Shown here one piece after another: positions 1-56,455 of a stretch of 56,455 bases of DNA (the stretch's first letter is position 1; every line of letters starts with the position of its first letter). The notes beneath the pieces were generated by a model. That model had not been told where the DNA came from. It ran no database searches and worked only from the letters and a program-made list of their open reading frames with translations. This DNA is from an uncultured Opitutia bacterium (GTDB lineage: Bacteria; Verrucomicrobiota; Verrucomicrobiia; Opitutales; Opitutaceae). The DNA lies in contig CAIRTK010000027.1 of assembly GCA_903881475.1 (NCBI GenBank), forward strand, positions 1 to 56,455, read 5' to 3'. The translations under genes were made by a program, and so were the position numbers.

Positions 1-404
1 CCTCGTTCGACAACATCCGCCTGGTGTTCAAGCAGGGCCGGATCGTCGAGGCGACGTCGAGCAACACGAAGCGGCTGAACGAAATCCTGAATAGCGACGC
101 CGGCGCGCGCTACATCGGCGAGTTCGCGATCGGGTTCAACCCATACATCCTGGAGCCTATGCGGGACATCCTGTTTGACGAGAAGATCGCGGGTTCCTTC
201 CACTTTACGCCCGGACAAGCCTACGAGGGCGTGGGCAACGGCAACAAATCGCAGGTCCACTGGGACATGGTGTGCATCCAGCGCCCGGAATACGGCGGCG
301 GCGAAATCTGGTTCGACGGCAAGCTCATCCGCAAGGACGGGCTCTTCGTGCCGAAGTCGCTGCACAAGCTGAACCCGGAGTATCTGCTGGGAGCATCGAA
401 GTGA
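1..404 (+). CDS. M29 family aminopeptidase, C-terminal part (cut by window edge)
   Basis: The reading frame is already open at base 3, so only the last 133 codons or so are visible and the true start lies outside the window. The C-terminal motifs fit the M29 (AmpS/PepS/thermophilic aminopeptidase) family of dimetal exopeptidases: a [13 protein letters not shown] segment and, further on, SQVHWDMV, where the HxD pair is the usual metal-ligand motif. The tail [18 protein letters not shown] is also typical of the family. These are cytoplasmic enzymes that remove N-terminal residues from peptides. The next gene starts about 130 bases downstream across a palindromic element, so co-transcription is uncertain. 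Confidence 0.85.
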
Positions 405-432
405 CACTGATCGTCGCCATTTCCGGGATCCT

Positions 433-510
433 TTTACAGGAGGTAACGGAGGAAACGGAGTGAGGAATTCTTAGAGACTCCATTCTTTTCTCTCCGTTCT
501 CTCCTGTAAT
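433..510. repeat. Intergenic imperfect palindrome
   Basis: Left arm TTACAGGAG (434-442) followed by AACGGAG (445-451) pairs with CTCCGTT (492-498) followed by CTCCTGTAA (501-509). The arms are strand-biased (purine-rich left, pyrimidine-rich right). The element fills the gap between the aminopeptidase and the adenosine deaminase and may also end transcription, but it has no T-tract. Confidence 0.7.
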
Positions 511-535
511 CCAACCCGGTTCGGTTTCTTTGCTA

Positions 536-1510
536 ATGCGTGATTTTATCCAGGCGCTGCCGAAGACGGAGACGCACCTGCACGTGGAGGGGGCGCTGCC
601 TTACGAGCTGCTGACGGCGTGGGATCCCGCGCGCTACGAGGCCAACCCGCCGTTCCGGCGGGCGGATTACCGCTACGCGACCTTCCCCGACTTCGAGCGC
701 ATCCTGCTGGACAACGCCCTGCCGTGGTTCACCACGCCGGAGCGCTATTACGAGGCGACGAAGGTCATGTTCGCCAAGCACATGGCGCAGAACGTCCGCT
801 ACGTGGAGACGAGTTTTCACCTGCCGGTCACCCAATTCATCAGCGTGCCGGGCCCCGAGATCATCGCGGCCATCCGGGCAGCCGTGCCCACGGGACTCGA
901 AGTCCGTATTTTTGCCGGGATGCTGCGCAGTGACATCGCGGGCGGCCTGCGTCCGACCATTGACCAACTTCACACCTGGACTGATCTCGCGGGAGTGGAT
1001 CTGCACGGGCTTGAACAGATGCCGACCGAACGCGACACCGCAGCGGTCTGGGCGCGGCTGCGGGCCGCGGGCAAGGTGACGAAGTGCCATGCGGGCGAAT
1101 TCGACGGTCCGGCCCGCGTGCGCGAGGCGATCGAGGAGCTGGGGGTCACGCGCATCCAGCACGGCGTGCGCTCCATCGAGGACCCGGCGGTGGTCCGGCT
1201 GGCGGCGGAACGCGGCGTGACCTTCGATGTATGCCCGATCAGCAACGTCCGGCTCAAGGTGGTTGGCTCCATCGCCGAACATCCGATTCGCCGGCTGATG
1301 CAGGCCGGGGTGCGCTGCACGGTGAGCACGGACGATCCCCTGTGCTTCGCGAATGCGCTGAATGACGAATATGCCGCGCTAGCCGCGGAATTGAATTTCT
1401 CCCGGGCCGAACTGGCCCAGGTGGCGCGCAACGGCTGGGAAATAGCCGCAGTGGCGCCCGCGGTGCGCCAGGCGGCCCTCGCCGAAATCGCGGAGCTGGC
1501 CAAGCGTTGA
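536..1510 (+). CDS. add: Adenosine deaminase family protein
   Basis: A 324-residue metal-dependent aminohydrolase of the adenosine/adenine deaminase family, which deaminates adenosine (or a related purine) to the inosine form in purine salvage. The metal and catalytic residues are all visible: HxH at 14-16 (THLHVEG), HAGE at 185-188, H209 in RIQHG and STDDP at 264-268. Length matches the family (about 330-350). I chose ATG 536; a TTG six bases upstream is in frame but neither has a clear Shine-Dalgarno. Specificity for adenosine versus adenine or a modified nucleoside cannot be read from sequence alone. Confidence 0.88.
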
Positions 1511-1520
1511 ACGGGGCCGT

Positions 1521-2567
1521 ATGGCTGTGGGGATCGTGAGCATGCTCTACACTCTTCCCGACGGCATCCGGCAGTTGCGCGCCGACAAGGCCCTGGCCCT
1601 GTCGCACCCCGAGCACAGCCGCGTGGCATTCCATCGCGCGTTTGACGCCGGCCTGGTCCTATTGCGGGGCAAGCCGATCAGCCGGGATGCGTCGGTGACG
1701 GGCGGTGACACGCTGGAGTATTCCTTTCCCGACACGAAACCCGCGGAGCTCAAGGCCGTGGACATCCCGCTCGACGTGATTTTCGAGGACAAGCACCTGC
1801 TGGCGGTAAACAAGACCTCCGGCATGATCGTGCATCCGGGGGCGGGGACAGGTGAAGATACGCTGGTCCATGCCTTGCTCGCTCACTGCGCCGGCAGCCT
1901 GAGCGGGATTGGCGGGGTGGAGCGGCCGGGGATCGTGCACCGGCTCGATCGGGAGACCTCGGGCATCATCCTGGTGGCCAAGACCGACGCCGCGCACCGC
2001 GGGCTATCGGAGCAATTTTCCGAGCGGGCCCTCCAGAAGGAGTATCTGGCGCTGGTCGCGGGGGCGCCCGCGCTGATGAGCGGATCCATCCGGAAGGCCA
2101 TCGGCCGCAACACCAGCCACCGGCACAAGATGGCAGTCGTCGACGCCGAGGAGGGCGGCAAGGACGCCCACACCGACTGGGAGATCGTCGCGCGCTTTGG
2201 CAACCTGGCCACGCTCATCCGCTGCACGATCCACACCGGACGCACCCACCAGATCCGCGTGCACATGAAATCGCTCGGGCACATTGTGATGGGCGACGCC
2301 GTTTATGGCTGGAAGCCCGATTCGCGCCTGAAGCACCAGCCGGAGCGGGTCATGCTGCATGCCGAACATCTCATTTTCCAGCACCCGGTCACCGGCAAAA
2401 CGCTCGACCTGCGGGCACCGCTGCCGGCGGACATGGAGGCGATGCTGGCGCAGTTGCGCAAACTGTCGGTGGCGTCCGCCAAGGCGCGCCGGCTGAAGGA
2501 AACGCCCGTGAAGCCGCGGAAGAAGCCGGCGCCTCCGGCGTTTCATCCCCATGAATCGAGGAAGTGA
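1521..2567 (+). CDS. rluD: RluD-type 23S rRNA pseudouridine synthase (RluA family)
   Basis: 348 residues. An S4-like RNA-binding domain occupies about residues 1-75 and the RluA-type catalytic domain about 85-310, with the signature HRLDRETSG at 140-148 whose Asp143 is the expected catalytic residue. The motifs RTHQIRVH and GDAVYG follow. The family isomerises uridines in helix 69 of 23S rRNA (RluD) or related sites. The protein ends in a basic, proline-rich tail of about 35 residues (KPRKKPAPP) not needed for the fold. Start ATG 1521 lies 10 bases after the deaminase stop; an internal ATG at 1542 is also possible. Which uridine is modified is not certain. Confidence 0.88.
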   Translation: MAVGIVSMLYTLPDGIRQLRADKALALSHPEHSRVAFHRAFDAGLVLLRGKPISRDASVTGGDTLEYSFPDTKPAELKAVDIPLDVIFEDKHLLAVNKTSGMIVHPGAGTGEDTLVHALLAHCAGSLSGIGGVERPGIVHRLDRETSGIILVAKTDAAHRGLSEQFSERALQKEYLALVAGAPALMSGSIRKAIGRNTSHRHKMAVVDAEEGGKDAHTDWEIVARFGNLATLIRCTIHTGRTHQIRVHMKSLGHIVMGDAVYGWKPDSRLKHQPERVMLHAEHLIFQHPVTGKTLDLRAPLPADMEAMLAQLRKLSVASAKARRLKETPVKPRKKPAPPAFHPHESRK

Positions 2568-2642
2568 AGTGCGCGGGCTGTCGATCGGTTCATCCGCACG
2601 ATTTACCTTACCTTTGAAATCAGCGGCACCGGCGATGACGCA

Positions 2643-3596
2643 CTACAGTAAATCCAGCGCCTCAGCGGCGAGGCCATAGCGCAGATTGTAGAGCGAGTGC
2701 CGGTAAGCGGTGAACCCGCCTTTCTCGGCGAGCGCGAGGAGCGTTACCAGAGCCGCAGGCATTACGTCAGCCCGGGCGGGCGGCAGGCCGGCGATTTGAC
2801 GGCGTTCGGCGAGCGCCAGCGGTCCGAGCAAGACGAGCAGTTCACGGAGCTGGACGAGGCTCACCTGGGGTTCACTGGCCTCAAGGGTGAGGCCGGTGCG
2901 CGCGGCGAGGATGGCGCGGGCGACCGTGACCGTTCCGCCAGTGCCGATCGCCGCGGTACCGGCCGGCAGGGAGAAGCCGAACCCGGATCGCGCGAGCAGA
3001 TCGAGCGTTTGCTGGCGGATGGCAGCCGCGGCCCCGTTGGAAAACGGCTGGGTCGGATCCGCGACGAATTTCTCCGTGAGTCGCACACAGCCCAGCTGGA
3101 GGCTGACGGCCTGCTGGATTTTACGTTCACGAAAGGCAAGGCACTCGAGGCTGCCACCGCCAAGATCGAACACGTAGAAATCATGCAGCCTTTCGAGCGC
3201 CGGGTCACTGGTGAGCCCGCGGCCGATGAGAGTGGCCTCTTCCTCGCCGGTGAGAATCCGGATGGCGTGCCCGGTCGCTTGAAGCACCCGGTCGCGGAAT
3301 TCAGTGCCATTCTGAGCGTCACGGACTGCGCTCGTCGCGACCAGCACGGTAGCCACGGGAGAAAAGGGCGCGGCCTCCGCGAGCAGCGCGCGGATAGCAT
3401 CGATACCGGCGGCCATGCCAGGTTCGCTGAGGCGTGGCACGGCCTGGCTGATCCCGGCGCTGATGCGCGCGTCAATGGTGCGCGTCTTCAGAATGGCCAG
3501 CCCGCCCGTGGGTGCCCGGGCAGCGACGAGCACCTTGATCGAGTTGCTCCCGATATCGATGACGGCGACCGACCGGTGAGAGGTGGACAGATTCAT
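2643..3596 (-). CDS. Ppx/GppA family phosphatase (exopolyphosphatase-like)
   Basis: 317-residue protein of the ASKHA fold. The phosphate-1 motif DIGSNS is at 14-19, the GEEEA segment at 117-121 and the phosphate-2 loop DLGGGS at 144-149; GTGGTV near 220 completes the fold. The family hydrolyses terminal phosphates of polyphosphate or the 5' phosphate of pppGpp. The length is that of the short, two-domain form without the C-terminal HD-like domain. It is the last gene of a minus-strand set and overlaps the preceding acyltransferase gene by four bases (ATGA), implying translational coupling. Polyphosphate or pppGpp as substrate is not resolved. Confidence 0.85.
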   Translation of the reverse strand: MNLSTSHRSVAVIDIGSNSIKVLVAARAPTGGLAILKTRTIDARISAGISQAVPRLSEPGMAAGIDAIRALLAEAAPFSPVATVLVATSAVRDAQNGTEFRDRVLQATGHAIRILTGEEEATLIGRGLTSDPALERLHDFYVFDLGGGSLECLAFRERKIQQAVSLQLGCVRLTEKFVADPTQPFSNGAAAAIRQQTLDLLARSGFGFSLPAGTAAIGTGGTVTVARAILAARTGLTLEASEPQVSLVQLRELLVLLGPLALAERRQIAGLPPARADVMPAALVTLLALAEKGGFTAYRHSLYNLRYGLAAEALDLL

Positions 3597-4726
3597 TCGT
3601 AGGAAACCCGATGCCCGAGTTTGAGCAGCGGACCTTCAAACCATCGCCATGAAATCCCCGCCGCGGCAAGCGTGGTGAAAAAGGCCAGGACCGTTACCGC
3701 GCCGGACTGCCAGCTCAGGTGCAGCGGCGGCAAATTGAAGAAGAGCCAATGCAGCACATACCAGATCGGAGTGTGGAAAAGGTAGATGAAGTAGGAGGTG
3801 ATGCCGACCGCGGCCAACGGGCGCCACGCGAGCATCCGGGTGGCTCGGGCGCCCGGAAACAGGATCACGCCTAGCACAGCGGCGGCAAACCAGGCCGACA
3901 GCAGGCTATAGCCCCAGCCAAGCATCGGCGGCGAATCAGCCCCCGCGTGCCGGACGGTGAGCAGCCCGAAACCCATCGCTCCGCCTGCAACCGCCGCGGT
4001 CAGCAAACGGTGGTGGCGCAGGAGCGTCGACTTGATGGCGTCATCACGCACCAAGCAGGCGCAGAGCACGCCCCACATGAGCCCGTCTGCGCGGGTCAGC
4101 AGCAAAAACATCGCAGCGAATGCGTTATGGGCGTTATAGAGCGCGTTCAGGCGGAGCAGGGGGGACAGCAGAATAACGGTCATGCAGGCCCCCATGAGCT
4201 GGCGCAGGGAAAAGCGGCGGACGACAAACGGCATCACGAGATAAAATTGCTCCTCGACCGCAAGCGACCAGGTGACGCCGAGCCAATAGGGTCCGATGTC
4301 CCGCACCCAAGTCATGGTGATATTCTGCATGAAGGCAAAATAGCTCCAGGTCGGCACGGCGCTTATAAAATAGGCACCATGGTTGGTGGTGCGGAGCCCG
4401 GGAATTCCCCGGCCGACCAGGAACGAAGCCAGCAGCAGCAGATAAAGCGGGATGATCCGGGCCAGTCGGCGGGCATAGAAGGCGGGGAGGAGGCGCGACG
4501 AGGTCCGGTGATCCAGCAACACGCCTCCGATCAGGAACCCGGACAGGACAAAGAAGAGGTCGACACCGGAATAACCCAGGCCCGCCGCGCCGCGCAGGAA
4601 ATCGTTTACGGCCGACCCCGCGGGCGTTGGCACGACAGCGTAGTAGTGACAGCCGACCACGAGCAGGATGGCGATCCCGCGCAGTCCATCCAGGGCTGCG
4701 ATGCGGGGCGGCACCGGCGGGTTCAT
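3593..4726 (-). CDS. Acyltransferase 3 family membrane protein
   Basis: 377-residue integral membrane protein with about ten hydrophobic segments. The N-terminus carries the family motif ALDGLRGIAILLVVGCH (about 10-26), whose Arg and His are conserved in the OafA/NodX/YrhL family of acyltransferases that O-acylate cell-surface sugars. It overlaps rsmI upstream and the Ppx/GppA gene downstream by four bases each, so all three are probably translated from one mRNA, although no functional link between them is evident. The acceptor (lipopolysaccharide, exopolysaccharide or peptidoglycan) is unknown. Confidence 0.85.
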   Translation of the reverse strand: MNPPVPPRIAALDGLRGIAILLVVGCHYYAVVPTPAGSAVNDFLRGAAGLGYSGVDLFFVLSGFLIGGVLLDHRTSSRLLPAFYARRLARIIPLYLLLLASFLVGRGIPGLRTTNHGAYFISAVPTWSYFAFMQNITMTWVRDIGPYWLGVTWSLAVEEQFYLVMPFVVRRFSLRQLMGACMTVILLSPLLRLNALYNAHNAFAAMFLLLTRADGLMWGVLCACLVRDDAIKSTLLRHHRLLTAAVAGGAMGFGLLTVRHAGADSPPMLGWGYSLLSAWFAAAVLGVILFPGARATRMLAWRPLAAVGITSYFIYLFHTPIWYVLHWLFFNLPPLHLSWQSGAVTVLAFFTTLAAAGISWRWFEGPLLKLGHRVSYE

Positions 4727-5448
4727 AAGGTAAAATCTGCCGGGGCGATGAGCAGCACGAATTCGCCCTTCAGGCTGATCTTGGCAAGCCGGGCCTGGAC
4801 GTCGGCTGCCGGCCCGACGAGAAAGGTCTCATGCAGCTTCGTCACTTCCTTGGCGACGCAGAGCACGCGGGACGGCCCGAGGGTGCCGACGATTTCTGCG
4901 ACGGCCTTGTCGATGCGGTGGCAGCTCTCATAGAGGGCAATCGTGTAGGCGAAGTCCCGGTGCTTCTCGTAGAAACTGACGCGGGCCGCGCTTTTGGGCG
5001 GCAGAAACCCGACATAGAGAAACCCGTTGGTGGGCAGTCCGGCGGCGCTGAGCACGGCGGTGAGGGCGCTGGGGCCGGGCACGGGCACGACCGGCAGGCC
5101 GCGCCGGCGGCAGGCCCGCACGAGACGGAAGCCGGGATCACTCAGCGCCGGGGTGCCGGCATCGCTGACGACGGCCACGGATTTGCCCGCGGCAATCTGG
5201 GCGGCGAGGGATTCGGCCATCTCGGTCTCGTTGTGCTCATGGTAGGCGACGAGATCCTTGCGCAAACCAAAGCGCGTGAGCATGGCGCCGGTGGTGCGGG
5301 TGTCCTCGCAGGCGATGAGATCCACCGCGCCGAGGATGGCCCGGGCCCGCTCGGTCAGGTCGGCGAGATTCCCAATTGGAGTGGCGACGACGTAGAGATG
5401 GCCGGGGAGGGGAGTCAGCGAGGGGTTGGCGGGGTAGGACTCGGTCAT
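4723..5448 (-). CDS. rsmI: 16S rRNA (cytidine-1402-2'-O)-methyltransferase RsmI
   Basis: 241 residues, a tetrapyrrole-methylase-fold SAM enzyme. Motifs: ATPIGNL (22-28), ACEDTR (46-51), VSDAGTPALSDPG (94-106) and VPGPSAL, all characteristic of RsmI, which 2'-O-methylates C1402 of 16S rRNA in the ribosomal P site. It lacks the extra C-terminal extension of the E. coli enzyme. The ATG is immediately preceded by the T-tract of an intrinsic terminator (5449-5476), so there is no room for a conventional ribosome-binding site outside the hairpin. It leads a coupled set with the acyltransferase and Ppx/GppA genes. Confidence 0.93.
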   Translation of the reverse strand: MTESYPANPSLTPLPGHLYVVATPIGNLADLTERARAILGAVDLIACEDTRTTGAMLTRFGLRKDLVAYHEHNETEMAESLAAQIAAGKSVAVVSDAGTPALSDPGFRLVRACRRRGLPVVPVPGPSALTAVLSAAGLPTNGFLYVGFLPPKSAARVSFYEKHRDFAYTIALYESCHRIDKAVAEIVGTLGPSRVLCVAKEVTKLHETFLVGPAADVQARLAKISLKGEFVLLIAPADFTL

Positions 5449-5476
5449 AAAAAAATCCGGCCAAAGGCCGGATTTT
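5449..5476 (-). terminator. Intrinsic terminator abutting rsmI start
   Basis: On the minus strand, ATCCGGCC, a three-base loop and GGCCGGAT form a GC-rich hairpin followed by seven T residues directly joined to the rsmI ATG. It lies 24 bases after the lipoprotein stop codon and fits a Rho-independent terminator of that gene. Confidence 0.85.
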
Positions 5477-5499
5477 GCGGGGACATGCTGCGGACCGGC

Positions 5500-5667
5500 T
5501 CAGTGGCCGGGGCCGTTTGCGCCCATGCCAGGGATCTGGCCTTCCCAGTCCGCCGGCCGGCTCCACGGAATCGAGCTGTCTTTCTCGGTCTTGGAGGTGC
5601 AGCCGCCAAGCATCGCGCCAAGCGCGAGGAGAACCAGGGCAACGATGGGTTTCTTGAGCGAGTTCAT
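5500..5667 (-). CDS. Small lipoprotein of unknown function
   Basis: 55-residue protein with a short basic N-terminus (MNSLKKP), a hydrophobic stretch and a lipobox ending LGGC at 20-23, so it is predicted to be exported by Sec, acylated at Cys23 and anchored in a membrane. The mature part is only about 33 residues, hydrophilic at first (TSKTEKDSS) and then IPWSRPADWEGQIPGMG. I do not recognise the family. It is followed 24 bases later by a strong intrinsic terminator, which supports it being a real transcription unit. The start ATG at 5667 is the only one giving a signal peptide. Confidence 0.72.
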   Translation of the reverse strand: MNSLKKPIVALVLLALGAMLGGCTSKTEKDSSIPWSRPADWEGQIPGMGANGPGH

Positions 5668-5789
5668 GTGAGTGTGTTAATACGGTTGAATGGTCTTAGT
5701 GCAAGACACCAAGCGGAATCTGTAGGAACCGCAGGGCCGGGCATCGGTTCCGGCGAAGATGGCTGCCGTGCGGGATCGCGGCCGTGCCC

Positions 5790-7373
5790 TCAGGCCTTGA
5801 GGAAATACCGCGATTGGTGCCAGGGCGTGCGGTAACGCTTTTTGATGCCACTGGGCATGTTGGCGGCGAGATGCTCGAGGATTTTGAAGACGAGTTCCGT
5901 CTGTTCCGGGGCGCCCAGCTGGCTGGCCAGCTCATCCGCGGTGAAAGGCTTGCCAGGAGCGGCCTTGAGGGCTGCCGCGATTTTCAGTTTGAGGGCGATG
6001 ACACCACCCGCGGCTTTCTTGCCGGCTTCGACACCCGGCTGGTGATAGGCGTTGATGCCGATCAGCGTGGCGTAAAAGCCGACGACCCGCTCATAGAGGG
6101 CGATGAGCAGTCCGATGGACCGCGGGGAAACATCCGGCAGGGTGATCGTGACCGAGTGGCGGTCCTTTTCACTGAGCGCATCGCGCGTGCCGAGGTAGAA
6201 ACCCTGCAGGTAGTCGCCGGCGGTGACGCCGGGATCGACCTCGGCCGCAGTCTTCGCATCTTGGTCCTTGAGCACCTCGATGAAGGTGACGAAAAAATTG
6301 TTCACGCCATCGCGGAGCTGCTGGACATAGGCATGCTGGTCGGTGGAGCCCTTGTTGCCGTAAACCGCGATGCCTTGGTGGACGACGTTACCCTTCAGGT
6401 CGTATTCCTTGCCCAGCGATTCCATCACGAGTTGCTGCAGGTAGCGGGAAAATAGCAGGAGCCGATCCTTGTAAGGGAGAACGACCATGTCCTTGGCGCC
6501 GCGTCCATCGGTGGCGAAGTACCACATCAGCGCGAGGAGGGCGGCGGGATTTTGGGCGGTGCTGCGGTTGCGGGTGACCACATCCATGGCCGCGGCGCCA
6601 TCCAGCATCGCCTGGATCTCGAGGCCCTGCAGCGCGGCCGGCAGCAGGCCGACGGCACAGAGCTCGGAGGTGCGGCCGCCCACCCAGTCCCACATCGGGA
6701 AGCGCGCGAGCCAGCCCTCGCTGACCGCCGTGGCGTCGAGCTTGGAGCCGGCGCCGGTGACGGCGACAAAGTGACTGGCATGCGGGAGCCCGGCGCCCTT
6801 GAAGGCGGCGATGGCGGCGAGCATGCCGTTGCGGGTTTCCGCCGTGCCGCCGGATTTGGAGATCACGACGACGAGAGTCTTGGCGAGCTGGCCGCGCAGG
6901 CTGGCGAGCACGTAGTCGATGCCGTCGGGATCGGTGTTGTCGAAGAAGGAGACGGCGAGCTTGTCCTTGCGCGGGTGTCCCAATGCATGGCTGACAAACT
7001 GCGGACCGAGCGCGGAGCCGCCGATGCCGATCACGAGCAGGTGCTTGAACTTGCCCTTGGGACCGGCGAGGGCGCCGGAGTGGACCTTGGCGGCGAACTC
7101 CTTGATCGCGGCGAGCGTGGAGGAGATTTCAGCGGTCAGCTCGGGTGTGGGCGCAAGCTGCGGGGCCCGGAGCCAGTAATGGCCGACCATGCGCTTCTCA
7201 TCGGGATTCGCGATGGCGCCTTTCTCCAAGGCGTCCATCGCGGCAAAGGCCTGCTGAATGGCAGCTTCCTTAGACTCGAGGAAGTCGTCGGGAAACGGGA
7301 TGCGGCTGATGTCGAGGGCGACGCCGAGGTCGGCGTTCTGGTAGAAGTGGGATTTGAAGCGGGACCAGTTCAT
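5790..7373 (-). CDS. pgi: Glucose-6-phosphate isomerase
   Basis: 527 residues. Interconverts glucose 6-phosphate and fructose 6-phosphate in glycolysis and gluconeogenesis. The SIS-domain motifs are clear: [11 protein letters not shown] for phosphate binding, SKSGGTAET, and [18 protein letters not shown], which contains the active-site Glu/His region in the form seen in cyanobacterial and chlamydial-type enzymes. Length agrees with the family (about 525-550). It starts 12 bases after the stop of the GNAT acetyltransferase gene and is probably the last gene of an ilvD-GNAT-pgi transcription unit. Confidence 0.95.
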
Positions 7374-7385
7374 GGATGAAGGGAA

Positions 7386-7931
7386 TCAGGGTAAATCAGT
7401 GGACAGAATGGCGAAGAGTTTCATGTCGAAGAAGCAGTCGCCGCGTTGGCGGGATTCACGCAGCAAACCCTCGTACCTCATGCCGACCTTCGCAAGCACC
7501 CGTGCAGGCGCTCCATTCGCGACCATGCAGGTGCCCTCGATGCGGTGCAGTCCCAGAGGCCCCAGCGCATGTCGCCGGATGGTGCTACCCGCCTCAGTCG
7601 CATAGCCTTGGCCCCAGCACGAGCGGGACAGGTTAAAGGCCAGCTCGGCTTTTCGATGATAGGACTGGTAGCTGGGCAGAAACACTGTGCCGATCACCTT
7701 TGGATCCGATTGGCGGCGGATGGCCCATGTCAGAAACTTTGGCCCGCGCAGCCACGCGACGTACCCGCGGCTATGCTCGATGGTTTGATGCCGGGGCCAG
7801 AAAACATACCGCGTCACTTCCTCGTCCGAGCCGAAGGCGAAAATATCCCCGGCGTCGTCCGCCTGCAACGGACGCAAGGACAGGCGCGGGGTGGTCAACT
7901 CCGGCGCCGTTCCCTGGAAGTCGTCCGCCAC
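7386..7931 (-). CDS. GNAT family N-acetyltransferase (RimJ/RimL-like)
   Basis: 181 residues. N-terminal TPRLSLRPLQADDA is the typical start of the acetyltransferase_3 (RimJ/RimL/ribosomal-protein N-acetyltransferase) type, and the acetyl-CoA loop region appears as RSCWGQGYATEA (about 104-115), followed by HRIEGTCMVANGAPARVLAKVGM. It probably transfers an acetyl group from acetyl-CoA to an N-terminus or a small amine; the substrate is unknown. The GTG start at 7931 is separated from the ilvD stop by a single base, suggesting translational coupling. Confidence 0.8.
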   Translation of the reverse strand: MADDFQGTAPELTTPRLSLRPLQADDAGDIFAFGSDEEVTRYVFWPRHQTIEHSRGYVAWLRGPKFLTWAIRRQSDPKVIGTVFLPSYQSYHRKAELAFNLSRSCWGQGYATEAGSTIRRHALGPLGLHRIEGTCMVANGAPARVLAKVGMRYEGLLRESRQRGDCFFDMKLFAILSTDLP

Positions 7932-7932
7932 G

Positions 7933-9651
7933 TCAGAGATACTTGTCGGTGACTGCTCCCTCGGAGGCGCTGGTGACGAGCTTGGCGTACTTGGCGAGGA
8001 CGCCGCGAGTTTCGCGCGCGGGGCGCGGTTTGAAGGCCTTCATGCGGGCGGCGTAGTCGGCGTCGGGGATCAGCAGGCTGATGGTGTTTTTGACGGCGTC
8101 GATTTCGATGATGTCGCCGGTTTTCACGATGCCGATGGGGCCGCCTGTCGCGGCCTCGGGAGTGATGTGGCCGACGTCAAAACCGTGGCTGCCGCCGGAA
8201 AAGCGGCCGTCGGTGATGAGGGCGACGTCCTTGATGAGGCCACGGCCGGCGCAGGCGCTGGTCGGCGAGAGCATTTCCCGCATGCCGGGGCCGCCGACGG
8301 GGCCCTCGTTGCGGATGACGACGACGTCGCCCTTCACCACATCGCCGCAGAGGATCGACTTCAGGGCGTCTTCCTCGCCCTCGTACACCTTGGCCGTGCC
8401 CTTGAAGTAGAGGCCTTCCTTGCCGGTGATCTTGCCGACGGCGCCGTCGGGGGCGAGGTTGCCGTGGAGGACGCGGAGGTGGGTTTCCTTTTTGATCGGC
8501 TGATCCCACGGGTGGATGATGTCCTGCTCGGCCGGGTAGGCGCCGTACGGTTTCACGTCCTTGAGCGACTCGGCCATGGTCTCGCCGGAGACGGTGAGGC
8601 ATTCGCCATGGAGCAGGCCGCGGTCGAGGAGGAGCTTCATCATCGGGCGGATGCCGCCGATGCGGATGAGGTGGCTCATACCGTATTTGCCGAAGGGCTT
8701 CACATCGGCAAGGAGCGGAATTTTTTCGCCGATGGTCTTGAAATCCTGGAGCGTGAGCGGGACCTCGGCGGAGTGCGCGATCGCGAGGAGGTGGAGGATG
8801 AGGTTGGTCGAACCGCCGAGGGCGAGGCAGACCATGATGGCGTTCTCGAAGGCGTGGCGCGTGAGGATGTCGCGGGGCTTAACGCCCTTTTTCAGCATGG
8901 CCATGACGGCCGCACCGGCACGGAAGCAGTCGTCGCGCTTTTCCTGGCCGACGGCGAGCTGGGCGCTGCTGTTGGGCAGGCTCATGCCGAGGGCCTCGAT
9001 GGCGCTGGCCAGCGTATTGGCCGTGTACATGCCGCCGCAGGAACCGGGGCCGGGAATGGCGCCGGCCTCGATCTCCTTCAGGCCGGCGTCGGAGAGTTCG
9101 CCCTTGGCGTGTTTGCCGATGGCCTCGAAGACGGAGACGACGTCGAGGGGCCGCTTGTGATCGCAATCGCTGGCGGCGAAACCCGGGAGAATCGTGCCGC
9201 CGTAGATGAAGACGGCAGGACGGTTGAGGCGGGCGATGGCGATCATCGCCCCGGGCATGTTTTTGTCGCAGCCACCGATGGCCACCAGGCCGTCGAAGCC
9301 CTCGGCGGCAACGGCGGTCTCGATGGAGTCGGCGATGACCTCGCGCGAAACGAGGCTATAGCGCATGCCCAGGGTGCCCATGCTGATGCCGTCGGTGACG
9401 GTGATGGTGTTGAAATAGACGGGCTTGCCTCCGGCCGCGGCGATGCCCTTGCGGGCGTGTTCGCTGAGTTCACCCAAGTGGACATTGCAGGGCGTCATGT
9501 CGCTGGGGGACGAGGCGACGGCGATCTGGGGCTTCTTGAAATCCTCGTCGGTGAAGCCGACGGCGCGCAGCATGGCACGGGCCGCGGCGCGGTCGTGGCC
9601 GTCGACGACGACGGAGGAGAAGGTGCGGGTGGAATCAGGGGAGGAGCTCAT
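7933..9651 (-). CDS. ilvD: Dihydroxy-acid dehydratase
   Basis: 572 residues from ATG 9651. Converts 2,3-dihydroxy-isovalerate or 2,3-dihydroxy-3-methylvalerate to the 2-keto acid in valine/isoleucine synthesis, using an Fe-S cluster. Three likely cluster-ligand cysteines are visible: C55 (DMTPCNVH), C128 (IGGCDKNMPGA) and C205 (GSCGGMYTAN), the arrangement associated with the [2Fe-2S] branch of the IlvD/Edd family. The frame stays open for 42 further codons upstream, but that stretch runs into an inverted-repeat element and is not family-like, so MSSSPDSTRTFSS is the better N-terminus. Confidence 0.94.
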   Translation of the reverse strand: MSSSPDSTRTFSSVVVDGHDRAAARAMLRAVGFTDEDFKKPQIAVASSPSDMTPCNVHLGELSEHARKGIAAAGGKPVYFNTITVTDGISMGTLGMRYSLVSREVIADSIETAVAAEGFDGLVAIGGCDKNMPGAMIAIARLNRPAVFIYGGTILPGFAASDCDHKRPLDVVSVFEAIGKHAKGELSDAGLKEIEAGAIPGPGSCGGMYTANTLASAIEALGMSLPNSSAQLAVGQEKRDDCFRAGAAVMAMLKKGVKPRDILTRHAFENAIMVCLALGGSTNLILHLLAIAHSAEVPLTLQDFKTIGEKIPLLADVKPFGKYGMSHLIRIGGIRPMMKLLLDRGLLHGECLTVSGETMAESLKDVKPYGAYPAEQDIIHPWDQPIKKETHLRVLHGNLAPDGAVGKITGKEGLYFKGTAKVYEGEEDALKSILCGDVVKGDVVVIRNEGPVGGPGMREMLSPTSACAGRGLIKDVALITDGRFSGGSHGFDVGHITPEAATGGPIGIVKTGDIIEIDAVKNTISLLIPDADYAARMKAFKPRPARETRGVLAKYAKLVTSASEGAVTDKYL

Positions 9652-9748
9652 GATCGGACTGGCAGCGAACCAAACGGCACCGGCGCGGGCAAGCCGCATG
9701 TCGGGATGCCGGTCCGCTAATTTCAGGTAAGCCAAGGCTGATCCATGA

Positions 9749-9863
9749 TTGGCCACGAAAGGGCCCAAGGGCTCCACGGCTGGGGAGTAGCCTCCATTGC
9801 GCCTATAGGCGCGCAGGAGACCTATGCCGGAGCCCGGTAATCTTTGAGCCTCTTTGTGGCCAA
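9749..9863. repeat. Palindromic intergenic element (TTTGTGGCC type)
   Basis: Most of the 333-base gap 9652-9984 between divergent ilvD and scpB is a long imperfect hairpin. TTGGCCACGAAAGGGCCCAA (9749-9768) pairs with TTGAGCCTCTTTGTGGCCAA (9844-9863), GGGCTCC (9769-9775) pairs with GGAGCCC (9829-9835), and GCGCCTATAGGCGC (about 9799-9812) forms the tip. A related element is at 42990-43237, including the sequence after the right arm. Any promoters for ilvD and scpB must lie in or around it. Confidence 0.7.
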
Positions 9864-9984
9864 CCCTCCGGAGGCTTGGAGTTGGACGGTGTCTTGGCTA
9901 GAGGAACAAGGCGGCGGGCCCATCGCGTGTTTCGGGATTGCTTCGCCTCCGGCGCGCCGCATTCACTCAGGACGACTTTACCGC

Positions 9985-10800
9985 ATGGCCTTCAATCTGA
10001 AAAAGGTGCTCAAAGCACTGCTCCTCTCTTCCAGTCAGCCGCTTGCCATCCGAGACATTCAGGCCGCCTTCACGCGGTTTCACGAGCAGGGTTCGCTGGC
10101 TCTGACGGATGCGACCGAGGAGGCGACGGCGACCGGTGGCGAAACCAAGCCAGCCGAGGTGGCCCACGATCCGGGCGAGCCGGCTGAGGTGGGCGCCGAG
10201 GCGCCGGAGGATGCCGAACTTTATCAGGATGTACCCTCGCTGGTGACAGCGACCCAGATCCGCGAGGTCGTTGACGAGATCGCGGCCGAGCTGCGCGCCG
10301 CGGATGACGGCCTGCTGCTGATCGAGGGTTCGAACGGCTACCGGCTGGTCACCCATCCGCGCTTCGCCCGCTGGGTGCGAATCCTGCGCGCCGAGCCGCC
10401 GCCGTTGAAATTGAGCCAGTCGTCCGTGGAAACCCTCGCGATCGTCGCCTACCGCCAGCCGGTCACGCGCGGCGAAATCGAGACGATCCGCGGAGTCTCG
10501 GCCGAGGCCGGTGTCAACAAGCTCCTGGAGCGCGAACTCATCTATGTGGTGGGTCGCGCCGACCTGCCGGGCCGGCCGATCCAGTATGGCACGACGGACA
10601 AGTTCCTGGAGTTCGTCGGCGTGAAATCCCTCGATGAGCTGCCGGCGTCCGACGTGCTGTCCTCGCGCCAGATCGACGAATGGCTGACCAACGCGATGAA
10701 TCCCGCGAAGCTTAGCGATACCGACATGGGCCTTTCGGACGAGCAACTGCCGCTTGAGAGCGCGGCCACCCCGGCCGGCGAGAGTCCGGCCCAGAGCTGA
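9985..10800 (+). CDS. scpB: Segregation and condensation protein ScpB
   Basis: 271 residues from ATG 9985 (MAFNLKKVLKALL). ScpB is a winged-helix kleisin-associated subunit of the SMC-ScpA-ScpB condensin complex. The conserved block LSQSSVETLAIVAYRQPVTR (about 142-161) with EIETIRGVS and GRPIQYGTT after it is diagnostic. Between the first helix region and this block there is an acidic insert (about residues 40-80, rich in Ala/Glu). The frame is open upstream of 9985, but that sequence resembles no ScpB. scpA is not in the window. pheA follows one base after the stop. Confidence 0.9.
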   Translation: MAFNLKKVLKALLLSSSQPLAIRDIQAAFTRFHEQGSLALTDATEEATATGGETKPAEVAHDPGEPAEVGAEAPEDAELYQDVPSLVTATQIREVVDEIAAELRAADDGLLLIEGSNGYRLVTHPRFARWVRILRAEPPPLKLSQSSVETLAIVAYRQPVTRGEIETIRGVSAEAGVNKLLERELIYVVGRADLPGRPIQYGTTDKFLEFVGVKSLDELPASDVLSSRQIDEWLTNAMNPAKLSDTDMGLSDEQLPLESAATPAGESPAQS

Positions 10801-10801
10801 C

Positions 10802-11881
10802 ATGGACCTCGGCCCGATTCGCGAGCAGATCGACCAGCTCGACCGTCAACTGGTCGATGTGCTGAACCAGCGCCTGAAGCTCGCCGCCGAGATCGGCAAG
10901 CTGAAGCGCAGCCAGGGCGGCCAGATTTACGTCGCGGAACGCGAGGAAGCGGTGCTGCGCAAGGTGTCGGCCCAGAACGAGGGCCCGATCAAGCACGAGG
11001 CGCTGCGCGCCATCTACCGCGAGATCATGTCGGCGGCCATCGCGCTGGAGAAACCGCTGCTCATTGCCTACCTCGGACCGGAGGCGACGAACACCCACAT
11101 GGCCGCGATGAAGAAGTTCGGCGCGAGCGTGGACTACCACGCGATGGCGAACATCGGGGATATTTTCACCGCAGTCGAGAAGGGCGAGGCCGACTATGCC
11201 GTGATTCCGATCGAGAATTCCACCGAGGGCTCGGTGCGTGACGCGCTCGACCTGTTCGTCGAGTCGGACCTGAAGGTCGTCGCCCAGATCTACCTGGAGA
11301 TTACGCACGCCCTGATCTCGGCCTCGCCGCTGGAAAAGATCGAGCGCGTTTACTCGAAGGACCAGGCCCTGGCCCAGTGCCGGAACTGGCTGCAGCGCCA
11401 CCTGCCGCACGCGCAGCTGATCGAGGCGCCCAGCACCGCGCGCGCAGTGCAGATCGCCAAGGAGGAACCGGGTTCGGCGGCGGTGGCGAGCGAACTGGCG
11501 GCGGCGACCTACGGCGTGCCGATTGTCGCGAAGAACATCCAGGACAAGGCTGACAACACCACCCGGTTCTTCGTCCTCGGCAAGAAGCCGTCCGGCGCGG
11601 TCGGCGGCGGGAAGGACATCACCAGCTTCGCGATCTCCCTCGGGGATGCGGCGGCCTCGCACTCGGGCTCGTTGCTCAAGATGCTCATGCCCCTCGCCGA
11701 GCGCGGGATCAACCTCTCGAAGATCGAGTCCCGCCCGAGCAAGAAGCGCCCGTGGGATTATTATTTCTTCATCGATGTCTCCGGCCATTACAACGACCCG
11801 GCGATGAAGGAGGCCCTCGCGGAGCTGCAGAAGTTCTGCCCGTTCGTAAAATGGCTGGGCAGCTACCCTGCGGCGAGCTGA
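10802..11881 (+). CDS. pheA: Bifunctional chorismate mutase/prephenate dehydratase (P-protein)
   Basis: 359 residues. An AroQ-type chorismate mutase helix bundle (about 1-85, beginning IREQIDQLDRQLVDVLNQR) is fused to a prephenate dehydratase domain (about 90-270, with YLGPEATNTHMAA, PIENSTEGSV and NTTRFFVLG, whose Thr-Arg-Phe motif is catalytic) and a C-terminal ACT domain (about 280-355, with SKIESRPSKKRPWDYYFF) for phenylalanine feedback. Makes phenylpyruvate from chorismate. ATG 10802 is one base after the scpB stop, so the two are probably coupled. Confidence 0.94.
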   Translation: MDLGPIREQIDQLDRQLVDVLNQRLKLAAEIGKLKRSQGGQIYVAEREEAVLRKVSAQNEGPIKHEALRAIYREIMSAAIALEKPLLIAYLGPEATNTHMAAMKKFGASVDYHAMANIGDIFTAVEKGEADYAVIPIENSTEGSVRDALDLFVESDLKVVAQIYLEITHALISASPLEKIERVYSKDQALAQCRNWLQRHLPHAQLIEAPSTARAVQIAKEEPGSAAVASELAAATYGVPIVAKNIQDKADNTTRFFVLGKKPSGAVGGGKDITSFAISLGDAAASHSGSLLKMLMPLAERGINLSKIESRPSKKRPWDYYFFIDVSGHYNDPAMKEALAELQKFCPFVKWLGSYPAAS

Positions 11882-11930
11882 GGCATTGATTTCAGCGTGG
11901 CGCGGCAGGCTGGAAGTCCGCGCTGCAGAT

Positions 11931-12314
11931 TCACTTCGGCGCGGACGTAGCCGGCTTGCCGGTCACGAACAGCACCGGGTGGTCGCGGTAGCCCAGAAAG
12001 TAGATGGCCACGGCGCCAAGGAAGAGGAGCAGCAAGGCCAGGCCCGCATACATCAGGCAGCCGCGGCGGGCGGCGGTTTGCATGCCGGCGGGATCCGCCC
12101 GGTATTCTGGAAAATCGGGCAGGGGTGCCCGGGGCAGCACCGGGCCGGGGGCCGCAAACGGGGCGGGGGCATTTTCGGCGGCGGTCGGGGATAGCGGTGG
12201 GGTCGGTGGACCAGGCGCGGGCCCAGTCAGGGCGGCGATCTCCTGGTCGAACCACGCGAGCTGCTCCTGCACGAGGGCACGCTGCTGGCGGAGAACTTCG
12301 AGACGGTCGGGCAT
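11931..12314 (-). CDS. Small single-pass membrane protein, unknown function
   Basis: 127 residues from ATG 12314. The N-terminal 30 residues (MPDRLEVLRQQRALVQEQLA) look like a short amphipathic or coiled-coil helix; a Pro/Ala-rich linker follows (about 33-75), then a hydrophobic segment CLMYAGLALLLLFLGAVAIY (about 91-110) and a short tail. No enzymatic motif is visible. The topology suggests a tail-anchored protein with a cytoplasmic N-terminus. It lies downstream of rpmA, from which it is separated by an intrinsic terminator. Family not recognised. Confidence 0.55.
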   Translation of the reverse strand: MPDRLEVLRQQRALVQEQLAWFDQEIAALTGPAPGPPTPPLSPTAAENAPAPFAAPGPVLPRAPLPDFPEYRADPAGMQTAARRGCLMYAGLALLLLFLGAVAIYFLGYRDHPVLFVTGKPATSAPK

Positions 12315-12380
12315 GGGTGGGAGGAAATCGGCCTGCGCGAGGCTTCGGCGCGGGGCCGGTCCGGCGGAAGCCGGGCAAAT

Positions 12381-12410
12381 AAAAACGCAGCCCGGTTTGG
12401 GCTGCGTTTG
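12381..12410 (-). terminator. Intrinsic terminator after rpmA
   Basis: AAACGCAGCCC (12383-12393) and GGGCTGCGTTT (12399-12409) form an 11-base-pair stem with a five-base loop; on the minus strand it is followed by TTTTTATTTG. It lies 23 bases after the rpmA stop. Confidence 0.9.
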
Positions 12411-12432
12411 AAAGCTAAATATGTGACGGGGC

Positions 12433-12678
12433 TCAGGTCGTGACGACGGCCACCTTGCGGTGGGCCTTGTCGTACTTGACCGTGCCGTCCTTGAGCGCGA
12501 AAAGCGTCCAATCGCGGCCGATACCGACATTCTTGCCGGCGTGCAGCTTGCTGCCGCGCTGCCGGACGATGATGGTGCCAGCGAGGACGGCCTGGCCGCC
12601 GAAAATCTTAACGCCGAGCCGCTGGGAGCGACTGTCGCGGCCGTTGCTGGATGTTCCCTGACCTTTCTTGTGCGCCAT
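12433..12678 (-). CDS. rpmA: 50S ribosomal protein L27
   Basis: 81 residues. The sequence [15 protein letters not shown] at the N-terminus and [18 protein letters not shown] in the body are those of bL27, which sits near the peptidyl-transferase centre of the large subunit. No N-terminal cleavage extension of the Firmicutes kind is present. An AAGGAG Shine-Dalgarno lies ten bases before the ATG. It follows rplU by 14 bases and ends before a strong terminator. Confidence 0.97.
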
Positions 12679-12692
12679 GACGGGTATTCTCC

Positions 12693-13007
12693 TTAAGCTG
12701 TGATGGATTCGATCTTGATGACGGAAAGCTCCTGGCGATGGCCGCGTTTACGCTCCATGCCCTTGCGCTTTTTCTTCTTAAAAACGATGACCTTGTCGCC
12801 ACGCTTGTTCTCGAGGATCTTGGCCGAGACCGAGGCGCCGGCCAAGGTGGGCGTGCCGACCCGGAAGGACTCGCCTTCGCCGGTGGCGAGGACGTCCTTA
12901 ATCTCCACGGTGGCACCGGCTTCCGTGTTCGGATAGCGGTTGACGATCAGAATGTCGCCCTCGGTGACAGTGAACTGCTGTCCTTGGGTTTTGATAGTGG
13001 CTTTCAT
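12693..13007 (-). CDS. rplU: 50S ribosomal protein L21
   Basis: 104 residues from ATG 13007 ([18 protein letters not shown]). bL21 binds 23S rRNA in the large subunit; the basic segment [18 protein letters not shown] (about 77-94) is its RNA-binding region. The rplU-rpmA pair is conserved across bacteria, but obgE, often next, is not here. No clear ribosome-binding site precedes the ATG; instead a hairpin ending in an A/T-rich run lies directly upstream (13013-13036). Confidence 0.96.
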
Positions 13008-13009
13008 AA

Positions 13010-13037
13010 AATAAAACCGCGGATAAAGCGGTTTTGC
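13010..13037 (-). terminator. Hairpin upstream of rplU (terminator or leader)
   Basis: AAAACCGC and GCGGTTTT arms (about 13013-13036) with a short A/T loop, followed on the minus strand by ATTTTATG, the last three bases being the rplU start codon. It is most simply the terminator of the upstream coiled-coil gene, 48 bases after its stop, but it could be an rplU leader structure. Confidence 0.6.
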
Positions 13038-13084
13038 CACGGGTAACGCAAGGATTAATTTGCCCGAAACTGCTGCGGCGCGCG

Positions 13085-13756
13085 TTATTTGGGCGGGACA
13101 GACTGGGCCGGGTCGGCCGCCGGCTTGCCATCGCGCACGGGACTGTCGCGCAGGATCCGGATCGATTGAAAGTCCGTCACCAAGTAGCCGCCCACGACGA
13201 AGGCCTTGCGCTCCTGCTCCAAGGCGAGCCGCTGCGCCTCCGCTTCCAGTTCCTGCTGATGAAGCAAGGCGGCGCGGCGGGCGGCCTCGCGATCGGCCAA
13301 GGCACGCTTCTCGTCAAGGTCATGCAGTTTCTGCAGGGCGGCCTGCCGGGCCGATTCGGCGGCGGCGGCATCGCGCTGACGGTCGGCGGCGAGTCGCGCG
13401 GCGTCGGCGCTGCCGGCATCTCGCTCGGCGACGAGCCGGGCGGTTTCCGCGGCCAACCGGTCCACCTCGGCCTGGGCGGCAGCGAGCGCGGCCTGGGCGG
13501 CGGACTGCTCTTCGCGCTGGCGCTCCTGCCTCGCCAGTTCCTCCCGGGCCCGCGTCTCGGCCATCTGGCGGGCCTCGACAATCGCGGCCATGCGGCGGGC
13601 GAGTTCGGCCTCGTGCTCCTTGATCAGCGCCAGCTGGGCCGCCGCGCGCTGTTGCGCGAGTTCCCGATCCGCGGAAACCTTGTAGGCGCGGTAACCAAAG
13701 AAAAGGCCGGAGGCGACCACCAGCGCAATGAGAGTGACGATAATTTTTCGGTTCAT
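13085..13756 (-). CDS. Membrane-anchored coiled-coil protein, unknown function
   Basis: 223 residues from ATG 13756. An N-terminal signal anchor ([20 protein letters not shown]) is followed by a long helical region (about 25-180) made almost entirely of Ala, Glu, Arg and Gln with heptad-like repeats such as [19 protein letters not shown] and [13 protein letters not shown] short C-terminal part ([21 protein letters not shown]) looks folded. It is probably an envelope protein with an extended periplasmic rod. No homologous family could be named. The frame continues open upstream of the chosen ATG, but only this start gives a signal anchor. Confidence 0.65.
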
Positions 13757-13848
13757 GGGATATTCACGGGCATCGACCGCGGCCGGTCTGAAATGTTCGC
13801 CAACGGCTTCGGACAAGTTAGCCGTCCCGCCCCAGGCGGCAAGCCGGC

Positions 13849-14754
13849 TCAAGGATCGGGAAACTCCGCAATCCCCGGATCGGCGGCGTTGGCGGCCGCG
13901 TAGGGAAGGGCCCTGGAGACGGCGTCCCGCATCGCGAGACCGCGGCGAAAAAAGGCGTCGAGCACGCACGCGAACAGCACATCGCCGGAGCCGGTGGCCG
14001 AGACTTCCCGGACGGCGGGCGGTTGTAGCGACGCGGGTTGGACGCCCCCCTCGCAATACCACACGGGGCCGGCGCCATCGGTCACAATCCAGCGTTGCAC
14101 AGGCCAGCGACGGGTGGCCGCCGCCAGCAGTGCGGGAGTGCCGGCCGACGGCGGATAATCGGGGAAAAGCGTGCGCAATTCGGCCGCATTGATTTTGACC
14201 AGGGCCAGCGGCTGGGCGACCAGCCAGGCAAGGGGTGGCCCGTAGCTGTCGGCCGCGAGCACGCCACGCTGGAGCCAGCGGCGGAGGGCATCGCGCAGCG
14301 GCTCAAAATCAGGGGACACCCAGCCGGGAATACTGCCGCAGATCGCAAGAACCTGCCCCGCCGGCTGTGCCTCGAGCGCGTCGGCGCAGGCGCGCACCGC
14401 CGCCGTATCGTGAGGGGCATCGGGTCCCAGGAACGTGGTCTCTGGGTGCCCGCCGCCGCGGACGACCAACCCGATGCGCGTGGCATGGCGGCTCGCAAAG
14501 GCCCGGTGGGCGAAGCCCTGCCGGTGAAGCCAGGCGTCACATTCCGTCCCGGTCGCACCGCCGGTGAAGCACCACGCCGCGGTCGGCGCACCGAGCCGGT
14601 GCAGCATTTTCGAGACATTGATGCCCTTGCCGCCAACCTGGAACGACTCGCCGGTCGCGCGCTGGGTTTTCCCGGGTGACCAGCCGGCGAAGTCCAGCGT
14701 GCGTTCGCACAGCAGGTTGCCGGTCAGGGTGAGGAAATGCGGCGAAGCGCTCAT
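13849..14754 (-). CDS. PfkB family sugar kinase (1-phosphofructokinase-like)
   Basis: 301 residues from ATG 14754 (MSASPHFLTLTGNLLCERTL). The PfkB family signatures are present: GGKGINVSKMLHRLG near 45-59, as in FruK/LacC-type hexose-phosphate kinases, and SATGSGDVLFACV near 250-262 with the catalytic Asp of the second signature. It would phosphorylate a sugar phosphate with ATP; fructose 1-phosphate or tagatose 6-phosphate are candidates. No PTS or sugar-specific gene is adjacent, only an MFS transporter upstream on the same strand. Substrate unassigned. Confidence 0.75.
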   Translation of the reverse strand: MSASPHFLTLTGNLLCERTLDFAGWSPGKTQRATGESFQVGGKGINVSKMLHRLGAPTAAWCFTGGATGTECDAWLHRQGFAHRAFASRHATRIGLVVRGGGHPETTFLGPDAPHDTAAVRACADALEAQPAGQVLAICGSIPGWVSPDFEPLRDALRRWLQRGVLAADSYGPPLAWLVAQPLALVKINAAELRTLFPDYPPSAGTPALLAAATRRWPVQRWIVTDGAGPVWYCEGGVQPASLQPPAVREVSATGSGDVLFACVLDAFFRRGLAMRDAVSRALPYAAANAADPGIAEFPDP

Positions 14755-14817
14755 CGGGATGCCACGCCGACTCAAACGCCCCAGGCCGATTGGGCAAGCG
14801 GGCAAGTGGCACAGGCC

Positions 14818-16233
14818 TCAGCCCGCATTGGGCGGAGGGGCGGGCCGGCGCACCGCGGGCCGGATGAAAACCTGATTGACCAGGAAACTGAGGCCGAAGA
14901 GGGAGGCCATGGTGCGGACATTCCGCATGGCCCCCACCACCTCCGATAATCCGGCGGAGTTGGGCTCGCGCACGCGGTGCAGCAGGAAACAGCAGAGCGT
15001 GATCAGGAGCGAACTGGCAAAAAACGCCACGTGATAGACCGCCAGCGGGGAAAACCCGCGCGCGACCGCGGCGGTGATGAGGTAGCCGCCCGTGATCGGA
15101 CCGAAGGCGGCCGCCAGCGAGGAAAGGGAGACAAACAGCGCCATGCCCATCGTGCGCGCGCCCGGGGGAGTGAGTTTAAGCAGGAGGCCGAACAGGCCGA
15201 TGCCGTAGCCGGCGAGAAAGAAGCCGCCGGTCGGCATGATCACGTAGAGCAGCCAGAGATTCTGGGAAGTGGACCAACCCATGAGGACCTGGGTGAGCTG
15301 CCAGAGGATCACCGAGACGATCATCACCGGCACGTTGCCGTGACGGTCCAGCAGCCGGCCCCACGTGGGAAAAGTCAGGGCGGCGCCGACAATCCCAAGA
15401 AGGATCAGCAGGTTGGTATAGGCGGCGCTGAGGTGAAGCTCGGCGAACATGAAGACGGGGACAAAAGGGCCGACCAGGTTGGTGGCGAAACCCATGACCG
15501 AGGCAAAAACGATGAAGCGGACAAGGGCGACGTCATGCCAGACCACGCCGATCTGCACCCGCCAGGGCGACTCGGGCGCCGGGGCCCGGGCGCTGGTCGA
15601 GTCCAGCATGCGCTGCTGGGCCAGGACCGAAACGATGCGCACGAGGATCGCGCCGCCGAAGAGCAGCTGGTAGGCCAGAAGGCTGCCATTCAGCCAGGCC
15701 AGCAGGCCCGATACGCCCAGCATGAAGGCGAACTGGGAGAGGTACAGCAGCCGGTTGCGAAACCCGAAATATGTTCCGCGGAGGCGGACGGGGATGCACT
15801 CCTGCATCCAGGCATTCCACGCGACCCCGTTGATCGCACCGGACAGGGCCACGACGGACAGCACCGTAAAGAAAACCGCCAGGGTGACGGTATTTTCACC
15901 GGGAGCGAGGAAGGGCAGGGCCACAAGCAGGGCGACCCAGCCGGCGAAGTGCAGCCATGCGCTGACAATTGTCATGGAGCGGGCGTGCAGGCGCTGCGCC
16001 AGCAGCGGCGTGAGTAGCACCTGCAGGAAATTGAACCAATAGGGCAGCGACGTGATGAACCCGTAGGTCCGGGTCGAGAAGGCGAAGAGCGTGGTGAGCA
16101 GCGCCGCCAGGACGAAATTGCCCGGCTGGCTCAGCACGACCAGCGGCATCGCCGCGACGCCATCCAGCAGCCCCAGCCGGAGATTTCGCCGGAGCGGGGA
16201 GATTTTTTCGGCGTGGGCCGGAGTTGCGTGCAC
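14818..16233 (-). CDS. MFS transporter, substrate unknown
   Basis: 471-residue membrane protein with about twelve hydrophobic segments, matching a major facilitator. The first loop contains RNLRLGLLDGVAAMPLVVL and a central cytoplasmic loop lies around residues 215-235. The motif GRLLDRHGNVPVMI near 300 resembles the conserved loop between TM8 and TM9. It ends 64 bases before the PfkB kinase start and may be co-transcribed with it, hinting at sugar transport, but this is weak. It is divergent from the 3-methyladenine glycosylase gene with a 37-base gap. Confidence 0.8.
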   Translation of the reverse strand: MHATPAHAEKISPLRRNLRLGLLDGVAAMPLVVLSQPGNFVLAALLTTLFAFSTRTYGFITSLPYWFNFLQVLLTPLLAQRLHARSMTIVSAWLHFAGWVALLVALPFLAPGENTVTLAVFFTVLSVVALSGAINGVAWNAWMQECIPVRLRGTYFGFRNRLLYLSQFAFMLGVSGLLAWLNGSLLAYQLLFGGAILVRIVSVLAQQRMLDSTSARAPAPESPWRVQIGVVWHDVALVRFIVFASVMGFATNLVGPFVPVFMFAELHLSAAYTNLLILLGIVGAALTFPTWGRLLDRHGNVPVMIVSVILWQLTQVLMGWSTSQNLWLLYVIMPTGGFFLAGYGIGLFGLLLKLTPPGARTMGMALFVSLSSLAAAFGPITGGYLITAAVARGFSPLAVYHVAFFASSLLITLCCFLLHRVREPNSAGLSEVVGAMRNVRTMASLFGLSFLVNQVFIRPAVRRPAPPPNAG

Positions 16234-16270
16234 TGGACTTCAGGCTAAAACAGCGGGTTCCCGGAAAGTC

Positions 16271-16888
16271 ATGCCCCAAATTGTGCCGATCGCGTCATGG
16301 CGCCGCCGCGCCACCCTCCACCACGCCCGGAACCTGCTTGGAAAGTATCTCGTGCGCGCTGGCCGGAAGCCATGCATGATCACCGACGTGGAGGCCTATG
16401 ACGGGAAACGCGATCTGGCCTCCCATGCACGGGTTGGCCGGACCCGTCGCACCGAGGTCATGTATGGCCCCGGAGGCGTCTGGTATGTCTATCTGTGCTA
16501 TGGCGTCCATGAGATGCTGAACCTGGTCGTCGGTCCGCCGGACTGGCCCGCCGCGGTGCTGATCCGCGGTTTGGAAGGTTGCACCGGACCCGGCCGGCTG
16601 ACGCGCCAGCTCGGCCTCGACCGGCGCTTCAACGGCGCGCCCGCCGCGCAAGCCGGCGGACTTTGGATCGAGGATCACGGGATCCGGGTGCCACGCGCGC
16701 TGCTGCGCCGCGGACCCCGCATTGGCGTGGCCTATGCCGGCCCGGTGTGGGCGGCGAAACCATGGCGGTTCAGCTTTGATCCCGCAGCGCTGCCGCAATG
16801 GCTTCCTGGACCTCGGCCAGCGAAATCGCGGCAAGATCCGGGCCGTGGCGCAGCACGCGCCCGGCGGGTTCCGGCGGCGCCCAGATGA
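16271..16888 (+). CDS. 3-methyladenine DNA glycosylase, AAG/MPG family
   Basis: 205 residues from ATG 16271. Excises alkylated and deaminated purines from DNA. Family motifs: NLLGKYLVRA (21-30), the catalytic-loop EAYDG (41-45), SHARVGRTRR (51-60) and YVYLCYGVHEMLNLVV (72-87), matching AAG folds rather than AlkA. Homology should end near residue 177 (RFSFDPAALPQW); the remaining 28 residues, rich in Arg/Pro/Ala, lie opposite the 3' end of the convergent glycosyltransferase gene and look like translated antisense. Confidence 0.88.
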   Translation: MPQIVPIASWRRRATLHHARNLLGKYLVRAGRKPCMITDVEAYDGKRDLASHARVGRTRRTEVMYGPGGVWYVYLCYGVHEMLNLVVGPPDWPAAVLIRGLEGCTGPGRLTRQLGLDRRFNGAPAAQAGGLWIEDHGIRVPRALLRRGPRIGVAYAGPVWAAKPWRFSFDPAALPQWLPGPRPAKSRQDPGRGAARARRVPAAPR

Positions 16889-17639
16889 GGGGATCGGTCG
16901 GGCCGAAAAGCAGGACGCCCGGGACGCCGCAGGCGGCCGCGAGATGGCTGACGCCGGAATCGTGTCCGACAAAGAGCCGGCAGCGGGCCAGCTCATCGGC
17001 CAGCGCGTCGAGCGGCAGTTGCCGCAGGTGGAGCCCCACGCCAGCGAGCAGGCCGGCGGGTTCCGCCTCGCCCAAAATCACCCGCACGTCCGCCTGCAGC
17101 TCCTGCTCTAGCCAGCGGGTCAGTGCGAGCCAGCGTTCGGCCGGCCAGTTCTTGTGCGCGGACCCGCTGCCCGGATGCAGCGCAACGCGGCGGGCTTCCG
17201 GCTGCGGGCGGCGAAGCCGATACGAGCATGATGCAGGAACGATCCCCAGCTGGCGCAGCGGCGCGCAATAATGACGGGCCGCGGGGGCCACGAGCGGCAG
17301 CGCACTCGCGGTCAGGAAGGTTTGGCCCGGGCGGAGTGGAAATCGCCGGGCCAGCTCCTGCGCCGGGTCGGGCCAGAAATTAAGGATGAGATCAAACTCG
17401 CCGAGCCACTGCGCCAGAGCTGGCGGCAGGGGCGCGTCGCCATACAGGGCCGCCCAGCGGGCCTCATGCTGGGAATACGCCGTGTCGATCAACCGGGATG
17501 GCAGCGCGAGGGAAGCGGCGGTGAGGTTGCCGGCCAGCTCGATGCGCGCCCCGGGCCAGTGCCGGCGCAGCAGGGCGAGCGCGGGCAGGGTCACGATGAA
17601 GTCGCCGAGGGCGCCGCCCCTAAGGACCAGGATTCGCAT
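16770..17639 (-). CDS. Glycosyltransferase family 9 (heptosyltransferase-like)
   Basis: 289 residues from ATG 17639. N-terminal RILVLRGGALGDFIVTLPAL is the family 9 start with its conserved Asp, and the C-terminal nucleotide-sugar site shows ALHPGSGSAHKNWPAERW and VGHDSGVSHLAAACGVP. Members add heptose or related sugars to lipopolysaccharide at the inner membrane. The ATG lies 20 bases inside the preceding DUF3108 gene, so the two are coupled. Its last 119 bases overlap the convergent glycosylase gene. Confidence 0.85.
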   Translation of the reverse strand: MRILVLRGGALGDFIVTLPALALLRRHWPGARIELAGNLTAASLALPSRLIDTAYSQHEARWAALYGDAPLPPALAQWLGEFDLILNFWPDPAQELARRFPLRPGQTFLTASALPLVAPAARHYCAPLRQLGIVPASCSYRLRRPQPEARRVALHPGSGSAHKNWPAERWLALTRWLEQELQADVRVILGEAEPAGLLAGVGLHLRQLPLDALADELARCRLFVGHDSGVSHLAAACGVPGVLLFGPTDPLIWAPPEPAGRVLRHGPDLAAISLAEVQEAIAAALRDQS

Positions 17640-18396
17640 TCGCCGGCGGCGGGGGCGTGTAGCTCGTGAGGGTGGAGACCCCGACGCCAAACTTGAACTC
17701 CACCTCGAATTTCACCGGCAGGTGCTGTCCATCCTGCGAGATCCAGACGCGGACATTCGAGCCGCGCTTGAACATGCCCTTGGGCGCCGTCTTCTCCATC
17801 CGGGGCTCGAGCACGAGCGCATCAAAGCTGCCGATGGGGGTGCGGACATTCTCATACCGGAGCGCGTGAAACGTCAGCTCGTAGGGCTCCTCCTCGAACA
17901 TCACCAGCACATCGCGTTGCTCCCCGGGTTTCATGGTCCAGGTGCGGGTCTGCACCAGGCAGGTGATAAGATCCATGGGCTCGCCGGCCGGCAGCGTGAC
18001 CACCTGGTTCTTCTCCGGATGGATCAGGTCGCGGTAATCGGCCGTGCCATTGCCGTAATCCACCGCGAGCATGGTGTCCGTCGGCTTTTTGCCGGCGGCG
18101 CTCCGCTCGGTGTGCACCACCATTTTCCCGGTGTGGTTGCTGAAGACGGACTCGGCCTGCGCGTCAAAGGGGAACAGCCCCCGCAGGAATCCCCGGGTCG
18201 AGGTGGTGGTCACGACCACGGTGCACGGCTGCTGGTCATTCCGCTCGGTGCGGGCGGTGATCCGGATCTCGCCGGCGCTGGGAAACACGCCCCAGCTCAC
18301 GCGGTAGGCCAGCGCCTCCCCAGGGCTGAGGGCAATCTGGCTGATCGCCAGGGCCCGCGACACGCCGAGAAGACAGAATAGGAGGAAATAACGCAT
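17620..18396 (-). CDS. DUF3108 domain protein, secreted
   Basis: 258 residues with a cleavable signal peptide (MRYFLLFCLLGVSRALA). The mature part begins LSPGEALAYRVSWGVFPSAG, the hallmark opening of DUF3108 proteins, which are periplasmic beta-rich proteins of unclear function. The C-terminus ends in a Pro-rich tail (TPPPPANANPGP). It overlaps the glycosyltransferase start by 20 bases and lies 17 bases after the beta-CASP nuclease stop, within a five-gene minus-strand block. A role in envelope biogenesis is suggested only by the neighbour. Confidence 0.8.
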   Translation of the reverse strand: MRYFLLFCLLGVSRALAISQIALSPGEALAYRVSWGVFPSAGEIRITARTERNDQQPCTVVVTTTSTRGFLRGLFPFDAQAESVFSNHTGKMVVHTERSAAGKKPTDTMLAVDYGNGTADYRDLIHPEKNQVVTLPAGEPMDLITCLVQTRTWTMKPGEQRDVLVMFEEEPYELTFHALRYENVRTPIGSFDALVLEPRMEKTAPKGMFKRGSNVRVWISQDGQHLPVKFEVEFKFGVGVSTLTSYTPPPPANANPGP

Positions 18397-18413
18397 GGAA
18401 AGGGAGAGGAAGC

Positions 18414-19397
18414 TCAGCCGGACAGTTTGAACTCAAGCTGGTTGCCTTGGCCAATAGCAAGCGCGTCCCACCCGCGGGTACGCAGGGTCTGGGCGAATTC
18501 GCGGGCAAAGCCATGCAGAGTGAGTACACGCTTGGGCTGCACCCGTTCCACAAATGTGATGAGATCGTCGAAGCCGGCGTGGTCCGACAGCGGGAACGCC
18601 GCATCGCAGCGGAGCCGGTAGGTGGCGCCGGAATCCAGGGCCCAGCCCGTGATCGCCGCGGTGCGCCGAGCCGGAATCCGGTCGAGCAGACCCGCGCAGT
18701 GCGGCGGGCAGATCACGATATGCCCGCCGACTTCGTTGACCTCGAATTCCCGGTAGGGTGGGAACGGGACGCCCAACTGTTCGCAGATGCGGGTGAGCCG
18801 CAGTGTCTCGGAATGCAGCATCACCGGCAGGTTCGCCGGCGCCAGGGCCCGGAGGACTTCCTGGCTTTTGCCGAGGCTGTAGCAGAGCAGCACGGGCGTA
18901 ATCCCGTCGGCGACCGCCTGCCGGCAGAATTCGATGACCCGGGCGACGGTCTCAGACTCCGGCGGAAAGACGTACCGCGGCAGCCCGAACGTCGTCTCCA
19001 TGATGAGGACATCGGCATGCGGGGTCGTGCAGGGTTCGGCGGCGAGGCCGGGACGGAGCTTGAAGTCGCCGGTGTAGAGCAGTGAGCCGTACTCCGCGTG
19101 TTCGAGCAGGATCTGGCTCGATCCGACGATATGCCCGGCGGGATGCAGGGTCGCGGTGGTCCCAAAATCCAGCGCCTGCGCACGCCCGAAGGGCGGCGTG
19201 AGCTCGGCGCGGCGGCCCGGCAGGCGGGCGTGCAGCAACCGCGCGGTGGCCGCGGTGCAGAGCACCTCCTTGTGCCGGGCGATGTGGTCGCCATGCGCGT
19301 GCGAGACGAAGGATCGCTCCGCCCGGGACTGGGCATCGAGCCACCAGCCGATCTGCGGCAGCCAGACGCCCTTGCGGTGATGAATCTCCCACGCCAT
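18414..19397 (-). CDS. Metallo-beta-lactamase/beta-CASP exonuclease-like protein
   Basis: 327 residues from ATG 19397. Metal motif SHAHGDH at 32-38, then HPAGHIVGSS, YTGDFKLRPG, METTFG and a C-terminal LSDHAGFDDL, the usual order for the MBL/beta-CASP nuclease superfamily. It resembles the 'ligase-associated' DNA exonuclease type, which normally sits next to an ATP-dependent DNA ligase and a helicase; neither is in this window. It acts presumably on DNA or RNA ends in the cytoplasm. Neighbours are an AI-2E family permease upstream and a DUF3108 gene downstream. Confidence 0.82.
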   Translation of the reverse strand: MAWEIHHRKGVWLPQIGWWLDAQSRAERSFVSHAHGDHIARHKEVLCTAATARLLHARLPGRRAELTPPFGRAQALDFGTTATLHPAGHIVGSSQILLEHAEYGSLLYTGDFKLRPGLAAEPCTTPHADVLIMETTFGLPRYVFPPESETVARVIEFCRQAVADGITPVLLCYSLGKSQEVLRALAPANLPVMLHSETLRLTRICEQLGVPFPPYREFEVNEVGGHIVICPPHCAGLLDRIPARRTAAITGWALDSGATYRLRCDAAFPLSDHAGFDDLITFVERVQPKRVLTLHGFAREFAQTLRTRGWDALAIGQGNQLEFKLSG

Positions 19398-19417
19398 GCG
19401 CAACCGGGGGTGCCGGG

Positions 19418-20563
19418 TCAGGCGGGGGCGCTGAAATATTTCCGCTTGGCGAGGCGCCAGACCGTCACGAAGAAGGCGGTAAGCGGGATCGCGAAGAGCA
19501 TGCCGAGCACGCCGTTGAAGGCGGTGCCCCAGAAAAAGATCGCGACGATGATGGTCACCGGGTGAAGCCCGGTGCGTTGGCCCATGATCTTCGGCGTGAG
19601 CACCCAGCCTTCGACGGCCTGGACGAAGATCTTCACCAGCAGCACCAGGCCGACCAGCCGCCAGCCGCCCGCCGGCTGCAGGAATGCGAGCGGCAGCGTG
19701 ACCGCCAGCCCGACGATGCTGCCGAGGTATGGCACGATGTTCAGGATCCCGACGACCAGGCCGATGATCAGCCCGAACTTCAGCCCGATCAGTGTGAAAC
19801 CCGCGGCGAGCAGCACCCCCATGATCAGGCCGATGAGAATCTGCCCGCGAAAAAAGGACTCCACGATGCCCACGAATTCGCGGAGGAGAAACACGATGTC
19901 GGTCCGCACCCCGGGACTAAGAAACGGAAGATTGGGGCCGACTTTCTGGAGGGACCCGCCCCGGGCCAGCAGGAAGAAGAACAGGTAGACCGGTACGATT
20001 GCCACATGGGTGCCGAAGGTGAACAGCCCCAGGACGCCGCCGCCGGCCGCGCGCAGTGAGGGAAAGGAATGCGAGAGCATGGTCTTCAGCTCGGCGATGA
20101 GACCCTCGGCAATCTCATGCACCGTCGGATTGTCCAGCTCCCGCTGCACCAGCGCGACCCACTGCGGATAATGCTGCTCCACATAGGCGGTGCCGCTGGT
20201 CCACAGCGACGGCGCGTAGGCCGCGAAGTCGAGCAGCTGGTCGACGGCCGGCGGCAGCACGATGATGAGCGTGGCCGCGGCCAGGAGCAGGAAAATCCCG
20301 TAGAGCAGCACCACGGCGGCGGGCCGCCGCAACCGCAGCCGTTTTTCGAACAGGCCCACGATCGGCCGGAGGATCAGGGCCAGCACCCCTGCCACCGCCA
20401 GCGGCCAGAGCACGCCGGAAAAATAGCCCACGAAGCGGCTGAGCACGATGAACGCCAGCATGACCGCCGCCACGGCCGCCCCCACCGAGAGCAGCAGCAG
20501 GGTGCCGCCGATCAACCGGCGCTGGGTGGCGGAGAAGAAAGTGGGCGGGGTTTCGGCCGGCAT
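19418..20563 (-). CDS. AI-2E family transporter (PerM-like permease)
   Basis: 381 residues from ATG 20563 (MPAETPPTFFSATQRRLIGG). Eight or so membrane segments with a central soluble stretch, and the C-terminal block LNIVPYLGSIVG followed later by PKIMGQRTGLHPVTII and FGT-like AFNGVLGMLFAIPLTA, typical of this family. Members have been linked to autoinducer-2 export, Na+/H+ antiport or general envelope transport; the substrate here is not known. It overlaps nothing but is closely spaced with the genes on both sides, all on the minus strand. Confidence 0.88.
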   Translation of the reverse strand: MPAETPPTFFSATQRRLIGGTLLLLSVGAAVAAVMLAFIVLSRFVGYFSGVLWPLAVAGVLALILRPIVGLFEKRLRLRRPAAVVLLYGIFLLLAAATLIIVLPPAVDQLLDFAAYAPSLWTSGTAYVEQHYPQWVALVQRELDNPTVHEIAEGLIAELKTMLSHSFPSLRAAGGGVLGLFTFGTHVAIVPVYLFFFLLARGGSLQKVGPNLPFLSPGVRTDIVFLLREFVGIVESFFRGQILIGLIMGVLLAAGFTLIGLKFGLIIGLVVGILNIVPYLGSIVGLAVTLPLAFLQPAGGWRLVGLVLLVKIFVQAVEGWVLTPKIMGQRTGLHPVTIIVAIFFWGTAFNGVLGMLFAIPLTAFFVTVWRLAKRKYFSAPA

Positions 20564-20608
20564 CGGAGCGACCCTCGGGGAAAGCGGGACCAAGGCCAAG
20601 GAAAACCC

Positions 20609-22915
20609 TCAGCCCGCCCGGCTCCCGCGCCGGAAGCACCAGCGGGCCATGGCCGGCAGCAGCACGATGGCGCCGAGCATGTTGACCAGGAACATAAACG
20701 TCAGCAGCAGGCCCATGTCGGCCTGGAACTTCAGGTCGGAAAAAATCCAGGTGCTCACGCCAATGGCGAGGGTGAGTCCGGTGAAGACGATGGCCGTACC
20801 CGTATCCTTCAGCGCCCCGAACATCGTCGCCTCGAAATCATCCCCGGCCTTGAGGGCGCCGTGCAGCTGGGCGAAGAGGTAGATACCATAGTCGACGCCA
20901 ATACCGACACCGAGCGCGACCACGGGCAGCGTGGAGGTCTTGAGGCCGAGGCCGAGGCCGGCCATCAGGGCATAGGCGAGCCAGCTGACGATCGCGAGCG
21001 GCACCACGATGCAGAGCGTGGCGCGCATGCTGCGAAACGTCAGGAGGCAAAGCGCGATGACCGCGCCGAACACCCAGAGCAGGATGGGGGTCTGCGCCGC
21101 CTGCACGACCTCGTTGGTGGCGGCCATGACGCCGGCGTTGCCGCTGGCGAGGACAAACCGGGCCTTGGCCGAGGGATGTTCCGCGGCGAAGGCCTTCACG
21201 GCGTCGGTCACGGCGCGGAGCGTCCCGGCCTTGTGGTCGGCGAGGAAGATCATGACGGGCATCACACTGCCGTCGGCGTTAAGCAGCCCCGTCGCGGTCT
21301 CGATCGGCGAGACGGCCTGGGCGAGCGCCTGCGGGTTGCGCGGGAGAATGCGCCATTTCAGCGAGCCCTCGCTGTAGCCGGCGTTCACCAGTTTGGCCAT
21401 CGAGGCCAGCGAGATGACCGACTGCACGCCGGGCACCGTGCGGATGCGCCCTTCGAACTGGTCCATCAGGGTGACGACCTCGTAGTCCACACAGCCATTG
21501 GGCACGGTCTCGACCATCACCGAGAGGATATCCGCGCCAATGCTGAACCGGGAGGTGATCACGCGGGTATCCACGTTGTAGCGCGAGTTCGGCCGCAGCT
21601 CGGGTACCCCGGCCTGCGTGTCGCCGATGCGGACCAGCTCCGCCTTCCGGTAACCCCAGGCGCCGAGCGCAAACCAGATCACGATGATCACCAGCGAGGG
21701 CACGGGCTTCATCCCGCGGGCGAGGCGGGCCCAGAAACGATCCGTCCGGGCCCGGCGCGAGGCGACCCATTCGCCACAGGCCGCGGGCAAGTGGAGATAG
21801 GACAGCAGGATCGGCAGGAGAAAGAAATTGGTGATCACGATCACGCTGACCCCGAGGCTGGCGATGACGGCCAGTTCCCGGATGACCGGAATTTTGATCA
21901 CCAGCATGGTGAGGAAGCCGACGGTGTCAGTCAGCAGCGCGACCACGCCGGGCACGATCAGCTGCAAGAACGCGTGCCGTGCGGCCGTCGGGCCGTCGTG
22001 ACCCTGGAACATTTCGTTGCGAAACAAGCTGATCTTCTGGACGCCGTGGCTGACGCCGATGGCGAAGACCAGAAACGGCACAAGGATGGAAAACGGGTCG
22101 AGCCCGTAGCCGAGCGCGGTCAGGGCGCCGAGCTGCCACACGACCGCCACCAGCGAGCAGGCGATGGGCGCGGCGGCGAGTTTCCACCGGCCGGCGTACT
22201 GCCAGACCAGCAGGGATGTGATGAAAATGGACACGCCAAACAGCAGAAGCACCCCGCGGGCGCCGTCGCTGATATCGCCGATGACCTTGGCGAACCCGAT
22301 GATGTGGACGGAAATCGCGCCGCCGCTGTCGTGCTCGACCCGCCGGCGGATGGCCTCGAGCCCTTCGGCCACCCGCAGATAGTCGATCTTCCGTCCCGTG
22401 CGCGGATCCACCTCGAGCAACTGGGCGCTGACGAGCGCCCCCGTGAAATCCGTAGCGACCAGCTGGCCGAGTTTGCCGGACTTGATGATGTTTTCTCGCA
22501 CCTTGGCAAAGTGGGCGGGCGTCGCAGTGAAATCCGCCGGGATGACATTGCCGCCCGCAAAGCCGTCCTCGACGACCTCGATGTACCGCACGTTCGGGGT
22601 AAAAAGTGACTGGACCTGGGAGCGGTCCACCGCGGGAAGGAACGTGACCTCGTCCGTGACCTTCCGGAGCTCGGTGAAATACCCGGGCGTGAAGATATCG
22701 CCCTGCCGGGTCATGAGTGCGACGAGGACGCGGTTGGCACCGCCGAACTCGTTCTGATACTTCACAAACGTACGGATGTACGGGTGGGGTATACTGGTCG
22801 CAACCGATCCCGCGGGGGATTTGGCTGCGACGGGTTGGGGTAGTTGAGGCGGGGAGCCGCCCGGGGTTGTTCTGCGGGCACGAAACGAAGTCGCCCCAGC
22901 CAGTTCAAGAACCAA
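20609..22915 (-). CDS. RND/MMPL family exporter, apparently 5'-truncated
   Basis: Up to 768 residues (TTG at 22915). From about residue 42 ([22 protein letters not shown]) the protein matches hydrophobe/amphiphile-type RND exporters: two periplasmic domains and two blocks of membrane helices, with [19 protein letters not shown] in the first and [18 protein letters not shown] in the second. Complete family members begin with a transmembrane helix about 30 residues before this point. Here the upstream 40 codons are hydrophilic and Pro/Ala/Arg-rich, and no other frame supplies a hydrophobic helix before uvrA. The remaining reading frame is intact. The start codon is therefore uncertain. Confidence 0.75.
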
Positions 22916-22992
22916 TTCGGCCGGGCCGGACCCGGAATCGGCGGTTATCGCTTTGACGCCGCTGGAATATGCGTAACGTGCGCGTTCGACCC

Positions 22993-25866
22993 ATGCAGGC
23001 CGCCACCCACATCCACGTCAAAGGCGCACGCGAGCACAACCTCAAGAATCTCGAGCTGCGCATCCCGCGGGGCCGGCTGGTGGTCATCACGGGGCCGAGC
23101 GGCTCGGGCAAGTCCTCGCTCGCCTTCGATACGATCTATGCGGAGGGCTACCGGAAATACATGGAGTCCCTGTCGACCCAGGCGCGGCAGGTGCTGGAGC
23201 AGCTCCGCCGGCCCGACGTGGATTTCATCCACGGACTGTCGCCCGTGCTGGCCATCGAGCAGCGCACGGGCGCGGGCGGCCCGCGCAGCACGATCGCGAC
23301 GGCGACGGAAATAGCCGATTACGCCCAGCTGCTCTGGGCCATCAGCGGCGAGCAGCGTTGTCCCAAGGACGGCGGCCGGGTCATTCAGCGGTCGCTCGAC
23401 GACAATGTGCAGCGGATCCTCAGGGAATGCGCCGGCGAGCGGGTGCTGCTGCTCGCGGCGTTTATGCGCGCCAAGCCCAGCGTGCTGCGTGACGAACTGC
23501 CACGGCTGCGGCAGCGGGGATTCCAGCGGGTGCGGATCGACGGGGAAATCAAGAGCCTGGACGAGCCGAAGCTGATCCCCGCCGGCGCGGGCACCAAGGA
23601 GATGACCGTGGAGATCGTGGTGGACCGGCTCGTGGCCAGCGCCGACCAGCGGTCGCGGCTGGCCGACTCGCTGGAGCTGGCTTTTCGTGAAGGCAAGGAC
23701 CGGGTCGTGGTGCTCGCGCAGAAAAACGCCGAGTCGCCCTGGCGGGAACTGGCCCTGAGCCAGTCGTTGTCCTGCGAGGTATGCGGGGATATTTTTGAGA
23801 AGCTCACACCGCGCCATTTCTCCTTCAGCAACCGCGAGGGCGCGTGCCCGACCTGCGACGGGCTGGGGCGGAAGCTGCGGTTTGTGCCCGAGTTGATCGT
23901 GGCCGACCCGGAGAAGTCCGTGCGCGAGGGCGCGCTCAAGCCGTGGCGCATCGGCGGAAAAAACCTCATCATCAAGCACAATGCGCTCCTGAAGCAGCTG
24001 GCGGAACAACTGCCCTTCGACGCGGACGTGCCGTGGAAGGAGCTGCCCGAGGCCACCCGCAACACGATCCTGCACGGGGCGGGGGAGCGGCTCTTTGCGT
24101 TCAAGCTGCGGCGGATGCGCGAGGCGAAGGCCATGCCGTTTGCCGGCGTCATCGCCGACCTCGAGGACAGCTTCCGGCACACGGACAGCGAGGGATTCCA
24201 AGCGCGACTGACAACCTTCATGGTCGCGGGCGAATGCCCGGAGTGCCATGGCACGCGGCTGAACGCCCGGAGCGGCGCGGTGGTGCTGGGCGGACGGACC
24301 TTCCCGCAGTTCATGGAGCTGGACGTCGCCGAGGCCCATGCGTTCGCCCGGGAACTCGTCGCGGCCCATGCGGCCAACGAGGCGGTGCGCGACGTGGTGA
24401 CCGGAATCGAGCAGCGGCTTTTTTTCCTGCTGGAGACCGGACTCGGCTACCTGACGCTCGACCGCGATTATGCAACCCTGTCGGGCGGCGAAGCCCAGCG
24501 CGTGCGGTTGGCAACGCAGCTCGGCATGGGGCTGATGGGGGTCATCTATGTCCTCGATGAGCCGAGCATCGGCCTGCATCCGCACGACAACCAGAAGCTT
24601 CTCGACACCCTCGTCGCGCTCCGGGACCGCGGCAACACCGTGCTCGTCGTCGAACATGACGAGGACACGATGCGGCTGGCCGATGAATTGATCGAACTCG
24701 GACCCGAGGCGGGGGTGGAGGGCGGCCAGCTGCTGTTTCAAGGCACGCCCGAGCAGTGCATGCAATTGTCGGCGAAAGTCTCGCGCACCGGACCGTACCT
24801 GGCACGCAAGCTGGGCGTATTGAAGGACGCAAAGACCAAGGAGCCCGACGGCGCCTGGCTGACCGTGCGCGAGGCGCGGGCGAACAACCTCCGGGGCATC
24901 GATGCAAAGTTCCCCGTCGGCCTGCTGACGTGCGTCACAGGCGTCAGCGGTTCCGGCAAGAGCACGCTGGTCAACGATGTCCTGGCCGCGGCGGCCGCGC
25001 GCAAGTTGAACGGCGCCAAGACGGTGCCGGGCAAGCACCGGCACATCGAGAACCTGGATTTCTTCGAGAAGCTCGTGCAGGTGGACCAGGAACCCATCGG
25101 GCGCAGTCCGCGCTCGAATCCCGCAACCTACGTCGATCTGCTCACGCTGCTGCGCGACCTGTACGCCTCGGTGCCGCTGGCGAAGGTGCGCGGCTACAAG
25201 GCGAGCCGGTTTTCCTTCAATGTGCGCGGCGGCCGCTGCGAGCGGTGCCAGGGCGACGGCGCCATCAAGCTCGACATGCAGTTCATGGCGGACGCCTACG
25301 CGCCGTGCCCGAGCTGCGAGGGCAAGCGGTACAACCGCGAGACGCTGGAGATCCTGTTCCACGGGAAGTCCATCGCGGACGTGCTCGCGATGACGGTGCG
25401 CGAGGCCATCGCGCTGTTCCGGAACCTTCCGCGGGTGCTGGACAAGCTCGCCACGCTCGATGCCGTCGGGCTGGGCTATCTTACGCTGGGCCAGTCGGCG
25501 ACCACGCTGTCCGGCGGCGAGGCGCAGCGGCTCAAGCTCTCGCTCGAGCTGAGCAAGCGGGCGCAGGGCAGCACGCTCTACATCCTCGACGAGCCGACCA
25601 CGGGGCTGCACTGGGTGGACATCCAGAAACTCATGGACCTGCTGTTCAAGCTGCGCGACCAGGGCCACACGGTGATCGTGATCGAGCACAACCTCGACGT
25701 GATCAACATCGCGGACTGGATCATCGACCTCGGCCCGGGCGGGGGCCGCCATGGCGGCGAACTGCTCTGCGCCGGGCCGCGCAGCGCGATCGAGGCCTGC
25801 GAGCGTTCCCTCACGGGTGCGGCGTTGAAAAAATGGGCCCAGGCCGCCAAACCATCCCGTGCATGA
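22993..25866 (+). CDS. uvrA: UvrA family excinuclease ATPase
   Basis: 957 residues from ATG 22993 (an in-frame ATG at 22969 is possible). Two ABC ATPase modules: Walker [10 protein letters not shown] (34-42) and GVSGSGKST (about 650), each with an LSGGEAQR signature. Zinc modules CEVC...CPTC (about 260-285) and CERCQGDG...CPSCEG (about 750-780) are present. UvrA recognises DNA damage with UvrB. The first module departs from canonical UvrA ([12 protein letters not shown]; the early CPxCG site reads CPKDGG), so it may be a lineage-specific or paralogous UvrA. It overlaps dinB by four bases. Confidence 0.9.
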
Positions 25867-27032
25867 CCCTCCCGCTGATCGTCCATCTCGATGCCGACGC
25901 GTTCTTCGTGTCGTGCGAGCTGGCGCTCAAGCCGGAGCTGCGCGGGACCAAATGCGCGGTGGGCGGACGGGAGCGGGGCATCATTTCATCGGCCAGCTAT
26001 GAGGCGCGGGCCTGCGGCGTCTACACGCCGATGCCGACCACGCGGGCCCTGAAGGTCTGTCCGGACCTGATCCTGCTGCCGCACACCTCGGGCCTGTACG
26101 GAAAGATGTCCCGGCAGATGTTCGACCTCTGCGAAACCCTCACGCCGCTCGTGCAGCGCAACTCCATTGACGAGGGTTATCTCGACCTGCACCCATGCGG
26201 CTTCGGCACGACCGCGGAAATCGAGGCGCGGATGAAGGCGCTGCAGCACCGGATCTGGCATGACCTGCAGGTGCCGACCTCGTTCGGAATCGCGGCCAAC
26301 AAGCTGGTGGCCCAGATCGCCTCGAAGCTGCGCAAGCCCCGCGGGTTCGTCGTGGTGCCGGTGGGAACCGAGGCCGAATTCCTGGCGCCGCTCCCGGCGG
26401 GAAAGCTCCCGGGAGTCGGGACGAAGACCGAGGCGGAACTGCAGGCCCGCTACGGGATCAAGTTTGTGCGTGACCTGACCGCGAAGAACGACAGCGAACT
26501 GGAGGCCATCTTCGGGCCGGGCTGGCGGGAAATGCGAGCGCGGGCGATGGGCCAGGACGACCGGCCGCTGGAGTTGGAACGCGACGACGCCAAAAGCTAT
26601 TCGCAACAGGAAACCTTTGCGCACGACATCGCGGAGTTTTCCGAGATCGAGCGGGTCGCCAAGCGGATGGTGGACGAATTGCTGCCCAAGATTCGCGAGG
26701 ACAAGAAGCGGGTGCGCACGATGACCGTAAAGATCCGGTATCCGGATTTCACTCAGGAATCGCACGGTCGCAGCCTCGAGACGGCGACGGACCTGGAGGC
26801 GCCGTTTTATCCGCTGGTGGCGCCTTTGTTGAAGGCCGCGTGGAAAAAGCGCTGGCCGCTGCGGCTGGTGAGCGTCCGGTTTTCTAATGTCGAGGAAGGC
26901 GCGGGGCAGCTGGAGATGTTCGCCCAGGCCGACGAAAAGCGGCGCCGGCTGGCCGGGGTGCTGGACAAGTTGAACAACCGCGGCCGGAGCGGCGTGGTCC
27001 AGCACGGGCACCAGCTCGGCGGCAAAGAGTGA
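25863..27032 (+). CDS. dinB: DNA polymerase IV (Y family)
   Basis: 389 residues from ATG 25863, overlapping the uvrA stop (ATGA). Y-family translesion polymerase: catalytic Asp10 in [20 protein letters not shown] at 101-108 with D103/E104 as the second acidic pair, [13 protein letters not shown], the helix-hairpin-helix LPGVGTKTE and a little-finger domain (about 245-355). The C-terminus ([20 protein letters not shown]) resembles a beta-clamp-binding region (QLEMF). It copies across damaged template in the cytoplasm. Coupling to uvrA suggests joint expression after DNA damage; no LexA-like box was recognised by eye. Confidence 0.93.
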
Positions 27033-27040
27033 CGGGCGGC

Positions 27041-27160
27041 TTTAAACGCCAAGACGCCAATGGACAAAGATCGACCTGAAGATCCCTTGGTTGAATTGGG
27101 AAGTCCGGAATTCGCTCCTCCCTTTGGCCCTTCGCATCTTTGCGTTTCTCCGAATTCCGG
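27041..27160. repeat. Palindromic intergenic element (TTTGCGTTT type)
   Basis: In the 225-base gap after dinB, TTTAAACGCCAAGACGCCAA (27041-27060) is an imperfect inverted copy of TTCGCATCTTTGCGTTTCTC (27131-27150), and inside it CCGGAATTCG (27105-27114) pairs exactly with CGAATTCCGG (27151-27160). The phosphatase promoter must lie within or after it. Confidence 0.65.
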
Positions 27161-27257
27161 GAATCAGGTGCTTCAACGGCCGAAGGAAAGGAAGCGGGTA
27201 ACTCCGGCGCGAATAGGCTTGGTGCGGCGGGCAAATTCCCCTGCATTGGCCGCGCGC

Positions 27258-28055
27258 ATGGCCCCGCCCGAAATCACCGCCCGCCTCGCCGCCGCCCAGC
27301 TCGCCGTACTGGCGCAGACGGAGCTGCTGCACCGGGAATTCGGGCGCGCCAAGAGCGAATGGAAGCGGGACGGTACGCGGGTGACCGCGGTCGACATCGC
27401 CATCTCCGAGGGTATCATGTGCGAGCTGCTCGCGCAGTTTCCCGGGGATGACGCCTTCAGCGAGGAACTGACGCAGGCGGACAAGCCCATCCCGCTGACG
27501 AAGCGGTTTGCCTGGATCCTCGACCCGATCGACGGCACCAACAATTATGCGCTGGGCATTGCGAATTGCGCCATCTCGCTCGGCCTGTTGGAGCACGGCC
27601 GGCCGATCTACGGCGTGGTCTATGACTTGGCGCGGCGCCGGCTGATCCATGGCGGGCCCGGACTGGGGCTCTTTGACGGCGATCGCCCGGCACAGGTGAG
27701 TGCGGCGCTGCCAAATGCGCAGTCCGTGGTCGGATTTCACAGTCCCTACGATAAGCGCTTCGCGCCGCACGCGCAGGCGCTGGTGGAGAACTTCAAGATC
27801 CGCGGGCTGGGCAGCAGCACGCTGCACCTCGCCTATGTCGCGATCGGCATCCTCGATGGCACGGTGGACCACAACGTTAAGATCTGGGACATCGCGGCCG
27901 CCGTGGCGCTCTGCCTCGCGGGCAGGGGCCAGGTGGAGTTCCTCAACGGCGAGCAATTCCCGCTGCGGGAGTTCGACCTGAACATGAGCCGGATCATGTA
28001 CGTGGCCGGCAATCCGGTGATGTGCGCGAAGCTGCGCAGCGTGCTGAAGATGTAG
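27258..28055 (+). CDS. Inositol monophosphatase family protein
   Basis: 265 residues from ATG 27258. Mg-dependent phosphatase fold: the metal-binding motif WILDPIDGTNNY near 90-101, an upstream Glu in FSEELTQ and the C-terminal IWDIAAAVAL near 214. The family includes inositol monophosphatases, fructose-1,6-bisphosphatase-like and PAP phosphatases (CysQ); WILDPIDGT with TNNY is general to all, so the substrate is not settled. The frame remains open upstream through a repeat element, hence the choice of this ATG. Confidence 0.85.
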   Translation: MAPPEITARLAAAQLAVLAQTELLHREFGRAKSEWKRDGTRVTAVDIAISEGIMCELLAQFPGDDAFSEELTQADKPIPLTKRFAWILDPIDGTNNYALGIANCAISLGLLEHGRPIYGVVYDLARRRLIHGGPGLGLFDGDRPAQVSAALPNAQSVVGFHSPYDKRFAPHAQALVENFKIRGLGSSTLHLAYVAIGILDGTVDHNVKIWDIAAAVALCLAGRGQVEFLNGEQFPLREFDLNMSRIMYVAGNPVMCAKLRSVLKM

Positions 28056-28094
28056 GGCCGGGCAGCGATCCGGCCCGGCCGGAGAGCCCGGGCC

Positions 28095-29453
28095 CTAAAC
28101 CTGGTACGTCTTCAGCGGCACCGGATCGATGACCTTGATCTTCGGCGCGTTCAGCGCGAGCTGCTCGGCGAACCAGGCGCGGGCCGGCGGATCGCCGTGG
28201 GTGAGGACGATGCAGCGGGCCTCGGTCTGGATGGCGAACTCCAGGAGTTCCTCGCGGTCGGCGTGGCCGCTGAGCTCGAAGCGCTCGACGCGGGCCTTGA
28301 CCTTCGCCTTCACATGCGCGGTCTCGAAGATGAAGTTGTCGCCATGCTTGGCGGCGAGGAGCTTGCCGCCGGGAGTCTCGGGATCGCAGTAGCCGACGAA
28401 ACCAATCGTATTGCGGGCGTGGCTGACCAGGCCGGAGGCCAGGGTGTAGCTCGGTGTCCGTTCGACCAGCATGCCGGAACTGATGATATAAAGCGCATTC
28501 TGCTGCGGGTCCTCGCCGGGGGTGAGCTTGCGGGGGGTCGGCTTGATCTTGAGATCCTTGATGATGCCGCGGTTGAAATTCACATGCCGCGTCTTCCGGC
28601 TGATCTCGTCGAAGTAGTCGGCGAGGTCCATGCCCAGGCCGGAGGCGAAGATCGGGCACTCGACCAGGCGGCCGAACTTCCGGGCGTCGTGGATGACGGA
28701 GAGGATTTCCTGCATGCGGCCGAGGGCGAACACCGGGATGAGGAAGGAACCCCCGCGCTTGATGGTGTCGTTGATGCTCTCGATGAGGCGGGCGATCTCG
28801 TTGACGCGCTCCTTGCCCAGGGGCCGCTCCGTGGTGCCGCGGGTAGTTTCCATGACCAGCGTGTCGAAATGGCCCGAGGGAAATTTCGCGCCGGGCAGGG
28901 TGCGCTGATTCTCGAAAAGGACATCGCCCGTGAAAAAGACCTGGCGGTGCTTGTGATGGATCTCGACGGCGGCCGCGCCGGCCACGTGGCCGGCGGGGTG
29001 GAAGATGACCTCAATCTCGTCCTTCGCGCCGCGGATCTTCTTGGCATGCCCGAAGGGCAGGCCGTGCATGCGTTTGGCGCAGCGGTCGATGTCCTCGTGC
29101 GTAAAGAGCGGATAATCGGGGATGTCGTTCTCCTCCTTCTGCCGCATCATCACATTGGCGGAATTGTGCAGCATGCGCTCGATGAGCATGCGGCTGGACG
29201 TCGTCATGATCACCGGTGTGTCCGGATGCTCGCGCATCACGGCCGGCAGGCTGCCGATATGGTCGAGATGACAGTGCGTGATGATGATCAGGTCGAGTTT
29301 CTCGTTGCGGATCAGCGCGAAATCAGGGGTGGCCGCCCGGCCCGTCTTCTTGGGGTGGAGGCCGCAGTCGATCAGCACGCGGACATCGCCGAACTGGACA
29401 AAATTGGAGTTGGCGCCGATGCCGCCGTCACGGTTCAAATCAATAAGCTTCAT
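28095..29453 (-). CDS. Metallo-beta-lactamase/beta-CASP RNA-processing nuclease
   Basis: 452 residues. Motifs in order: ITHCHLDHIGSLP with H60, H62, D64, H65; HPAGHVAGAA; FTGDVLFENQR; a beta-CASP domain (about 205-330) and the final ERFELSGHADREELL with LTHGDPPA. This is the CPSF73/YsH1-like RNA-processing family, which in bacteria includes RNases acting as endo- or 5'-exonucleases. There is no KH domain. It is the second beta-CASP protein in the window and differs in length and motif detail from the one at 18414. A 40-base GC-rich gap separates it from the convergent phosphatase. Confidence 0.9.
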   Translation of the reverse strand: MKLIDLNRDGGIGANSNFVQFGDVRVLIDCGLHPKKTGRAATPDFALIRNEKLDLIIITHCHLDHIGSLPAVMREHPDTPVIMTTSSRMLIERMLHNSANVMMRQKEENDIPDYPLFTHEDIDRCAKRMHGLPFGHAKKIRGAKDEIEVIFHPAGHVAGAAAVEIHHKHRQVFFTGDVLFENQRTLPGAKFPSGHFDTLVMETTRGTTERPLGKERVNEIARLIESINDTIKRGGSFLIPVFALGRMQEILSVIHDARKFGRLVECPIFASGLGMDLADYFDEISRKTRHVNFNRGIIKDLKIKPTPRKLTPGEDPQQNALYIISSGMLVERTPSYTLASGLVSHARNTIGFVGYCDPETPGGKLLAAKHGDNFIFETAHVKAKVKARVERFELSGHADREELLEFAIQTEARCIVLTHGDPPARAWFAEQLALNAPKIKVIDPVPLKTYQV

Positions 29454-29506
29454 TTAGTAACCAGACACACAGAAGGAGAAAACGCCCGAGAACGAGGCTG
29501 TTTTTC

Positions 29507-29890
29507 TCAGGCGACGGGAATGACCATCGAAAAGGGAGGCAGCAGCACATGGATGCGGCGGCCCTGCTCATCGACGCCGTGGAACGATCCCCGCGCCGTG
29601 GCATCGCAGCCGGTCACATGGTAGCTGTTGTAGGAAAATTCCTCGCCGGGCGCGAGCCGCGGAGTCTCGCCGACAATCTTGTCGCCCTCGATCACCAAGC
29701 GGCTGCCATCGGCGTGCTCGACGACCCATTTGCGGCCGAGGAGGGTGATGGTGTGGTCGGAGCCGTTCCGGATGGTGATGAAATAAACGAACGCGTGCGG
29801 CTGATCGACGGGCAGGGTGGCTCCGCCATGATGATAATGGAGCTTATCGAGCCGGGCGGTGAGGCCGGGCAGTTCGCAGGAACAGGACAC
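29507..29890 (-). CDS. apaG: ApaG-domain protein (Co2+/Mg2+ efflux protein family)
   Basis: 127 residues if the GTG at 29890 is used (VSCSCELPGLTARLDKLHYH). The fibronectin-like ApaG fold is clear: FVYFITIRNGSDHTITLLGR, KWVVEHADGS, VGETPRLAPGEEFSYNSYH and GSFHGVDEQGRRI. Its cellular role is poorly understood; in enterobacteria apaG is linked to apaH and ksgA. The family usually begins at this position, whereas the frame stays open for another 117 codons antisense to purH without resembling ApaG. No convincing Shine-Dalgarno precedes the GTG, so the start remains doubtful. Confidence 0.78.
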   Translation of the reverse strand: MSCSCELPGLTARLDKLHYHHGGATLPVDQPHAFVYFITIRNGSDHTITLLGRKWVVEHADGSRLVIEGDKIVGETPRLAPGEEFSYNSYHVTGCDATARGSFHGVDEQGRRIHVLLPPFSMVIPVA

Positions 29891-29980
29891 AACGCATAGG
29901 AGAGCCGGGAACGGAGGATGAGCAAGAGGCTTTCGGACTTGCCGCCAATTTGGCCGGCCACACACACTGACCGTCCCTTC

Positions 29981-31528
29981 ATGGCAAAACTCGCCCTTCT
30001 CTCGGTCAGTGACAAACGCGGCCTGGCTGAATTCGCCACGGCGCTGGTCAAACAGCATGGTTACTCGCTGCTCTCCACCGGCGGCACCGCGAAGCTGCTC
30101 GCCGCGAAAGGACTCCCGGTCACCGAGGTCAGCCAGCACACCGGCTTTCCCGTGATGATGGAGGGCCGCGTGAAGACGCTGCATCCGAAGATCCATGGCG
30201 GACTGCTGGCGCGCCGCGACAAGCCCGAGCATCTCGCCCAAGCCGCGGAAGCCGGCATCGCGCTAATCGACCTGGTGGTGGTGAACCTCTATCCCTTTGA
30301 GGAAACGGTGGCCAAGCCGGACGTCTCCTTTGACCACGCCATCGAGAAAATCGACATCGGCGGCCCGTCGATGCTGCGCAGCGCGGCGAAGAATCACGAG
30401 AGCGTGACGGTGGTCTGCGACCCGGCCGACTATCCGGGCGTGCTGGCGGCGATGGCCGATCCCGCCGCGCTCGCCGTGCTGCGGCGCAAGCTGGCCCTGA
30501 AGGTCTTTCAGCGCACCGGGAGCTACGACACGGCGATCGCGAAATTCCTCGAAGCCCAGGCGGCCGAGCCTGATCTGGCGGCTTTGTCGGGCTTTCCCGA
30601 AACCCTTACGCTCACCTACAAAAAAGCCCAGCGCCTCCGCTATGGCGAAAATCCCCACCAGCAGGCGGCGCTGTACGGGACATTTCACGAGCACTACCAG
30701 CAGCTGCAGGGCAAGGAGCTCAGCTATAACAACATTTTGGACATCACGTCGGCGACGTATCTCATCGGCGAGTTTGAGCGCCCGACGGTCGCGATCCTGA
30801 AGCACACGAATCCCTGCGGGGTGGCCAGTGCCGAAACGCTGGAGGCGGCGTGGGAGCTGGCCTTCGCAACGGACCGGCAGGCGCCCTTTGGCGGCATCAT
30901 CGTCGTGAACCGCACGTTGGAAGCGGCCCTCGCGCGGACGATCGCCGAGATTTTTACCGAGGTAATCATCGCGCCGCGCTTCAGCGACGAGGCGCTGGCG
31001 ATTTTTGCGAAAAAGAAAAACCTGCGGCTGATGATCGCCAAGGAAGGCATGGGGGCGGACTCCCTCCGGGAAATCCGGTCGGTCGTGGGTGGGGTGCTCG
31101 TGCAGGACCGGGACAAGACGCTGGGCAAGATCACGGACTTCAAGGTCGTCACGCAGCGGGCGCCGACAGCAGAGGAGTGGGCCGGCATGATGTTCGGCTG
31201 GATCGTGGGCAAGCACGTGAAGTCGAATTCCATCGTCTACTGCCGCGGGGAGCGGACGCTCGGAGTCGGCGCCGGCCAGATGGCGCGCGTGGACAGCTCG
31301 CGCATTGCGGTCTGGAAGGCCGGCGAAGCCGGGCTTGATCTTAAAGGCTCGATCGTCGCGAGCGAGGCCTTGTTTCCGTTTGCCGACGGACTGATTGCCG
31401 CGGCCGACGCAGGGGCCACGGCGGCGATCCAGCCCGGTGGCTCGGTGCGAGATGAGGAAGTCATCAAGGCGGCCGACGAGCGGGGAATGGCGATGGTGTT
31501 CACCGGCATCCGCCATTTCAAACATTGA
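29981..31528 (+). CDS. purH: Bifunctional AICAR transformylase/IMP cyclohydrolase
   Basis: 515 residues from ATG 29981. The last two steps of purine synthesis: formylation of AICAR and cyclisation to IMP. The MGS-like IMP cyclohydrolase domain occupies about 1-195 ([40 protein letters not shown]) and the transformylase domain the rest ([52 protein letters not shown], ending [14 protein letters not shown]). Length and ending are standard. An in-frame ATG at 29918 precedes it, but the family begins at [10 protein letters not shown]. Confidence 0.97.
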
Positions 31529-31634
31529 GCCGGGATAGCCGGAACATGTCCCGCTGGCGCCGGACTTCAGGGATGGCGTCCGACGCGTCAGCAAACTCGC
31601 CCGGTTGGAGCCATCGCCCGTTAACCTGACACCC

Positions 31635-32255
31635 ATGTTTCAGACCCTCCTGGACTATTTCCAAGGTTCGCCCCTTTCCCTCTGGGGGCCGTTCGGCCTG
31701 CTGCTGCTGTGCGGGTTGGGACTGCCGGTGCCCGAGGATGTCGTGCTGATCCTGGCCGGAGCGCTGGGCGAAATGGATGGAAGGTCATGGCTGCAGGTGA
31801 GCCTGTGCATGTATGCTGGCGTAGTGGGCGGGGACTCGATGATCTTCCTGGCGGGCCGGCATGTGGGCACGCGGATGCTCGCGTCGAGCTGGCTCCAGCG
31901 GATCCTCCCGCCCAAAAAGCAGATCCGGGTCGAGGGCCTGATGGAGCGCTACGGGGCGCTGGCGCTGCTGATCGGCCGCTTTCTGCCCGGGCTGCGCGCG
32001 CCGATTTTCTTCACCGCCGGTTCGATGAAGGTTTCCTACCTGAAGTTCCTTCTCCTCGACGGGTTTGCGGCGCTGATCAGCGTACCGGTCTTTGTCTGGA
32101 TCGGCCGCTGGCTGTGGGCCCGGTTCCAGGACGATCTCGAGGAATTGAACGAGGCGCTCGCGCGCACCCAGTCTTATTCACTCTGGTTTGCCGTCGTGCT
32201 GGCGATCCTGACCGGCATCTGGCTCTGGACCCGGCGGACCCGCAAAACCGCCTGA
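31635..32255 (+). CDS. DedA family membrane protein
   Basis: 206 residues from ATG 31635. SNARE-associated/DedA (VTT) fold: LPVPEDVVLILAGALG (about 33-48), a cytoplasmic region with FLAGRHVGTRML, then the family signature RFLPGLRAPIFFTAGSMKV (about 116-134) with its conserved Arg, and a final helix. DedA proteins act as lipid transporters or flippases (undecaprenyl phosphate or phospholipids) and affect membrane potential. The gap from purH is about 105 bases, so it may have its own promoter. Confidence 0.88.
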   Translation: MFQTLLDYFQGSPLSLWGPFGLLLLCGLGLPVPEDVVLILAGALGEMDGRSWLQVSLCMYAGVVGGDSMIFLAGRHVGTRMLASSWLQRILPPKKQIRVEGLMERYGALALLIGRFLPGLRAPIFFTAGSMKVSYLKFLLLDGFAALISVPVFVWIGRWLWARFQDDLEELNEALARTQSYSLWFAVVLAILTGIWLWTRRTRKTA

Positions 32256-32331
32256 TCGCACCCGCGACGACGAGTTTCCCGGGGCCTTTTTTGCGGTTGG
32301 CGAGCGCGCTGAATCTCCGCCATCGTGCGGC

Positions 32332-33705
32332 ATGTTCGATCCCGTTGAAAAACTGAAGGAATTCATCCGCTTCCCGAGTGTCTCCGCCGACTCCAAGTTC
32401 AAGGAGGGCATGCGCGGCGCCCAGGAATTTGTGTCCGGTCTGCTCGGCTCGATGGGCTTTGCCGTCGAGGTCGTGAAGACCGACCTGCACCCGATCATTC
32501 TCGCGCACCGGGGCGGCGACGCCGCCTGGCCTCATGTCATCATCTACGGCCACTACGACGTGCAGCCGGCGGATCCGCTCAACCTCTGGCAGTCACCGGC
32601 GTTTGAACCGACCATCCGGGGCAACCGGATCTACGGCCGCGGCGCCGCGGACAACAAAGGGCCGCTGATGACGCATATCACCGCGGTCGGGCAGCTGCTG
32701 GAACAGAATCCGAACCTGCCGCTGCGGATCACGTTCCTGATCGAAGGCGAGGAGGAGATGGGCAGCCCCAGTTTTCTGCCCTTTCTTGAGCGCTACAAGG
32801 ACACGCTGAAGAAAGCGGATCTGGTTTTCCTGTCGGACACAGGCATTCCCAATGAGAAGCAGATGGTCATCACCGCCGGCCTGCGCGGGTTGGTGACCTT
32901 TGAGATCGAGGCCGTCGGGCCGAAGAGCGACCTGCACTCCGGCCTGCACGGCGGCGTGCTGCTGAATCCGATCCAGGCACTGGTGGACCTCTGCGCGACC
33001 CTGCACACACCCGACGGACGAGTAAACATCCCTGGGTATTACGATGATGTCCTGGACGTCGAGCCGTGGGAACGCGACGAGCTGAAGAAACTGGGCGGCA
33101 ACGAGGCGGACTACCTGAAGTTTCTCGGCATCGGCTCCTTTCACACGCCGCCGGGGATCACGCCGTTCGAGGCGGTGCGATTTTTCCCAACCCTTGAGTT
33201 CAATGGCTTCGGCGGCGGATATCAGGGCGAGGGCGGCAAGACCGTCATTCCGAGCCGGGCCTTCGTGAAGATCAGCTGCCGGCTCGTCGCCAATCAAGAC
33301 CCGGAGAAGATCAAGGCGCTGGTTTACAGGACGATCGAGGCGCGCGCGCCGCAGGGCGTGAAGCTGCGTATCGTCGACGGTCATACCGGTTTGCCCTATG
33401 TCGTGGTTCCCCCGGGGCGTACCAATACGCCGAAGGGCCAATCTCCGGTGCTTGCGCAGGCGTTTCGCGCCACCGATGCCGCGGTGACTGAAATCTGGGG
33501 CAAGTCGCCGCTTTATCTGCGCGAAGGTGGCAGCGTCCCGATCATTGGCGAAATCAAGCGCGTACTCGGGCTGGACTCGGTCATGATGGGGCTGTTCCTG
33601 CCGGAGGACAACCTGCACGCACCGAATGAAAGCTTTGACCTCGACGTCATGAAAAAAGGCATCGAGACGTCGCGCCGGATTCTTGCAGCGATCGCAAAGA
33701 AATAG
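32332..33705 (+). CDS. M20 family dipeptidase
   Basis: 457 residues. Zinc peptidase of the M20 clan: VIIYGHYDVQPADP (the His and Asp that bind and orient zinc), YGRGAADNKGP (bridging Asp), LIEGEEEMGSPS (catalytic and ligand Glu pair), LHSGLHGG in the dimerisation domain and a final LPEDNLHAPNE with the last ligand His. Closest in style to the cytosolic nonspecific or PepV-like dipeptidases (CNDP type), so the likely job is cleaving dipeptides. A bidirectional terminator follows. Confidence 0.9.
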   Translation: MFDPVEKLKEFIRFPSVSADSKFKEGMRGAQEFVSGLLGSMGFAVEVVKTDLHPIILAHRGGDAAWPHVIIYGHYDVQPADPLNLWQSPAFEPTIRGNRIYGRGAADNKGPLMTHITAVGQLLEQNPNLPLRITFLIEGEEEMGSPSFLPFLERYKDTLKKADLVFLSDTGIPNEKQMVITAGLRGLVTFEIEAVGPKSDLHSGLHGGVLLNPIQALVDLCATLHTPDGRVNIPGYYDDVLDVEPWERDELKKLGGNEADYLKFLGIGSFHTPPGITPFEAVRFFPTLEFNGFGGGYQGEGGKTVIPSRAFVKISCRLVANQDPEKIKALVYRTIEARAPQGVKLRIVDGHTGLPYVVVPPGRTNTPKGQSPVLAQAFRATDAAVTEIWGKSPLYLREGGSVPIIGEIKRVLGLDSVMMGLFLPEDNLHAPNESFDLDVMKKGIETSRRILAAIAKK

Positions 33706-33748
33706 GCGAATTGCACGACGGGGTCAGCGACCCGCTGCATGGGCGGAA

Positions 33749-33781
33749 ATAAAAAAGCCCCGGTTTTCACCGGGGCTTTTG
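33749..33781. terminator. Bidirectional intrinsic terminator
   Basis: AAAAGCCCCGG (about 33753-33763) and CCGGGGCTTTT (about 33770-33780) form an 11-base-pair hairpin with runs of A on the left and T on the right. It serves the convergent M20 peptidase and Pal genes. Confidence 0.9.
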
Positions 33782-33802
33782 TCGGAGAGAGGAAGGAACG
33801 GA

Positions 33803-34360
33803 TTACTTCTTGAGGACGATGATCTCCGCGCGGCGATCCTTCGCCATCGTGGCCTCATCGGCATTCTTCGAGGCCTCAAGGCTGCCCTTGGAATTGGACT
33901 CAACCTTGTCGGCCGCGACGCCGAGCGAGATGAGGTACTTCTTCGCCGCGGTGGCGCGACGGTCGCCGAGGCTCAGGTTGTATTCATCGGTCCCGCGCCA
34001 GTCGGAGTGACCCTCGAAAAGGATGCGGTACTGCGGGTTCTTGGCCAGATAGTCCTTGGCAGCCTGGATCTTGGCCCGCTCGGCCGGTTTGAGATTGGAC
34101 TCGTTGAAATCGAAATAGACCGGTGCGAGGAGGCCCTTGATCATGTCGTCGGTCTCGATGACGTTCGGATCGCGCTTTTCCAAGCCCGCCGCATTCGGAT
34201 CCACCGCCGGATTGATCTGCTCCGGGGTGATGGTGCCTCCGCTGTTGGGCCCGAGGACCGTGGAGCCCGGATCAGGGCGGACCGGCTTTTTGGCGCAGCC
34301 CGCGAAAACAAACACGGCGCTGACGATGGCGAGGCAAAGTTTCTTCGAGACGTTTTTCAT
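33803..34360 (-). CDS. pal: OmpA-domain lipoprotein, Pal-like
   Basis: 185 residues from ATG 34360. Signal peptide with lipobox VFAGC, so the mature protein is acylated. A Pro-rich linker (about 25-70) leads to an OmpA C-terminal domain with VYFDFNESNLKPAERAKI, LFEGHSDWRGTDEYNLSLGDRRA and DRRAEIIVLKK, the peptidoglycan (diaminopimelate) binding elements of Pal. It tethers the outer membrane to the wall, normally with TolB. No tol genes are in the window. It lies 61 bases downstream of the response regulator stop. Confidence 0.9.
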   Translation of the reverse strand: MKNVSKKLCLAIVSAVFVFAGCAKKPVRPDPGSTVLGPNSGGTITPEQINPAVDPNAAGLEKRDPNVIETDDMIKGLLAPVYFDFNESNLKPAERAKIQAAKDYLAKNPQYRILFEGHSDWRGTDEYNLSLGDRRATAAKKYLISLGVAADKVESNSKGSLEASKNADEATMAKDRRAEIIVLKK

Positions 34361-34421
34361 GGAGTTGGTCAAGATGGTCGACGGAAAATCTATTGGGCAA
34401 CCTGATTGCCGCGGCAAGGCT

Positions 34422-35069
34422 TTACTGCGCTTTCTTCTGCTCGATCAGGCCGACCTCCAAGGCATAGCGGGTCAGGCTGGCGACGTCGTGGAGGTTGAGC
34501 TTGCGCATGAGGTTGGTGCGGTGGTTGTCGACCGTCTTGATGCTGATGGCGAGCTTGGCGGCGATCTCGCGGGTGCTGTGGCTTTCGGCCACGAGCTGCA
34601 GAATCTCGCGCTCGCGGTCGGTGAGGAAATCGGAGGCGCTGCTGGCATCGGGATTGGCGACGACATCGCGGAGCAGGGCGGCCACCGCCGGTCCAAAATA
34701 GGTGCCGCCATTGGCGACGGTCTCAAGGCCCTTCTTAAATTCCATGAGACCGGCGGTCTTCTCGACGAAACCATGCGCGCCAGCCTCGAGCATTTCGCGG
34801 ACCAGCACGGGTTTTTCATGGCCTGAGAAGATCAGGACCCGCATGGCCGGCAGCTTCTTGGCGATGCGCCGGAGGATATCGACACCGTTCAAGCCGGGCA
34901 GTTTGGCATCCAGGACCAGCAGGTCGGGCTTGACCTCCAGGCAGAGCGCCACCGCGCTCTGGCCATCACCGCTTTCCCCCACCAACTGATAATTCGGGTC
35001 AAGGCGGAGGATTTCCACGAGCATCTCCCGGATGGCAGTCTGGTCTTCAATAATGATGAGACGCTTCAT
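34422..35069 (-). CDS. NarL/FixJ family response regulator
   Basis: 215 residues. Receiver domain (1-120) with acidic E8/D9 and the phospho-acceptor D54 in [10 protein letters not shown]; the C-terminal LuxR-type helix-turn-helix (about 148-205) reads [36 protein letters not shown] (split here for length: [14 protein letters not shown] then STREIAAKL). It activates or represses transcription when phosphorylated. No histidine kinase gene is nearby, so it is an orphan. It lies upstream of the Pal gene and next to tRNA-Lys. Confidence 0.9.
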
Positions 35070-35117
35070 GAGGCACGGACGCGGTTTATGCTGGGAGAGT
35101 GGATATGATCGTAAAAG

Positions 35118-35192
35118 TGGTGGGCCGGCTGGGATTCGAACCCAGAACCAATTGCTTAAAAGGCAACTGCTCTACCATTGAGCTACCAGCCC
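35118..35192 (-). tRNA. tRNA-Lys (anticodon TTT), CCA encoded
   Basis: Acceptor arm GGGCTGG (35192-35186) pairs with CCGGCCC, discriminator A, then an encoded CCA ending at 35118. D arm GCTC/GAGC, anticodon arm GTTGC-CTTTTAA-GCAAT with anticodon TTT, and T arm CTGGG-TTCGAAT-CCCAG are all complete. 75 bases, no intron. Confidence 0.96.
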
Positions 35193-35212
35193 CCGGGCAA
35201 AGTAAAAGCGCG

Positions 35213-35241
35213 AAATAGGTTCCGGCGTCGAGCTTTGGCAA
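35213..35241 (-). promoter_or_regulatory. Possible sigma-70 promoter for tRNA-Lys
   Basis: On the minus strand TTGCCA (35241-35236), 17 bases, then CTATTT (35218-35213) lies about 20 bases before the tRNA 5' end. The -35 box matches well and the -10 box weakly. Confidence 0.4.
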
Positions 35242-35369
35242 GTAATTTCGGGTGCGCAAGCTACGGCGCGGGCATTGACCGCGCCGGGCCGGGACCCTAA
35301 GCCAGCCGTCCACTCATTACGAATTTGGGAACAATTCAAAAATATGCCCATCAGAGCGAAGTTGAACGC

Positions 35370-35975
35370 ATGTCAACCAAAGCTCAGGAAGTAGCCTTCG
35401 ATCAGGTGCTCGTAACCCGCTTCAAGAACGGCGACCAGTCCGCCTTCGATGAAATGGTTTCGCGCTATTGGGACCGGATCTACGCGATGGTCAACCAGCT
35501 GCTGCGCAATTCGCAGGACGCCGAGGAGGTCACCCAGGACGCCTTCATCCGCGCCCACCGCGGCCTGGCGAATTTCCGCGGGGACTCCGCCTTTTCGACT
35601 TGGCTCTACCAGATCGCCACGAACCTGGCCCGCAACCGCTACTGGTACTGGTGGCGCCGCAAACGGGACAAGTCCGTCTCCTTCGATGCCCCGGTCAGCG
35701 CTGACAATGCGACCACCTTGGCGGACCTGATTCCCGCGGAAGTGGAGACGCCCGACGACATCACCGTCACTCAGGAGTTTGTCGACCGGATCGCCCAAGG
35801 CATGGAAAAACTCAGCGCGAAGCACCGCGAGATCCTGACCCTGCGCAACATCAAGAATCTCTCCTATGAGGAAATAGCCGACATCCTCGGCATCTCGGTC
35901 GGTACGGTGAAAAGCCGCATTGCCCGCGCCCGCGAGAGCCTCCGCGCCAAACTTGGCGAAGACTTCAAGATCTGA
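35370..35975 (+). CDS. ECF-type RNA polymerase sigma factor
   Basis: 201 residues from ATG 35370 (MSTKAQEVAFDQVLVTRFKN). Region 2 covers about 20-90 (DQSAFDEMVSRYWDRIYAM, DAEEVTQDAFIRAHRGL, STWLYQIATNLARN) and region 4 about 145-195 (LSAKHREILTLRNIKNLSYE, GISVGTVKSRIARARE), with no region 3, as in sigma-E/ECF factors. It directs transcription of a stress or envelope regulon. The next gene, 45 bases on, looks like its membrane-bound anti-sigma factor. An in-frame ATG at 35325 is less likely. Confidence 0.92.
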   Translation: MSTKAQEVAFDQVLVTRFKNGDQSAFDEMVSRYWDRIYAMVNQLLRNSQDAEEVTQDAFIRAHRGLANFRGDSAFSTWLYQIATNLARNRYWYWWRRKRDKSVSFDAPVSADNATTLADLIPAEVETPDDITVTQEFVDRIAQGMEKLSAKHREILTLRNIKNLSYEEIADILGISVGTVKSRIARARESLRAKLGEDFKI

Positions 35976-36020
35976 CCTCTGCAGCCTGACCTCTGCAAAA
36001 ACCCCTGACCTAACACCGCC

Positions 36021-36692
36021 ATGAAAGAGTCCAAGTTCATCGAGCTCCTGAACCTCTATGTTGACCACCAGATCAGCCCGGATGACGCCAAGCTGCTTGA
36101 GTCGGAAGTCGAATCGAATCCCACGCGCCGCCGCATTTACCGCCAATACTGCCAGATGCAGAAGGCCTGTGCCCTGATGGGCGCTGGCCTCCACGCGGAG
36201 ACGCCCACGAGCGCCCGGAAGATCGTGGATTTCCAACACAGCCGCCGGGTTCCACTCCTCGCGGCTTATGCCACGGGATTCAGCGCGTTGGCCGCCTGCC
36301 TCGCGTTGGTTTTGGTGACGCGTTCCCGCGTGGGACAATCATCTGTCCATCCCGCCGTCGATGTGGCGCAACCGCAGCATCTGGTCCAGCCGGTCCTCGC
36401 CGTGGCGCCATCCACCAGCACCGCCCGGCCCACGCTCCAGCCGGCCTTCGGCCCGCGCTCCCTCAAACTCCGCGAGCAGAATGCCGAGCTGGCGGACAAC
36501 GCCGCGACCCCCGATCAGGCGTCGTTTGGCGGCTGGATGAACAATGTGCAGCTCACCTCGCTGGAAGGGGTCACGATTGACGACCTGCGCTTTGACGGGC
36601 GCTCAAACCTGCCGGCGGACAGCCGCCCCAGTCGCGCCGTCCGTCCGTTCCAAGGCAAGGTCGAGATGGCAGCAGTCCGCTTCCAGAAGTAA
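36021..36692 (+). CDS. Putative membrane-bound anti-sigma factor
   Basis: 223 residues. The N-terminal 50 residues (FIELLNLYVDHQISPDDAKL then RRRIYRQYCQMQKACALMG) have the shape of an anti-sigma domain but lack a complete HxxxCxxC zinc motif. A single hydrophobic helix lies at about 78-98 (LLAAYATGFSALAACLALVL), followed by a long low-complexity periplasmic part ending in a basic tail. Position right after an ECF sigma gene is the main evidence for function. It is convergent with ruvA, leaving one base between stop codons. Confidence 0.65.
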   Translation: MKESKFIELLNLYVDHQISPDDAKLLESEVESNPTRRRIYRQYCQMQKACALMGAGLHAETPTSARKIVDFQHSRRVPLLAAYATGFSALAACLALVLVTRSRVGQSSVHPAVDVAQPQHLVQPVLAVAPSTSTARPTLQPAFGPRSLKLREQNAELADNAATPDQASFGGWMNNVQLTSLEGVTIDDLRFDGRSNLPADSRPSRAVRPFQGKVEMAAVRFQK

Positions 36693-36693
36693 T

Positions 36694-37296
36694 TCAGCTG
36701 AGCGCCTTCTTGATCAGGGCCTCGGTGGTCGCCTTGGGTCCCAGCGTGAGCGCCGCCCGGCGCACCGCTTGGTCGGCATCGGCGGTCTTGTAGCCTAGAG
36801 CCGTCAGCGCCGCCACCGCATCGCGATGCGGTCCGCCGGCAGGGGTGTCGGCCGGGGCCGCGCCACCGGCTGCCGGCGCCGCGGTGCCGCCCGGGCCTAC
36901 CTTGGATTTCAACTCCACGACCAGCCGCTCCGCGGTTTTTTTTCCGATGCCCGGGCATTTGGCCAAGGTGGCAATGTCACCCACCCGGATCGCGTCCTCA
37001 AGCAGGGCCAGGGAAAGCCGGCTCATGATGCTGAGGGCCACCTTTGGGCCGACGCCGGTGACATGCTCGATCATGAGCCGGAAGAAATCCCGGTCCGCAG
37101 TGGTGGCGAAACCGTAGAGCGTCTGCGAATCCTCGCGATAAATGACAAGGGTATGGAGCTTCACCAAGGCTCCGGGCGGAGGAAGTTTTTCCGCCGTGGT
37201 GACCGGGATATTCACCTCGTAGGCAAACCCGTTGAGCTCGATGATGGCATGCAGCGGGCTGGCGGACGTGAGCGTGCCCTGGATCGAGGTGATCAT
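36694..37296 (-). CDS. ruvA: Holliday junction branch migration protein RuvA
   Basis: 200 residues. N-terminal OB fold (MITSIQGTL...YGFATTADRDFF), two helix-hairpin-helix motifs (VTGVGPKVAL, CPGIGKKTAERLV), a Gly/Ala/Pro-rich flexible linker (about 133-155) and the C-terminal domain III that contacts RuvB (DAVAALTALGYKTADADQAV). It binds four-way junctions and loads RuvB. It starts four bases after the dapB stop, so it is the last gene of dapA-dapB-ruvA; ruvB and ruvC are not in the window. Confidence 0.95.
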   Translation of the reverse strand: MITSIQGTLTSASPLHAIIELNGFAYEVNIPVTTAEKLPPPGALVKLHTLVIYREDSQTLYGFATTADRDFFRLMIEHVTGVGPKVALSIMSRLSLALLEDAIRVGDIATLAKCPGIGKKTAERLVVELKSKVGPGGTAAPAAGGAAPADTPAGGPHRDAVAALTALGYKTADADQAVRRAALTLGPKATTEALIKKALS

Positions 37297-37300
37297 GGCC

Positions 37301-38032
37301 TCACTTCAGCCCGAGCACATCCTGCATATCGTAGACCCCGGGCGGCTGCTTGACCACCCACTGCGCCGCACGCAAGGCACCGCGGGCAAAGATCGCCCGG
37401 TCACTGGCCCGGTGCGTGAGTTCCAAACGCTCGCCCAAAGCGGCAAATATGACGGTGTGGTCGCCCACGACATCGCCGCCGCGCAAGGCGTGGATGCCAA
37501 CCTCGGTCGGCGTACGTTCGCCCGTGATGCCTTGGCGGCCATGGCGAAGCGCCTGGGTCGTGAGCTTGCGTTCCTCTAGGATGATTTCGAGCAGGCGCGC
37601 TGCCGTGCCGCTAGGGGCATCCTTCTTGAACCGGTGGTGCATTTCGACGACTTCAGCGTCGTAATCCGAGCCAAGGACGGCGGCCGCACGGCGGGTGAGG
37701 GCGAAGAGCAGGTTGACCGCGACGGAGAAGTTGCCGGTCCAGACGCAGGGAACTTTGCCGGCGAGCGCAACGAGTTCCTTTTTTTCGGCGGCGGAGTGCC
37801 CGGTGGTGCCGATCACGATCGGCTTCTGCCGGGCGATCGCCTGCTCGAGCAGGGCTTTCGTGGCATGAGCCGAGCTGAAATCGACGATTACATCGGACTG
37901 TGCGAGGCCGGTCGCCAGGTCGTCACCTGCATCCACCATGGCTCCGACGACCAGGCCGAGATCTCCGGCCGCGGCCGAGAGTGCGTGGCCCATGCGGCCC
38001 TTGGCGCCATTGATGAGTATGCGAAGAGCCAT
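37301..38032 (-). CDS. dapB: 4-hydroxy-tetrahydrodipicolinate reductase
   Basis: 243 residues, at the short end for the family. NAD(P)-binding start ILINGAKGRMG, then VDFSS, GTTGHSAAEKKEL, the conserved GNFSVAVNLLF, the catalytic EMHHRFKKDAPSGTA (His pair and Lys) and GERTPTEVGIHALRGGDVVGDH. It carries out the second step of the diaminopimelate/lysine branch. dapA lies three bases upstream, ruvA four bases downstream. Confidence 0.94.
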   Translation of the reverse strand: MALRILINGAKGRMGHALSAAAGDLGLVVGAMVDAGDDLATGLAQSDVIVDFSSAHATKALLEQAIARQKPIVIGTTGHSAAEKKELVALAGKVPCVWTGNFSVAVNLLFALTRRAAAVLGSDYDAEVVEMHHRFKKDAPSGTAARLLEIILEERKLTTQALRHGRQGITGERTPTEVGIHALRGGDVVGDHTVIFAALGERLELTHRASDRAIFARGALRAAQWVVKQPPGVYDMQDVLGLK

Positions 38033-38035
38033 GTG

Positions 38036-38923
38036 TTACTTGCGCGCCGTCGCGAGGGCCTTGATCAACACGGGGAGATAGGCCGGGGTCAGGTCGCTCA
38101 ACGGCGGACGAACGGCCGCGGAAGTGATGATGCCCGACCGGACGAGCGCCACCTTGATCGGAACGGGGTTCGGATCGAGGAAGATGGCCTTGAAGAACGG
38201 ATAGAGCTGGCGATGGAGGCGCGTGGCCTTCGCATAATCGCCGGCCAGGGCGAAACGGACCATCTGCCCGACCTCGCGGACGAGCAGATTGGAAGCGACG
38301 CTGATGACCCCCTCGGCCCCGACGGCCATGAAGGGCAGGGTGAGGGCATCATCGCCGCTGAGCACAGTGATGTCAGACCCCAGGGCCTGCTTGAGTTGAT
38401 CGACGCGATCGACATTGCCGCCGGCTTCCTTGATCCAGCGGACATGCGGATACTTGGCGCGCAGGCGCTCCACGACGGGCACACTGATCTCGATGCTGCA
38501 ACGGCCGGGGATGGAGTACAGGATGATGGGCCGGTCGGTGGCCTCCGCCACGGCGCAGTAGTGCCGGAAGAGACCCTCCTGGTTCGGCTTGTTGTAATAC
38601 GGCGTGACCACGAGCATGCCGTCGGCACCCGCCGCATGGGCCTGGTGCGTGAGCTCGACGGCTTCAGCCGTGGAATTGGATCCCGTGCCCGCAATCACGG
38701 GCACGCGGCCGCGGGCGGTCGCAATGACCGAGCGAACCACATCCATGTGTTCCTCGTGGCTCAGGGTGGGCGATTCGCCCGTGGTGCCGACCGGAACCAG
38801 GCCATTGATGCCGCCTTTGATCTGGTGCTCGACGAGTTTCGCGAGATCGCGATAAGCGACCTCGTGATTCTTGAAAGGCGTGACAAGCGCCGTGAGCGTG
38901 CCAGTGAGCGGGCGGAGTTTCAT
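38036..38923 (-). CDS. dapA: 4-hydroxy-tetrahydrodipicolinate synthase
   Basis: 295 residues from ATG 38923 (MKLRPLTGTLTALVTPFKN). TIM-barrel class I aldolase: GTTGESPTLSHEE, PYYNKPNQEGLFRHY (catalytic Tyr), YSIPGRC, and IKEAGGN with the Schiff-base Lys. Condenses pyruvate and aspartate semialdehyde, the first committed step to diaminopimelate and lysine. It leads the dapA-dapB-ruvA set and is divergent from pilT with a 69-base gap that must hold both promoters. Confidence 0.95.
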   Translation of the reverse strand: MKLRPLTGTLTALVTPFKNHEVAYRDLAKLVEHQIKGGINGLVPVGTTGESPTLSHEEHMDVVRSVIATARGRVPVIAGTGSNSTAEAVELTHQAHAAGADGMLVVTPYYNKPNQEGLFRHYCAVAEATDRPIILYSIPGRCSIEISVPVVERLRAKYPHVRWIKEAGGNVDRVDQLKQALGSDITVLSGDDALTLPFMAVGAEGVISVASNLLVREVGQMVRFALAGDYAKATRLHRQLYPFFKAIFLDPNPVPIKVALVRSGIITSAAVRPPLSDLTPAYLPVLIKALATARK

Positions 38924-38992
38924 GGGAGCAGGCAATGTTGCCTTGCGGTAGAAGGCATGGTGAAATAGGGAATCCGCAACGCTTTTTTACCC

Positions 38993-40084
38993 ATGGCCAC
39001 TCCCCACACGGAAATGCTCAACGACCTGCTCAAACTCGCCGTGGAAAGCGGTGCGAGCGACATTGTCGTAAAATCCAACAAGCCCGGCTATGTGCGCCTG
39101 TCCGGCCGCCTCAAGCCCGTGGAGATGGATCCGATTTCCTGCCCGGAGGCCCAGGCCTTCGTGGATGAGCATGTCCCGAAGGTCTTTCGGCAGAAGTGGG
39201 AGGATGAGGGGCAGGTTGACTTTGCCTACTCGGCCGAGGGCGTGGGCCGCTTCCGCGTGAACGCCTTTCACCAGCGCGGTTTGGTGAGTATCGTGATGCG
39301 TCACATCAAGAGCCGGGTGCCCTCATTCGAGGACCTCGGGGTGCAGGCCGAGCCCATGCTCAAGCTCGCGCAGGCCAAGGATGGCATTCTGCTCGTCTGC
39401 GGCGCCACCGGCTCGGGCAAGAGTTCCACGATGGCCGCCATGCTCAACTGGATCAACCTGAACCTGGACAAGCATATCGTCACGATCGAGGACCCGATCG
39501 AGTACACCTTCCAGGACGAGAAGTCCCTGTTTCAGCAGCGCGAAATTGGCCTGGATGTCCCGAGCTTCGAAATGGCGATCAAGGCCGTCCTGCGGCAAAA
39601 CCCCGACATCATCCTCATCGGTGAGATGCGCGACCGTGAAACATTCGAAACCGCAATCTCCGCCGCCGAGACCGGGCACCTGGTCTTCTCGACCATGCAC
39701 GCCGCGACCGTGGCGCAGTCCCTGACCCGGCTGTTCGAATTCTTTCCGCCCGAGGAGCAGATCCAGGCGCGCCGGGCGGTCTCGGGTTCGCTGCGCGGCT
39801 TTATCTGCCAAAAGCTCGTACCGGCGCTCGAAGGGGGCGGCCGCGTGCCGACCAACGAGATCCTCAACGCCGATACCGTCGTGAAAAACCTCATCCTCGA
39901 GGGGCAGTTTGAGAAGATCCAGGGCATCCTCGACGGCAACACCGACTCGAACAGCTTTTCGTTCAACAAGGACATCTTCCGCCTGATCAAGGCGGGCAAG
40001 ATCAGTAAGGCCGAGGGCCTGCGCTTCTCGCCGAACCCGCAGGCGCTGGAGATGAACCTCAAGGGCATCTTCATCAAGACCTGA
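38993..40084 (+). CDS. pilT: Type IV pilus retraction ATPase PilT
   Basis: 363 residues. An N-terminal PAS-like domain is followed by the RecA-like ATPase: Walker A CGATGSGKSS (about 133-142), Asp box TIEDPIEYTF, Walker B DIILIGEMRD, the AIRNLIRE-equivalent and the His box ETGHLVFSTMHA. It powers pilus retraction for twitching. Length is typical (about 345-370). No other pilus gene is adjacent, although a pilin gene starts at the right end of the window, about 16 kb away. A small secreted-protein gene follows eight bases after its stop. Confidence 0.95.
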   Translation: MATPHTEMLNDLLKLAVESGASDIVVKSNKPGYVRLSGRLKPVEMDPISCPEAQAFVDEHVPKVFRQKWEDEGQVDFAYSAEGVGRFRVNAFHQRGLVSIVMRHIKSRVPSFEDLGVQAEPMLKLAQAKDGILLVCGATGSGKSSTMAAMLNWINLNLDKHIVTIEDPIEYTFQDEKSLFQQREIGLDVPSFEMAIKAVLRQNPDIILIGEMRDRETFETAISAAETGHLVFSTMHAATVAQSLTRLFEFFPPEEQIQARRAVSGSLRGFICQKLVPALEGGGRVPTNEILNADTVVKNLILEGQFEKIQGILDGNTDSNSFSFNKDIFRLIKAGKISKAEGLRFSPNPQALEMNLKGIFIKT

Positions 40085-40092
40085 TCATTCCC

Positions 40093-40413
40093 ATGCGTGC
40101 CGTGCGGCGTACCCGGTTTCTGCTTCTGGCAGTCGTGGCCGCAGGACTGCGCGCGGAACCGCCGGCCTCATCCGCGACACCTCCGCCTGAGGATGCCATC
40201 AACGCGGCCAAGCGCGACTACGACTTGATCAAGGGTGCCAAATCTTCCTCGCTCGATCCGCAAAGGATGGATCTGCCAAGGATGGAGGCCCCGGCAATGC
40301 ATCTTTCCAGCGACGAGATGGCGGTTTTTCTGGAGTCGGAAGCCGCACAGAAGAAGAAGGCCAAGGACCCGAAAAAGGGGAATTCCGGAAACTGTGAGAT
40401 TGCCTCGAATTAG
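40093..40413 (+). CDS. Small exported protein, unknown function
   Basis: 106 residues with a basic N-terminus and hydrophobic stretch (MRAVRRTRFLLLAVVAAGLR) that looks like a signal peptide. The rest is hydrophilic, begins with Pro/Ala-rich sequence, has a helical SSDEMAVFLESEAAQKKKAK region and ends in Lys/Gly/Asn-rich residues. It starts eight bases after pilT and is presumably co-transcribed with it. I do not recognise the family; a link to pilus function would be a guess from position. Confidence 0.6.
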   Translation: MRAVRRTRFLLLAVVAAGLRAEPPASSATPPPEDAINAAKRDYDLIKGAKSSSLDPQRMDLPRMEAPAMHLSSDEMAVFLESEAAQKKKAKDPKKGNSGNCEIASN

Positions 40414-40498
40414 TGGACACAGACAACCGCGTTGACGGGTAGCTGTTTGGTCGCTTGCGAGGACATCCAAACCCAATAACCACCGCACACAAGGAACC

Positions 40499-40948
40499 AT
40501 GAAAATCTCCCAACTCTTGTCGCAACGTGAAGGGCTGCTGCAGCAGGCGCGTCTGGCTAACCTGGCCTACGCGTATGCGAAGCTCGAGGAGTTTGACGGT
40601 CGGATCGCCCGCGCGCGGCTTACGGGCGAGGTCAACCTGCTCCAGGCCGATCCCGCGGCCGGCGGATTCTGGCCGATGCTCACGGCCCGGGAAGGCAACC
40701 AGTCGGTGATCGAAGAGCATTTCACGGAGGAGGACGTGACGGAACTGGCCGACATCATCGCGTTCTTCACGGGCGCGACCGAACTCGACCTGACCTTCCG
40801 CATCGAGGACCTGGCCGAGCGGTTCGCCGCCCCGTTGCGCCGCGAACTGGAGCGGGCGGGCGTCGCAGTCAGCACCCCGCCGTCAGTCGCAGAGTCGCCG
40901 GACGGTCCCGGCACCCGGGGCTGCCCGCAGCGGGGCGAAGGGATCTGA
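40499..40948 (+). CDS. Unknown cytoplasmic protein
   Basis: 149 residues beginning MKISQLLSQREGLLQQARLA. Mostly helical and charged with no signal peptide: an N-terminal helix pair, an aromatic-containing segment (GGFWPMLTAREGNQSVIEEH), an acidic helix (TEEDVTELADIIAFFTG) and a C-terminal helix (EDLAERFAAPLRRELERAG). The last 25 residues (PPSVAESPDGPGTRGCPQRG) are low complexity. AAGGA at 40491-40495 precedes the ATG closely. No family recognised. Confidence 0.6.
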   Translation: MKISQLLSQREGLLQQARLANLAYAYAKLEEFDGRIARARLTGEVNLLQADPAAGGFWPMLTAREGNQSVIEEHFTEEDVTELADIIAFFTGATELDLTFRIEDLAERFAAPLRRELERAGVAVSTPPSVAESPDGPGTRGCPQRGEGI

Positions 40949-40963
40949 CGGCAGCGATCGGCG

Positions 40964-41061
40964 GAGGTGGAGCGAGTTGCCCCCAACGCGCTGAGCATCG
41001 CTGTTCATGTTCAATCGCAGCCGGAGCCAAGCCAACGCATTGGGGCAATGCGTTCCACCTC
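40964..41061. repeat. Inverted-repeat element A
   Basis: GAGGTGGAGCGAGTTG (start of 40964-40990) is an imperfect inverted copy of the sequence at 41036-41061, which ends GTTCCACCTC; the right arm also contains the perfect hairpin CGCATTG-GGG-CAATGCG. The left part of the 306-base gap 40949-41254. Confidence 0.65.
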
Positions 41062-41069
41062 GCGAACCG

Positions 41070-41274
41070 CTCAACTGATCAGCAGCAACCAGACGCTGCG
41101 ATCCAGCGGAAGGTGGGCGGGCCCGTCCCGTGCCCGCATGGTGGGCCGGGCGCTCCGTCGCCCGGCTGTAGTGGCACAAACCGGACGGGACGCCCGGCAC
41201 ACTGCTAATCGCTCAAACGCGGGCACGGGACGGGCCCGCCCACCTTGTTATCCCTCAGCTGATCAGCAGCAACC
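41070..41274. mobile_element. MITE-like inverted-repeat element B with flanking 21-base duplication
   Basis: A perfect 28-base inverted repeat, left arm 41110-41137 (begins AAGGTGGGCGGGCCCG) and right arm 41219-41246, encloses 81 bases with a further GCCGGGCG/CGCCCGGC hairpin. It is flanked by a direct repeat of 21 bases (41070-41090 and 41254-41274, 20 of 21 identical) containing TGATCAGCAGCAACC. There is no open reading frame for a transposase. The right copy includes the stop codon of the DUF1826 gene. Confidence 0.6.
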
Positions 41275-41965
41275 GCGGCGGCTGGCCGGGCAGGGTGGCG
41301 GGGGCGCGGTGGATGCACGGCGGGACCGGACTGCCGGGATAGTCGACGGCGATGCGCCAGAGGTGGCCCACGCCAAAGGAAAACAGCCGGGCCGAAGGGG
41401 AGGGCACGTAGTGGAGATCGTAGCTGTGCTCCTTCAGATACCCGAGAAAGCTATCGTCATCCGCACCTCCATAGCTCGCGAGCAACCGGGCGCGGGTCTC
41501 GGGGATATCCACGTGCCGCCGCGCCTCGTCATTGCGCAACCCCTCGCTCGGGGCTCCGTAGTACGTGCACAGCCAGGTATCGGTCTCAATCGTGGCCCGA
41601 TCCGCATGAAACGAGTAGACGTCCGTAGACACTACTTCTGCCGCCTCATCACGCGGATAGCCGTCGATACAGTTGAGCACCGGATCCAAGCCCAGTTCAC
41701 GCAGCCGCCGCTGGTCCTCGATCATCGCGTCAATAGCCACCCGCCCCGCTGCGCTCACGGGCAGAGCCTGCAACCGCGCCTCGTCGATGGTGGCGATTCC
41801 TTCGTCGGCACCGAGCTTGCCCACAACTTCGGCAAAATCACCGGCCAATGTCCGCTCCCAGCAGAGTGCATTGATGCCATTCCCAAACGGCTTCGCCACT
41901 AGCTCATCGAAATTCCTCACCCGTTGGAAGCGAGGATAGTTGGAGGGCAGGACAAAAGGAGTCAC
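41255..41965 (-). CDS. DUF1826 domain protein
   Basis: 236 residues from a GTG at 41965. Conserved DUF1826 blocks: VYSFHADRATIETDTWLCTY, GAPSEGLRNDEARRHVDIP and the C-terminal CIHRAPA. The scattered His/Asp/Cys residues suggest a metal-binding or redox fold, and homologues often occur near zinc-homeostasis genes, but no function is established; no such gene is adjacent here. The last five codons and the stop (LLLIS) lie in a 21-base sequence repeated 184 bases downstream on the other side of an inverted-repeat element. Confidence 0.85.
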   Translation of the reverse strand: MTPFVLPSNYPRFQRVRNFDELVAKPFGNGINALCWERTLAGDFAEVVGKLGADEGIATIDEARLQALPVSAAGRVAIDAMIEDQRRLRELGLDPVLNCIDGYPRDEAAEVVSTDVYSFHADRATIETDTWLCTYYGAPSEGLRNDEARRHVDIPETRARLLASYGGADDDSFLGYLKEHSYDLHYVPSPSARLFSFGVGHLWRIAVDYPGSPVPPCIHRAPATLPGQPPRLLLIS

Positions 41966-42010
41966 GAGTGGGAAGGAGCAGGGAAATCGCGCGAGGAAAG
42001 GCAGGACTTA

Positions 42011-42970
42011 TTACCGGACCTGAAGTCGCTCGCGGCGGGTGGTGGCGGGGAGGTAGGTCCAGGCTAGGATTCGGCTTTGTTTTTGGCCGGCGAACATCGT
42101 GAGGGTGCGCACATCGGTGGCGCGGGCTTTGGTTAGCTCGCGGTAGAGGGCGGGCAGCGTGGCACGCTTGGAAACCAAGGTCGTGAACCAGACGCAGAGG
42201 CCCGGGCGGGCGGCGCTTTCCTGGATCATGCGGCGGATGAAGGCGGCTTCGCCGCCGCGGCACCAGAGTTCGTTGCTTTGGCCGCCGAAGTTGAGCGTCG
42301 TTTTTGATGGTTGGCTGTGGCTGAGGTTCGTCAGTTTTCGGCGAGTGCCGGCGGTGGCTTCGGCGAGTGAGGCATGGAAGGGTGGGTTGCAGATCGAGAG
42401 CGCGAAGGTTTCGCCGGGATGGACGACGTTCCGGAAGATCGCGTTGGCGTCGGGCTGGAGGCGGACCGTGATTTTCCCGGCGGGCGGCGGATTGGCGGCC
42501 ACGAGCTGCTTCGCCCAATCAACGGCCATGGGATCGATGTCGGTGCCGACGAAGCTCCAGCCGTACACCGATGCGCCGATGAGCGGATAGACGCAGTTCG
42601 CGCCGGTGCCGATGTCGAGGACGGCGACTTTCGGGCCGCGCGGGAGGTCGGCGGGAATGCCCTCGGCCAGAAGATCGGCGACATAGTGAAGGCAGTCGGC
42701 CCGGCTGGGGATGGGTGGGCAGAGGTAACCGTGTGGGATGTCCCAGTGGGCGATGCCGTAGTGGAGTTTCAGCAGCGCACGGTTGAGCGTTTTCACGGCG
42801 ACCGGATCGGCGAAGTCGATCGTGTCGCCGGCGAGTGGATGGGGACGAATGAAACGCTTCAGCTCCGGGCAGGCCTGGATCAGGCGGGGAAAATCGTAGG
42901 GCGCGCGGTGGGGATTGCGCGGGTGCAGCTCACCCCGGGTATGGGTCGATCGTTTGGCCGGAGGTTGCAC
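42011..42970 (-). CDS. rlmF: 23S rRNA (adenine-1618-N6)-methyltransferase RlmF
   Basis: 319 residues if GTG 42970 is the start. Family opening LHPRNPHRAPYDFPRLI, SAM-binding LDIGTGANCVYPLIG, and the N6-adenine methylase motif CNPPFHAS are clear, as are GGQSNELWCRGGEAAFI and TLVSKRATLPALY. It methylates A1618 of 23S rRNA. There is no ATG close to the family start; CTG just before HPRN or GTG 42970 are candidates. The open frame continues for 95 codons further upstream through a purine-rich tandem repeat, which is unlikely to be translated. Confidence 0.87.
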   Translation of the reverse strand: MQPPAKRSTHTRGELHPRNPHRAPYDFPRLIQACPELKRFIRPHPLAGDTIDFADPVAVKTLNRALLKLHYGIAHWDIPHGYLCPPIPSRADCLHYVADLLAEGIPADLPRGPKVAVLDIGTGANCVYPLIGASVYGWSFVGTDIDPMAVDWAKQLVAANPPPAGKITVRLQPDANAIFRNVVHPGETFALSICNPPFHASLAEATAGTRRKLTNLSHSQPSKTTLNFGGQSNELWCRGGEAAFIRRMIQESAARPGLCVWFTTLVSKRATLPALYRELTKARATDVRTLTMFAGQKQSRILAWTYLPATTRRERLQVR

Positions 42971-42989
42971 TGCGTTGCAGCGAACCGGA

Positions 42990-43237
42990 TTGGCCACGAA
43001 AAGGCACGAAGAAGCGCAGGCGCGGGGCGCGCAGGAGAAGGGGGCAAGGAGCAGGGAGAAGGGAGGTGCGCGACGCGCAGGAGCAAGGAACAGGGAGCAA
43101 GGAGAAGGGAGGCGCGTGTAGCGCAGGAGAACGGGGAAGGGAGCAAGGAGCAGGGAAAGCCGCGGAAAGCGAAACTGGAAGGAGCGGTCGATTGATCTAG
43201 GCTTTCTTTGCGCGTTTTCGTGCCTCTTTGTGGCTAA
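42990..43237. repeat. Palindromic intergenic element (TTTGTGGC type) enclosing a tandem repeat
   Basis: TTGGCCACGAAAAGGCACGA (from 42990) is an imperfect inverted copy of TCGTGCCTCTTTGTGGCTAA (ending 43237). The right arm and the following AACGCCTGAGGCT resemble the end of the element at 9749-9863. It fills most of the 342-base gap 42971-43312; the tandem repeat lies between the arms. Confidence 0.7.
43018..43161. repeat. Degenerate purine-rich tandem repeat, about three units
   Basis: Three units of roughly 45-50 bases, each opening with a GCGC-type block and AGCGCAGGAG-like sequence and continuing with AAGGAGCAGGGAGAAGGGAG variants. The + strand is almost free of T. It overlaps an open but non-conserved upstream extension of rlmF. 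Confidence 0.75.
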
Positions 43238-43312
43238 CGCCTGAGGCTGACGCACAGCCTAGTTACCTCGGCTGCTACCGGGCTCGGCTGACGCGGGCTG
43301 GCTGCTGTCGGC

Positions 43313-44443
43313 TTACTTCAGGACCAGCTCGGTGGCGGCGTCGAAGAGGTGCGCGGTGTCCATGCGCAGCGTGACCTTGACCTTCTGGTTGACCTCGAAG
43401 CGGTCAGTCGGGCGCACGCGGGCGATGAAGGAGTGGGCGCCGGTGTCGAGGTACAGGTAGGTCTCGGAACCCATCGGCTCGGAGACTTCCACGGTGACCT
43501 CGATGGTGTGCGCGGGATTGGGCGAGGAGAGCGTCAGGGAGTCCTGCACATCCTCCGGCCGGATGCCGAGGACGACGGGCTTGTCGACATGGCCGTCCGC
43601 CTTGGCGGCCAGGGCTTCGCCGAGTTGCACGGTGATCGGGGCGCCCTTCTCGTTGGTCTCGACAAAGGAAAGGTGGTTGCCGGTGCGCCGGATGGTACCC
43701 TTGAAGAAATTCATCGGCGGGCTGCCGATGAAGCCGGCCACGTACATGTTCTCCGGGTGATTGTAGAGCTCGAGCGGGGCGGCGACCTGCATGATGTTGC
43801 CGTCCTTCATGACGCAGATGCGGTCGCCCATCGTCATGGCCTCGACCTGGTCGTGCGTGACGTAGATCATCGTGGCGCCGAGGCGGGCGTGAAGCTTGGA
43901 GATCTCGGTGCGCGTCGAGACGCGCATCTTGGCGTCGAGGTTGGAGAGGGGCTCGTCGAAGAGGAAGACCTTGGGCTTGCGGACGATCGCGCGGCCGACG
44001 GCCACACGCTGGCGCTGGCCGCCCGACAGGGCCTTGGGCTTGCGCTCAAGATAGTCGGTCAGCCCGAGCATGGTGGCCGCCTCGCGGACGCGGGCGTCGA
44101 TCTCGGCCTTGGGGAATTTCCGCAGCTTCAGGCCGAACGCCATGTTGTCGTAGACCGACATGTGCGGGTAGAGCGCGTAATTCTGGAAAACCATCGCGAT
44201 GTCGCGGTCCTTGGGGAGGACGTTGTTCACGACCTTGCCGTCGATGGAGATGGCCCCGCCAGAGATCTCCTCGAGGCCGGCGATCATGCGGAGCGTGGTG
44301 GACTTGCCGCAGCCGGAGGGGCCGACGAGCACCATGAACTCGCGGTCCTCGATGGTCAGGTTGATGCTGTTGACTGCCCGGACCCCCGGGCCGCTCTTCT
44401 CAGGATAAATCTTTACGAGGTCTTCGATGATGACTTTGGCCAT
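43313..44443 (-). CDS. ugpC: ABC transporter ATPase, UgpC/MsmK/MalK type
   Basis: 376 residues. ATPase domain with Walker [10 protein letters not shown] (41-49), Q-loop [14 protein letters not shown], signature [19 protein letters not shown] and Walker [16 protein letters not shown], then a C-terminal TOBE/MalK regulatory domain (about 240-376, [19 protein letters not shown]). This subgroup energises carbohydrate importers (maltose, glycerol-3-phosphate, oligosaccharides). No permease or binding-protein gene is nearby, so it may serve several remote transporters, as MsmK does. Confidence 0.92.
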
Positions 44444-44587
44444 GGAGTGGGGAAAACGAAAGTAACCCTGCGAAACTCAGGCAATCCCCCGTTGAGTCAA
44501 TTTTTATGCGCGGCAATTTTTCGTTGCCCCGCTGCTTCCGGCCGGGCCTCATGTCAGCCGTTTTCCCCGCTGCCGCACTCCTCCGCC

Positions 44588-44905
44588 ATGGCTTCACGCT
44601 CTTACAAGATTTCCGCGCCGCTGACCTTTGACCTGCCCCGCAGCCTGATTGATAAAATCCAGTCCATCCGGAAGGGCCGCAAACTGAAGACCGCCAGCGA
44701 GGTGGTCCGGCTGGCCATCGAGCAGTTCGACTTCGACAGCTGCGAGCCCGACCATGAGCCGCACCGGCAGATCTCGGTGCGGATCACGGGGGCGCAGCGC
44801 GCGATGCTGAAGCGGTACTCGAAGGGCAAGGACTCCAGCGTGGGCGAACTCCTGCGGCTGGCGCTCGAAGGCCTGCCGGCCAGCCCGCCGCGTGCGCGGC
44901 GCTGA
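44588..44905 (+). CDS. Protein with two ribbon-helix-helix-like motifs
   Basis: 105 residues from ATG 44588. The N-terminal half (APLTFDLPRSLIDKIQSIRK then TASEVVRLAIEQF) has the strand-helix-helix pattern of Arc/MetJ DNA-binding proteins, and the second half repeats it (RQISVRITGAQRAMLKRYSK then SSVGELLRLALEGL). The two copies would let one chain form the two-stranded sheet normally made by a dimer. The centre is acidic (DFDSCEPDHEPHR) and the tail basic. It is divergent from the ABC ATPase with a 144-base gap. A DNA-binding role is inferred from pattern only. Confidence 0.6.
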   Translation: MASRSYKISAPLTFDLPRSLIDKIQSIRKGRKLKTASEVVRLAIEQFDFDSCEPDHEPHRQISVRITGAQRAMLKRYSKGKDSSVGELLRLALEGLPASPPRARR

Positions 44906-45033
44906 GGGGCGCGCGGCTGGGGTGAGGGCACCCCGCCCACAACGGGACGGGCCGCAGCGGCCGGGCTGACGAGCGGCATGCCGGTGCGGGGGCTTGCGTT
45001 TGCGGGCGGCGTTTCCTTTTAGTGGTGCTTCCC

Positions 45034-46227
45034 ATGACCTCCGCTCCGCAGCCGCTCTCCCTTTGGGCCCGCAACATCTCGCCGTCGCCGACGCTCGCCG
45101 TCGACGCCAAGGCCAAGGCCCTGCTGGCCGCGGGCGAGGATGTCTGCAGCTTTGCCGCCGGCGAACCGGATTTCGACACGCCCGAGCACATCAAGGACGC
45201 CAGCATCGCCGCGCTCAAGGCGGGCAAGACCAAGTACTCCCCGACGCCCGGCATCGAGCCGCTGCGCCAGGCCGTGGTGGAGCGCTACGCCGCGGAATAC
45301 GGCCTGAAGGCCGTCCCCGCGCAGGTCATCGTGTCCCCCGGCGGCAAGTTCAACTGCTACCTGGGCATCCTGGCCACCTGCTCGCCTGGCGATGAGGTGA
45401 TCGTGCCCGCGCCGTACTGGGTGAGCTACCCCGAGATGGTGAAGCTCAGCGGGGCGACGCCGAAGTTCGTGCTCTGCGACGACCGGACGGGATTCAAGCT
45501 CACGCCGGCCCAGCTCACCGCGGCGATCACACCGAAGACGAAGCTGCTCATCCTCAACTCGCCCTCGAACCCGACCGGTGCGGTCTACACGCGCGCCGAA
45601 CTCGCCGCCCTGGTGGAGGTCGCAGTGCGGCACAATCTCTACATCCTTTCGGATGAGATGTACGAACACCTCGTCTATGATGGGGTCCGGCCGACCTGCG
45701 TGGCCACGCTGTCACCGGAGGCCGAGGCGCGCGCCATTATCATCGCCGGCTTCTCGAAGACGTATGCCATGACCGGCTGGCGTATCGGCACCACGCTGGC
45801 CCCGTTGCCGATCGCGAAGGCGATCACGGAGCTGCAGAGCCAGATGACCTCCAACGTGACGACCTTCACCCAGTACGGCGCGCTCGCTGCCCTGAAGGAA
45901 ACGGAAAAGACGAAGGCCGCCCTTGTCCCGATGCTCACGGCGTTCGACCGCCGCCGCAAGAATCTCCATGCGGAGCTCAACCAGATTCCCGGCATCCGCT
46001 GCCTGCTGGCGCAGGGTGCGTTCTATCTGTTTCCCAACATTTCCAGCTTCGGCCTGAAGGACGTCGAATTCTGCAGCCGCCTGCTTGACACCGAGAAAGT
46101 CGCCGCCGTGCCCGGCAGCGCTTTTGGCGCCGAGGGCTATCTCCGGCTCAGCTATGCCACGAGCGACGAGATCATCGCCAAGGGCGTGGCTCGCCTGGCG
46201 AGGTTCTGCGCGACGCTGCGGAAGTAA
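45034..46227 (+). CDS. Class I aminotransferase, aspartate aminotransferase type
   Basis: 397 residues from ATG 45034. Fold-type I PLP enzyme: [30 protein letters not shown], the [11 protein letters not shown] motif with its conserved Asn, and [14 protein letters not shown] carrying the PLP-binding Lys and the phosphate-binding Arg. The sequence style is that of bacterial subgroup Ib aspartate (or aspartate/prephenate) aminotransferases. It links aspartate and glutamate nitrogen and may serve aromatic amino acid synthesis given pheA elsewhere. Substrate specificity cannot be set by eye. Confidence 0.9.
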
Positions 46228-46379
46228 GGGTGGGCGGGCGTGGTATGGCGGAGACGGCGGATAGCCGCCGCGATCCGCCCCGCGGCCCAACCCATTGCCC
46301 TCGCGTTCAGGATGGCCGGCCGGGACAGGTTCTGCCGGTGCTACTTGCCTCAATCGTGTAATCGGCTCCCTTTGCGCGG

Positions 46380-46850
46380 ATGATCCAACGACTCCATCGC
46401 GAGCAGGTCCTGGCCGGTGATCCCGCGGCGATCTGGGACTTCTTTGCCACGCCCCGCAACCTGGACGCGCTGACGCCGCCGAATGTCTCGTTTAAGATCG
46501 TGGGTGAGGTTCCGGCACGGATGTATGCCGGCCAGGTGATCGAGTATCGGATCGGCATCCTGCCCGGCGTGACGACCCGCTGGTTGACCGAAATCACGCA
46601 GGTCCGGGAAGGAACCCTGTTCATTGATGAGCAGCGGATCGGGCCCTACCGGCTTTGGCACCATGAGCATGAGTTTGCACCGACGGCCGATGGCCGGGGC
46701 GTGCGGATGACGGATCGGGTGACCTACGACGTCGGCTGGGGTCCGCTGGGGGATTTGCTGCATGCCGGGTGGATCCGGCGCCAGCTCGCGGCGATTTTCG
46801 ACTACCGCGCGCGCAAGGTCGCGGAATTGTTTCCTGCGGGCGGTTCATAG
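46380..46850 (+). CDS. SRPBCC family protein (polyketide cyclase/START-like)
   Basis: 156 residues. A START-like ligand-binding fold: the opening EQVLAGDPAAIWDFFATPRN, LDALTPPNVSFKIVG, then EYRIGILPGVTTRWLTEITQ and VTYDVGWGPLGDLLHAGWIR near the end are characteristic of the SRPBCC group once annotated as cell-division inhibitor-like proteins. Its ligand is unknown. It is the first gene of the stress-like cluster. The 152-base gap upstream contains GC-rich hairpins but no recognised regulatory site. Confidence 0.8.
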   Translation: MIQRLHREQVLAGDPAAIWDFFATPRNLDALTPPNVSFKIVGEVPARMYAGQVIEYRIGILPGVTTRWLTEITQVREGTLFIDEQRIGPYRLWHHEHEFAPTADGRGVRMTDRVTYDVGWGPLGDLLHAGWIRRQLAAIFDYRARKVAELFPAGGS

Positions 46851-46870
46851 CGCCGGCGAGGGCGGGCGGG

Positions 46871-46883
46871 TAATACCCCATAG
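46871..46883 (+). promoter_or_regulatory. TAAYACCCCATAG motif, copy 1
   Basis: TAATACCCCATAG, 164 bases before the ATG at 47048. It differs by one base from the copy at 47878-47890, on the same strand. Could be a regulator site or part of a promoter. Confidence 0.4.
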
Positions 46884-47047
46884 CCCGCGCGGAAACTTTT
46901 GGGCATCGTTCATGGCCGGGAACATCGCGTGCCACCCGGACGTCCGGAACGGGTCGGAGGCGTGACGGCGCGAGGTGGACCCAGCCGATCCTTCGCCGGC
47001 CCCGGTTCATCCGCCGATCACAACCATTGCCCTCCTTCCTTCAACCT

Positions 47048-47740
47048 ATGACAACGATTTCCTCCCTCAGCGGCTCGCATCTGCGCACCTACCAGATGAT
47101 TTTCCAGCATCCGGTCTCGCACAACCTCTCATGGCGCGAGGTCCATGCCCTGTTCCGGCACATCGCCGAGGTGACCGATGAGCACAACGGGAACATGAAG
47201 GTGACGCGCAACGGCCAGATCCTGGTGCTGCATGAGCCCCGGACCAAGGACGTGGCGGAGACCGACGAGCTGATGGCCATGCGGCACTTTCTGGAGCGGT
47301 CGGAGATCGCGCCGGCGGCGGTGCCAGACGCCGAGGCCTCGTGGCTGGTGGTGATCGATCACCAAGAAGCGCGGATCTACCGCTCGGCGGAGCCGGGCGC
47401 CGTTCCGCAGCAGATCCGTCCGCACGTGCCGGCCGAATATTTCCGCCACGCCCACAACTCGAAGGACTTTTCCCGGGGAAAGGAAAAGCCCGATCCCAAC
47501 ACCTTTTTTGAACCGGTGGCGGGGGTGCTCAACGGCGCGGGCCACATCCTGATCTTTGGCACGGGCACCGGCACGAGCAGCGAGATGGACCAGTTCACCG
47601 ACTGGCTGAAGCAGCATCGTCCCGAGCTGGCGAAACGCATCATCGGCACGCTGGTCATCGACGAGCATCACCTCACCGAGGCCCAGCTGCTGGCGAAGGC
47701 GCGGGAATTTTACTCCAACCATCGGACGAGCCACGCCTGA
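47048..47740 (+). CDS. Two-domain stress-associated protein (HicA-like and release-factor-like)
   Basis: 230 residues from ATG 47048. The N-terminal part (about 10-85; YQMIFQHPVSHNLSWREVHA, MKVTRNGQILVLHEPRTKDV) has the pattern of a small RNA-binding alpha/beta domain like HicA. The C-terminal part (about 98-225; SWLVVIDHQEARIYRS, then HILIFGTGTGTSSEMDQF and TEAQLLAKAREFY) resembles bacterial proteins related to domain 3 of archaeo-eukaryotic release factors. Both assignments are inferences from pattern. Together they suggest binding of RNA or ribosomes under stress. Confidence 0.6.
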   Translation: MTTISSLSGSHLRTYQMIFQHPVSHNLSWREVHALFRHIAEVTDEHNGNMKVTRNGQILVLHEPRTKDVAETDELMAMRHFLERSEIAPAAVPDAEASWLVVIDHQEARIYRSAEPGAVPQQIRPHVPAEYFRHAHNSKDFSRGKEKPDPNTFFEPVAGVLNGAGHILIFGTGTGTSSEMDQFTDWLKQHRPELAKRIIGTLVIDEHHLTEAQLLAKAREFYSNHRTSHA

Positions 47741-47877
47741 GGCCTGCGGCTCGAAAGGCTTCCGAACTTCGGCAGCACCGTCAAAGGGCAGCAAGGCGGG
47801 CGTGCTCCGCACATGACCAAGCCGCGTTTCCGGCGCATGCTGTCGCGAGACCCTCCGGGAAAGTCCGGATTGCAGGT

Positions 47878-47890
47878 TAACACCCCATAG
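47878..47890 (+). promoter_or_regulatory. TAAYACCCCATAG motif, copy 2
   Basis: TAACACCCCATAG, 92 bases before the PRC-barrel gene ATG, same orientation as copy 1. Confidence 0.4.
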
Positions 47891-47982
47891 TTCTGCGGCG
47901 GCGGCCGGTTTAGACTGACTCGCTCAGAAACCGCCGGCCGGCTCCCACGGGCTTTACCGGCCCAAATGACACAGGAAGATTT

Positions 47983-48708
47983 ATGCTCAAAAATATCACG
48001 GCGCTCTATGACAACGCACTCGTCGCCTTGGACGGCGACATCGGCCAGGTGAAAGATTGCTACTTCGACGACCAGACGTGGGTCGTCCGGTATCTGGTCG
48101 CGAACACCGGCGAATGGTTGACCGGCCGCGTCGTCCTGCTCTCGCCCCATGCGTTCGGTTCATGGGACGAGCAGAAGAAGACGCTGCAGATCAAGCTGAC
48201 CAAAAGGCAGATTGAGGGGAGCCCCGCGATCGAGTCGCACCAGCCGGTTTCCCGCCAGCACGAGATCGCGTACTACCGTTATTACGGCTGGCCGGCGTAC
48301 TGGGATGGCGGCGCCATGTGGGGCCTCGGCGCGTATCCGATGGTCCGGCCCCCGACCAAGGACCAGATGGAATCCCACCTGAATTACCACCACCGGGAGA
48401 GCAAGCACCTCCGAAGCTCCCGCGCGGTCGCGGGCTACCAGATCGAGTCGATCGGGGGCGCGATCGGGCATGTGAGCGGGCTGATGGTGGACGACCGCAG
48501 CTGGGCGGTCCGTGAGATCGCGGTCAAGACCGGCCACTGGTTTTCCGGCAAGGAAATCCTGATCCCCACCGGCAAGGTGGAGCGCATCAGTTATGATGAA
48601 TCCAAAGTGTACGTGAACGTTACCAAGGAGGACATCCTGGAAACCGCAGACCATGGCTTGGTGCGGGCCGGCGCGGCCGCCCACGGCTCAGCCCACTTCA
48701 GCGACTGA
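47983..48708 (+). CDS. PRC-barrel domain protein
   Basis: 241 residues. Two PRC-barrel-like beta units: residues about 10-70 (DGDIGQVKDCYFDDQTWVVR, YLVANTGEWLTGRVVLL) and about 150-215 (IGGAIGHVSGLMVDDRSWAV, REIAVKTGHWFSGKEILIP), joined by a Tyr/Trp-rich linker. Both copies show the IG(x)V...D..W.VR pattern. PRC-barrels are found in photosynthetic reaction-centre subunit H and RNA-processing proteins and occur singly in stress operons. AGGAAG lies six bases before the ATG. It is cytoplasmic by sequence. Confidence 0.85.
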   Translation: MLKNITALYDNALVALDGDIGQVKDCYFDDQTWVVRYLVANTGEWLTGRVVLLSPHAFGSWDEQKKTLQIKLTKRQIEGSPAIESHQPVSRQHEIAYYRYYGWPAYWDGGAMWGLGAYPMVRPPTKDQMESHLNYHHRESKHLRSSRAVAGYQIESIGGAIGHVSGLMVDDRSWAVREIAVKTGHWFSGKEILIPTGKVERISYDESKVYVNVTKEDILETADHGLVRAGAAAHGSAHFSD

Positions 48709-48726
48709 ACGCCGACCCGAACGACC

Positions 48727-49137
48727 ATGAAAAAGAATCCGCTCAACCGGGGTGTGCTGACCAATAATTTTTCCGGCATCGGCGTGGTGACACGCGAGAT
48801 GGTCCACACCCGCGCGCGGGAACTGGCGCTGATCGCCGGCCGCGTGCCGCCGCAGCCGTCCGCGGCTGACCTTGAACAGGCCCGCCGCGAGCTGTCCGGC
48901 GGCCCGGAGATGGATGCGCAGGAGACCTTGATGGACGACTTGCCGGAATCCAAGCGCTGGGACCCGGTGCCCGGATCCGCCGGGCACGCGGCGCCCGAGT
49001 CACCCAGCGAGGACGAGGATGAGGAAGGTCGCAGCGAAACCGAACAACTCGTCGAGGAAGGCGCCAATGAGGCCGAGCGGGACCAGATGCTACAGGCCGC
49101 CAAGGCGACCGCCCGGAAAGACCAGCGCGATGCCTGA
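48727..49137 (+). CDS. Small acidic protein, unknown function
   Basis: 136 residues. N-terminal part GVLTNNFSGIGVVTREMVHT is followed by a helix with RARELALIAG, a middle region (SAADLEQARRELSGGPEMDA) and a very acidic tail (PSEDEDEEGRSETEQLVEEG). It probably lacks a compact fold over its second half. It lies 18 bases after the PRC-barrel gene and is likely co-transcribed with it. No function can be assigned. Confidence 0.65.
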   Translation: MKKNPLNRGVLTNNFSGIGVVTREMVHTRARELALIAGRVPPQPSAADLEQARRELSGGPEMDAQETLMDDLPESKRWDPVPGSAGHAAPESPSEDEDEEGRSETEQLVEEGANEAERDQMLQAAKATARKDQRDA

Positions 49138-49169
49138 CCCGGGCTGTCCCGCCATCCACCCAGTCCATT

Positions 49170-49184
49170 TTGCAGTCACTGCAA
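49170..49184. promoter_or_regulatory. Perfect 15-base palindrome before nitroreductase
   Basis: TTGCAGTCACTGCAA, seven bases mirrored around a central C, ends ten bases before the nitroreductase ATG. It suits a dimeric repressor or activator, or a small hairpin over the ribosome-binding region. Confidence 0.45.
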
Positions 49185-49194
49185 GTTTTCCACT

Positions 49195-49833
49195 ATGATC
49201 ACCACCGCCATCGCCTCCCAATCCGCCAAGAAAGCCTCGCCCGACTATCCGATCCAGGAATTCCTGGCGGACCGGTGGAGCCCGTATGGCTTCACCGACC
49301 GTCTGGTCACAGAGGCCGACCTCAGCTCATTGTTTGAAGCAGCCCGCTGGGCTCCTTCCTCCTACAACGAACAACCCTGGACCTATTTCGTTGCCACCCG
49401 CCAGAACCCGGCGGAATTCGAGCGACTGCTGTCGTGTCTCGTTCCCGCCAACCAGGCGTGGGCGAAGACGGCCCCGGTGCTCGTGCTCGGGGTCGTCAGC
49501 CTGAAGTTTTCCCAAACGCACAAGGACAACCGGGCCGCGGTGCATGACCTGGGCCTGGCTTCGGCCAACCTGGTGATGGAGGCGACCTCGCGCGGGCTTT
49601 CGGTTCACCAGATGATCGGCATCCTGCCGGACCGGGCGCGCGAGCTTTACCAGATTCCGAAGGACGTGGAGGCCTGGACGGCGATGGCCATCGGATACAA
49701 GGCGAACGCCGACACCTTGCCGGCCGACCTGCGGGAACGGGATTTGACCCCGAGACTGCGCAAGCCGCTCAGCCAATTCGTCTTCACGGGAATGTGGGGC
49801 CAGGCGTCGGCAATTTCCGGTCCGCGCCACTGA
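49195..49833 (+). CDS. Nitroreductase family protein
   Basis: 212 residues, FMN-dependent NAD(P)H oxidoreductase fold. FMN-contact motif FEAARWAPSSYNEQPWTYFV (about 47-66), the LGLASANLVMEATSRGLSVHQMIG helix region (split: DLGLASANLVMEATSRG) and the C-terminal AIGYKA. Members reduce nitro compounds, quinones or flavins, and some act as thiol/redox stress enzymes. The palindrome just before the start suggests individual regulation. Natural substrate unknown. Confidence 0.88.
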   Translation: MITTAIASQSAKKASPDYPIQEFLADRWSPYGFTDRLVTEADLSSLFEAARWAPSSYNEQPWTYFVATRQNPAEFERLLSCLVPANQAWAKTAPVLVLGVVSLKFSQTHKDNRAAVHDLGLASANLVMEATSRGLSVHQMIGILPDRARELYQIPKDVEAWTAMAIGYKANADTLPADLRERDLTPRLRKPLSQFVFTGMWGQASAISGPRH

Positions 49834-49855
49834 TCGTCTGTGCCGAGGACATTTT

Positions 49856-50860
49856 ATGGAAAAAATCACGAGTCGCGAAATCCGGCTGGCGTCGCGCCCT
49901 GTCGGGATGCCCGTGGCGGACAATTTTATCATGGTGCCGACCGAGCTGGAGCCGCCGCAGGACCAGCAGGTGCTGGTGCGCAATCTCTTCATGTCGGTCG
50001 ATCCCTACATGCGCGGCCGGATGAACGCCGGGGAGTCCTATGTTCCGCCCTTCGAACTGGGCAATCCGCTCGAAGGCGGGGCGGTGGGCGAGGTGATTGA
50101 ATCGCGGGCGAAGGAATTCAAGCCCGGTGATATCGTGACCTCCAATTTTGGCTGGCGCGAATATTTCCTGGCCTCGCCGAAGGTGCTGCGTCCCGTCAGC
50201 CGCCCGGTGCAGCCGCTGTCGGTTTATCTGGGGGTGCTCGGTATGACGGGCATGACCGCGTGGGCTGGTTTGAATTTGGTGGAGGTCACGGCCGGTGACG
50301 TCGTGTTTATCTCCGGCGCGGCCGGCGCGGTCGGCAACGTGGCCGGACAACTCGCGAAACTCCGGGGTTGCCGGGTGATCGGATCGGCGGGCTCGGCGGC
50401 GAAGGTCCGGTTTTTGCTGGAGCAGTGCGGGTTTGACGCCGCCTTTGATTACAAGGCCGGCCCGACCCTGGCGCAGCTGAACCTGGCTGCGCCGGATGGC
50501 ATTGACGTCTACTTCGACAATGTGGGCGGCGAACCGCTGGAAGCGGCGCTGGCGGCGCTAAGGCTGCATGGCCGGATCATCGCCTGCGGCGGCATCTCCG
50601 GGTACAACTCATCGGCGGCGCGGCCCGGTCCGGCCAATCTTGGCAACATGGTGACCAAGCGGCTGACGATGAAGGGACTGATCGTGCGCGACTGGCTGGA
50701 CCAGCAGGAAAAATTTGAGCAGGAAGTCGGCGGCCTTTTCCGTTCCGGCCGGTTGAAGAACGAGGAAACGGTGGCGGTCGGAATCGAACGCGCGGTCGAG
50801 GCGTTCCTCGGGCTTTTTCAGGGCAAGAATAGCGGCAAAATGGTGGTGAAGTTGGCCTGA
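49856..50860 (+). CDS. NADP-dependent oxidoreductase, MDR superfamily (CurA/YncB-like)
   Basis: 334 residues. No zinc-ligand pattern; N-terminal PTELEPPQDQQVLVRNLFMSVDPYMRGRM (shown: VLVRNLFMSVDPYMRGRM) and the nucleotide-binding GAAGAVGNVAGQLAKLRGCRVIG fit the prostaglandin reductase/CurA group, which reduces the C=C bond of alpha,beta-unsaturated ketones and aldehydes. GAGGA precedes the ATG by about six bases. It lies 22 bases after the nitroreductase gene, so the two are likely one unit handling electrophile stress. Confidence 0.88.
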   Translation: MEKITSREIRLASRPVGMPVADNFIMVPTELEPPQDQQVLVRNLFMSVDPYMRGRMNAGESYVPPFELGNPLEGGAVGEVIESRAKEFKPGDIVTSNFGWREYFLASPKVLRPVSRPVQPLSVYLGVLGMTGMTAWAGLNLVEVTAGDVVFISGAAGAVGNVAGQLAKLRGCRVIGSAGSAAKVRFLLEQCGFDAAFDYKAGPTLAQLNLAAPDGIDVYFDNVGGEPLEAALAALRLHGRIIACGGISGYNSSAARPGPANLGNMVTKRLTMKGLIVRDWLDQQEKFEQEVGGLFRSGRLKNEETVAVGIERAVEAFLGLFQGKNSGKMVVKLA

Positions 50861-50910
50861 GTCCACGGGCGGCGTCTTGCATCGCAAGGCCGGATGGATG
50901 AACTGAGGAC

Positions 50911-51924
50911 ATGCCTACCATGGAATCCACCGTCGCCGCGCTGCTGGCCCGGGGCAAAGGCCTCCTGGCCGCCGATGAAAGCTTCCCGACCATCGGGAAG
51001 CGGTTCAAGGATCTCGCCATTCCCTCGACCGAGGAAAACCGTCGAACCTATCGGGAAATGCTGTTCACGACACCCGGCCTCGGTGAATTTGTCAGCGGGG
51101 TGATCCTGTTTGACGAAACGATCCGTCAAAGCATCGGCGGGGTCGCGGTCCCGGAGGCACTCGCCCGCCAGGCGATCATTCCCGGGATCAAGGTGGACCT
51201 CGGCACGGTGGCGCTGGCCGGATTTCCCGGAGAAAAGATCACGGAAGGGCTGGACGGCCTGCGGGAGCGGCTCGCCGGGTACCGGCAGCTCGGCGCGCGT
51301 TTTGCCAAGTGGCGGGCGGTGATCGCTATCGGCGAACACCTGCCGACCGCTTCGGCCATCGCCGTCAATGCACGGCTGCTGGCGCTCTATGCCGCACTGT
51401 GCCAGGAAGCCGGGTTGGTGCCGATCGTGGAGCCGGAAGTCCTGATGGACGGCGACCATACCCTCGCGCGCTGCGAGGAAGTCACGACCGCCACCCTGCA
51501 GGCGGTGTTTGGCGCGCTGACCGAACAGCGTGTCAGCCTGGCGACGATGCTGCTCAAGGCGGGCATGGTGCTGTCGGGCAAGGATTGCCCGCAACCAGCG
51601 GCGGTGGAGGAAGTGGCTCAGGCCACGCTCCGCTGCCTGCGCCGGACGGTGCCGGCGGCGGTCCCGGGGATCGTGTTTCTTTCCGGGGGCCAGGGAGACC
51701 TGGAGGCGACCGAACGGTTGAATGCGATTTGCCGGCCGGGCGGCACCCCATGGACGATCAGCTTTTCGTATGGGCGGGCGCTGCAGGACGCGGCGCTGCA
51801 GGCCTGGCGCGGTGCGGCGGCCAACGTGGCGTCGGCGCAGGCGGCGCTGCAGCACCGGGCCCGCTGCAACAGCCGCGCCGTGCTCGGGAAATATTCGCCC
51901 GAGTCGGAAAACAGCCCTGGCTAA
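50911..51924 (+). CDS. Class I fructose-bisphosphate aldolase
   Basis: 337 residues (ATG 50911; ATG 50920 is an alternative with better spacing from GAGG). Schiff-base aldolase of the eukaryotic-like class I: LLAADESFPTIGKRF, GVILFDETIRQ, RFAKWRAVI (Lys in the active site), VPIVEPEVLMDGDH and ATMLLKAGMVLSG, where the Lys should form the Schiff base with dihydroxyacetone phosphate. C-terminal segment begins FSYGRALQDAAL. Works in glycolysis or gluconeogenesis together with pgi at the other end of the window. Confidence 0.92.
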   Translation: MPTMESTVAALLARGKGLLAADESFPTIGKRFKDLAIPSTEENRRTYREMLFTTPGLGEFVSGVILFDETIRQSIGGVAVPEALARQAIIPGIKVDLGTVALAGFPGEKITEGLDGLRERLAGYRQLGARFAKWRAVIAIGEHLPTASAIAVNARLLALYAALCQEAGLVPIVEPEVLMDGDHTLARCEEVTTATLQAVFGALTEQRVSLATMLLKAGMVLSGKDCPQPAAVEEVAQATLRCLRRTVPAAVPGIVFLSGGQGDLEATERLNAICRPGGTPWTISFSYGRALQDAALQAWRGAAANVASAQAALQHRARCNSRAVLGKYSPESENSPG

Positions 51925-51947
51925 CCGGCCCGGTTCATCCCTCGCGC

Positions 51948-52571
51948 ATGGCCACGCAGGTCTATCTTCTTCGCCACGGTGAAACGGCGTGGTCGCTTTC
52001 GGGCCGGCACACGGGCCGTACCGACCTGCCGCTCACCGGGCAGGGCGAACGCCGGGCGGCGGAGCTGCGGGAAACCCTGCGGGGAATCACGTTCAACCAG
52101 GTGTTCACCAGCCCGCTCCAGCGGGCCCGGCGGACCTGCGAGTTGGCCGGCCTCGGCGGCGTCGCGCAGGTGGACCCGGACCTCCATGAATGGGATTACG
52201 GCGATTATGAAGGCCGGACGAGCGCCGAGATTCACGCCGGGCGCCCGGGTTGGAATGTATTTCAGGACGGCTGCCCGCAGGGCGAGTCGGTGAAGGAGGT
52301 TTCCCAGCGCGCCGACCGCGTGCTGGCCGCGCTGGGGCCGGGGGAGGGCGCGGTGGCGCTTTTTTCCCACGGGCATTTCCTGCGGGTGCTCGCGATGCGC
52401 TGGATCGGCCTGGCGGCGGGCCAGGGCCGGCATTTTGCGCTGGATACGGGCTCAGTCAGCATTCTTGGCCACGAACACCCCGGTGCGACCACGCCCGCGA
52501 TCTCACTGTGGAATGCCGGATCCGTCAGAGGAAATGCGGCCAACCGTGAGCCGCAGGCCGGCGTGCCCTAG
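51948..52571 (+). CDS. Histidine phosphatase family protein
   Basis: 207 residues from ATG 51948. Phosphoglycerate-mutase-like fold with the RHGE motif YLLRHGETAWSLSGRHTGRTDLPL (shown: YLLRHGETAWSLSGRHTG), whose His is phosphorylated, FTSPLQRARRTCEL and the second catalytic His in LFSHGHFLRVLA. Similar in length to cofactor-independent phosphatases of sugar phosphates. It starts 23 bases after the aldolase stop, suggesting a metabolic role in the same unit. Its stop codon overlaps that of the convergent DUF486 gene (CTAG). Confidence 0.88.
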   Translation: MATQVYLLRHGETAWSLSGRHTGRTDLPLTGQGERRAAELRETLRGITFNQVFTSPLQRARRTCELAGLGGVAQVDPDLHEWDYGDYEGRTSAEIHAGRPGWNVFQDGCPQGESVKEVSQRADRVLAALGPGEGAVALFSHGHFLRVLAMRWIGLAAGQGRHFALDTGSVSILGHEHPGATTPAISLWNAGSVRGNAANREPQAGVP

Positions 52572-52918
52572 GCGGTGGGAGCGGGAGCCTTGAAGGCGAA
52601 CGCGAAGAAAGCCGCGACGCCGAGGAAGGCGAAGGCCACGAGGTAATTCCACGCGAGCTTCTCCTTCAGGAAGGTGATCGCGAAGACCATGAAGACGGCG
52701 AGCGTGATGACCTCCTGGATGATCTTGAGCTGAAACCCCGAAAACTGGCCGTAGCCGAGCCGGTTGGCCGGAACCGCGAGGCAATATTCCAGCAGCGCGA
52801 TGGCCCAGGAAACGAAGACGGCCTTCCAGAGCGGCCAGTCGTGGCCGTATTTCAAGTGCCCGTACCAGGCGACGGTCATGAAGACATTGGAAAGAACCAG
52901 CAGGAGGATTGTGTTCAT
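52568..52918 (-). CDS. DUF486 family small membrane protein
   Basis: 116 residues from ATG 52918, with four predicted membrane helices (LLLVLSNVFMTVAWYGHLKY, VSWAIALLEYCLAVPANRLG, EVITLAVFMVFAITFL, YLVAFAFLGVAAFFAFAF). It matches the DUF486 family, related to small multidrug resistance and other drug/metabolite transporter proteins. Substrate is unknown. The stop codon shares two bases with the opposite gene's stop in CTAG. Confidence 0.82.
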   Translation of the reverse strand: MNTILLLVLSNVFMTVAWYGHLKYGHDWPLWKAVFVSWAIALLEYCLAVPANRLGYGQFSGFQLKIIQEVITLAVFMVFAITFLKEKLAWNYLVAFAFLGVAAFFAFAFKAPAPTA

Positions 52919-53026
52919 GGGTGATGAAGGGAGGAGACCGCTCATCGCGCATCTCCGCCCCGAAAGGGTCCGGCCCGCGGCGGTCCTTCCGCGAGGAAAA
53001 AATCAACCTTCTGGCGCGGGCGGCGT

Positions 53027-53896
53027 TTATCTGGCGAGTTTCCGGCGGAGCACCTGGAGTTCATTGCGGCGCTCGCGGCTCATTTTCGGATAGTTCATCC
53101 TGAGCTCCTGCAGCGTGCGGATGACGATCTGCGAAATGATGAGCCGGGCATTGTATTTGTCATCGGCCGGAACCACATGCCACGGGGCTGTCCTCGTGCT
53201 GGTGGCGCGCAGGCAGTCCTCGTAGGCCTCCATGTAGCGGTCCCAGAATTTGCGCTCGGTGGTGTCGGCCTCGCTGAATTTCCAGTTTTTCTCCGGCGCG
53301 TCGATGCGCTGCAGAAAGCGCTTCCGCTGCTCGTCCTTGGACAAGTGCAGGAAGAACTTGATGACCCGGGTGCCGCTGCGGTGCAGGTGTTTTTCCAGGT
53401 TCACGATGGAGCGGTAGCGGCCCTTCCAGATCGATTTCCCGTTCCCAAGCCGGTCCGGCCGTCCTTCGCCCCGCAGGATCTCGGGATGGACCCGGACGAT
53501 CAGCACCTCCTCGTAGTAGGAGCGGTTGAACACGCCGATGCGCCCGCGTGCTGGCAGCCGGCACGTTGTGCGCCAGAGGAAGTCATGCTGCAATTCCTCC
53601 GCGCTCGGGCGCTGGAAGCTGTGGACCTCGCAGCCCTGCGGGTTGACGCCGGTCAGGACATGGCTGATGGCGCCATCCTTGCCGGCGGCATCCATGCCCT
53701 GAAAGATGAGCAGCAGCGAGTAGCGGTTGGAGGCGTAGAGCAGGCGCTGCAGGGCGCTCAGGTTGCTGACGCCCACGTCGAGTAGTTCGCGGTATTGCTT
53801 TTCGGAACGGTAGAGCGGCGGGATACGGGTGGGCCATTGCCCGATCCGGAATTTTCTCCCGTGGGTGACGCGGAAGGCCTTGGGGTCGATTTTCAT
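53027..53896 (-). CDS. Polyphosphate kinase 2 family protein
   Basis: 289 residues. P-loop kinase of the PPK2 family: Walker [10 protein letters not shown] at 67-75, the lid and binding residues in [20 protein letters not shown] and [19 protein letters not shown], and [23 protein letters not shown] near 215. It uses polyphosphate to phosphorylate nucleotides (AMP/ADP or GDP) or the reverse. The one-domain size is usual. It lies downstream of the alcohol dehydrogenase gene with a 61-base gap. Confidence 0.92.
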
Positions 53897-53957
53897 CAGG
53901 CCGGAAGTATGGGGCCATGGATCCGGGGGCGCGAGCCGTCTGAATGCGGTCAGGCCT

Positions 53958-55013
53958 TCATCCGCCGGCGGCCGGCGCCTGCGTCAGGATGACCTTCAAG
54001 GCCCGTTCCCGGCTCGCGTTCCCGAACGTGTCATAGGCCTTCATGATGTCGCCGAGCGCAAAATGATGGGTGACGAGCTGCCTGGGCTTGAGCCGACCGG
54101 ACATGACGGTCTTGAGGAGCAGGGGCGTGGTCACCGCATCGACGAGGCGCGTGGTGATGGTCACGTTCTGCGACCAGAGCTTTTCCAAGTGGAGGGTCAC
54201 ACTCGTCCCGTGCACGCCGATGTTGGCGATGTGGCCCCCGGGGCCGATGATTTCCTGGCAGATGCCGAAGGTGGCGGCGACGCCGACGGCCTCGATGGCC
54301 ACGTCCACGCCCTTGCCGGAAGTGAGAGCCATGACTTTATCGGCCGCCTTGCCATCGCTGCTGTTGATTACTGTGGTGGCGCCGAACTGCTTGGCCACCT
54401 CGAGACGGTTGTCGTCGAGATCGATCACGATCAGGCTGGCCGGGGCGTAGAACTGGGTGGTGAGCAGGGCCGAGAGACCGACGGGACCCGCGCCGACGAT
54501 GGCGACCGTGTCGCCGGGTTTGACGGCGGCATTGAGCACGCCGCACTCATAGCCGGTGGGCAGGATGTCGCTGAGCATCACCATCGCGTCCTCGTCCGCG
54601 GATTCGGGCACGGGATAGAGGCTGGTGTCGGCATAGGGAATCCGGACGTATTCCGCCTGGGTTCCGTCGATCGTGTTGCCGAGGATCCAGCCGCCCTGCT
54701 CGCAGTGGGAAGGCATGCCGCGCCGGCAATACTCGCATTTGCCGCAGGCCGTGATGCAGGAGATGAGGACACGTTCGCCCTTGCGGAAGCGGCTGACGCC
54801 GGCGCCGGCCTCGTCGATGATACCGATCCCCTCGTGGCCCAGGATCCGGCCGACGGCGACGGTGGGGACGTCGCCCTTGAGAATATGGAGGTCGGTGCCG
54901 CAGATTGTGGTCTTGGTGATGCGGACGATTGCGTCGGTCGCTTCGCGCACGACGGGCTTGGGGACTTCATCGAGCTGTTTCTTGCCGGGACCGTGATAAA
55001 CGAGGGCTTTCAT
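53958..55013 (-). CDS. Zinc-dependent alcohol dehydrogenase family protein
   Basis: 351 residues. Catalytic zinc ligands C38 (TTICGTDLH), H60 and E61 (LGHEGIG); structural zinc loop [19 protein letters not shown] (four Cys); NAD-binding [14 protein letters not shown]. The set matches medium-chain threonine/alcohol dehydrogenase-like enzymes that oxidise small alcohols or aldehydes with NAD(P). A degenerate copy of the TAACACCC motif lies on the same strand, 118 bases before the ATG. Substrate unknown. Confidence 0.92.
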
Positions 55014-55130
55014 GGGAGGGAGGGGTTGATGGAGGGACTTGACGGAAAACGGGAACGATCCGGGGCAATGGTGACTTCAGCTTCGTGAAGGGTGATGTAG
55101 GCGCAGACTACGCTTCCGCCCATAATCTGA

Positions 55131-55144
55131 ATAGGTGGGTGTTA
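55131..55144 (-). promoter_or_regulatory. Degenerate TAACACCC motif upstream of ADH
   Basis: On the minus strand TAACACCCACCTAT begins at 55144, about 118 bases before the alcohol dehydrogenase ATG. It shares TAACACCC with the copy at 47878 and then carries one extra base. Weak on its own. Confidence 0.3.
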
Positions 55145-55179
55145 CCCGCAGTGGGCAGACCGGATGAGTCCTGCCGCCC

Positions 55180-55213
55180 GAAAATAAAAATGCCGGGCCC
55201 ACGGGCCCGGCAG
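55180..55213 (-). terminator. Intrinsic terminator after OmpW-like gene
   Basis: GCCGGGCCC (55192-55200) pairs with GGGCCCGGC (55203-55211); on the minus strand it is followed by ATTTTTATTTT. It lies 24 bases after the porin stop. Confidence 0.9.
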
Positions 55214-55235
55214 TGGGGTTGAAGCATTGAAATCC

Positions 55236-55865
55236 CTAGAACTGATAGCTGACACCGGCGGAATACAGCCAGGGATCGAGCCGCGCCTGGGTGAGAGAAG
55301 TCGGGCCCGCGTAGACATCGGAGCGAATGATGACCCGCTTGAGATCCAGGTTGAAGGACCAGGTGCCGTCGATTTTCCAATCCACTCCGGCCTGGCCGGC
55401 CAGACCGACACTATGATGATCCAGGTGCAGCGGCACGCCCGCGACGGACAGGCTGTTGTCCCAGATCAGGGTGTAGTTCACGCCGGCGCCGACATAGGGA
55501 CGGAACGATCCGCCTGGATTGGCCCGGTATTGGAAGAACAGGGTGGGCGGGAGATGCTTGAAGGTCCCGAGTTTGCCGACGCCGGCGAGGGATACTTCCT
55601 GGGTTTGCGGTATGGTGAGCACGAGTTCCGACCCCAAGGTGTCGGTGAACGCATAGTCGACGTCGATTTCAGGGATGAGCTTGTCGTCCACAGAGATGGC
55701 GTCCTTGGGAAAATTGATGCCCAGGGCCGTGAAGGCATCGGACTTGTCCACTGTCTGGAGATAAGTGGCCCGCACACGAACCGACCATGGGCTTTGGGCC
55801 CGAAGCGCGGCACTGGAGAGCAGGAGGAGCGCGCCGGAGATGAGATAGGTCAGGGATTTTTTCAT
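55236..55865 (-). CDS. OmpW family outer-membrane protein
   Basis: 209 residues from ATG 55865. Signal peptide MKKSLTYLISGALLLLSSAALRAQ; the mature protein begins SPWSVRVRATYLQTVD, contains NFPKDAISVDDKLIPEIDVD, FRPYVGAGVNYTLIW and ends in aromatic F (AGVSYQF), as eight-stranded OmpW/AlkL beta barrels do. These channels pass small hydrophobic molecules across the outer membrane. A strong terminator follows and a long gap precedes it. Confidence 0.9.
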   Translation of the reverse strand: MKKSLTYLISGALLLLSSAALRAQSPWSVRVRATYLQTVDKSDAFTALGINFPKDAISVDDKLIPEIDVDYAFTDTLGSELVLTIPQTQEVSLAGVGKLGTFKHLPPTLFFQYRANPGGSFRPYVGAGVNYTLIWDNSLSVAGVPLHLDHHSVGLAGQAGVDWKIDGTWSFNLDLKRVIIRSDVYAGPTSLTQARLDPWLYSAGVSYQF

Positions 55866-56319
55866 GGAGTCAGGTTTGGTACACGCCGCGGCAATCGTCG
55901 GCGCGAAGCTGCGCCAAGAATAGTCCCGGGCCCAGCGGACCACTCACCTTCGTTTGGCATTAACTGCGCGTGATTTGGTCAATCGAGGCGACCGATTAGC
56001 CTTCCTGACCGGTCCATGCGTACGAGGAGCGGGCGCCTATCTTGGCCGGGTTTCACCCCATTGAACCTTGCGCTCATACCCAGTAGGATGGGAGGTCAAA
56101 CGCCCTCAATTTGGGTATTCTTTGTCCTCCGATCCCGGTGCTCTTGAAAACAAAAATATAAGGCAGACCGATGCTTTTAAATTATGAAGAGCAGGGAATG
56201 TACGTTGGGTACTATCACGTAGCAGCGAAAATACCCTCGCCTAAGTAGGCCTTAATGCGATCCATTGGCCTCGTGCTCATCTTCGGGCAATTCGTAAATA
56301 ATAAAACACAACCATCCCC
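55866..56319. other. Long gene-free region before pilin gene with interleaved inverted repeats
   Basis: The 454-base gap between the divergent OmpW-like and pilin genes contains no convincing gene. From about 56140 it is clearly richer in A and T than the surrounding DNA. ATACCCA (56076-56082) pairs with TGGGTAT (56112-56118), GGATGGGAGG (56086-56095) pairs with the sequence around 56126-56135, and downstream GGGTA/TACCC (56207-56211, 56232-56236) and GCCTA/TAGGC (56239-56250) are further stems. It presumably holds promoters for both genes and a long pilin leader. Confidence 0.5.
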
Positions 56320-56455
56320 ATGCAGAAAATGAACCAGTCTAACAAGGGCTTCACCCTCGTCGAAATCATGATCGTTGTCGTCATCATCGGCCTCCTGGCC
56401 GCGATGGCGATTCCCGCGTTCCAGAAGGTCCGCAAGTCCTCCCAGGACAAGGCCG
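56320..56455 (+). CDS. Type IV pilin / prepilin-like protein, N-terminal part (cut by window edge)
   Basis: 45 codons are visible from ATG 56320 (ATG 56329 is an alternative). The prepilin signature is intact: short basic leader QKMNQSNKG, cleavage after Gly, then [20 protein letters not shown], with Glu at mature position +5. The product would be the major or minor pilin or a type II secretion pseudopilin; the visible part does not separate these. Because pilT lies in the window, a type IV pilus is plausible. The remainder of the gene is beyond the right edge. Confidence 0.9.

Follow-up and report, generated by a model that had tools for sequence, protein, structure and literature searches.

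At the end of a DUF1826 gene, a perfect inverted repeat is bracketed by two near-identical 21-base sequences, and the locus raises the question of whether this is a transposon that makes unusually long target duplications, as an earlier note on the sequence had supposed, or an element of another kind next to a duplication of separate origin. The window, which is the whole stretch of DNA analysed (56,455 nt), comes from a 3.21 Mb draft genome of 83 contigs, and the features that bear on the question are listed below, where a REP is a repetitive extragenic palindrome and a REPIN a pair of REPs in inverted orientation.

41110..41137, plus strand: left family A REP of 26 nt starting at 41112, head GGTGG, plus two extra bases AA
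41219..41246, minus strand: right REP of family A, inverted and identical to the left REP, with head CCACC at 41240-41244
41138..41218: spacer of 81 nt, the first part of which matches the spacer of the L035 copy (contig C60)
41112..41244: REPIN proper, 133 nt head to head
41254..41274, minus strand: gene-proximal 21-mer, the last DUF1826 codons and stop (LLLIS-stop) plus one base
41070..41090, minus strand: gene-distal duplicate of the 21-mer, a 20/21 match, outside the gene
41255..41965, minus strand: DUF1826 gene, PF08856 at 22.9 bits, just above the cut-off of 22
40966..41059: second REPIN, of family B (GGTGGAGCG..)
40499..40948, plus strand: convergent ORF of 149 aa, without a Pfam match

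The two arms, 28 nt each, are 100% complementary, and the direct repeats differ at a single base; the earlier note is confirmed on both points. The element lies 3' of the DUF1826 gene, between it and the convergent ORF, and here the REPINs of families A and B are adjacent, both between the convergent genes. From one 21-mer to the other the spacing is 184 nt. Neither 21-mer abuts an arm: 19 nt separate the left copy from the left arm, and 7 nt the right arm from the right copy. By eye, the family B head stands 10 nt from the distal 21-mer and the family A head 9 nt from the proximal one. Both 21-mers read LLLIS-stop on the minus strand, as had been claimed. The gene, whose product ends in RLLLIS, stops inside the proximal copy, while the distal copy, for all that it spells the same ending, lies outside the gene, which ends before it. 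The DUF1826 gene still ends at its own stop codon, so the insertion has probably done it no harm. The claim that the gene was left intact is consistent with related gene ends, where the LLLIS-stop ending recurs with one 21-mer.

The arms proved to be members of a dispersed repeat family. A search of the genome with 41060-41290 gave at least 112 matches, nearly all of them arm-sized in the best 40 of 78 candidates; among these listed matches, a full-length one occurs only at the window itself. The 25-base arm core GTGGGCGGGCACGTCCCGTGCCCGC has 54 genome matches at no more than 3 mismatches, against 0 for a reversed control, and these occupy 52 places, two palindromic sites being matched on both strands. 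Each arm is itself palindromic, with a hairpin GCGGGCACG-TCC-CGTGCCCGC behind the GGTGG head. Each of the first five positions, which form this head, is kept in 58-61 of 62 arms; a GTAG-like head and many copies are what mark a REP. The loop TCC is present in 60/62 arms. Evidence for the REP hairpin from stem covariation is mixed. At stem pair 7/23 both sides change together, 45 of the 62 arms having G-C and 9 having A-T. Across all nine stem pairs, however, one-sided changes prevail (95), with 12 double changes that are compensatory and 2 further ones; arms shifted by one base account for part of these counts. The window copy has a C-T mismatch in each of its single REP hairpins, and its long doublet hairpin is perfect. 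Family A matches occur in 6 of 38 genomes, this one included, all of the same genus, with one of the six represented by a single site with 3 mismatches. Exact matches in a contig database come from 13 stretches, which may omit the window's own genome, in records titled Opitutaceae, Opitutae or Verrucomicrobia. The sequence GGTGGGCCGGGCGCTCCGTCGCCCGGC within the spacer was considered as a third REP family and rejected, having one genome site at no more than 3 mismatches. A degenerate single REP of family D (22/24) is also present elsewhere in the window, at 44917-44940.

Family A units are arranged largely as the window copy is: 23 of 37 are inverted doublets around a spacer, with their heads outward, and 14 are single REPs. 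At 22 loci both arms have at least 20/26 matches, and in these 22 doublets, a few arms of which are shifted by one base, the two arms differ on average by 3.27, compared with 3.99 after shuffling (163 of 10000 shuffles were as low). The arms are identical in only 2 of the 22, the window copy and L032 (contig C46), and these two also share a variant base, present in each of their arms. Spacers mostly measure 50-64 nt (20 of 27), that of the window being 81 nt, and most are dissimilar, with 7 of 351 pairs reaching 15, the top shuffled score. Some are alike: L034, L047 and L059 form one set, and L042 and L057 another. In three of five aligned pairs (window/L035, L047/L059 and L042/L057), similarity spans arms and spacer and stops on both sides at the outer heads or no more than about 10 nt beyond them. 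In the other two, L034/L059 and L039/L041, the local alignment continues past one head with many gaps, so these pairs do not fix the element border. Thus the inverted repeat belongs to a dispersed REPIN family in which some doublets at separate loci share arms and spacer, and the proposal of a non-autonomous element is supported in this form. Two other kinds of site were seen in the family. At L042 (contig C75) and L057 (contig C46) a family B REPIN sits inside the spacer of the family A element, giving a composite that is alike at the two places. At L053, L055 and L056 the family A site is a single near-perfect palindrome, resembling a REPIN without a spacer; spacer losses of REPINs are mentioned in PMC3116915.

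A hairpin between two convergent genes might also be an immobile signal, a transcription terminator or an mRNA-stabilising structure common to both. The fold is very stable: as RNA the stretch reaches -129.3 kcal/mol, with a z of -9.87 and 0 of 200 shuffles equally good, and this, together with the position between convergent ORFs, speaks for such a role. Rfam at its gathering cut-off gave no match to a known RNA family at the element site. A scan for terminators of the GC-rich hairpin and T run type, covering loops of 3-8 only, gave 0 sites in 40900-41400, and dispersal of the family with shared spacers likewise argues against an immobile signal. We regard it as very improbable that this is what the element is; a terminator or stabiliser role could be secondary to mobility.

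Identifying a matching transposase had been suggested as a check. PF01797 finds two Y1 genes in the genome. No REP was found near one of them, of 338 aa. The other, a 193-aa REP-associated tyrosine transposase (RAYT) on contig C11, lies between perfect inverted family D REPs and scores 90.3 bits with NF047646 (cut-off 80) and, with PF01797, 23.3 bits in one search and 22.6 in another (cut-off 23). On contig C1, a 140-aa RAYT lies between inverted family B REPs and keeps the HUH motif PDHLH and the Tyr; its 59.1 bits with NF047646 and 13.9 bits with PF01797 are both below cut-off. A RAYT on contig C69 has a broken reading frame, and its flanking inverted REPs are GTAG-headed (L196, 448-982); the genes around it are, judged by eye, what we take to be rod-shape genes. 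A profile of 11 such RAYT proteins finds TnpA-REP 4er8 at 3.2e-18. Families A, B and D have the GTGG head in common. RAYTs enclosed by REPs were thus found for the sister families B and D and, in a broken frame, for the GTAG-headed family; for family A, neither the 83-contig draft nor four A-bearing relatives yielded a RAYT with such flanks. The enzyme that moves family A is likely of the Y1/HUH type, related to IS200/IS605.

We then asked how exceptional the 21-base duplication is. Flanking direct repeats were scored in 80 REP and REPIN units, one unit per locus: 37 of family A, 32 of family B (32 loci) and 11 of family D, the last a sample of 11 loci compared with 32 known D matches. The 37 family A units come from 40 loci, L054, L060 and L062 having been dropped because no arm reached 21/26. 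The window copy scores 18, while the other 79 units, 36 of them of family A, score no more than 9. Of 6314 mismatched flank pairs, which served as a chance control, none exceeds 14; the direct repeat in the window is beyond chance. A separate flank test of all 40 family A loci gave the same picture, with only the window above 9. One further locus deserves mention. At L052, a family A doublet at about 918-1071 on contig C1, a 13/15 direct repeat lies next to the element, with gaps of 2 and 1 nt, and a score of at least 9 at such a placement is found in 2 of 6314 control pairs; L052 may be a second, weaker case of a REPIN with duplicated flanks. Copies lacking a flanking duplication, which the earlier note had named as the finding that would speak against it, are thus 79 of the 80 units, with L052 a possible exception. 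Its view that the element characteristically makes an unusually long target duplication is not supported, and we rejected target duplication as a family A trait, leaving L052 as a possible case.

These numbers bear directly on the reading in which the locus is a MITE of the classical sort, its terminal inverted repeats 28 bases long, with a DDE transposase and 21-base target duplications. For DDE-type MITEs, a fixed-length target duplication is expected at most copies. The window copy alone would fit, with its perfect terminal arms and flanking direct repeat, but other copies are without such a duplication, the arms are palindromic REPs that are also found singly (the 14 single units above), and the sister families flank genes for Y1 transposases. 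We consider a DDE-type MITE exceedingly improbable.

A narrower alternative accepts the REPIN and concerns the duplication alone: the 21-base repeat would be a true target duplication, made when the REPIN, together with the 7 and 19 bases beside it, entered through a staggered break or gap, followed by fill-in. Several observations favour it. The 21-mer has exactly two sites in the genome at no more than 3 mismatches, and the likeness of the two copies ends, by eye, at the 21-mer borders. At related gene ends (12 loci in 11 genomes, L077 and L087 sharing one) it is single in 10 of 12 and double in none; of the two loci without a 21-mer at 16/21 or better, L077 reaches the contig end and L081 has other codons. 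The DNA downstream in the window is, by eye, absent from all of these related gene ends, which are therefore not strict empty sites. The repeat at L052, so close to its element, also fits. Against a true duplication stand the low scores of the other 79 units and the 7 and 19 bases that separate the repeats from the arms; moreover, larger target duplications are said not to be produced by IS200/IS605 members (PMC2817692). Among the matches listed (the best 40 of 78), none was seen that could have supplied the 7 and 19 bases between arms and 21-mers, and a 64-base match of 79% on contig C4, reaching into the left flank, was taken as chance. We judge a true target duplication unlikely, while giving it real weight. 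A variant ties the duplication to the enzyme: insertion driven by a RAYT would sometimes pass through a staggered, filled-in intermediate and leave a long duplication, the window and perhaps L052 being traces of this, and the spacings of 9 and 10 nt between the two REPINs and the two 21-mers would reflect a preference for the 21-mer sequence. This we find distinctly doubtful.

We conclude that the element is, very probably, a family A REPIN, presumably moved by a RAYT and normally without target duplication, and that the 21-base repeat most likely goes back to something that happened once, at this locus. In such movement, a RAYT, which is an HUH single-strand nuclease, would act in trans and carry the doublet as a single-stranded hairpin, and a normal family A insertion would leave no target duplication. 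The 21-base duplication most likely arose in another way, for example by a template switch or a repair event at the hairpin, and would be a local one-off event rather than the standard footprint of the family. REP clusters have been reported with flanking DNA segments reiterated alongside the repeats (PMC3733652), so a small duplication beside a REPIN is no surprise. A single copy whose duplication is exceptional can be mistaken for a transposon that makes long target duplications.

How does this family compare with known systems? The REPIN was described by Bertels and Rainey (2011; PMC3116915) as a REP doublet forming a hairpin. Family A resembles it in having two inverted REPs around a spacer, with movement of the doublet via a RAYT proposed, in having singlets and in being able to fold into one long hairpin; it differs in that the host is an Opitutaceae-like draft genome, a cognate family A RAYT was not found and one copy has a 21-base flanking repeat. 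The REPtron, with its TnpA-REP/RAYT, is similar (PMC6006769, PMC8266576) in that families B and D border a Y1 gene with inverted REPs; unlike it, family A gave no such arrangement. The spread of REPs is still called poorly understood in PMC8266576, and loci with a REPIN between duplicated host bases are thus worth listing. A likeness within the same phylum is GTAG-20 of Opitutus terrae (Di Nocera 2013; PMC3733652), whose head-head dimers are mostly 20-100 bp apart and whose repeats lie mainly between unidirectional and convergent genes; the likeness to family A drawn here is one of arrangement. A REPIN is an ordinary, already known kind of element, to which the present family adds, with modest weight, a GTGG-headed representative from an Opitutaceae-like genome, in which some REPINs are nested.
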